The translations under genes and the position numbers were made by a program. Of a stretch of 35,727 bases of DNA, positions 1 to 35,727 are shown piece after piece. The stretch is from Acidobacteriota bacterium (GTDB lineage: Bacteria > Acidobacteriota > Terriglobia > Acidiferrales > UBA7541): assembly GCA_003223255.1 (NCBI GenBank), contig QHYJ01000039.1, positions 1,296 to 37,022 of the forward strand, written 5' to 3'. The stretch's first letter is position 1. The number at the start of each line of letters is the position of its first letter. The notes under the pieces were generated by a model. It was not told where the DNA came from. It did no database searches and was given only the letters and a program-made list of their open reading frames with translations.

Positions 1-251
1 GGCTAGCCAGGCTAGCCCGCACTCTTTTGTTGCTCGCTAACTACCGTAAGGAAGGCACACCGCCCCAGACTGTAGTTCCGGAGATAACCCAGGAAACCCT
101 AGCAGGAATGGTTGGCACAACCCGGTCACGTGTGAACTTCTTTATGAATAAGTTCAAGAAGTTGGGCTTTATCGATTACAAGGATGGATTGCGAGTGCAC
201 AGGTCCCTTCTAAATATTGTCCTGCAGGACTCGCGTCCTCATGGCGCGTAA
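1..251 (+). CDS. Crp/Fnr family transcriptional regulator, C-terminal part (partial at window start)
   Basis: The reading frame is open from the first bases of the window, so the gene starts upstream. What remains is the DNA-binding end of a Crp/Fnr-type regulator: a helix ending in LARTLLLLANYRKEG, then a Crp-type helix-turn-helix centred on ITQETLAGMVGTTRSRVNFF. The recognition helix is TRSRVNFFMNKFKKLG, followed by the wing FIDYKDGLRVHRSLLN. The cyclic-nucleotide-binding-type sensor domain lies outside the window, so the effector cannot be named. Family membership is clear from the GTTRSRV pattern. The gene has no visible partner downstream: the next gene starts 107 bases later with its own ribosome binding site. 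Confidence 0.85.
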   Translation, partial: LARLARTLLLLANYRKEGTPPQTVVPEITQETLAGMVGTTRSRVNFFMNKFKKLGFIDYKDGLRVHRSLLNIVLQDSRPHGA

Positions 252-358
252 AGCGATGTGGGGCAGCCGCAGAATACCGTGAGTAATCCCTGAATGTTGA
301 GAGTCTTGTACATATTTCATTTTCTCACTGCGTATTGTCTGAAATAGGGGGTAGCCGC

Positions 359-628
359 ATGACCGAGGACGAACTTTTACATTTCAATCCGCTGATTGCC
401 AAGGCTTTCACTCAGTTCGAATCTGAAAACGATACCCGAACGGCCGACGTGATGCGAGAGATCGTTATCGCCGGCCTCAAGACCGGCGCGGCACCAGAGA
501 AGATCTATGCGACCATCAAGACTGGCCGGCTGTTGACCAAGGACAATATGCAGTTTTTGACGCCGGCTGAGATCCAAGAATGGTCGGACGCGGCTGAGGA
601 ATACAAAATGCTGGCAGCTTGCCGTTGA
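359..628 (+). CDS. Hypothetical protein, 89 aa
   Basis: A small acidic, helical protein with no transmembrane segment or cysteine cluster; I do not recognise its family. I chose the ATG at 359 because a purine-rich run (ATAGGGGGTAG) sits just upstream. A TTG at 335 in the same frame would add eight residues but lacks such a site. The central part (TADVMREIVIAGLKTGAAPEKIYATIKTGRL, given here only as a region) resembles a compact helical domain, and the C-terminus reads LTPAEIQEWSDAAEEYK. Codon use is ordinary for the window. It lies between a Crp/Fnr regulator and tRNA genes in a region that looks like an integration scar, so it may be accessory. Confidence 0.6.
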   Translation: MTEDELLHFNPLIAKAFTQFESENDTRTADVMREIVIAGLKTGAAPEKIYATIKTGRLLTKDNMQFLTPAEIQEWSDAAEEYKMLAACR

Positions 629-787
629 GTTTGGCGCGGAGCATCATCGAATTCGTTCTGCGAACTTCTCTATGGCGGTCCTAGGCTAGGCTAGCAATCC
701 CAAACTTCCCACCGCGGCCTGCCCGAACAGCCTCGGCTACTGGCACAGATGGCACAGAACTGGTCGCGACATAAGTGCTACTATAAA

Positions 788-923
788 TCGGCTCCCGGCA
801 GGACTCGAACCTGCGACCTCGCCGTAAGGTGGGAGGCAGTGAGGACGACTTTCTTAGGGTGCATCCTCATCATCTTCTCTTTTGTCTCGGCCAGCGTGCT
901 CTATCCTTCTGAGCTACGGGAGC
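788..923 (-). tRNA. tRNA-like gene (Arg-type body) with about 56 extra bases in the anticodon region
   Basis: On the minus strand the acceptor GCTCCCG (917-923) pairs perfectly with CGGGAGC (791-797). The D arm is GCTC..GAGC, the T arm is GCAGG-TTCGAGT-CCTGC, and a possible anticodon stem CGCTG/CGGCG can form. D-arm and T-arm sequences resemble tRNA-Arg. The acceptor-to-acceptor length is 133 nt, whereas about 77 is normal, and all the excess lies between the two halves of the anticodon stem. The insert contains its own hairpin (TGAGGATG/CGTCCTCA). It is far too short for a group I intron. No clean anticodon loop with U33 can be drawn, and the 3' end reads CGA rather than CCA. It is either a disrupted tRNA pseudogene or a tRNA with an unusual intervening sequence. 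Confidence 0.5.
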
Positions 924-1018
924 ACCTCAGCGTTGGCATAACTCTGGTTGCTTTGGAATCTTGTATACAGAAATTTGAAAGATAATTTCCCTTTTACGGG
1001 TGAAAGGAGCGGTCCCAC

Positions 1019-1198
1019 ATGGCTGATGTTGGTATCGAAAATCGGAACGGCCAGAAGTTAATCCGCAAAACGACGGAACGAGGGAATCATCGGTTCGCTC
1101 GTGTGTGGATTCTCAAATGCTCCATTTGCAAACGCGAGTATGAAGCAAACAGTTGCGACTTTCACGAACGGCATTGCCCGAACCGAGATAAGCATTGA
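1019..1198 (+). CDS. Small cysteine/histidine-rich (zinc-ribbon-like) protein, 59 aa
   Basis: ATG at 1019 is preceded by AAAGGAG about ten bases upstream, a good ribosome binding site. The frame runs to TGA at 1196. The product has a basic N-terminal half (NGQKLIRKTTERGNHRFARV) and a C-terminal half patterned KCSICKREYEANSCDFHERH, followed by CPN. That gives C-x2-C, then C-x2-H-x2-H-x-C spacing, as expected for a small zinc-binding fold. No assigned function is known to me. It sits between two tRNA genes in a region that looks mobile. The combination of ribosome binding site and metal-ligand pattern argues that it is real, though at this length chance cannot be excluded. Confidence 0.55.
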   Translation: MADVGIENRNGQKLIRKTTERGNHRFARVWILKCSICKREYEANSCDFHERHCPNRDKH

Positions 1199-1227
1199 GG
1201 CAAACGCGACGGTGGGACGGCAACGAT

Positions 1228-1304
1228 TGGAGGTGACGGTGGGACTCGAACCCACTAAGATCGGCTTTGCAGGCCGACGCCTCGACCACTTTGGCATCGC
1301 CACC
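1228..1304 (-). tRNA. tRNA-Cys(GCA)
   Basis: On the minus strand: acceptor GGTGGCG (one G-U) with CGTCACC, D arm GCC..GGC, and anticodon arm TCGGC-CTGCAAA-GCCGA giving anticodon GCA. The variable loop is TCTTA, the T arm is GTGGG-TTCGAGT-CCCAC, and the discriminator is U73 as expected for cysteine. The gene encodes its own CCA (1228-1230). All arms pair, so this copy looks functional. A truncated second tRNA-Cys lies about 185 bases upstream on the same strand. Confidence 0.92.
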
Positions 1305-1343
1305 TCTGGCAAGCAGCACGGTCGAATCGACAAAGGTTTCTCC

Positions 1344-1378
1344 AGGGTTTGGTAAACCCTGATTTTTTCTAAATCAGG
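1344..1378. other. Two overlapping, mutually exclusive hairpins
   Basis: AGGGTTT-ggt-AAACCCT (1344-1360) and CCTGATTT-tttct-AAATCAGG (1358-1378) are both perfect stems that share the bases CCT. Only one can form at a time. They are followed by near-direct repeats of TACCCAAAA (1380-1410). The block lies between the complete and the truncated tRNA-Cys genes. It may be transcript-processing or termination signals, or part of an attachment region. Confidence 0.5.
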
Positions 1379-1485
1379 CTATACCCAAAACTGTACCCAA
1401 AATGCCCCCCAAAATGCCTGCGCAGCCCCTATTTACCCCTCATTTCCCCTTTGTAAACTATTGACGCTATTAGAGCCCCGCTTTT

Positions 1486-1531
1486 TCGGCAGGTTTTGCA
1501 GACCTCCGCCTTGCCACTTGGCTACCGCGCC
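1486..1531 (-). pseudogene. Truncated tRNA-Cys (5' half only)
   Basis: The minus strand from 1531 reads acceptor strand GGCGCGG, TA, D arm GCCAAGTGGCAAGGC, then an anticodon arm AGGT-CTGCAAA-ACCT with anticodon GCA. After the anticodon arm the sequence runs into CCGAAAAAGCGGGG, and no T loop (TTCRA) or closing CCGCGCC acceptor strand follows. The 3' half is therefore missing. The sequence differs from the complete tRNA-Cys at 1228-1304, so it is a separate gene, probably cut by recombination at the tRNA. Confidence 0.7.
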
Positions 1532-1568
1532 GCTGGAAAAGTTGTCAGTTATCAGTTCCCAGTTTTAA

Positions 1569-1610
1569 GCAAAAACAAAAAGGCCACCACCCTTAACGCG
1601 CGGCGGTGGC
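1569..1610 (-). terminator. Rho-independent terminator of the sulfurtransferase gene
   Basis: On the minus strand GCCACCGCC-loop-GGTGGTGGC (1583-1610, one mismatch) is followed by CTTTTTGTTTTTGC. The stem begins inside the last codons of the sulfurtransferase gene, whose stop codon (1593-1595) lies in the 3' side of the hairpin. Confidence 0.85.
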
Positions 1611-2477
1611 AACACCGGATTGCGCGGAGCGCGTTTCGTTTACGATGGGCGCGCCAACGAGATTGCCCCATTCCGTCCAGGAGCCGTCGTAGTTGCGCAC
1701 CTTGTCGAAGCCCAACAAATACTTGAGCACGAACCAGGTGTGCGAGCTGCGCTCGCCGATGCGGCAGTAAGCAATGACTTCATCCTTGCCGTTAATGCCC
1801 TTGGCTTCATAGAGCTTCTTCAAATCGTCGAAGGATTTGAAGGTGCCGTCTTCGTTGGCGGCCTGCGCCCAGGGAATATTGGCGGCTTGCGGAATGTGAC
1901 CGGCGCGCTGTGCGGTTTCGGTCATGCCCGGAGGCGCGATGATTTTGCCGGTGAATTCATCGACGGACCGAACGTCGACGAGTTGACCCGACTTGCGGCC
2001 CTCCACCACGGCCGCAACGTCTTCCTTGAAAGCGCGGATGGTCGCGTCAGTCTCGGAAACGCGATAGGTGCCTGGGCTGACATTGGGAGCCTCTTTGGTG
2101 AGCGGGCGCTTCTCTTCGAGCCATTTCTTGCGGCCACCGTTGATCAGCCGAACGTTTTTATGGCCATAGAGCTTCAATTGCCAAAAGGCGTAAGCGGCGA
2201 ACCAGTTGTTGTTGTCGCCATAAACAATGATAGCGGTCTCCTTGGAAATGCCAGAAGCGCTGAGCAGCTTTTCGAGCGCAGCTTTGTCGATCAAATCGCG
2301 GCGGATACCGTCCTGGAGCTGGGTCTGCCAGTTCCAGCCCACGGCGCCGGGGATGTGGCCTTGGTCGTAGGCGGTGGTGTCCACGTCTACTTCGACAAAG
2401 CGTGTATTTGGCGCTTTGAGATTTTTTTCGGCCCAATCAGTCGAAACCAAAACTTCGGGGTGCTTGTACTCTGCCAT
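1593..2477 (-). CDS. Thiosulfate/3-mercaptopyruvate sulfurtransferase (tandem rhodanese)
   Basis: Moves a sulfane sulfur from thiosulfate or 3-mercaptopyruvate to cyanide or thiol acceptors through a cysteine persulfide. The 294-residue cytoplasmic protein has two rhodanese domains. The inactive N-terminal domain spans about 10-130 (HIPGAVGWNW, VYGDNNNWFAAYAFW, NGGRKKW). The catalytic C-terminal domain spans about 155-285 (LVDVRS, AGHIPQAANIPW). The active-site loop is YCRIGERSSHTW, with the nucleophilic Cys followed by RIGERS. That loop matches thiosulfate-type enzymes rather than the CGSGVTA loop of mercaptopyruvate enzymes. I start at ATG 2477 because GAGGAG precedes it; the frame stays open for 36 more codons without a comparable site. 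It is transcribed alone, with a terminator at its end and another upstream. Confidence 0.93.
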   Translation of the reverse strand: MAEYKHPEVLVSTDWAEKNLKAPNTRFVEVDVDTTAYDQGHIPGAVGWNWQTQLQDGIRRDLIDKAALEKLLSASGISKETAIIVYGDNNNWFAAYAFWQLKLYGHKNVRLINGGRKKWLEEKRPLTKEAPNVSPGTYRVSETDATIRAFKEDVAAVVEGRKSGQLVDVRSVDEFTGKIIAPPGMTETAQRAGHIPQAANIPWAQAANEDGTFKSFDDLKKLYEAKGINGKDEVIAYCRIGERSSHTWFVLKYLLGFDKVRNYDGSWTEWGNLVGAPIVNETRSAQSGVATAAR

Positions 2478-2540
2478 TTGTGTTCTCCTCGTTCCTTTAG
2501 ATGTTTGACTTGAAAACGCGTTTGATCGCCCGGCCTCGGA

Positions 2541-2580
2541 AAATAAAAAACCCACCGGCGGTTTTGTTTCTGGCGGTGGG
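2541..2580 (-). terminator. Rho-independent terminator upstream of the sulfurtransferase gene
   Basis: On the minus strand CCCACCG..CGGTGGG (2551-2580) is followed by TTTTTTATTT (2541-2550). It would stop transcripts coming from the dead hydrolase gene upstream. It could also act as a leader attenuator, because it lies 64-104 bases before the sulfurtransferase start codon. Confidence 0.7.
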
Positions 2581-2596
2581 CTCAAAAGCTTTTGAG
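2581..2596. promoter_or_regulatory. Perfect 16-bp palindrome, possible operator
   Basis: CTCAAAAGCTTTTGAG is a perfect palindrome directly beside the terminator hairpin and about 105 bases upstream of the sulfurtransferase start. A dimeric regulator could bind it. No regulator gene is adjacent, so this is a suggestion from symmetry only. Confidence 0.3.
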
Positions 2597-2773
2597 GCTG
2601 GATGAAATCGCTAAATGCTCAGCCTCCCCGCGCCAGAAGACACACACGTACAGCACATACAAGAGATGCACACGGAGTTGTTCTTCCGGCTGCGAATTTG
2701 CATGTTTTTATGCTACATGGATAGGGCACGCTTGGCAAGAGTGCCGCCTCAACGGCCTCAACGGTCAACGGAC

Positions 2774-3485
2774 TTACTTTCGCGTCTCTGCGTCGAGTTT
2801 TTCGAGCATCTCGCCGATTTCCGGGTTGGACATGAAATTCTTCCAAACCAGGCCGGTTCGATAGTTTTCGATCATGACGGTGATGGGAGCTTGGTTTAGA
2901 CCCATGAAGATGTCGGATTGTAGGCCTCGCGCAAACCGTAGATGCCCCAAAGTTGCGCGCCAAGGTCGCGGTAATAGTGTTTGAACGCGGCCATGGAGGC
3001 GTCGGGCGCATAGGGGAAGGAAGCGAGGGCCCCTGTTGGCGTAATGGTGCCTTGGTCGCTAGCGTTGTCGGGCGCGTGGGGAACATATCCGAACGGGCCG
3101 TCGCTGGCGGTCAGTCCCCAGGCATCCGCGCCGTAGCCCGGGAAGTGTTTGGGATTCGCGATGCAATAAGCGCGGTTGATCAGGGCAATGTTGCGCGGTT
3201 GTTTTCAAAATAGGAAGACGTGAAACGATCATGCAGGCTGTGCGGACCGAAGCCGAAGTAGGAGTAGTGGGTAAAAAACAGAGGACCACCGGTGCCCACG
3301 CCGACATCAAGCTTTAGGCCGTAGTAGGTGTTCCCATTCGAATAATGATTTCCATCCTTGGTGCCGGACCTTCGCGATATGCAAGAGCCATGGGCTCCTG
3401 GCTGGCCCAGCCGGAATAGTAATAGCTCGCGGGAACTCCGTGTGTGGGCGAGGCCATCGCCAGAAGATAGGTAATCATCGGTTTG
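2774..3485 (-). pseudogene. Remnant of a glucoamylase-type (PF10091/GH144-like) glycoside hydrolase
   Basis: Reading the minus strand in three frames recovers the C-terminal half of a glucoamylase-family protein. The segments, in order, are [137 protein letters not shown] and [20 protein letters not shown]. Frame changes fall near 3365, 3193 and 2908, and about ten residues are missing near the last one. The N-terminal half is absent: homology stops at about 3485, exactly where a permease fragment on the other strand begins. Intact members hydrolyse beta-1,2-glucan or related glucans. This copy cannot make a protein. Confidence 0.8.
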
Positions 3486-3908
3486 GGCTTCGTGACACGC
3501 TACTCGGGAACAGACGCCGTCTTGAGCGTGGCGTTCACCCATACCGGCTGGTTCTTTCCGTTCTTCGGAACCTTCCTGGGATGGTTGGGCGTCGCGCTCA
3601 GGGGCAGTGACACGTCTTCGAACGCGCTGTTCGGCAGTTTGCAGCGCATCACCGCGGAACAGTTGCGTTTGGATTCGATCCTGATGACTTCCGCGAATAG
3701 CGCGGGCGGCGTCATGGGCAAGATGGTGGATGCGCAATCGATTTGCGTGACCACTGCCGCCACCAATCAAGTCGGAAACGAAGGCATCATCTTTCGATTT
3801 GTGGTCTGGCATTCGCTGGCGCTTGGCGCGATTGTTGGCGTCATCGTCATGCTCTACGGGTATGTCTTCCCACACTTCGTGCCGCATGGGCTGACGTTCA
3901 TCCACTAA
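3483..3908 (+). pseudogene. C-terminal fragment of an L-lactate/glycolate permease (LctP/GlcA family)
   Basis: The 141-residue frame is the last quarter of an LctP-family permease of normally about 550 residues. Recognisable stretches are GFVTRYSGTDAVLSVAFTHT, WFFPFFGTFLGWLGVAL, GSDTSSNALFGSLQRITAEQ, NSAGGVMGKMVDAQSICVTT and a final membrane helix around HSLALGAIVGVIVMLYGYVF. The frame is closed by a stop just upstream (3468) and there is no start signal, so the first three quarters are lost. Position directly ahead of glcD on the same strand fits the usual permease-glcDEF order. The intact ancestor probably carried glycolate or lactate into the cell. Confidence 0.85.
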
Positions 3909-4014
3909 AAACTGTGGGATCTGTAGGGGCAGCACGGCTGCGCCTCATCTCGCCTCGATATCAGTGTTCGTCCGGCTCGTACTCAGGCATAATATGTTTT
4001 CAGGTAACCGCTTT

Positions 4015-5463
4015 ATGAACCCCTCTCTACTCACCCAATTCCGCTCCATCGTGGGCGACCGTGGCCTCATCTCCTCGCCCGAAGAACTACACACGTACGA
4101 ATGCGACGGCCTCACGAATTTTCGCGTCTTGCCTTGCGCGGTTTTGCTTCCAACTTCAACCGAGCAGGTTCAAGCCATCGTGCGAGTTTGCCATCGCGAA
4201 AGAATTCCTTTTGTCGCGCGCGGTTCTGGGACCGGCCTGAGCGGCGGCGCGCTGCCCGTGGAAAACGGCATCGTCCTTAGCCTAGCGCGCATGAATCGCA
4301 TTCTGGAAGTCGACATCCCGAATGCGCGGGTGGTCGTGGAGCCTGGGGTGATTAATCTCGATGTGACCGTGCGCGTGCAGCGCCAGGAATATTTCTACGC
4401 GCCGGATCCTTCCTCGCAATCCGTGTGCAGCATTGGCGGCAACGTCGCGGAAAATTCCGGCGGCGCGCATTGCCTGAAATACGGCTTCACGACGACGCAC
4501 GTCCTCGGCCTCGAAGTTGTTCTGCCGGATGGTTCGCTCGTGCACCTCGGCGGAAAAACGCTCGATACACCGGGCTACGACCTTGCTGGAGTTTTTGTCG
4601 GCTCCGAAGGGACGCTAGGCGTGGCCACGAGGATTATTCTTCGCATCGTCAAGCGGCCCGAATGCATTCGCACGCTGCTAGCCGCGTTTCCTTCCACCAA
4701 CGAAGCCGGGGCCGCCGTCAGCGGCATCATCGCGGCGGGCATGCTGCCTGCCGCCATGGAGATGATGGACAATTTGGCCATTCAAGCGGCCGAAGCCGCG
4801 GTTCACGCGAATTATCCCGATTGTGGCGGCTTGCTTCTCGTCGAGCTCGATGGCCCAGTTGCCGAAGTCGAAGCGCTCATGACTCACGTCGACGAAATCT
4901 GCCGTTCAAATGGCGCGCGGGAAATCCGTGTGGCGCAATCTGAGACCGAGCGCGCGCTCGTTTGGAAAGGCCGGAAAGCGGCGTTCGCCGCTGTGGGCCG
5001 GATTTCACCGAATTACATCGTGCAGGACGGCGTGATTCCCCGCACAGCTCTTCCTCAAGTGATGAGCGAGATCGAGCGGCTCAGCAAAGAAAATGGCTTG
5101 CGTGTCGCCAACGTTTTTCATGCCGGCGACGGCAACCTGCATCCGCTGGTGCTTTACGATCGGCGCATTTCCGGTCAGGAAGAGGCCGCGCTAGCGCTCT
5201 CGTTCAAGATTCTCGAACTGTGTATCGTGGCAGGCGGCTCCATCACCGGGGAACACGGTGTGGGCGAAGAAAAGAAATCCATGATGGCCAAAATGTTCGC
5301 TGAGCCTGACCTCGCCACCATGCAGCGCGTCCGCTGCGCCTTCGATCCTCTGCAGCTTGCGAACCCCACGAAAGTCTTTCCCACGCCGCGTCTGTGCGGC
5401 GAAAAGCCCGGGGAATACGTTCTGCACCCGCTCGAAACCGCCGGCCTCGCGGAGAGGTTCTGA
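4015..5463 (+). CDS. glcD: Glycolate/2-hydroxyacid oxidase subunit GlcD (FAD-linked)
   Basis: FAD-binding subunit of a glycolate (or D-lactate) oxidase that passes electrons via GlcE/GlcF to the respiratory chain. The 482-residue product (E. coli GlcD has 499) has a PCMH-type FAD domain: PCAVLLPTSTEQVQAIVRVC, ARGSGTGLSGGALP at about 70-83, CSIGGNVAENSGGAHCLKYG and GSEGTLGVATRI. The C-terminal FAD-oxidase domain carries NVFHAGDGNLHPLVLYD and GSITGEHGVGEEK. I start at ATG 4015, which gives the usual N-terminus (MNPSLLTQFRSIVGD). An ATG at 3994 and a TTG/GTG-type extension to 3964 are possible but unlike the family. It is the first intact gene of the glc cluster; glcE follows after 92 bases. Confidence 0.92.
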   Translation: MNPSLLTQFRSIVGDRGLISSPEELHTYECDGLTNFRVLPCAVLLPTSTEQVQAIVRVCHRERIPFVARGSGTGLSGGALPVENGIVLSLARMNRILEVDIPNARVVVEPGVINLDVTVRVQRQEYFYAPDPSSQSVCSIGGNVAENSGGAHCLKYGFTTTHVLGLEVVLPDGSLVHLGGKTLDTPGYDLAGVFVGSEGTLGVATRIILRIVKRPECIRTLLAAFPSTNEAGAAVSGIIAAGMLPAAMEMMDNLAIQAAEAAVHANYPDCGGLLLVELDGPVAEVEALMTHVDEICRSNGAREIRVAQSETERALVWKGRKAAFAAVGRISPNYIVQDGVIPRTALPQVMSEIERLSKENGLRVANVFHAGDGNLHPLVLYDRRISGQEEAALALSFKILELCIVAGGSITGEHGVGEEKKSMMAKMFAEPDLATMQRVRCAFDPLQLANPTKVFPTPRLCGEKPGEYVLHPLETAGLAERF

Positions 5464-5555
5464 TGCTTTCCGCTTTGGAGTGCAGCAGCTTGCTGCCGCT
5501 TTTCTGCGTGCGAGCTGGTTCGCACGTTCCGCTCACTGTACTCAGCGACTGACTC

Positions 5556-6848
5556 ATGGACGCTGCTACCCAACCCCAGTCGACCACTCTCACCCGAGCT
5601 CTCCATGACCAGTTCGTCGCCCTTCTTGGCCCTGATCAGGTCCGTCCCACCACGCCTTCGGATGCCGTCTCTGCCGTTCAACCCCAACTGGTCCTCGAAC
5701 CTGTCAACGAACAACAACTCGCCGACGCACTCCGTATTGCAAACGAAGGCGGCCTCGCCGTCATTCTGCGCGGCGGCGGCACAAAGCTAGGGTGGGGCAA
5801 TCCGACCGCACGCGCCGACCTTATCTTGTCGACCTCGCGTCTGAACCGCGTTCTCGAGCACGCCTGGGCCGACCTCACAGTCACCGTGGAAGCCGGCTGC
5901 ACGGTTCAGGCTTTGCAGCAAACGCTCGCGCAGCACGGCCAGCGCCTGGCTATTGATCCACTGTGGCCGGAAAAAGCCACCGTCGGCGGCATTCTCTCCA
6001 CCAACGACAGCGGCGCGCTTCGTCTGCGCTTTGGCGCCTTGCGTGACTTGATCATTGGAGTGACCATAGCGCTTCCGGACGGCACGCTCGCCTCGAGCGG
6101 CGGCAAAGTCGTCAAAAATGTCGCGGGTTACGATCTACCGAAACTCGTCACCGGCGCACTCGGCACTCTCGGAGTCATTACGCGCGCCGTCTTCCGTCTG
6201 CATCCCCTCCCGCGCAAGACGTGTTCATTTTCTATCGCTGTATCAAATCCTGACGAGGCGCAAAAGTCGGTCCTCGCTATCCAGGATTCCAAACTCGCTC
6301 ACGTGGCGCTTCAATCTCATTTCTCCGTCGAATCCACTCCCACCGTCGACATCCTCTTTGAAGGCACGGAAGCGGGACTCGACGCACAAGCCGCTCATTT
6401 GCGCAGTCTTTGTCAATCCGCGAAGATTTCAGATGCCCCCATGTCCGTGTGGAGCGCACGCCAATACTTCTGGTCCTTTTCCGATTCTGCAGAAACGGTC
6501 ATCGCGAAAATCAGCATTCTGCCCGCCGACCTGGCGCGCACCATCGAACTGATTCGTCGCTCCGCGGATTCCTCGCACCTCCACTGGCAATCGCTGATGT
6601 ACGCAACGGGTCTCGGCTGGCTCCTGCTGGAAGGCTCCGCCGACAATTTCCACGGCGCACTTACGAGTTTGCGCAGCGAGCTCGAAAAAATGGGCGGCTC
6701 CTTAGCTGTGCTCTATCGGCCGTCGAATATGCCAGAGTTCGACGCCTGGGGCTCTCCCGGCAACTCCCTGCTCCTCATGAAAGCCGTCAAGTCGCGCCTC
6801 GACCCTTCCCACACCCTGAATCCAGGCCGCTTTCTCGGCGGCCTCTGA
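5556..6848 (+). CDS. glcE: Glycolate oxidase subunit GlcE (FAD-binding)
   Basis: Second FAD-binding subunit of the glycolate oxidase complex. The 430-residue protein has a PCMH FAD domain: QPQLVLEPVNEQQLADALRI, AVILRGGGTKLGWGNP at about 70-85, TVGGILSTNDSGALRLRFG and GGKVVKNVAGYDLPKLVTGA. The last motif, with KVVKNVAGYD, is characteristic of GlcE. The C-terminal region ends in SRLDPSHTLNPGRFLGGL, the usual end of the family. No clear ribosome binding site precedes the ATG. The gene belongs with glcD and glcF, but the partner glcF is separated from it by the truncated kinase/TolB gene. Confidence 0.92.
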   Translation: MDAATQPQSTTLTRALHDQFVALLGPDQVRPTTPSDAVSAVQPQLVLEPVNEQQLADALRIANEGGLAVILRGGGTKLGWGNPTARADLILSTSRLNRVLEHAWADLTVTVEAGCTVQALQQTLAQHGQRLAIDPLWPEKATVGGILSTNDSGALRLRFGALRDLIIGVTIALPDGTLASSGGKVVKNVAGYDLPKLVTGALGTLGVITRAVFRLHPLPRKTCSFSIAVSNPDEAQKSVLAIQDSKLAHVALQSHFSVESTPTVDILFEGTEAGLDAQAAHLRSLCQSAKISDAPMSVWSARQYFWSFSDSAETVIAKISILPADLARTIELIRRSADSSHLHWQSLMYATGLGWLLLEGSADNFHGALTSLRSELEKMGGSLAVLYRPSNMPEFDAWGSPGNSLLLMKAVKSRLDPSHTLNPGRFLGGL

Positions 6849-6923
6849 ATCTTCCGCGCATCAACTTGGATTTGACTTGCCATCAGGCCCGCATACCACG
6901 ACAATTTCTCGCAGGCCAAATCT

Positions 6924-8042
6924 ATGATCGGCACACTTGTTTCCAATTACCGGATCGCAGAAAGACTGGGCGGCGGCGGGATGGGCGTCGTCTACTGGGC
7001 GAAAAAGGCTTCCGATGGCAGCGGCATTCTCCTTGCTGCTCAGGAGAAAAGCGGCGCTCCGCAACAAATCTATTGGAATGCGCCAGGCAGCGCCGAGGCG
7101 GGCAAGCTCACCGCCGACGTAAACAGTTACATTGCCCTCAGTGTGGCTTCCGATTCCCGCTCTTTCCTGGCCGTCCAGAGCGACATCAACGTCAACCTCT
7201 GGGTTGGTCCCGCCAACGACCTCGGCGCCGCCGTGCAGATCACTTCCGGCCGCCTGGACGGCATCGGTGGTTTCGCCTGGACCGCCGACGGTCGCATTGT
7301 GTATCAAGGGAACGTCGCCGACACCTATCAAATCTGGATGGTCAATGCCGACGGCTCCAATGCCCATCAGCTGACCAACGACCGTTATTTCCACACGCGG
7401 CCCGCGGTCTGCGAATCCGGCCGCTCTATTGTTTTTGAATCTGACCCTGCCGGGACACACCATCTCTTCAAGATGGACTTGGACGGCAGCAACCTCACGC
7501 AAATCACGAATGGGGCAGGTGAGGGCAGCCCGAGTTGCCGCATCCAATCTAACGACCTGATGTTTTCCGGTACGAGTCCCGACGGCCGCACGCTCCTTTA
7601 CCGCATGGATCTTGGTGCGTCTCCGCCCGTTCCCGTCTCCGATCTCCTGCTCTTGGGCAATCCGGTTTATTCTCCGGATGGCAGTCGGATTATGGCGCCC
7701 TTTATGGACCCGAAGAACGGCAAGATTAAGGGCTACATCCTCCCTCCTTCGGGCGGCCCTCCGCTCTTTGCTGGCGATCCTCCTTCTACAATGGACAACA
7801 TGGGAATCGTGGGCTGGACGCCAGACGGTCGCGGCATGACCTTCCTGGATGACCGCAGCGGCATCCCCAATCTCTGGATTCTGCCGTTTGATGGTGGCCC
7901 GGCCAAGCAGCTCACCCACTTCCCAAAATCCGAGATTCATGGCTTCGTCTGGTCTCCCGACGGCAAGCGCATCGCCCTCTCCCGCGGCGCCATGGAGCAA
8001 AACGTCGTCCTCATCAAAACCGGCCCTAGCAGGCAACCATGA
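6924..8042 (+). CDS. TolB-like beta-propeller protein with a leftover kinase P-loop (deleted Ser/Thr kinase)
   Basis: Residues 1-24 (MIGTLVSNYRIAERLGGGGM, then GVVY) are the start of a Pkn2-type Ser/Thr kinase, including the glycine-rich ATP loop. From residue 25 the sequence jumps to the C-terminal TolB/WD40-like propeller of the large kinase-TolB proteins. Blades are marked by FAWTADGRIVYQG, DTYQIWMVNADGSNAHQLTN, HHLFKMDLDGSNLTQITN, PVYSPDGSRI and FVWSPDGKRIALSRG. The catalytic lysine, HRD and DFG motifs and the transmembrane segment are all missing, so it cannot be an active kinase. The join is in frame and the 372-residue ORF is intact. Its stop overlaps the glcF start (ATGA at 8039), so it is translationally coupled to an oxidase subunit. 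No secretion signal is visible. It could be a neutral relic or a new cytoplasmic propeller. Confidence 0.8.
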   Translation: MIGTLVSNYRIAERLGGGGMGVVYWAKKASDGSGILLAAQEKSGAPQQIYWNAPGSAEAGKLTADVNSYIALSVASDSRSFLAVQSDINVNLWVGPANDLGAAVQITSGRLDGIGGFAWTADGRIVYQGNVADTYQIWMVNADGSNAHQLTNDRYFHTRPAVCESGRSIVFESDPAGTHHLFKMDLDGSNLTQITNGAGEGSPSCRIQSNDLMFSGTSPDGRTLLYRMDLGASPPVPVSDLLLLGNPVYSPDGSRIMAPFMDPKNGKIKGYILPPSGGPPLFAGDPPSTMDNMGIVGWTPDGRGMTFLDDRSGIPNLWILPFDGGPAKQLTHFPKSEIHGFVWSPDGKRIALSRGAMEQNVVLIKTGPSRQP

Positions 8043-9358
8043 CAAGCACTTGCAATCCGCTTCCTTCCGCCTTCGACACGCATCATCCGCCGTCCACGAC
8101 CATTATCGACAAGTGCGTGCACTGCGGCTTCTGTTTGCCGGTCTGCCCCACGTACGTGCTCTGGAACGAGGAAATGGATTCGCCGCGTGGCCGCATCTAC
8201 CTGATGAAGCTCGCTTCCGAAGGCAATGCGCAGATCAATCCCAAATGGGTCAGCCACTTCGATAGCTGTCTCGGCTGCATGGCCTGCATGACCGCGTGCC
8301 CTTCCGGCGTGGACTATGGCAAGCTGATTGAAGCCACGCGGGCGCAAATTGAGCGGAATTTCCCGCGCTCCTCCGTGGAGAAGCGCCATCGCCATTTTCT
8401 TTTTGACACCTTCACCCGGCCAGACCGCCTGCGCCGCTTGCGCGCGCCGCTTCTTGCCTACCAAAAATCGGGATTACAAGCTCTTGTCCGTGGCTTGCGC
8501 TTGGTAAAACTCCTGCCCAAACGATTGCAGACAATGGAAGCGCTACTTCCCCGACTCACGCCACAAGAAGCAGTGCCGGAAGTCACCGCTGCGGTTGGCA
8601 TAAAGCGCCGCCGCGTCGGGTTGCTCCTCGGTTGCGTGCAGCGCGAATTTTTCTCGCAGGTGAATGCCGCCACGGCGCGCGTGCTCTCCGCCGAAGGCTG
8701 CGAGGTGGTTGCTCCCCAAGCGCAACCTTGTTGCGGTGCGTTACTCGTGCATGCCGGAGAAGAAGCCGCCGCCATCGAGCTCGCCAGGAAGACCATTGAC
8801 GCTTTCGGGCACGCCGAGGTGGAAACCATCGTTACCAACGCCGCCGGATGCGGCTCCAACGTGAAGGAGTATGGTTACTTGCTCCGCGACGATCCGGAGT
8901 ACGCGGAGCGCGCCAGAGCATTCTCTGCAAAATGCAAAGACATCAGCGAAGTTCTTGCGGAACTCGATCCACGCAGCAAGCGTCATCCTTTAAAATTGCG
9001 CGTGGCCTTTCACGACTCCTGCCACTTGCAGCACGCGCAAGCCGTTCACTCGCAACCGCGCGCTTTGCTTTCGGCCATTCCCGGCCTCGAACTCACGGAA
9101 ATTCCCGAATCTGCCATTTGCTGCGGCTCTGCCGGCATCTACAATCTCGTGCAGCCCGACTCCGCCCAATCCCTCGGGGACCGCAAAGCCGAACTGGTTT
9201 CGCAACTCAAAGCCGACGTCGTCGCTACCGGCAACCCCGGCTGCATCCTGCAACTCCAGTCCGCCCTCTCGCGCCGCGGTCAAAAAACACCCGTTGTGCA
9301 CACGATTCAGCTTCTGGATGCTTCCCTCCGCGGCAAGCGCTCAGATTTCTTGCGTTGA
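8039..9358 (+). CDS. glcF: Glycolate oxidase iron-sulfur subunit GlcF
   Basis: Iron-sulfur subunit carrying electrons from GlcD/GlcE onward. The 439-residue protein begins with two [4Fe-4S] ferredoxin motifs, CVHCGFCLPVCPTY (about 27-40) and CLGCMACMTACPSG (about 78-91). These are followed by the two cysteine-rich CCG domains typical of GlcF/LutA-type proteins: LLGCVQREFF with QPCCGALLVHAGE, and FHDSCHLQHAQ with SAICCGSAGIYN. The start codon overlaps the stop of the preceding propeller gene by four bases. The usual companion glcE lies one gene further upstream. Confidence 0.93.
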   Translation: MTSTCNPLPSAFDTHHPPSTTIIDKCVHCGFCLPVCPTYVLWNEEMDSPRGRIYLMKLASEGNAQINPKWVSHFDSCLGCMACMTACPSGVDYGKLIEATRAQIERNFPRSSVEKRHRHFLFDTFTRPDRLRRLRAPLLAYQKSGLQALVRGLRLVKLLPKRLQTMEALLPRLTPQEAVPEVTAAVGIKRRRVGLLLGCVQREFFSQVNAATARVLSAEGCEVVAPQAQPCCGALLVHAGEEAAAIELARKTIDAFGHAEVETIVTNAAGCGSNVKEYGYLLRDDPEYAERARAFSAKCKDISEVLAELDPRSKRHPLKLRVAFHDSCHLQHAQAVHSQPRALLSAIPGLELTEIPESAICCGSAGIYNLVQPDSAQSLGDRKAELVSQLKADVVATGNPGCILQLQSALSRRGQKTPVVHTIQLLDASLRGKRSDFLR

Positions 9359-9375
9359 TTTCTGGTACGTGACTC

Positions 9376-9622
9376 TCACTCGAGCAGAATCCCCGGCTTC
9401 TGCGAAATCTCCCGCAGCTCTTCGACCACCGACAGAATCAACGGCACGCCCTTTTCCGTCGCACTTGTCCTGCTTCCCGCTCCGGGTCGCCCGGAATGAG
9501 CGGGCCTTTCGTGGCTGGCGCGGGCTTCGTGGCGCGAAACACGCGGGTGCAGAATTCGCGCAGCTTCTCAATGGGAAAAATCTTGGATTGCACTTCGGCC
9601 AAGTTTCTCCAGATGCGCGGCG
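9376..9622 (-). pseudogene. C-terminal remnant of an Ldh2/malate-lactate dehydrogenase family gene
   Basis: The minus strand directly after the MFS stop codon reads IEKLREFCTRVFRATKPAPA, TKGPLIPGDPEREAGQVRRK, then after a one-base shift near 9443 VPLILSVVEELREISQKPGI and LLE, stop at 9376. This is the C-terminal end of the Ldh2 (NAD(P)-linked malate/L-lactate/ureidoglycolate dehydrogenase) family, with the conserved LIPGDPE motif. About 250 N-terminal residues are absent. The fragment lies beside the glycolate/lactate cluster, so it may be a lost 2-hydroxyacid dehydrogenase. Confidence 0.65.
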
Positions 9623-10936
9623 TTAAGCGGGCAGGCATTCTCCGCGGGTTTCCACGCCAAAAGGAACGAGCAGCAAGCCAATCGCAAAAGCGATGGAAGT
9701 CAGCGCCACCGGGATTCCCAGCGAGCCGTACCTCTGTACGCCCGCACCAACCAGAAACGTGATGCCAGCGCCTGCGAAGCGCGCGAACGAAGTAGAAAAA
9801 GCAAACGCGCTGGCGCGGCACTCGGTAGGATACTGCTCCGGTAGCCAGAGCGTGTAAACCGCAAAATTCGCGCCGCCAAATCCAAGAAAGAACAAACAGG
9901 CGAAAAACCACGGCAGCGCCGTCGCGCCGAGATAAAACACTTTTCCGAAGGTCACAGCAATGAACGTGAGCATCACCGCAAAATAAAATCCCAGCGCGCC
10001 GCGGCGTCCGAGTTTTTCCGCGAACCAGGGCATCGCCAAACACCCCAAAATCGTGGCGACGGAAACCAGCATCGTGGCGCCCGAAGCAAACTGCGCCGCT
10101 AGCGGACCAATTCTTCCTGCCGCTTCCGCCAGCGTCGTTGCGGCCGCAGGCACATACACGGTTCCCGCCCACAATCCGCAAATCGACGCCAGCATGTACA
10201 ACGAATTCAGAATCGTCCTGCGGCGCAGGGCCTTCGAGAAAAGCGCGGCGAACGGCCGCCAAATTTTCCAGGAACGCACGACGCCTTCTTTTCGTTTCCA
10301 GCGTTCCGGCTCCGCCACGCCGTGCCGTACCCACGCCAGCAACAGCGCGGGCAATCCGCCTACTGCAAACATCATGCGCCAACCGTAATGGCTGCCAATC
10401 GCATAATTCGCAATCGCCGCAAGGAGAATTCCGAGGTAATATCCGGTGTGCATGTATCCTGCGCCGACGCGCCGACGCTCTTCCGGCCACTCTTCGGCCA
10501 CGAAAGTTCCACCCATGGCCCACTCGCCGCCGATGCCAATGCCCGCAAGCAAGCGCAAAATAGCAAGCTGCCAAACGTTGACGACGAGCGCGCTGAGAAA
10601 CGTGAAAACGGAATACCACACGATCGTCAGCATGAGGGTCCAAACACGCCCGAATTTGTCGCCGACCGGCCCCCATAAGAAGGCCAATCCCCATCCCAAC
10701 AAAAATAGCGCGAACAGCAATCCGCCATAAAAACCGACGTTGCCTTTGGTGGCAGCGATGCCGGAGTTCGGCAGAAGTTCCCGCAGCGAGGGCACCAACA
10801 CGAGCGCGTAGATAAACGAATCCATACCATCCAGCGTCCAGCCTCCCCAAGAAGCCCAGAACCCGCGAATCTGATTGCGCGTGAGCGGAGTGGTTGCGGT
10901 TGATTTCGTGTTTGACGGCGGCGCTTTAACGCTCAT
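9623..10936 (-). CDS. MFS transporter (sialate/lactate:H+ symporter-like)
   Basis: Inner-membrane major facilitator protein of 437 residues with about twelve hydrophobic helices. The loop 2-3 signature is GPVGDKFGRVWTL. Helix 4/5 carries GIGIGGEWAMGGTFVAEEWP followed by EERRRVGAG. The second-half loop is AMPWFAEKLGRRG. The pattern LDGMDSFIYALVLVPSLREL near the N-terminus is typical of the SHS group, which includes lactate carriers, and that fits the neighbouring glycolate/lactate genes and the loss of the LctP-type permease. The substrate is inferred from context only. I prefer ATG 10936; a GTG at 10948 would add four residues. It is transcribed towards glcF. Confidence 0.85.
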   Translation of the reverse strand: MSVKAPPSNTKSTATTPLTRNQIRGFWASWGGWTLDGMDSFIYALVLVPSLRELLPNSGIAATKGNVGFYGGLLFALFLLGWGLAFLWGPVGDKFGRVWTLMLTIVWYSVFTFLSALVVNVWQLAILRLLAGIGIGGEWAMGGTFVAEEWPEERRRVGAGYMHTGYYLGILLAAIANYAIGSHYGWRMMFAVGGLPALLLAWVRHGVAEPERWKRKEGVVRSWKIWRPFAALFSKALRRRTILNSLYMLASICGLWAGTVYVPAAATTLAEAAGRIGPLAAQFASGATMLVSVATILGCLAMPWFAEKLGRRGALGFYFAVMLTFIAVTFGKVFYLGATALPWFFACLFFLGFGGANFAVYTLWLPEQYPTECRASAFAFSTSFARFAGAGITFLVGAGVQRYGSLGIPVALTSIAFAIGLLLVPFGVETRGECLPA

Positions 10937-11006
10937 GACAGCGGGCACTATATCACGCGTAGCTGGTAACTCGTGAAGTTCCCAGCCGCGGACGAATTGT
11001 AGGGTA

Positions 11007-11028
11007 GGGTGGCGCTTTAGCGCCTCCC
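11007..11028. repeat. REP-like palindrome
   Basis: GGCGC-TTTA-GCGCC (11011-11024), flanked by GGGT and TCCC that extend the stem, lies upstream of the MFS gene. It looks like a short extragenic palindrome. There is no T run, so it is a poor terminator. Confidence 0.45.
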
Positions 11029-11450
11029 AATAATATTTTGAGCCTTTGCGGACTGAGCACTAGCGGTAGCCGCCCCAGAAGAAATAAATCGTCATGCTCG
11101 TGCCGACCAGGAAGTTTTTGGGAGTGAGCAAGTAGGTGAGGCCTGCTGCTAGGATTCTGAGGACCGCAGTAACGTCCAATGCAGCAGAAGCCTTCTGGTT
11201 TTGCTGACATCCTATCTTCAGAACGCACCCGCCGGAACATGTCACCCCAAATCCCCGCGGTTGTATGCCGACGCCTGGGAGTTTATTAAATCTCGCAGTC
11301 AATCGCTTTGCTCTGCCGGATGACGCCGCTTTCGTCTCAGAGGGCTGCGTAAGGCCCCCGCCCGGCCCAGACCTAACTCTTAACATAGCGGTTGACCAAT
11401 CGAAAGACTAGCAACTAGCAGGGATGCTCCAAAATGCTCCAAGTCCTTTC
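11029..11450. other. Gene-poor stretch between divergent transporter genes
   Basis: I find no convincing gene here. The minus-strand frame 11060-11386 is open and ends in LRILAAGLTYLLTPKNFLVG, then TSMTIYFFWGGYR. That end looks like a membrane or beta-barrel C-terminus and might be a relic of a longer gene, but the N-terminal part is not protein-like and there is no start signal. Confidence 0.4.
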
Positions 11451-11479
11451 TTGACAACTCCCGCCGACCCGTATATGAA
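11451..11479 (+). promoter_or_regulatory. Sigma-70-type promoter of the MHS transporter gene
   Basis: TTGACA (11451-11456), 17-base spacer, TATGAA (11474-11479). It faces the transporter gene at 11657 and would give a leader of about 170 bases. The -35 box is a perfect consensus match. Confidence 0.6.
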
Positions 11480-11656
11480 CTTGGCGTTCCCGAAGCCCTT
11501 CCGCCAAGGAAGACCTGGCTCGCGCCCCTTACTGCGAGTCCCAGGACGGATTCAACGGAAGGGGAAGGACACGGCAAGAAGAGGTGTGCGCAACGCTTGC
11601 CTTAGAGCGAAGTCAAGGCACATCCATGCGGCAGTTAAGAGCGTCGAGGAGGAACC

Positions 11657-13117
11657 ATGGCTAGCCGAGCAGACGCAATCCCCATGGGCGGTACGGCCGC
11701 ATACGGCATCTGGAGGGTGATTCTCGCCTCGGCTGTCGGCACCATGATTGAGTGGTACGACTTCTACATTTTTGGCAGTCTGGCGGCTGTACTGTCGCCC
11801 TTATTTTATCCACCAGGGAACCAGACGTTTGCGTACATCGCCTACTTGGCCACGTTTGCCGTCGGCTTTGTTGTTCGCCCCTTTGGGGCGCTCTTCTTCG
11901 GGCGCATCGGAGACCTGGTGGGACGTAAATATGCATTCCTCGTGACTTTGTCGATTATGGGCGGGGCAACGGCGATCATTGGGATGCTGCCTACTTTCAG
12001 GACCGCGGGATGGTTTGCGCCCATATGTCTCCTTGGCATCCGTATCCTCCAAGGGCTGGCGCTCGGTGGTGAATACGGAGGAGCAACGGTATACGTGGCG
12101 GAACATGTGCCGGACCACAAACGCGGTTTCTATACCAGCTTCATTCAGATCACCGCAACGCTTGGTCTTTTTATTTCCCTGATCGTCATCCTGGCGACGC
12201 AGTCTTCGATGAGCAGGGAGGCTTTTTCGGCCTGGGGCTGGCGCATCCCGTTCCTGATTTCCATCTTCATGCTGGCAATTTCGCTCTACATCCGTCTGCG
12301 GATGAAGGAGTCGCCTATCTTTACATCCATCAAAACCGCGGGCATGACCTCCCTGCAGCCGCTCAGAGATGCTTTCGGAAAGTGGGAGAATCTCAAGCGC
12401 GTGCTGATCTCCTTGTTCGGCGCAACCGCGGGTCAAGGAGTTGTGTGGTACTGCGGTCAGTTCTATGCTCTTTTCTACATGCAGACCATTCTCAGGGTGA
12501 ATCCCACGCTGGCGAACAAAATCGTGGCTTTAGCGGTGCTGCTCGGAATGCCGTTCTTCACTGTGTTTGGAGCCCTGTCAGACCGCATCGGACGAAAAAA
12601 AATCATCATGGCCGGCTGCTTGATCGCCGTCGTTACCTATATCCCGCTTTACAAAGCCATGCAGCAAGCCGCCGGAAGCAATATCGTATCGCTATGGTCC
12701 ACGCGCAATGCGCTAACGGGCGCAATTAGCCTGACGGCAGTGACCACGGACGCAAAAGGCGCCTTCGTGGCCGCAAGAGAAGCAAGCAATCCCAACGTTC
12801 CCCTGCTTGTGCTGCTCGTCTTTATCCAAGTGATTTATGTTTGCATGGTGTACGGTCCCATCGCCGCGTACTTGGTCGAAGCATTTCCGGCAAAGATCCG
12901 TTACACCTCGCTTTCTTTGCCCTATCACATAGGCAACGGAGTGTTCGGAGGATTGTTGCCGCTAATTGGGCTTTCCGTGTGCGCTGCCACCCACAACATT
13001 TATTCGGGGCTGTATTACCCCATGGGAATTGCTGCTCTCACTTTCGTCGTTGGTAGCCTCTTGTTAGAAGAAACCCATGGCACGAAGATCTGGGACGAAG
13101 TGGGAGGCATGAAGTAG
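11657..13117 (+). CDS. MFS transporter, metabolite:H+ symporter (MHS) family
   Basis: Proton-coupled carrier of 486 residues in the inner membrane, of the ProP/ShiA-like MHS group. Diagnostic pieces are ASAVGTMIEWYDFYIFGSLA near the N-terminus, FFGRIGDLVGRKYAF at loop 2-3, LGGEYGGATVYVAEHVPDHK at helix 4-5 and GALSDRIGRKK in the second half. The loop before helix 9 is longer than usual (about 60 residues, 330-390). A strong GAGGAGG precedes the ATG. A consensus promoter lies upstream, and the next gene, acetyl-CoA synthetase, follows on the same strand. A monocarboxylate such as acetate or propionate is therefore a reasonable guess as substrate, but the family also carries dicarboxylates, shikimate and osmolytes. 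Confidence 0.88.
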   Translation: MASRADAIPMGGTAAYGIWRVILASAVGTMIEWYDFYIFGSLAAVLSPLFYPPGNQTFAYIAYLATFAVGFVVRPFGALFFGRIGDLVGRKYAFLVTLSIMGGATAIIGMLPTFRTAGWFAPICLLGIRILQGLALGGEYGGATVYVAEHVPDHKRGFYTSFIQITATLGLFISLIVILATQSSMSREAFSAWGWRIPFLISIFMLAISLYIRLRMKESPIFTSIKTAGMTSLQPLRDAFGKWENLKRVLISLFGATAGQGVVWYCGQFYALFYMQTILRVNPTLANKIVALAVLLGMPFFTVFGALSDRIGRKKIIMAGCLIAVVTYIPLYKAMQQAAGSNIVSLWSTRNALTGAISLTAVTTDAKGAFVAAREASNPNVPLLVLLVFIQVIYVCMVYGPIAAYLVEAFPAKIRYTSLSLPYHIGNGVFGGLLPLIGLSVCAATHNIYSGLYYPMGIAALTFVVGSLLLEETHGTKIWDEVGGMK

Positions 13118-13280
13118 TCGGTGCCAGGCAGCCAGGGGGCCAGGCAATTGACTCGCGCCCCCGCGCGGTAGCATCATTTTTGGCGGACGAGTTTCTTCTA
13201 TCCTCGGGGAAAGCGCCCGAGCCGAAGCTGTCCCACATCGCTACGCCTTAGTGAATCCATCGTCCAAGGGAGCCGCCATC

Positions 13281-15404
13281 GTGGCCACACCGCGTCAGAA
13301 ACTAAACACAAAAGAGCATAAAACCAAACTGAAAGTCAGTGAGGCGCAAATCGCCGTCCACTGGAAAGAGGAAGGCTATTACCGCCCGCCCGCGAAATTC
13401 ATTGGCCAGGCCAACCTCTACGACCCGGACTTCGTCGCGAAGTTCGACGAAAAATATTTTCCGGAGTGTTTCCGACATTACGCCGAACTGCTCGACTGGG
13501 ATCAGTACTGGCACACCACGCTGGACACCGAGCATCCTCCGTTCTGGAAATGGTTTGTCGGCGGCAAGCTCAACGCCTGCTACAACTGCGTGGACCGCCA
13601 TCTCGCCAAATATAAGAACAAAGCCGCGCTCGTTTTTGTTCCGGAGCCCGAGGGTGAATCCGCCACGGCCATCACCTATCAGGAGCTGTACCGGCGCGTG
13701 AACGAAACCGCGGCTCTTCTGCGTGACTTTGCGGGACTGAAATCCGGCGACCGCGTCACCATTCACATGCCCATGATTCCCGAGTTGCCCATCACCATGC
13801 TGGCCTGCGCGCGCCTGGGCATCGTGCATTCCGTCGTTTTCGGCGGATTCAGCGGCGAGGCTTGCGGTTTGCGCGCTGCCGATTCCGGCAGCCGCGTGCT
13901 GATTTACGCCGACGGTTATTGGCGCAACGGTAAGTGCGTGGATCATAAGGCCGCCGCGGACATCGCGGTACAAACCGCCAAAAAAGAAGGCCAGGACATC
14001 GACAAGGTTCTGGTGTGGAAGCGCTACGCCGGCAAGTACAGCTCCGACACGCCGATGGTCATGGAGCGCGATGATTTCATCGACGACGTTTTGCAGGACT
14101 ACCGCGGCCACATCGTCGAGCCCGTTTCACAGGACTCCGAAGCTCCGCTCTTTTTGATGTACACCAGCGGCACGACCGGAAAACCGAAGGGCTGTCAGCA
14201 CCGCACCGGCGGTTATATGGCTTACGTGACCGGCACGGCGAAGTATTACCAGGACATTCATCCCGAAGACGTCTACTGGTGCATGGCCGACATCGGCTGG
14301 ATCACCGGGCACTCTTACATTGTTTACGGGCCCCTCGCACTCGCGGCCACCAGCGTTCTCTACGAAGGCGTGCCGCAATTCCCGGACGTTGGCCGCCCTT
14401 GGCGTATCGCGGAAAGGCTCGGCGTAAATATTTTCCACACGTCGCCGACCGCCATTCGAATGCTGCGTAAAGCCGGCGCCGACGAGCCGAGAAAATACAA
14501 CTATCGCTTCAAGCACATGACCACCGTCGGCGAGCCCATCGAGCCGGAAGTCTGGCAGTGGTACTACGAAGTCGTGGGCAAAGGCGAAGCCGTGATCGTG
14601 GATACCTGGTGGCAGACCGAAACCGGCGGTTTTCTCTGTTCCACTAAACCCGCTCTTGACCCCATGAAGCCCGGCAGTGCGGGTCCGCCGGTGCTGGGAA
14701 TTTATCCGGTGATCTGGGATGAAAATGGAAACGAAGTGACCGCTGGCTCGCACATGGCCGGAAATATTTGCATTCGCAATCCCTGGCCTGGAATCATGCA
14801 AACGATTTGGGGCGATCCCCAGCGCTTCGTCAATCAGTACTACAAGAAGTACAACAAGCACCCGCACAGCAAAGACTGGCGCGATTGGCCATATTACGCT
14901 GCGGATGGCGCGGTGCTTCCCGCCGACGGCTACTACCGCATCCTCGGGCGCGTGGACGACGTAATCAACGTGGCCGGCCACCGCCTAGGAACCAAGGAAG
15001 TGGAATCCGCTTGCCTCACGATTCCGGAAGTTGCCGAAGCGGCCGTGGTTCCCGCTGTCGACGAAGTCAAGGGCCGAGTTCCGGTCGTTTACATTTCACT
15101 GAAGCCTGGCGTTCTGCCAAAGAAAGAGATCAATGAAAAAGTCACTGCTACCATCGAAACCATGATCGGCAAAATCGCACGGCCCAAGAACATCCACATC
15201 GTGCCGGATATGCCCAAGACGCGCTCGGGCAAAATTATGCGCCGCGTGCTGGCCGCCATTTCGAATCGCATGGATACGGGAGACATTACCACGCTGGCGA
15301 ATCCCGATATCGTCGAGCAAATTCGCGAACTCGTGCAGGGACGCGCGGTTTTGCCACTTCAGGAAGGCCCGGAGGACATCAAGCGCTTCGGCCAAGAACC
15401 TTAG
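13281..15404 (+). CDS. acs: Acetyl-CoA synthetase (AMP-forming)
   Basis: Activates acetate with ATP and CoA to acetyl-CoA through acetyl-AMP. The 707-residue product contains the ACS N-terminal domain (YPECF-type region, DWDQYWHTTLDTEHPPFWKW). The ATP loop is YTSGTTGKPKG, the adenylate motif is VDTWWQTETGG, and TVGEPIEPEVW is present. The hinge GRVDDVINVAGHRLG and the C-terminal PKTRSGKIMRRVL carry the lysine that in this family is controlled by acetylation. The Trp in WWQTE favours acetate over longer acids. It is longer than the 652-residue E. coli enzyme, mainly through an insert around QYYKKYNKHPHSKDW. I start at GTG 13281 (AAGGGAG upstream); a GTG at 13251 lacks such a site. It probably works with the upstream carrier. 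Confidence 0.93.
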   Translation: MATPRQKLNTKEHKTKLKVSEAQIAVHWKEEGYYRPPAKFIGQANLYDPDFVAKFDEKYFPECFRHYAELLDWDQYWHTTLDTEHPPFWKWFVGGKLNACYNCVDRHLAKYKNKAALVFVPEPEGESATAITYQELYRRVNETAALLRDFAGLKSGDRVTIHMPMIPELPITMLACARLGIVHSVVFGGFSGEACGLRAADSGSRVLIYADGYWRNGKCVDHKAAADIAVQTAKKEGQDIDKVLVWKRYAGKYSSDTPMVMERDDFIDDVLQDYRGHIVEPVSQDSEAPLFLMYTSGTTGKPKGCQHRTGGYMAYVTGTAKYYQDIHPEDVYWCMADIGWITGHSYIVYGPLALAATSVLYEGVPQFPDVGRPWRIAERLGVNIFHTSPTAIRMLRKAGADEPRKYNYRFKHMTTVGEPIEPEVWQWYYEVVGKGEAVIVDTWWQTETGGFLCSTKPALDPMKPGSAGPPVLGIYPVIWDENGNEVTAGSHMAGNICIRNPWPGIMQTIWGDPQRFVNQYYKKYNKHPHSKDWRDWPYYAADGAVLPADGYYRILGRVDDVINVAGHRLGTKEVESACLTIPEVAEAAVVPAVDEVKGRVPVVYISLKPGVLPKKEINEKVTATIETMIGKIARPKNIHIVPDMPKTRSGKIMRRVLAAISNRMDTGDITTLANPDIVEQIRELVQGRAVLPLQEGPEDIKRFGQEP

Positions 15405-15757
15405 CCATCCCTATCGGACTGTGGAGCTACACCCTCCGGAAAGGTCGGGAGTCTGTTCCTCCCCGCGTCTAACCATTTTGCTATCAGCAGCTTAAGAGGG
15501 CCAGAGAGAAACACGCGCGAGGGCCAAAATTCCGCTAAAGGTATGAGAGGCGACTCTGCACGCTCCCCCGACGGACCTTCCCGTCGCCGCACCCCCTGTT
15601 CAACGCACCGAAGCGCCTCGGTTTCACTGAGCAGTTGGTTGCGGCGCCGTCCTAGTACAACGGTACTTCTCAGGCTTGAATCGATTTTGTATCGGGAGTC
15701 CTATTGTTCGCTGGCCCCCTGCCCAGATACACTCTGGCTTCGGTCAGGAGGACGGTC
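15405..15757. other. Intergenic region between acs and the PilZ gene
   Basis: 353 bases without a supported gene. No strong terminator follows acs. A weak promoter-like TTGAAT lies at 15676, and AGGAGG at 15746-15751 is the ribosome binding site of the next gene. Confidence 0.5.
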
Positions 15758-16090
15758 TTGACGGGCTCCGAACGCCGCACCACCCAGCGCTTCACCATGC
15801 GGCTGCCGCTTACGGTTCGCTGGACGTCCGGCGCCGCTGTAGGCGAAACCAGCACCGAATCGCGGGACGTCAGCTCCCGCGGTGTCTACTTCTATCTTTC
15901 CAAAGACGTCAAAGAAGGCTCGCCGGTCGAGATTCTTCTCACGTTGCCCAACGAGATTACCATGGCTGGTCCGGTGCGCGTGCGTTGCCTGGGCCGCGTG
16001 CAGCGTACCGAGCCGCGCGAGGAAGGCGCCGTCGGCGTGGTTGCCGCGATCGAGCGGTACGAGTTCCTCCGCGGCGACGAAGACCGATAG
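15758..16090 (+). CDS. PilZ-domain protein (predicted c-di-GMP binding)
   Basis: A single PilZ domain of 110 residues. The RxxxR region is ERRTTQRF (residues about 5-12) and the second binding motif is SRDVSSRGVYFYL (D-x-S-x-x-G). A beta-barrel core follows with PVEILLTLPNEITMAGPVRV and GVVAAIERYEF. Such proteins bind cyclic di-GMP and act on motility, exopolysaccharide or gene expression through partners; the partner is not identifiable here. I start at TTG 15758 because a perfect AGGAGG lies six bases upstream. The longer frame from 15704 lacks such a site. Both ligand motifs are intact. Confidence 0.85.
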   Translation: MTGSERRTTQRFTMRLPLTVRWTSGAAVGETSTESRDVSSRGVYFYLSKDVKEGSPVEILLTLPNEITMAGPVRVRCLGRVQRTEPREEGAVGVVAAIERYEFLRGDEDR

Positions 16091-16856
16091 GTTCTCTGCT
16101 GCGCGAGACCGTAGCTCCCCCGGCTCACCGCACGATCTGTAAGTCCAAAATCCGCGGGACGAATCAGGAGCTTATTGAACGAAGTAAAACCTGTCGTTCC
16201 AGGGAGCGAAGCGACGAGGAATCTGCTTTCTCGTGAGTTTCTTCAAAAGTATCCGCTGCGCTCCGCAAGACAACTAACGGCATTATTCAATAAGCTGTCG
16301 GAGTTCTGCGGCGCTAAAAATTTCTTCCGGGTTTCTTGCTCGCACACTGCGGAGGCGGGCAGGATCAGCCGGGGTGCCTTGGCCCCTCAGCGAAGCGCCC
16401 CGGCTCAGTTTTGTCTAGGCACCCGCCGCGGATTGGCGAAGGAACGCGGACCTGCTGGATAAAGCTCTTTGCCGCGGACTGACGCGGACCCATGCCTAGA
16501 CCCATGCCCTAGTTTGTACGCCTCTTAGAGCACACAGTCTCCCACGATGCGCCCGCGAAAGATCACGCTCAAAGGGAATTGGCTCCTGTGAGGACTACCA
16601 TCTCGGCACTTCCACAGGGAATGAACGGATGAGAATACTTCTCCCCCGCGCTAAGCTAACCGTTACCGCTGGCGCAACCTGTACTTTGGGTCAGGCGATT
16701 TTTACAGCCTAGGTGAGAGAGGATTGGGGAGCCCAACGGAAGTTCCTTGTGGACTCGAAAGTGGGGGCTGGCGTTGCGCGGATTCGCACGCGGGATCCGC
16801 GGCCAGGCGCACATATGGCCGACAGAGGAAGTAGTTCCTCGGGGGAAAGTGCTCGA
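16091..16856. other. Long intergenic region containing a MITE-like element
   Basis: Apart from the repeat element at 16169-16296 I see no gene. A short direct repeat, GACCCATGCC(C)TAG, occurs twice at about 16488-16513. The reading frame of the pentapeptide-repeat gene is open back to 16713, but no ribosome binding site supports the earlier starts. Confidence 0.5.
16169..16296. repeat. MITE-like element with 11-bp terminal inverted repeats
   Basis: AGCTTATTGAA (16169-16179) and its exact reverse complement TTCAATAAGCT (16286-16296) bound a 128-bp non-coding stretch. The interior contains GAGCGAAGCGACGAGGAATC, a motif repeated elsewhere in the window (19051-19085 inverted, 25621-25660 direct). 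It has no coding capacity, as expected of a non-autonomous element. Confidence 0.6.
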
Positions 16857-18917
16857 ATGTCTCCGGATATCCATGCAATCAAAGAAGTGGAAGAACTAAA
16901 AACGGAAATTACCATCGATGCCGCCGCAAAAGAAACACCTCCTGCGGTGGAAGAGGTTCCCAGCCGCGAAGGCACCATCGGAATTTCTCTGATCGATCTT
17001 GCAGAAATTCTGGATCAGCACAAGCAGTGGGTGGAATCGGGCGGAGAAAGCGGCGCCAGGGCGGACCTCACCGGCGTCAACCTGGCTAAAGCGGACCTCA
17101 CCGGCGTCAATTTGCAGGCCGCACACTTGCATCGGGTAAATTTATCGGGCGCGGACCTTTCCATGGCCAACCTCCGGGGAGCCAGCCTAGTTCGGGCAAA
17201 TCTACAAAACAGTAATCTACTAGGAACGGAATTAAGAGGCGCCAATTTGATGGGCGCCAACGTGTACGGTGCCGACGGCTTGTGGTTCGGGCGCCTCGGC
17301 GGAACGAACCTTTTCGACGCGGTGCTTCCTGAATCGATTTCCGCGATGGACAGCTCGAAAGCGATTGGCGACGCCACGAAAGTCGCGCGCTGGTTCTATT
17401 TTCTGACCGTTGGCCTGAGCTTGCTCTGTTGCCTGCTGATTATCTACACCACCGATGTGCGCCTGCTCTTGAACTCGTCCGCACTGCCCTTCCCCAAACT
17501 CGGCAATCTGCTGCCGATGACCGGACTGTATCTTGGCGGGCCCATCGTTCTTCTGGTCCTCTCGCTGCGTTTTCATTTTCTGCTCTTGCGGTTGTGGGGC
17601 AGCATGGCCGCGTTGCCCGCGGTGTTTCCCGACGGGCAAACCCTCGAAAAAGACGGTCCGTGGTATCTGATGGGCCTCGTGCGAAGGCACTTCCGCTGGC
17701 AGGGGGAATCGCGCGCGGCCATGACCGCGTTCGAATCGGCGCTTTCGACGGTCCTTGCTTACTGGATCGTTCCGGTCACGCTCTTCTTTTTTTGGCTGCG
17801 CTACTTGACGCGCCAGGATTTTCGCGGAACGTTGCTTCACGTTTTTCTGATGACCCTTGCGGTGGCCACTGCGACGAGCATTCCCTTCGTTGTCTCGCGC
17901 GTGCTGCGGCCCGGCGATATCCGGTTGCCAAAATCCAAAAACGTTTTGCGAATGATTCTGGGAACCACGCGCGCGGCGCTCGCCGTGGGATGCATCCTCT
18001 TTATCATTTCGCTTGGCGTGAACCGCGGCCTGCCTTCCGACAAGACGGGCAGCGCGGCAGGCTCAGCCGCTGATCCTCGCCGCTGGGCCGCTACGATTTT
18101 TCAATCGGTGGGTTACCGGCCTTACGCGGACCTGACCGAAGCTTCGCTTTCCACGCCTCTTCCTAAGGGAACGCCCTGGACCGACGAAAACGTGACGAAA
18201 ATTTCGGGCGCGCACTTGAATGAAATGAATTTGCGCTACGCGCGGGCGTATCACGCCTTTTTGGTGAACGCCAAATTATGGCGAGCCAATCTCGAAGGCT
18301 CTTATTTTTCGGAAGCGGATCTGCGGGGAGCGAATTTGCGGGAAACCTTGCTGCGCTCCGGAATTTTCGACCGCGCGCAACTTTCGCATGTGGTCATGGT
18401 TTCTGCCAATGCCACCGGCGCGAATTTTTCCGCGGCGGATTTGCGTTTTTCGGATTTGTCCTACGGCACGTTTGAAAACACGGTGCTTTCGAACGCCAAA
18501 GCGTCCGGTGCCTCGCTTTACGCGGTCAATCTGCGCAACAGTCAACTTTTACGCACCGACCTTTCGCGCACGGACATGCGAGACGCCAGGCTCGAACACG
18601 CGGTGCTTTCCTTTGCCAACCTCGAGCAGACGGACCTTTCCTCGGCCCGGCTGGCAGACGCCAATTTGACGGGAGCTTTGTGCAAAGGAACGATTTTCTT
18701 GGACGCGGATTTGAAGAACGCGGATTTGCGAGGAGCCAGTTTGGTGGGCGCCGTTTTGCGTGGGGCGGAAACGGACGGAGCCAACCTTGCGGGCGCGGAT
18801 TTGCGAGGGGCGCTGGGAATCACGTCCTTGCAGGTTTGTTCTGCGCAGAATGGCAGGACGGCGATCATGGACCCGGATCTCGCGGGAGAAGTGCAAGTTC
18901 GCTGCGGATCTCATTAG
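16857..18917 (+). CDS. Membrane-embedded pentapeptide-repeat protein
   Basis: Predicted 686-residue protein with an unusual sandwich layout. An N-terminal linker (1-60) precedes a first pentapeptide-repeat block (about 65-150; for example ADLTGVNLAKADLTGVNLQA). About five transmembrane helices follow (about 175-390; FYFLTVGLSLLCCLLIIY, GLYLGGPIVLLVLSLRFHFL, YWIVPVTLFFFWLRYL, VFLMTLAVATATSIPFVV, ALAVGCILFIISLGV). A second, longer repeat block lies at about 450-645 (ANLEGSYFSEADLRGANLRE and similar). The A(D/N)LxG/x pattern is that of right-handed quadrilateral beta-helices. The function is unknown to me; such helices usually mediate protein contacts. I start at ATG 16857 (GGGGGAAAG upstream); ATG 16815 and GTG 16713 are in frame. 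It stands alone. Confidence 0.8.
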   Translation: MSPDIHAIKEVEELKTEITIDAAAKETPPAVEEVPSREGTIGISLIDLAEILDQHKQWVESGGESGARADLTGVNLAKADLTGVNLQAAHLHRVNLSGADLSMANLRGASLVRANLQNSNLLGTELRGANLMGANVYGADGLWFGRLGGTNLFDAVLPESISAMDSSKAIGDATKVARWFYFLTVGLSLLCCLLIIYTTDVRLLLNSSALPFPKLGNLLPMTGLYLGGPIVLLVLSLRFHFLLLRLWGSMAALPAVFPDGQTLEKDGPWYLMGLVRRHFRWQGESRAAMTAFESALSTVLAYWIVPVTLFFFWLRYLTRQDFRGTLLHVFLMTLAVATATSIPFVVSRVLRPGDIRLPKSKNVLRMILGTTRAALAVGCILFIISLGVNRGLPSDKTGSAAGSAADPRRWAATIFQSVGYRPYADLTEASLSTPLPKGTPWTDENVTKISGAHLNEMNLRYARAYHAFLVNAKLWRANLEGSYFSEADLRGANLRETLLRSGIFDRAQLSHVVMVSANATGANFSAADLRFSDLSYGTFENTVLSNAKASGASLYAVNLRNSQLLRTDLSRTDMRDARLEHAVLSFANLEQTDLSSARLADANLTGALCKGTIFLDADLKNADLRGASLVGAVLRGAETDGANLAGADLRGALGITSLQVCSAQNGRTAIMDPDLAGEVQVRCGSH

Positions 18918-19308
18918 CGTGCGATAACAGGGATTCGCGAAACAACTGGAAACGCGCAATGCGTAACCCTGCAATGGCTTGCGGAATTGAGCCAGTGGCA
19001 TCATCGGAAGGACGAAGCCAAGAGGAGCCGCTTTTCTTCTGGCATTTTGTAAAAAGCAGATTCCTGCCTTCGCTCAGAATGACATGTTAAGTAAGTTTTT
19101 CGACAAGCTGCCGAGCCACAGCTCGGAATGAAGGATTTTGCAGAGTTTGCTTACCTTGTGAATGCAGCGGCATCGCAAAATCCTAAGGTACTTTTCGGAA
19201 ATTTCAATGGAAGCAAACAGAACTTTGCGTTTGCGCTCTTGCAAGCGCAAGTGTCAGCATGACTCCACCAATTGGAGAGGCGCATCGCGCCGCTCTGAGG
19301 TGGTCGTT
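18918..19308. other. Repeat-rich intergenic region
   Basis: No gene supported. It carries the inverted copy of the dispersed repeat (19051-19085) and a 10-bp inverted repeat, AGGATTTTGC (19132-19141) / GCAAAATCCT (19175-19184). The nitrite reductase frame is open back to 19162, but the better start is at 19309. Confidence 0.5.
19051..19085 (-). repeat. Dispersed intergenic repeat, inverted copy
   Basis: The minus strand reads TGTCATTCTGAGCGAAGGCA followed by GGAATCTGCTTTTT. It matches copies at 16194-16230 and 25621-25660 with a few differences. A shorter trace (GTCGGAATGACAG) occurs near 22306. Confidence 0.6.
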
Positions 19309-20982
19309 ATGCAAGATTCCCGAATGTCATCAACGGCGGATACCTCGTTGGCAGCAGCTCAATTCGCTCCCGCAAATACCGTCGAGGGATACAAAGCGTC
19401 CATGGACGGGGATGGACTCCGGATCCTGGAGCAATTGCCGCAAATCATCGCGCGCGGCGCGGAATCGCTGACTCAGGCGGAAAAAGAATTGTTGAAGTGG
19501 GTCGGGGTTTTCTACCGCCGGCCAACGCCGGGCAAATTCATGATGCGCATTCGAATGCCCAACGGCTTCGCGCGGGCCGAGCAACTCCGCGCCATGGCGG
19601 AACTCTCTCGCCGGTTGGGCAATGGCGTGGTGGACATCACCACGCGGCAGCAGGTCGAGTTGCGCGGATTTACCCTCGAGAGCGTGCCGGAGATTTGGGA
19701 AAAACTGCGCGGCGTGGACCTGCGCTCGCTGCAAACGGGCGTGGACAACGTTCGAAACATCAATGGCTGCCCGCTCGCGGGTCTGAACCCACACGAATTA
19801 CTGGATGCTTGGCCCGTTGTGCAGGATTTGGACCGCATCATCGTGGGCAGTCAGGGTAATCCGGAGTTCACCAATTTGCCCCGCAAGTTCAACATTACCG
19901 TTAGCGGGTGCCTGGACAACTGCACGCATGCGGAATCACAGGATATTGCTCTCGTTCCCGCAAAGAAGGCGGGCCGGATTGGTTTCAATGTGCTGGTCGG
20001 CGGAAAAATGGGTTCGGGGGGATTTACTGTTGCTTCGCCGCTGAATGTTTTTGTGGAAGTGTTTCAAGCTGCCGCGGTCGTCGTGGAGTTGGTGAAAATT
20101 TATCGCGATCATGGACCACGCGAGGCACGATCGAAATGCCGATTCGCTTTTCTCATCGAAGAGTGGGGTTTGTCCCGCCTGCGCGCGGAACTGATTGAGC
20201 GCCTGGGTCACGAATTGGCGTTTCAGGGAAGAGACATGCGCAGCTCCGCGCATGCCGACCATCTTGGGGTGACGCGGCAGCGCCAGGACGGACTTCGAGC
20301 GGTTGGACTTTGCATTCCTACAGGCCGAGTTAACCCACCGCAATTGGACGAACTCGCGCGGCTCGCTGAGATTTATGGAAATGGCGAGATTCGGCTGACA
20401 ACCGGACAGAACGCCATCCTTCCCCATGTTCCTACGGACTCGGTTGGCGGCCTGCTTGCGGAACCTTTGCTCAAGGAGTTTTCGCCGCGTCCTTCGCCGT
20501 TTTTGCGCGGGATGGTGGCTTGCGTCGGCACGGACTACTGCAATCTCGCGCTCATCGAGACGAAGAGCCGGGCTGTCGCGCTCTCTGAAGCGCTCGACCA
20601 GAAGCTTGGCGCCGGTGGGAATCCCTTGACGCTTCACTGGTCCGGATGCCCAGCTGGTTGCGGAAACCATCAGGCGGCCGACATCGGCTTTCGCGGATTC
20701 AAGACAAGACTGGACGGCAAGCTCGTGGACGCCGTGGCCATTTACGCGGGCGGCCAGACCGGCCCGCAGGCCGTTGCGGGCGAAGAGATTTTGGAAACCG
20801 TGCCATGCGATGAAAAATTGCCGGAAGTGGTGGCCAAGGTCATCGAGTCTTATCGCTTCGAGAAAGAGGCGAGAGAGCATGCCGCGTTGAGCGATCCTCT
20901 GTTCGCGGCAGCGGCGACGGCGGGACTGGCGTCGTGGCATTCGCCGCGTCCCCTCCCGTCTTCCTCGGCGAGGGCCAATTGA
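19309..20982 (+). CDS. nirA: Ferredoxin-type nitrite (or sulfite) reductase, siroheme/[4Fe-4S]
   Basis: Reduces nitrite to ammonium (or sulfite to sulfide) with six electrons from ferredoxin. The 557-residue cytoplasmic protein has two ferredoxin-like half-domains (FMMRIRMPNGFARAEQLRAM; GLCIPTGRVNPPQLDELARL). It also has two siroheme-binding core domains (NITVSGCLDNCTHAESQDIA). The cluster/siroheme cysteines are CVGTDYC (about 405-411) and CPAGC (about 446-450), giving the expected C-x5-C and C-x3-C. TTRQQVELRG is also typical. I chose ATG 19309 because GAGG lies eight bases upstream, giving the usual N-terminus. Nitrite versus sulfite cannot be decided from sequence alone; the formate/nitrite channel gene just downstream favours nitrite. 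Confidence 0.85.
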   Translation: MQDSRMSSTADTSLAAAQFAPANTVEGYKASMDGDGLRILEQLPQIIARGAESLTQAEKELLKWVGVFYRRPTPGKFMMRIRMPNGFARAEQLRAMAELSRRLGNGVVDITTRQQVELRGFTLESVPEIWEKLRGVDLRSLQTGVDNVRNINGCPLAGLNPHELLDAWPVVQDLDRIIVGSQGNPEFTNLPRKFNITVSGCLDNCTHAESQDIALVPAKKAGRIGFNVLVGGKMGSGGFTVASPLNVFVEVFQAAAVVVELVKIYRDHGPREARSKCRFAFLIEEWGLSRLRAELIERLGHELAFQGRDMRSSAHADHLGVTRQRQDGLRAVGLCIPTGRVNPPQLDELARLAEIYGNGEIRLTTGQNAILPHVPTDSVGGLLAEPLLKEFSPRPSPFLRGMVACVGTDYCNLALIETKSRAVALSEALDQKLGAGGNPLTLHWSGCPAGCGNHQAADIGFRGFKTRLDGKLVDAVAIYAGGQTGPQAVAGEEILETVPCDEKLPEVVAKVIESYRFEKEAREHAALSDPLFAAAATAGLASWHSPRPLPSSSARAN

Positions 20983-21146
20983 GACGCAGCAATTTATTGA
21001 AGCTCGCCAGATTTTAAATCGTTTTTCAACACAGAGGACACGGAAAGAAGAGCCCAGAGAAGAGCAGTCGGGGAGCAAGGCGAGGAAGGAAGAAAAGCGG
21101 GGTCAAGCCGCCGCGGATTCCATGACAGACTGTCAGTCCAAAAGAA

Positions 21147-22007
21147 GTGCTGCAGGAAGCGGTGCGGTTGGCAGAGAGGAAGTCGGAACTTTCTGCGCCA
21201 GACATGCTGATTCGCGGAAAGCTCTCGGGGGCGTTCCTTGGGTACGCGACTTCGCTGGCTGTTTTGGTGACTTCGCAGGGACTTCCGCCGATTGTGGGCG
21301 CGATTCTTTTGCCCGTTGGATTCGTGATGCTGGCATTGCTCGGGCTGGAGCTGGTGACGGGAAATTTTGCAGTGCTGCCGATTGGCGCGCTGGCCGGAAC
21401 CGTGCGCCTCACACGAATGCTTCGCAATTGGGGCTGGGTGTATCTTGGCAATTTGCTCGGCAGCTTGCTCTACGCGGCGCTGTTTTATCTGGTAATCACC
21501 AATTGGCGCACTGGCAATGGCGGCGCCGTCGCCGATTTGTTGAAGCAGGGAGCACAAAAGAAAACGTTGGGCTACGCGGCGCTCGGCGGAAGCGGCTGGG
21601 CTTTGGCGCTCGTAAAGGGAATTCTGTGTAATTGGATGGTCACGATTGGCGCGGTGCTGGCGTTGGTCTCTCGCTCGACGGTAGGAAAAATCGCGGCGAT
21701 GTGGCTGCCGATCCTAACTTTTTTCGCGCTGGGTTTCGAACATTCCGTGGTCAACATGTTTGTCGTGCCCTCGGGCATGCTGCTGGGCGCCCCCGTCTCC
21801 GTGGGCCAAGCGCTTTTCTGGAATCTGCTCCCCGTGACGCTCGGAAACCTTGTGGCCGGCGCGTTTTTCACTGGCATGGCGCTGTACGCCACGTACACGG
21901 CCAAGCCCGTTCCCGCCGTTAGTTCCGCACAGGTGGCGGTCGCAGCTCCAGTGCCCGCGGAGCAGACGAGCGCCTATGCTGCGGCCACCGGCGCGTCCCC
22001 TATGTGA
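21147..22007 (+). CDS. Formate/nitrite transporter (FNT) family channel
   Basis: Pentameric FocA/NirC-type channel subunit of 286 residues with six hydrophobic segments. Family features are LGLELVTGNFAVLPIGALAG, NWGWVYLGNLLGSLLYAALF, VKGILCNWMVT (the conserved re-entrant region) and ALGFEHSVVNMFVVPSGMLL with its pore histidine. Being next to the nitrite reductase gene suggests nitrite import. The start is uncertain. GTG 21147 is the only start codon in frame after a stop at 21123. The codons before it (ACT GTC AGT CCA AAA GAA) read TVSPKE, a plausible FNT N-terminus, and ATG 21122 would join them if one base near 21128 were removed. A small frameshift or sequence error at the N-terminus is therefore likely. 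Confidence 0.85.
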   Translation: MLQEAVRLAERKSELSAPDMLIRGKLSGAFLGYATSLAVLVTSQGLPPIVGAILLPVGFVMLALLGLELVTGNFAVLPIGALAGTVRLTRMLRNWGWVYLGNLLGSLLYAALFYLVITNWRTGNGGAVADLLKQGAQKKTLGYAALGGSGWALALVKGILCNWMVTIGAVLALVSRSTVGKIAAMWLPILTFFALGFEHSVVNMFVVPSGMLLGAPVSVGQALFWNLLPVTLGNLVAGAFFTGMALYATYTAKPVPAVSSAQVAVAAPVPAEQTSAYAAATGASPM

Positions 22008-22032
22008 AGCATCCTGCGCGAGTAAAGTCAGT

Positions 22033-22191
22033 TCAAGCGCGCTGCGTCCGGCCGCCAAACAGGCTCAACAGGTCGTCGATCAGCCGGCGTTGTGCCGCCT
22101 GGCGCGAGACGATGGCTTCGAAAATGTGTGCGTTTCCGATTTTCCTGGTTCGCCGCAGCACCTTTTTTCGCTCCATGCGGTAAACGGTTGT
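22033..22191 (-). pseudogene. C-terminal remnant of a BlaI/MecI-type repressor
   Basis: The minus strand reads TTVYRMERKKVLRRTRKIGN, then AHIFEAIVSRQAAQRRLIDD and LLSLFGGRTQRA, stop at 22033. This matches the wing and dimerisation end of BlaI/MecI/CopY repressors (TTVYR.M..K..L.R...G......P.VSR..A..R...DL...FGG). The frame is closed upstream at 22192 and the DNA-binding half is missing. No BlaR1-type sensor gene accompanies it. Confidence 0.6.
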
Positions 22192-22234
22192 TCACGCCTG
22201 TTTCTCTATGTCAAGAAATAGTTTAAGGTCGCGA

Positions 22235-22254
22235 ACGGCAGCATTCGCTGCCGT
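22235..22254. repeat. Perfect hairpin ACGGCAGC-attc-GCTGCCGT
   Basis: An 8-bp perfect stem with a 4-base loop between the BlaI remnant and the PadR gene. No T run follows on either strand, so it is more likely an extragenic palindrome than a terminator. Confidence 0.45.
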
Positions 22255-22400
22255 CGCCTGAAAAGCAGGTCCCTCCGCCCCAGGCCGCGGAAGACCGCGA
22301 CTGGGAGTCGGAATGACAGGTTTTGGGTCATGTCTGCACAGGTTTAGTTAGGGTCGGGAACCGCGGAGTGAAACGCCGCAAATCTAAATTTTCTTTCCCT

Positions 22401-22447
22401 TTGCTTACCTAGGGGAATGGGTGTACTTTATCCTCGGTAACCGAGGA
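22401..22447 (+). promoter_or_regulatory. padR promoter with overlapping palindromic operator/leader hairpin
   Basis: TTGCTT (22401-22406), 17 bases, TACTTT (22424-22429) makes a plausible promoter. It is followed at once by TCCTCGG-taa-CCGAGGA (22431-22447). The 3' arm supplies the GAGGAG ribosome binding site of padR. Binding of PadR here, or folding of the transcript, could therefore shut down its own expression. Confidence 0.5.
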
Positions 22448-22453
22448 GTGCGC

Positions 22454-22789
22454 ATGAGCAAGCCATCCGACCTGGTCCAGGGCACGCTGGACCTGTTGCT
22501 TTTGAAAATTCTGGCGCTGGAGCCGCTGAACGGCTTTGCCACCAGCCAGCGCTTGAAGCAAATTTCCGGAGACGTTCTCCAAGTCAGCGACGGCTCTCTC
22601 TACCCGGCGTTGCACAAGCTGGAACAAGAGGGCTGGATCACCGCCGAGTGGAAGCCCAGCGAAAACAATCGGCGCGCCAAGTTCTATTCGTTGACGCGGC
22701 TTGGCCGCCGGCAGCTCGAAAAGGAAGCTGGCCACTGGAACCGCCTCTCGGCAGCGATCTCGCACGTTGTCAAGCTGAAAGAGGCATAG
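22454..22789 (+). CDS. PadR family transcriptional regulator
   Basis: A 111-residue repressor with the winged helix of the PadR family: LVQGTLDLLLLKILALEPLN, GFATSQRLKQ, VSDGSLYPALHKLEQEGWIT, then AEWKPSENNRRAKFYSLTRL and a C-terminal dimerisation helix. ATG 22454 follows GAGGAG; an in-frame ATG at 22421 lies within the promoter and is unlikely. It precedes two ADOP permease genes, the usual acidobacterial arrangement, and probably regulates them and itself through the palindrome covering its ribosome binding site. The effector is not predictable. Confidence 0.9.
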   Translation: MSKPSDLVQGTLDLLLLKILALEPLNGFATSQRLKQISGDVLQVSDGSLYPALHKLEQEGWITAEWKPSENNRRAKFYSLTRLGRRQLEKEAGHWNRLSAAISHVVKLKEA

Positions 22790-22837
22790 CCGGAATTTCG
22801 AGTTTAAGGTCGCAAGCTTAAGCGCAAGGAGCACACC

Positions 22838-25545
22838 ATGCGCCTCGAACATTGGCTCTACACCGTTCCGCTGAGACTACGCTCGTTCTTCCGCCGCAAC
22901 CGCGTCGAGCAGGAACTGAACGAAGAGCTGCAATATCATTTCAGCGAAAAATCGAAGAGAACCTCGCTCACGGCACGACCAGGGAAGAAGCACGCCGCAC
23001 CGCGCGCCACGATTTTGGCGGTTTTGAGTTAAGCAAGGAGGAGTGTCGGGGCATGCGCCACGTGAATTGGTTGCAAGATGCGATGCAGGATATCCGTTAC
23101 GCCGCGCGAATGCTCGTGCGCAATCCGGGCTTTGCCCTTATCGCCATGGTGACACTCGCTCTCGGAATTGGTGCGAACACCGCCATTTTTTCCCTGGTTC
23201 ATACCACCTTGCTTCAGCCCCTCCCATATCCGCGTCCCGAACAGCTTGTCGAACTCCGCGAAACCGAGACCGCCCCCGGCGACTATCCTCTCACCGGAGA
23301 GGACTACCTCGATTGGCGCTCGCAAAACTCCACCTTCAGCGACATGAGCCTCTATTCCTGGCCCATCGGTGTGAATGCGAGTGGAGCCGACGCGCCCGAA
23401 GCCGTATCCGAGATCGCCACGCAGGCCAATTTCTTCCAACGGCTGGGCGTCTCGCCCCAAATCGGCCGCGCTTTCGCCAACCGCGAAGATGCAAAGGGCG
23501 CTAACCACGTGGTGCTGCTCAACGACGCCTTCTGGAAAACGCATTTTGGCGGTCGCGCCGAAGCCTTGGCAAGGACCCTCGAGCTAAACAATGCTCCCTA
23601 CACGATTATTGGTGTGATGCCTGCGTGGTTTCGCGGTCCAAATGATGCCGACCTCTGGGTTCCCCTGGACATGTCCCTGGAGAATCTCGGGAGGCGAGGC
23701 AATCACAATTGGCGTGGCATTGGCCGGATGAAGGCAGGCGTAACGCTCGAGCAGGCTCGCGCCGACCTGCGTACCACCGCCAAACGCCTGGAAAAGCAGT
23801 TCCCGGATTCCAATCGCCATGTCGGTGCTGTGGTGATTCCCATGCGCGAGTGGCTCGTGGGTGGCTTCGCCGTTCAGCTTTGGATCATGTTCGGTGCCGT
23901 AGGCCTGGTGCTGCTGATTGCTTGCGCGAACGTTGCGAATCTCCTTCTCGCTCGTTCGACCAGCCGCCGCCGCGAAATTGCCGTACGCACCGCGCTGGGA
24001 GCGGGGCGGGCGCGTTTGCTTCGCCAGTTGCTCACGGAACGTCTTCTACTCTCGCTTTTGGGCGGATGCTTCGGCATCCTTGTGGCCTACACCAGCGTGA
24101 GCCTGCTCCGTGGCGTGTTGACCGATGTCTTGCCGCAGCCCACTCCCCTCCGCGTCGGCTTGGTTCCACTCGCCTTCACGTTCCTCGTTTGTGTTGCCGC
24201 CGGAGTCTTATTTGGTCTCGCTCCCGCTCTTCAGTCGTCCTCCGTTGAGTCCAGCGACGCGCTCAAATCGAAAGGTTCGCTCCACGCGGGTGCCACGCGT
24301 CACGCGAGCTGGCTTCGCAATGCGCTCGTAGCCGGCGAGATCGCATTATCGCTCGCATTGCTGACTACTGCAGGATTGCTGCTGCGCACCTTCGAAAATC
24401 TGCGCAACACCAATCTCGGGATTCAACCAGAGCATGTGCTGACCGCGGCCGTCAAGCTGCCTGGCGTCCACTACAAGACGCTCGACCAGTCTTGGCAGTT
24501 TTACGAGCAGCCGCTGCAAAAATTGTCGGCCTCACCGGGAGTCCGCACTGCCGCCCTGACTTCCAAGCTGCCTCTTCGCGGCGGCATGAACGGCTACATC
24601 GTCATTCCGGGCAAACAGACGGAGTCCATGACCGGCCCTTTAGTCGAGTGGTCCTATATCTCGCCCAGCTATTTCCGCGCGATGGGCATTCCCTTGCTCG
24701 CAGGCCGCGACCTCACTCAGGCGGACCTGGAAGACACGGCAAAACCTTTGCGCGAAATGACTTCTTCGATGTCTCAGGCGGAAGCGGAGGTCCTTAACAA
24801 GAAGTACGCGCTTCCGACGGTAATTAACGAGACCATGGCCAAGACCTTCTGGCCCGGGGAAGACGTCATCGGAAAAACCTTCGAACATGGCCCCACCTGC
24901 CGCGTGATCGGTGTAGTCGGCGACGTGAATCAGGGCAGCCCGCGCGGAATCCCCATGCCCGAAGCTTATTTCGGATTGCCGGCGCTACTGGAAATTCCTG
25001 GTTTTCCTTTTAACGTCGTGGTTCAGAGCTCCGGCGCTCCGGAAATTTTTGTAGGCGCGGTTCGCCCTGCCGTCGATTCACTCGACAAAAGCCTGGCGCT
25101 CTTTCACGTCCGCACCATGCCGCAAATCATTGCCGAATCCATGACCACGACGCAGTACGAAACCGTTTTGCTCCTGAGCATGGCTGGCTTGGCTTTGCTC
25201 CTTGCCGCCGTCGGAACGTACGGCGTGATGTCCTACGTGGTGGGCCAGCGCACGAACGAAATTGGCATTCGCATGGCTCTCGGCGCCCGGCCAAAAGAAA
25301 TCCTGGCAATGGTTCTGCGCCAGGCCTTCGTGCTGGTGCTAATCGGCATCGTCGTCGGATTGGCCGGCGCGGCGGGCGGAGCCAAGGCCATGCAAAGCAT
25401 GCTGTTTCACGTGCCTCCGTTGATCCCGTGACGTACGCTAGTGCTAGTGTTTCTGCGATCCTCGCTGTCGTTGCTCTGGGCTTGTTCGATTCCCGTGCTC
25501 CGTGCCATGCGCGTCGATCCCATGGTAGCGCTGCGGGACGAGTAG
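22838..25545 (+). pseudogene. ADOP-family FtsX-type permease, frameshifted copy
   Basis: The gene begins at ATG 22838 (AAGGAG upstream) with [20 protein letters not shown], almost identical to the downstream copy. It changes frame near 22950 in a run of five A where six would keep the frame (HFSEK then [10 protein letters not shown]). The long middle part is intact: [40 protein letters not shown], a MacB-like periplasmic domain and two FtsX permease halves with GANVAN-type and [20 protein letters not shown] motifs. Near 25425 and again near 25485 the frame shifts twice more. The true ending VLRAMRVDPMVALRDE stops at 25545. The ORF of the middle frame alone (22852-25431) has a non-homologous N-terminus. 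Three single-base changes suggest decay or poor sequence. Confidence 0.8.
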
Positions 25546-25620
25546 CGAAGCGTGGCCGCTGTGAACCTTATGCCCAGCTCTGGAGTCTGTATTGTGAGTC
25601 GCGACCGCCTAGCCAGGCTC

Positions 25621-25660
25621 CTCATTCCGAAGAGCGAAGCGACAAGGAATCTCTCTTATC
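25621..25660 (+). repeat. Dispersed intergenic repeat, direct copy
   Basis: CTCATTCCGAAGAGCGAAGC then GACAAGGAATCTCTCTTATC lies between the two ADOP genes. It shares AGCGAAGCGAC and GGAATCT with the copies at 16194 and 19051. Confidence 0.6.
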
Positions 25661-25745
25661 TTTGTTCTTCGCGACAAGAGGTCCCGCGGGAGCAGGAATG
25701 AAGAACAAGGAAGTTTTTCGCCGCTGGTAACCGCAAGGAGCACCC

Positions 25746-28451
25746 ATGCGCCTCGAACATTGGCTCTACACGATCCCGTTGCGGCTGCGCTCGCTCTTCC
25801 GGCGCGGGCGGGTTGAGCAGGAACTCGGCGGAGAGCTGCAGTATCACCTGGAGCGCAGGACTGAGGAGTTCCTCGCGCAGGGCATGACAGGGGAAGACGC
25901 GCGCCGCGCCGCCGTACGCGCGATGGATGGATTGGAATTGAGAAAAGAACAGTGCCGGGACGCGCGCGGCGTGAATCTTATCGAAACTCTGATGCAGGAT
26001 CTGCGCTTCGGCCTGCGGATGCTCCGGAAATCCCCTGGTTTCACCGCCGTCGCTGTTCTAACCCTAGCTCTCGGCATCGGCGCGAACACGGCGATTTTTG
26101 GGCTGGTGGACTCCGCATTCCTGCGCGGCCTGCCTTTCCGTGAACCGGAGCGATTGGTTCATATCTGGACGATCGAGGACGATGGCGACGTCCATACCCC
26201 TACTCCAGCGCAGTATCAGGCCACCCGCAAAAACAGTGAGTTGTTTGAGCAGATCGCGGCGGAGGGATGGGCCGACTATTTTTACAGCGCCGATGGCGCC
26301 ACCGCCCAAAACTTGCCGGGGTTTCTGGTCACCCCCAACTGGTTCCCGACGCTCGGCGTTCAACCATTGCTAGGACGCAACTTTCGAGAGGAGGAACAAC
26401 AAGCTGGCCAGGACGGGGTCGGGATGCTTTCCTACGACTGCTGGCGGAATCGGTTTCACGGCGACCCGGGGATTATCGGACAGCAGATTGTTCTGGATCG
26501 TCGGCTGGTTACCGTTGTTGACGTGCTCCCGCAGTCGCTGGGACCCTATTACGAAGAGCTAGAAATCTTTGCCCCTCTGGTTCTCGACTCTTACGCGGCT
26601 CAAGGAAACGTAAGAGCAGGAAAAATGAGGGTGCAAATCGTCGCGCGGTTGAAACCTCGAGTAACGCTTGCGCAGGCGCGTTCGGAGGTGGAAGTCCTTG
26701 CGGACCAGTTTAAGAATACCAGCGCACTAGCCGATCGAAGTAAGCGTTTCGTCGTGGAAGAATTTGGAGAGATGTTTCGCAATCCTGGACCGACCGTACA
26801 AAATGCGCAACGCGGCCTCTGGATGACGATGGTTGCGGCAGCGGTTGTTTTGTTGATCGCGTGCGCGAACGTTGCCGGCTTGCTCCTGGCACGAGGCGTG
26901 AATCGTCACCGAGAGGTTGTCGTACGCACTGCGCTGGGCTCTTCCCGCGGACGAATGATTCGGCAACTTTTGACCGAAAACGCGCTGCTGTTCCTTTGCG
27001 GCGCAGTTGTCGCCATAATCGTGACGTGCTGGTGTCAGGAAATCATCACAAAAGCGGCGTCGGGAATACTTTCCGGTGTGTATCTGCAGGTGGATGCTCG
27101 CGTACTTGCGGTCAGTTTGGGAGTTTCGTTTCTGAGCGCCTTGGCTTTCGGGATGGTTCCGGCGTTGCACGCAACGCGGGTAAATCTTAATGAAAGTTTG
27201 AAAGATGCGGCGCCCAACGCGGCGGGCGGGTCGCGCTCGCGGCGTCTGCCGAACGGCCTGGTCGCGAGTCAGGTTGCGCTGGGCATGGTGCTGCTCGTAG
27301 GCTTCGGCTTGTTGCTGCGCAGTTTTCTGCACGTCGAATCCTCACATCTTGGGTATGACCCGCGCAACGTCTTGACAGCCACGATCCGGCTGCCGTTTAC
27401 GCGCTACACAACCACGCCGGATCGCGTCCGCCTCATGCACGATGCGGCAGAGCGGATGCGGCTGATGCCAGGGGTGGAGTCGGTAGGCATAGTAAATTCC
27501 TTGCCGATGGAAGGGGCGGAAAGTGCGCCGCTCAGAATTGAGGCGACTGCTAAAAACGCGACAGCCATTGAGGACAGAATCTATTTTGTGTTGATAGGCC
27601 CGGAATATTTCTCAACTTTGAAGGTGCCAATGCTTACCGGCCGGCCGTTCCAAGAGCGGGATGGTCAACATGCCAGCCCGGTCGCGATCGTCAACGAGAC
27701 TTTCGCGAAACAGTTTTTCCCGGGGACCAATCCTATCGGTTATCACCTGGCGTTTGCGGATTCCCCAACGATTGAGAGGGAGATTGTTGGCGTTGTCGCA
27801 GATTTCCGGCAGCGCAATCCGGAAGAAGATTTGCGGCCGCTCGCGTATTTCGCTGTGGCACAAACCGCACCGCCGCGATGGAGTATGGCGATTCGTGTGC
27901 GGGCTGGGAGCGACGCGGGGAATGTCGCTGCGCGCATCAACAATTGGCTTCAGCCAGTTGATCCGCAGCTCTATTGGGAATTAGGCAGTATGCAGGCGCA
28001 GCTCCACGATTCCGAGTCTATGACCTTGCGGCGGCCGGTGATCACCCTGCTGGCTTCCTTCGGAAGCTTGGCCCTGATCTTGGTTGTTGTCGGTGTGTTC
28101 GGAGTGACATCGTATTCTGTCGCCGAACGCACGCGGGAAATCGGCATTCGCACTGCGCTCGGGGCAGGCCACGGCGAAATTGCGCGCCTCGTGTTGCGTG
28201 AATCATTACTCGTCGCGTGTGCGGGCTTGGTTGTTGGTACGCTTGCCGCATTTGCGGTGACGCGCTTTTTCCCCACGGAAGGCATCGGGTGGAGTGGATC
28301 GGGAATCTTCCTCTATGGCGTCTCACGGATGGACAGCCTTACTTATCTATTGGCGGCAACACTGCTCACAGCTGTCGTGCTTGCCGCTTCTTGGGCGCCG
28401 GCGCGGCGCGCCATGCGCGTCGACCCTATGGTCGCCCTGCGCCACGAATAG
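25746..28451 (+). CDS. ADOP-family ABC-type (FtsX/MacB-like) permease
   Basis: Intact 901-residue member of the acidobacterial duplicated orphan permease family. It has an N-terminal cytoplasmic helical region ([24 protein letters not shown]-like YHLERRTEEF). The first transmembrane helix is at LRKSPGFTAVAVLTLALGIG, followed by a MacB periplasmic core domain. The first FtsX helices lie around [20 protein letters not shown] with VVRTALGSSRGRMIRQLL. A second MacB domain follows, and the second FtsX unit carries VFGVTSYSVAERTREIGIRT. It ends with the typical APARRAMRVDPMVALRHE. No ATPase gene accompanies it, as usual for this family, and the transported substrate is unknown. AAGGAG precedes the start. 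It follows the frameshifted sister copy. Confidence 0.9.
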   Translation: MRLEHWLYTIPLRLRSLFRRGRVEQELGGELQYHLERRTEEFLAQGMTGEDARRAAVRAMDGLELRKEQCRDARGVNLIETLMQDLRFGLRMLRKSPGFTAVAVLTLALGIGANTAIFGLVDSAFLRGLPFREPERLVHIWTIEDDGDVHTPTPAQYQATRKNSELFEQIAAEGWADYFYSADGATAQNLPGFLVTPNWFPTLGVQPLLGRNFREEEQQAGQDGVGMLSYDCWRNRFHGDPGIIGQQIVLDRRLVTVVDVLPQSLGPYYEELEIFAPLVLDSYAAQGNVRAGKMRVQIVARLKPRVTLAQARSEVEVLADQFKNTSALADRSKRFVVEEFGEMFRNPGPTVQNAQRGLWMTMVAAAVVLLIACANVAGLLLARGVNRHREVVVRTALGSSRGRMIRQLLTENALLFLCGAVVAIIVTCWCQEIITKAASGILSGVYLQVDARVLAVSLGVSFLSALAFGMVPALHATRVNLNESLKDAAPNAAGGSRSRRLPNGLVASQVALGMVLLVGFGLLLRSFLHVESSHLGYDPRNVLTATIRLPFTRYTTTPDRVRLMHDAAERMRLMPGVESVGIVNSLPMEGAESAPLRIEATAKNATAIEDRIYFVLIGPEYFSTLKVPMLTGRPFQERDGQHASPVAIVNETFAKQFFPGTNPIGYHLAFADSPTIEREIVGVVADFRQRNPEEDLRPLAYFAVAQTAPPRWSMAIRVRAGSDAGNVAARINNWLQPVDPQLYWELGSMQAQLHDSESMTLRRPVITLLASFGSLALILVVVGVFGVTSYSVAERTREIGIRTALGAGHGEIARLVLRESLLVACAGLVVGTLAAFAVTRFFPTEGIGWSGSGIFLYGVSRMDSLTYLLAATLLTAVVLAASWAPARRAMRVDPMVALRHE

Positions 28452-28655
28452 GCTCAACGTGGCCACTGCTCATATTGATAGGCTCAACAATCCTTCGTAA
28501 ATTTGCAGGCTTCATCGATGCTGGCGGCATTCGCCCTAAGACTCCCGCGTCAAGATAGAAGTTTATGCAAGCCGGAGAGCATAATAGGTTGTCGTGACTC
28601 TTCATTCGCGGGCGCGCGCGACAGAAAGCCTGTTTGAGCCCGCAAGAGGAAGAAC

Positions 28656-30557
28656 ATGAACAACGGAATGAAAGAGCGATTGAAGACGCCGTTGATTCGC
28701 GAGAACGGCAAGCATCGGCCCGCGACTTGGGACGAGGCGCTGGGTCGCGTGGCCGCTGGATTCCGCGCGCAAGTTGAAAAGCACGGGCCGCGCACGTTCG
28801 GCATGTTCAGTTGCTCGAAGACCACCAACGAACTCAACTACGTGGCGCAGAAATTCGTGCGCTCGGTGATTGGCACGAACAATATTGACAGCTGCAACCG
28901 GACTTGACACGCCCCCAGCGTCGTCGGTCTGGCGACGGTTTTCGGAGCGGGCGGCGGAACCAGTTCGTACCGCGAAGTCGAAGAGACGGACGTCATCCTG
29001 CTTTGGGGCTCGAGCGCGCGAGAGACGCACCCGATTTTCTTCTATCACGTACTGAAAGGGATTCGCAACGGCGCGAAGCTCCACGTGATCGATCCGCGTC
29101 GGACGAGTTCGGCGCAATGGGCCGACACCTGGCTGGGGGTGGACGTGGGCAGCGACATTTCGCTGGCCAATGCCATGGCCCGCGAAATTATTCATTCAGG
29201 CCTAGCCAACGAAAAGTTCATTCAACATGGAACTAGCGGCTTTGACGCTTATCGCGCGTGCGTCGAGAAGTACACGCTGGAGCGCGCGGAACGCGAGACC
29301 GGCGTGCCTGCGGAAACGATTCGGCAGACGGCGCATGCGTATGCCAAGGCCAAGCGCGCGCAGATTTGCTGGACGTTGGGCATCACCGAGCATCACAACG
29401 CGGTCGACAACGTGCTGGCGCTGATCAACCTCGGGCTGCTCACGGGACACGTCGGTCGCTATGGAGGCGGCCTCAATCCGCTGCGCGGGCAGAACAATGT
29501 GCAGGGCGGCGGCGACATGGGCGCGATTCCCGACCGCTTGCCGGGGTTTCAGCATGTGGAGAACGCGGAGCTGCGCGCGAAATTCGAAAGCGCGTATGGA
29601 GCGAAACTCCACCCCAGGCAAGGCTGGCACTTAAGCGCGATGTTCGAGGCGATGGAGCGCGGCGAGCTCACTACCCTTTACGTACTGGGCGAAAATCCTA
29701 TCGATTCCGAAGCGGATCGTCACCGCGCGGTGAAGCTGATGAGCGGGCTGGAATTTCTTGTTGTGCAGGATCTCTTTTACACGAAGACCGCCGAACTCGC
29801 GCACGTTATCCTGCCCGGCTCGGCCGGCTGGTGCGAGACCGAAGGCACGGTGACCAGCAGCGAGCGCCGCGTGCAGCGCGTGCGTGCCGCAGTGCCGCCG
29901 CCCGAAGGGGTGCGCGACGACATGGAAATCATCTACGAACTCGCAAAGCGCTTTGGCCGCGACTGGGGAAAGCCGGATGCGGAAACCGTCTGGAACGAGT
30001 TGCGTTCGCTGAGCCCCATGCATGCGGGCATGAGTTACAAGCGGCTCGAAGAACTTGGCGGGATTCAATGGCCTTGTTACGACGAATCGCATCCAGGGGA
30101 AATGTATTTGCACAGCCGACTGTGGCGTGAGCCTCTGATCGGTCCGCGGGCACCGTTCAGCGTGGTGGAATTCGAGCCGCCGGTGGATGCATTGAGCGAA
30201 GAATATCCCATTCGGCTCACTACGGGGCGACACTTGGATTCCTACAATACCGGCGAGCAGAGCCGGCGCTTCCCTTCTCCCTTGCGCCGCGAGGCGACGC
30301 TGGACCTTTCGCCGGAAGATGGGAAGCGGTACAGAGTTAGCGAAGGCGAACAAGTGCGCGTGAGTTCGCGCCGCGGGTCTGTGCTTGCGCCAGTGCGGTT
30401 TGACCCAGGGTTGCGGCCGGGCCTGGCGTTTCTTGCCGTTCACTTTCACGATGAAATTGCGACGAACGATCTCACAATCGATGCCGTCGATGCGAAATCC
30501 GGAACATCCGAATTTAAAGCGACGGCAATTCGCATCGAGAAGTACGTGGAGCACTGA
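28656..30557 (+). CDS. fdhF: Selenocysteine-containing formate dehydrogenase, catalytic (molybdopterin) subunit
   Basis: Oxidises formate to CO2 at a Mo/W-bis-MGD centre. The ATG (AGAGGAAG upstream) opens a frame that meets TGA at 28905-28907 and continues without interruption to 30557, 633 residues with Sec at position 84. The context DSCNRT-U-HAPSVVGL is the active site of FdhF-type enzymes, with Sec/Cys followed by the catalytic His. Further motifs are VIDPRRTSSAQWADTWLG, NPLRGQNNVQGGGDMGAIPD, GENPIDSEADRH, HVILPGSAGWCETEGTVTSS and RLTTGRHLDSYNTGEQSRR. A SECIS-like hairpin lies 11 bases after the TGA. The N-terminal Fe4S4 domain of normal FdhF is absent here and is encoded at the end of 32444-33358. 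If the TGA were a real stop, the gene would be dead. Confidence 0.88.
28919..28937 (+). promoter_or_regulatory. Bacterial SECIS element in the fdhF reading frame
   Basis: CGTCGTC-GGTCT-GGCGACG forms a 7-bp stem (one G-U) with a five-base loop. The loop GGTCT begins 18 bases after the TGA. As I recall it, the E. coli fdhF SECIS has the same loop sequence at the same distance from its UGA. SelB would bind here to decode UGA as selenocysteine. Confidence 0.8.
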
Positions 30558-32447
30558 GTGGACCTGCATCTGAACGCAGCCAAAGCAAGCGCAGAAGAAC
30601 GAGTTGCAATGGACGCAGCGTTGAAACAGCTTGAATCTAGTCCGGGCGACGCGTCTCTGACAGTTACGAGCGATGGCCAGGCGGACGGCAACGTCCCTAC
30701 CAACGGCTTGCCAACGCGTTCGAAGCGTCATCTGCTGCTCCCCGTGCTGCACGCGATTCAAGAACGCGTGGGCTGGATCAGCCCGGGCGCGCTGAACTAC
30801 GCTTCGTTACAACTGGGCGTGCCTCCTGCGGAGGCGCATGGTGTTGCGTCGTTTTATGAAAAGTTTTCGCTGGCGCCGAAACCGCCCGTCGTCGCGCGCG
30901 CGTGCGACGACATTGCCTGCATGACTCGCGGCGCCGGAGCGTTGTGCGCGGAGCTCGAGCGCAAACTCGGGCCTGCGGGGAAACCGTGCTCGCTTGGAAA
31001 GGCAATTTGGCAGCGCAGTTCGTGCCTGGGTCTTTGCGAACGCGCGCCCGCTGCGTTGATCACCGCAGCGGGAGAAAAGCCCCGCGAGCGCGTGATAGCG
31101 CCTGCGTATGCGGAGAGTATCGCATCCGCGGTCTTAGATGCAGCGACAGGAAAGCTGCCTGACGAAATTGATACGCTGAATGCGAAGGTTTCTGTCCCGC
31201 AAGACGGACGATCGCAATTGCGACTCTTGCGCCGCGTGGGGCAAGTGGATCCAGCCAGTCTCGAGGATTACCGCCGACTCGGCGGTTACGAAGCCTTGCG
31301 ACGAGCGTTCGAATGGGGCCCTGAGCGCGTGATTCGCGAGGCCATCGAGTCGAAACTCCTTGGCCGCGGCGGCGCGGCTTTCCCCGCCGGGAAAAAATGG
31401 GAAGCCGTGCACCAACAGCGGGAGTCGAACCGCCCGCACTACGTGATCTGCAACGCCGACGAATCCGAACCGGGCACCTTCAAGGACCGCATCCTGATGG
31501 AGGGCGATCCCTTCGCAGTTCTCGAAGGCATGACGATTGCGGCTTTCGCGGTCGGTGCAAAAAGGGGTTACATCTATATTCGCGGCGAATATCCCTATGC
31601 CACACAGCGATTAGAACAAGCGATCCATGCCGCGCGGGCGCAAAACTTTCTGGGCGAGGATATTGGCGGGCGCGGATTCACGTTTGACATCGAGATTCGC
31701 CGCGGCGCGGGCGCGTATATTTGCGGCGAAGAAACCGCGCTGTTCAATTCCATCGAAGGCTACCGCGGCGAGCCGCGCAACAAGCCGCCGTTCCCCACGC
31801 AAAGTGGATTGTTTCGCGAGCCGACTGTTGTCAACAACGTGGAAACGCTGGTCAACGTTCCGGAGATTATTTTGAATGGCGGCGCCGCGTATGCGCGCAT
31901 CGGCACGGCAAACTCCTCTGGATACCGGCTGTTCTGCGTTTCCGGGCATGTGGTTCGCCCCGGCGTATACGAACTCCCCTTTGGGCCGACGATTCGAGAC
32001 CTTATCGAAATGGCCGGTGGCGTCGGTGGAACGGGCCGGCTGCAAGCGGTCCTGTTGGGCGGAGCCGCGGGCAGCTTTGTCTCCCCGAAGGAACTGGATA
32101 CGCCGTTAACCTTCGAAGGCACACGCGCAATCGGCGCGACGCTCGGCTCCGGCGTCGTCATGCTCTTCGACGATTCCGTGGATCTCGAGCAGATTTTGCT
32201 GCGTATCGCCGCATTTTTCCGCAGCGAAACGTGCGGGCAGTGCGTCCCTTGCCGCGTTGGCACGATCCGTCAGGAAGAACTGCTTCAGCGGCTAATAGCG
32301 CGCAAGCCGCTCGGTTCAAAGGAGCAGGAAAGCGCGCTGCTGAAAGAAATGGCGCAGGCGATGCGCGACGCCTCGATTTGCGGCCTGGGTCAGACCGCTT
32401 CCGGCGCTATTCTCTCGGCGATGGATCGTTGGAGTCTTTTTTTATGA
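30558..32447 (+). CDS. NuoE-NuoF fusion: NAD(H)-oxidising diaphorase subunit of formate dehydrogenase
   Basis: Passes electrons from formate to NAD+ (or back). Residues about 55-180 form a NuoE-like thioredoxin-fold [2Fe-2S] domain with ligands C116, C121, C156 and C160 (CDDIAC and CLGLC). Residues about 225-629 are NuoF-like: the FMN/NADH glycine-rich stretch LLGRGGAAFPAGKKWEAV, CNADESEPGTFKDR and GAGAYICGEETALFNSIEGY. The [4Fe-4S] ligands are ETCGQCVPCRVGT (C559, C562, C565) plus C608 in SICGLG. The GTG start directly follows the fdhF stop. ATG 30609 is a possible later start and would lose only a poorly conserved N-terminus. The stop overlaps the next start codon (ATGA). The fusion corresponds to FdsG+FdsB of NAD-dependent formate dehydrogenases. 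Confidence 0.9.
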   Translation: MDLHLNAAKASAEERVAMDAALKQLESSPGDASLTVTSDGQADGNVPTNGLPTRSKRHLLLPVLHAIQERVGWISPGALNYASLQLGVPPAEAHGVASFYEKFSLAPKPPVVARACDDIACMTRGAGALCAELERKLGPAGKPCSLGKAIWQRSSCLGLCERAPAALITAAGEKPRERVIAPAYAESIASAVLDAATGKLPDEIDTLNAKVSVPQDGRSQLRLLRRVGQVDPASLEDYRRLGGYEALRRAFEWGPERVIREAIESKLLGRGGAAFPAGKKWEAVHQQRESNRPHYVICNADESEPGTFKDRILMEGDPFAVLEGMTIAAFAVGAKRGYIYIRGEYPYATQRLEQAIHAARAQNFLGEDIGGRGFTFDIEIRRGAGAYICGEETALFNSIEGYRGEPRNKPPFPTQSGLFREPTVVNNVETLVNVPEIILNGGAAYARIGTANSSGYRLFCVSGHVVRPGVYELPFGPTIRDLIEMAGGVGGTGRLQAVLLGGAAGSFVSPKELDTPLTFEGTRAIGATLGSGVVMLFDDSVDLEQILLRIAAFFRSETCGQCVPCRVGTIRQEELLQRLIARKPLGSKEQESALLKEMAQAMRDASICGLGQTASGAILSAMDRWSLFL

Positions 32448-33358
32448 GCGAGCAGCTTCAAGCACCTTCTCCATTGATTCCGATTCCGCGCGCGCCGGCA
32501 CCGGAAATTCCTGTGCCTGCGGCGCGGCGCGATGTGCAAATCACGATTGATGGAAAGCGCGTGACCGTGCTTGAAGGCGCGACGATTCTCGATGCAGCGA
32601 AAACACTTGGAATCGAAACACCGACGCTTTGCTTTCTCGAAACGCTGACTCCTGTGAACGTGTGCCGCGTGTGCGTGGTTCAAGTGGAAGGTTCGCGACC
32701 GCTGGTGCCGGCGTGCTCGCGCAAAGTGGAAGAGGGCATGGTGGTGTGGACCGATTCGGAGCGCGTGCGGCTGAGCCGACGCGTGGTGCTGGAATTTCTC
32801 GCTTCGTCCGTCGATGTTTCGACCGCGCTGCAACTCCAGGCCTACATGAAGCGCTACGAAGCGCGCCCGGAAAAATTCGGGCCGCGTGCCGCAACCGTGG
32901 TGCAGCCACCGAAAATCGACAACGAACTGTACGTGCGTGACTATTCCAAGTGTATTCTCTGCTACAAATGCGCGGAAGCCTGCGGCGTGGACGCGCAAAA
33001 CACGTTTGCGATCGGCGTGGCGGGACGCGGGTTCCACGCGCACATTGCCACCGAATTCGAAATTCCGCTGACGGATTCGGCGTGCGTGTATTGCGGGAAC
33101 TGCATCGGCGTATGTCCCACCGGAGCGTTGATGGGGAAAATCGAGTACGACATGCGCGCGGCGGGAACTTGGGACGAATCACGGCAAACACGCACCGAGA
33201 CGATCTGCCCGTACTGCGGCGTGGGATGCGAGCTAACCGTGCACTCGCAGGCCGGCCAAATTGTGAGAGTCAGTTCGCCGCTCGATCACTCCGTCACGCA
33301 GGGCAACCTGTGCATCAAAGGCCGCTTCGGCTGGCAATTCACACAATCTCACAAATGA
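32444..33358 (+). CDS. Iron-sulfur module of formate dehydrogenase, detached N-terminal part of the alpha subunit
   Basis: A 304-residue electron-transfer protein. A proline-rich leader precedes a NuoG-like [2Fe-2S] domain with C63, C74, C77 and C91 (CFLETLTPVNVCRVC, PAC). Two [4Fe-4S] ferredoxin motifs follow, CILCYKCAEACGVD (C170, C173, C176, C180) and CVYCGNCIGVCPTG. The C-terminus is a molybdopterin-oxidoreductase Fe4S4 domain: TICPYCGVGCELTVHSQAGQ and GNLCIKGRFGWQFTQ. That last domain normally opens the catalytic chain, whose remainder is the first gene of this operon. The His-Cys3 [4Fe-4S] motif expected after the [2Fe-2S] domain is missing: the region LEFLASSVDVSTALQLQAYM has no Cys or His. 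It starts at ATG 32444, overlapping the NuoEF stop. Confidence 0.88.
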   Translation: MSEQLQAPSPLIPIPRAPAPEIPVPAARRDVQITIDGKRVTVLEGATILDAAKTLGIETPTLCFLETLTPVNVCRVCVVQVEGSRPLVPACSRKVEEGMVVWTDSERVRLSRRVVLEFLASSVDVSTALQLQAYMKRYEARPEKFGPRAATVVQPPKIDNELYVRDYSKCILCYKCAEACGVDAQNTFAIGVAGRGFHAHIATEFEIPLTDSACVYCGNCIGVCPTGALMGKIEYDMRAAGTWDESRQTRTETICPYCGVGCELTVHSQAGQIVRVSSPLDHSVTQGNLCIKGRFGWQFTQSHK

Positions 33359-33374
33359 CTCCGCTCCTGAGTGG

Positions 33375-33394
33375 GCCGACGACTTGCGGTCGGC
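33375..33394 (+). terminator. Weak hairpin after the formate dehydrogenase operon
   Basis: GCCGAC-gacttgcg-GTCGGC lies 17 bases after the last stop codon. No T run follows, so it may only slow polymerase or stabilise the 3' end. Confidence 0.25.
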
Positions 33395-33530
33395 GCGCCG
33401 AAGGGCAATCCGAAACGCTTTCTATATTATTCCCACCACCTCACGGATCTGGGGGCGGTATCACCCAATTCGTGCGCCTCTTTGCCTTTTTTACTCCCGC
33501 GACCTCCTTTACTTCCTCTACTTCCACAAA

Positions 33531-34949
33531 ATGCGATACCCTCTTGGACAACATGTTCTTCACTTCATCGCGGCGCCTACAACCCGTGCAGCAACTTCCA
33601 GCGTGAGCCGCCAGAGAAACCTACCCCCTCGTGCCTTGCGCAAAGCGAGCCTGCTGCCCTTTGTGTTTGTGATGTACGCATACGCCACGGGCGGGCCGTT
33701 TGGTCTGGAAGACATGGTCACGACCAGCGGCCCGGGACTGACGCTGCTCTATCATCTGTTCATCCCGCTGTTTTGGTGCGTTCCGGTATCGTTGGTGGCG
33801 GCCGAATTGACGACAGCGATTCCCGTCGAGGGCGGATTCTACCGTTGGGTGCGCGCGGGATTTGGCGACTTCTGGGGATTCCTCGCCGGCTGGTGGAACT
33901 GGAGCGCATCGTTTTTGCTGGCAGCGGCGTACGCGGTGCTCTTCGCGGACTATCTCACCGACTACATCTCGTTTTATTTCAAGCCGGCCGGCGCGCTGAC
34001 GCATTACGCGATTGCCGCATCGTTAGTCGCGCTGATTTGCTACGTGAATGTGCGCGGGATCCACATGGTCGGGGTGGTCTCGACGATATTGGAAGCTTTT
34101 GTGCTGGTGGCCGTGGGCGCACTGTGCGTGGTCGCGGCGCTGAAGTGGCAGCACAATCCGTTCTCGCCGTTAGTGCCGCCGCATGCGCCGAAATTTCAAG
34201 TGTTTGGCACCGGGCTGGCGCTGGGGCTGTGGCTCTATTCGGGATACGAGCAGCTCTCGAGCGTCGCCGAGGAAGTGGAAAATCCGCAGCGCACGTATCC
34301 GCGGGCGCTGGCCGTCGTGGTGCCGTTGTCTATCGCCACGTACTTTCTTCCGACTCTGTTTTCGCTGGCCGCGCTCGGCGATTGGCGAAAATGGCACACC
34401 GGCTATTTTTCCGACGTCGCACAACTCCTCGGAGGGCCATGGCTGGCGATTCCGCTGACCATTGCGGCGATGATTGGCAACGTGGCGCTGCTGAACGCGA
34501 CTGTGCTGACGAGCACGCGCATGCCGTCGACGATGGCGGAAGACGGCTACCTTCCGGCGGCGTTTTCGGCGCGGCATCCGCGCTACGGAACGCCGTGGAT
34601 TGCGATTATGGCCTCATCGATCGTGTACGCGTTGCTAGCGCAAAAGACGTTGGTGCAGTTGCTCACCGTTTACGTGTGGCTGCGCATCGGCGTAACGGTT
34701 CTAACGGTGCTTTCGTCGTGGCGTTTGCGGCAGACAAAGCCGGATCTGCCGCGGCCGTTTTGGATTCCAGGGCGCCGCGCAGGATTGTTCTACGTGGTGG
34801 CGGCGCCGTTGGTGATGAGCGTCGTCGTGCTTGTGGGGAGCGACCCGTTTGCCCGCAAGTGGGGACCGGTGCCGGTGCTGCTCGCGCTTCCGATGTATTT
34901 TGTGATTCGCAAGATGCAACCTGCGATACCGAGTTCGCGCGCTACGTGA
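33531..34949 (+). CDS. APC-family amino acid/polyamine permease
   Basis: Inner-membrane secondary transporter with about twelve helices. The first conserved segment is SLLPFVFVMYAYATGGPFGL followed by EDMVTTSGPG, then ELTTAIPVEGGFYRWVRAGF, the AGWWNWSASFLLAAAYAVLF region and GLWLYSGYEQLSSVAEEVEN with PQRTYPRAL. These match the amino-acid/polyamine/organocation superfamily, especially proteins close to plant-type polyamine carriers. The start is uncertain. ATG 33531 is the first ATG in frame and gives 472 residues. GTG 33603, just ahead of the conserved part, is as likely, and neither has a good ribosome binding site. It ends in an 8-base convergent overlap with an FAD oxidase gene, which hints at amine or amino acid use. 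Confidence 0.85.
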   Translation: MRYPLGQHVLHFIAAPTTRAATSSVSRQRNLPPRALRKASLLPFVFVMYAYATGGPFGLEDMVTTSGPGLTLLYHLFIPLFWCVPVSLVAAELTTAIPVEGGFYRWVRAGFGDFWGFLAGWWNWSASFLLAAAYAVLFADYLTDYISFYFKPAGALTHYAIAASLVALICYVNVRGIHMVGVVSTILEAFVLVAVGALCVVAALKWQHNPFSPLVPPHAPKFQVFGTGLALGLWLYSGYEQLSSVAEEVENPQRTYPRALAVVVPLSIATYFLPTLFSLAALGDWRKWHTGYFSDVAQLLGGPWLAIPLTIAAMIGNVALLNATVLTSTRMPSTMAEDGYLPAAFSARHPRYGTPWIAIMASSIVYALLAQKTLVQLLTVYVWLRIGVTVLTVLSSWRLRQTKPDLPRPFWIPGRRAGLFYVVAAPLVMSVVVLVGSDPFARKWGPVPVLLALPMYFVIRKMQPAIPSSRAT

Positions 34950-35727
34950 AGAAATCGAGAATCCGGTACCACAGTCCCGCAAGCGGCAAAGCCCAGGTGT
35001 GGCCGCTTCGCAGACCAATGGGCGCAGCCGGAAATGGAATGCCGGTAAAAGGAAGGCTGTCGGTTTCGCCGCAAACGAGTCCGGCGAGTTTCGTGCCGAA
35101 CCATGTAGCCGCGGCGACGCCGTGGCCGGCAAAGCCCGCCGCAAAGTACATGTCATCGATTTTTCCAGCGTGCGGCATCACGTCGAGAGTGAAGTCCAGC
35201 GTGCCGCCCCATACGTATTCGACTTTGGTGTCGCGGAGTTGCGGATAGACGGTGATCATGCCGCGGGGAAGAATTTCCGCGCTTTGCCTCACGGTCTTTT
35301 CGGTTTCAGGAAAGAATGCGGCACGTCCGCCGAAAAGCATGCGATTGTCCGGCGACAGGCGGTAGTAGTAGAGAAAGTGCTTGGAGTCGTAGATCATGCG
35401 GTTACGCGGGCTGAGTTCGCGAGCCAACTCGGCAGGTAGCACTTCGGTGGCGATAATGTAGGAACCGATGGGAATAATCTTCCTTCGCAGCGCGGGAGTG
35501 GCTTCCGTCGTGTACGCCCCGCTGGCAAGAATTACTTCGCGCGCAGTAGTTGTGCCTCGCGAAGTGCGCAGGCGGAACTTGCGCGCGCCATTGTGTGATT
35601 CGGCTTCAATCTTTTCGACGCGCGTGTGATCGTGTAGGCAGGCACCGGCGCGCTGCGCTGCGCGCGCTAAGCCGGCAACGTAGCGCGCGGGATTCACGCT
35701 TGCGCTGGTTTCGTCGACCATACCGCC
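34942..35727 (-). CDS. FAD-dependent amine/amino acid oxidase (DAO family), partial
   Basis: The 3' part of a DAO-type oxidoreductase; the N-terminal dinucleotide-binding domain lies beyond the window end, where the frame is still open. The visible 260 or so residues begin GGMVDETSASVNPARYVAGL. They include EVILASGAYTTEATPALRRK, IPIGSYIIATEVLP, FLYYYRLSPDNRMLFGGRAA, VEYVWGGTLDFTLDVMPHAG and MYFAAGFAGHGVAAATWFGT. These are the features of the gamma-glutamylputrescine oxidase/sarcosine oxidase-like group. The C-terminal GFAGHGV motif binds FAD. The exact substrate cannot be told. The gene converges with the APC permease and overlaps it by eight bases. Confidence 0.88.
   Translation of the reverse strand, partial: GGMVDETSASVNPARYVAGLARAAQRAGACLHDHTRVEKIEAESHNGARKFRLRTSRGTTTAREVILASGAYTTEATPALRRKIIPIGSYIIATEVLPAELARELSPRNRMIYDSKHFLYYYRLSPDNRMLFGGRAAFFPETEKTVRQSAEILPRGMITVYPQLRDTKVEYVWGGTLDFTLDVMPHAGKIDDMYFAAGFAGHGVAAATWFGTKLAGLVCGETDSLPFTGIPFPAAPIGLRSGHTWALPLAGLWYRILDFFT

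Follow-up and report, generated by a model that had tools for sequence, protein, structure and literature searches.

The stretch of DNA analyzed here, the window, comprises 35,727 nucleotides from an Acidobacteriota bacterium (genome G000) and carries the genes glcD, glcE and glcF in this order on one strand, as in a glcDEF cluster. GlcD and GlcE were the best NCBIfam matches of the first two products though both scored below the family cut-offs, whereas GlcF was above its own (Table 1). Relatives align with GlcD from residue ~8-22, and the true glcD start may lie downstream of the annotated GTG. The window differs from an uninterrupted glcDEF arrangement in that a foreign gene lies between glcE and glcF. 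Its reading frame (6924-8042, plus strand) is open throughout from ATG to TGA, encodes 372 amino acids and shares with glcF the 4-nt overlap of coupled gene pairs. A protein of 734 aa with many pentapeptide repeats is encoded elsewhere in the window (16713-18917); genes for a nitrite/sulfite reductase and a formate/nitrite transporter lie downstream of it.

Table 1. Features of the glc region in the window and of the corresponding loci in relatives (coordinates with L numbers).
Feature	Position	Strand	Basis
glcD, FAD-binding glycolate oxidase subunit	3964..5463	+	TIGR00387, 514.7 bits (under cut-off 567.9); FAD_binding_4 and FAD-oxidase_C
glcE	5556..6848	+	NF008439 (GlcE), 150.5 bits (under cut-off 284); FAD_binding_4
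Spacer between glcE and remnant, 75 nt (74 in G012, 77 in G006)	6849..6923	+	coordinates
Kinase N-terminal remnant, residues 1-28, with glycine loop	6924..7007	+	codon table against relatives
Deletion junction	7000..7013	+	alignment with G006 and G012
Remaining propeller	7014..8039	+	identity to G012 and G006; PD40 match
ATGA overlap, stop TGA of remnant and start ATG of glcF	8039..8042	+	coordinates, 4 nt
glcF, 4Fe-4S and CCG domains	8039..9358	+	NF008434 (GlcF), 344.5 bits (above cut-off 333); Pfam
Kinase-PspC-propeller gene in relatives	L067:7287-9802, L066:2894-5867		
Unrelated genes in the glcE-glcF gap of relatives	L070:5924-7553, L077:4850-6870, L081:2939-6249		named by eye

In the product of the intervening gene, 24-28 residues from the N-terminus of a kinase lead in frame into a TolB-like propeller. 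Residues 1-24 matched each of the syntenic kinases from genomes G006 and G012 at 22 of 24 positions, including the LGGGGMGVVY glycine loop, while in the codon table residues 12, 14, 25, 27 and 28 were unlike both relatives. The propeller part is 84% identical to the G012 protein over residues 30-214, where the G012 gene reaches the contig end, and 73% identical to the G006 protein over residues 29-368. A Pfam search (1e-3) of the remnant (P0001) returned PD40 with 60.4 bits against a cut-off of 20.9, which places it among the PD40/TolB-like propellers, together with three other families of propeller type. The same search did not return PF00069, so that the remnant falls outside the Ser/Thr protein kinases as far as the catalytic domain is concerned. 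Counted by eye, about eight PD40-like repeats are left compared with about 12 in the full-length relatives. The product would presumably be soluble and cytosolic, a propeller devoid of kinase activity. The first-pass annotation had described an intact frame in which 24 residues of a kinase N-terminus with an intact glycine loop are fused to a propeller and which overlaps the glcF start as ATGA, and the searches agree with this description.

Relatives of the remnant were sought in 36 genomes of the genus and 89 genomes of the family, G000 being included in both samples. At least 14 of the 36 genus genomes gave a match at E<=1e-30 and at least 9 of the 89 family genomes at E<=1e-50 (own genome included; candidates partly scored where there were many). 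Among the listed matches, close propeller relatives were found in G006 and G012 only, in both of which the gene is full-length; the more distant matches in the genus are 29-36% identical and reside in open frames of 452 to 978 aa. The first-pass annotation had proposed looking for the same fusion between glcE and glcF in relatives. G006 and G012 hold a full-length gene there instead, and the deleted form was not seen in any relative among the matches inspected at these thresholds. A truncated remote paralogue may exist elsewhere among the short distant matches.

The full-length gene starts at the same site in G006 and G012, 74-77 nt 3' of glcE, and encodes a kinase, a PspC domain, a membrane segment (by eye) and then the propeller. 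In the full-length protein P0003, which has one extra N-terminal residue, Pkinase spans residues 10-274 and PspC residues 326-381. Three other kinase-propeller proteins of the genus, more distantly related (L090, L091, L092), gave no PspC match at 1e-5. We found no paper on a PspC-kinase fusion or on Ser/Thr kinase paralogues in Acidobacteria, which is not to claim absence from print, and the papers found on kinase-TolB-propeller proteins in this group were off-topic by title. Since G006 and G012 hold the full-length gene at the same place, the deletion occurred in the G000 lineage. The aligned loci show that the kinase gene already followed glcE and, in G006 at least, preceded glcF, and that G000 has lost the middle of this gene. 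Mapped by coordinates against the full-length G012 gene, as the first-pass annotation had suggested, the net loss amounts to 1,872 nt or 624 codons and comprises almost the whole kinase, PspC, the membrane segment and ~200 propeller residues, roughly the first third of the propeller. Hence the catalytic domain and the membrane anchor, both present in the full-length relatives, are gone as had been stated, and the loss extends further, to PspC and the N-terminal third of the propeller, which that annotation had missed.

On the 5' side of the junction, similarity to the relatives fades at about residues 25-28. Seven bases from the WLPDG codons (GGCTTCC) survive on the 3' side, shifted by one base from the reading phase that both relatives use, which indicates a complex junction. 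A two-step frame repair is suggested by this phase shift, but a single complex junction also explains it, and the former was not relied on. From position 7014 onward the other two frames meet their first stops at 7120 and 7436, and only the frame of the remnant reaches glcF. Sites changed in G000 only numbered 4 of 27 comparable ones in residues 1-28 and 13 of 147 in the propeller; three of the four adjoin the junction, and no conclusion about relaxation of the N-terminus was drawn.

A further difference concerns the 3' end. About 395 nt before glcF, including a promoter-like block, are missing in G000 compared with G006, and the ATGA overlap results from this. A TAG is present in G000 at the position of the G006 stop but one base out of frame, so that reading continues for a few residues to ATGA. 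The block upstream of glcF is common to G006, G008, G007 and G011 and has hexamers resembling TTGCCT-N17/18-TACCTT. For five of the six pairs among these genomes, no more than 2 of 300 shuffles scored as high; for the pair G006-G007, 194 of 300 did. It was not found before glcF of G000, the four pairs with G000 being equalled by 187, 21, 134 and 184 of 300 shuffles. We infer that the shared block is a candidate promoter, although its hexamers are poor sigma-70 matches, and that the missing ~395 nt probably represent a loss in G000 rather than a gain in G006, the one genome in which a spacer behind the kinase gene was seen. In the spacer after glcE, the relatives carry a promoter-like TTGACT-N17-TACCAT/TAACAT, where G000 has a spacer of 16 and TACCAC (by eye). 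A scan for promoter-like sequences gave one match at 6877-6905 that agrees at 9 of 12 positions, compared to 0.4 expected in the scanned region, and because of it the remnant may have transcription of its own.

The glcE-glcF region was compared in 19 of the 35 other congeners, chosen for their top glcF matches (>=67% identity). Both genes lie on one contig in 18 of these and within ~145 nt of each other in 14 of the 18, in line with the earlier statement that the remnant separates genes that normally adjoin. The remaining four have inserts, which are the kinase gene in G006, a beta-helix-like gene in G008 and a pair of MBL-fold and creatininase-like genes in G025 and G032 (the latter three named by eye). 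G012 was left out of this count, its glcE and glcF lying on different contigs, the latter behind a different upstream sequence, and its kinase gene running off the contig. The start of glcF in G012 is found on two contigs (L068:1-124, L069:1-700) with near-identical upstream sequence and a gene for a LysE-like permease (by eye) beside one of them; strain mixture, duplication and an assembly break are alternative explanations. In the trees of glcF and glcE, the genomes G000, G006, G012, G008, G007 and G011 form a single clade, with values of 100/99 and 98/97 and weak inner forks, and the three kinase carriers did not group within it (0% and 9% of bootstrap trees). The trees thus lend no support to a single origin of the insert; one gain followed by losses and several gains are both compatible with them. 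The locus is unstable, with a frameshifted copy in G006 and other genes occupying the gap of three relatives.

In a three-taxon comparison of 185 codons under the free model, dN/dS was 0.077 for G000, 0.067 for G012 and 0.100 for G006, and for glcF of the same genomes 0.090, 0.084 and 0.057, respectively. The pair G000-G006 (154 codons) gave a ratio of 0.078. Synonymous change was near saturation, and the ratios alone were used. When a final fraction f of the G000 branch was modelled as neutral, the log-likelihood was -2326.33 (f=0), -2327.59 (0.05), -2328.20 (0.07) and -2329.08 (0.10), so that the fit was best with no neutral tail and worsened by 1.3 log units with a tail of 5% and by 1.9 with one of 7%. 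This indicates that the propeller was constrained for nearly the whole branch, and either the deletion is recent or the constraint persisted after it. The low ratio fits a maintained protein and a deletion within the last ~5-7% of the branch alike. The test for purifying selection proposed in the first-pass annotation thus yielded a low ratio and failed to separate these two cases. The full-length G006 copy is itself frameshifted at a run of seven G in the propeller (L066:4492-4498), through either a sequencing error or true decay. Among the 13 kinase matches above cut-off in the genome of the window, two belong to genes that look broken, one (C178, L089) by a frameshift close to where the kinase domain ends, with the propeller in another frame, and the other (C62, L100) by in-frame stops. 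Broken kinase genes are therefore not rare here, and draft-assembly errors could explain some of them.

An AlphaFold2 model of the remnant, built from four sequences, reached a pLDDT of 65.8 and a pTM of 0.66. Its strands run between residues 22 and 365, kinase residues 22-28 being modelled as one of them. The longer G006 propeller gave 74.0 and 0.62, and in this model, judged by eye, the cut falls between two strands of what appears to be a single blade. Foldseek TM-scores for the remnant were middling (~0.44-0.49 for TolB, 0.5-0.6 for S9 peptidases), and VIA-align placed it over nearly its whole length on solved propellers, best on 1r5m (Z 24.3, 317 residues, 3.6 A). A propeller ring formed by the remnant is plausible on these models.

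Ordinary decay is the most likely origin of the gene in its present form. We tentatively propose, with a probability of about 40%, that the gene is a decay remnant of a kinase-PspC-propeller gene that was absorbed into the glc operon and whose frame is kept open mainly through coupling to glcF. Synteny shows that a membrane kinase-PspC-propeller gene had come to lie between glcE and glcF earlier in this clade. The G000 lineage then lost the catalytic core together with PspC, the membrane segment and the initial propeller repeats through an internal deletion that on balance kept the frame. A second change would have taken the spacer with the promoter-like block of glcF, the absence of which is observed and the loss of which is presumed. 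The leftover frame would continue the glc transcript, and ribosomes leaving it may re-initiate at glcF via ATGA. Such re-initiation is suggested by tested gene pairs in two other species that are coupled by ATGA overlaps; in that account, ATGA is the commonest coupled overlap arrangement, and gaps of ~20 nt nearly abolished coupling in the six Haloferax volcanii and E. coli pairs tested (PMC10666635). Premature stops in the remnant would uncouple glcF, which could be the main reason that the frame has stayed open, rather than a surviving kinase signal. Several points speak against absorption: the remnant starts 75 nt 3' of glcE, which is too far for coupling to glcE; the match at 6877-6905 may give it a transcript of its own; the block upstream of glcF has poor sigma-70 hexamers; the spacer behind the kinase gene was seen in G006 alone, the G012 gene running off its contig; and a branch dN/dS of 0.077 is also expected if the protein is useful.

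Almost as likely as an absorbed remnant, if somewhat improbable taken by itself, is a recent neutral leftover. A late deletion would have been in frame by chance (~1 in 3), stops would not yet have been collected, and the gene would play no role for itself or for glcF. The failure of the genus and family searches to reveal close relatives with the same fusion accords with such a late event, as do the frameshifted G006 copy and the broken-looking C178 and C62 kinase genes of G000; if the gene has evolved neutrally from the deletion onward, no more than ~5-7% of the branch can postdate that event. It is less easily reconciled with the fact that two changes, the internal deletion and the loss of the 3' spacer, both had to leave an open frame ending on ATGA. 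A functional cytosolic propeller is less likely than either. It would be a soluble beta-propeller that descends from the kinase's sensor half and is co-translated with GlcF, perhaps acting in assembly of glycolate oxidase or in sensing. The AlphaFold model and the near full-length alignment to solved propellers argue for it, as do the similarity of the branch ratio to that of glcF (0.090), the strand modelled from kinase residues 22-28 and, according to PMC10666635, an enrichment of complex subunits among overlapping gene pairs. The modest confidence of a model from four sequences, the middling TM-scores, the cut through an apparent blade, the occurrence in a single genome and the missing membrane anchor for a presumably extracytoplasmic domain all argue against it. 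The more specific version, in which the propeller is a co-translated glycolate oxidase accessory and the glycine-loop strand replaces the lost strand of the cut blade, we regard as quite improbable. The first-pass annotation had taken the maintained frame as a hint at use, and the data do not establish this, given that the fusion was seen in one genome only, that dN/dS fits a recent deletion and that the full-length G006 copy is frameshifted. Its hint at translational coupling stands as regards the overlap but not as a sign that the protein is used, the overlap being equally explained by coupling to glcF. Likewise, its cytoplasmic propeller is allowed by AlphaFold as a ring at modest confidence, but use as a protein does not follow.

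An assembly artefact, with a full-length gene in reality and 1.87 kb skipped in the draft, is unlikely. The source assembly is in 428 contigs, and kinase N-termini are alike among paralogues (67% with C353 over residues 1-27), which could favor such an error. Against it, both sides of the junction derive from the same orthologous gene, a search of the genome that allowed 3 mismatches gave a single site for the 36-base junction word, and the junction contains bases matching neither side, which a sequence collapsed cleanly at a shared word would not have. The idea that G000 has a full-length copy at another locus was considered and rejected: the best-scoring outside match, C178 (2.8e-22), is 30% identical, and the G012 protein found no match in G000 at E<=1e-150 (27 of 63 candidates scored), indicating that the lost half does not reside elsewhere in the assembly.

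With a full-length relative at the same locus, this is a clear case of an inserted signalling gene that shrinks within a metabolic operon while the operon closes around it. If the proposed coupling is true, a dead insert would be kept open as a bridge to the downstream gene; otherwise this would be ordinary decay. With the kinase-PD40/TolB-like propeller proteins of G012 and G006 the remnant shares the locus, the start and the C-terminal propeller, but it has neither the catalytic core nor PspC nor the membrane segment, and about a third of its propeller is gone from the N-terminal side. It resembles TolB of the Tol-Pal system in its PD40-type propeller and matches TIGR02800 over part of the protein; however, its score of 85.0 bits is far under the equivalog cut-off of 343.15, and it sits in a glc gene cluster. 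Like the coupled ATGA pairs described in PMC10666635, the remnant and glcF share a 4-nt stop/start overlap, whereas the upstream partner here is what remains of a gene foreign to the enzyme complex and the coupling is predicted from sequence.
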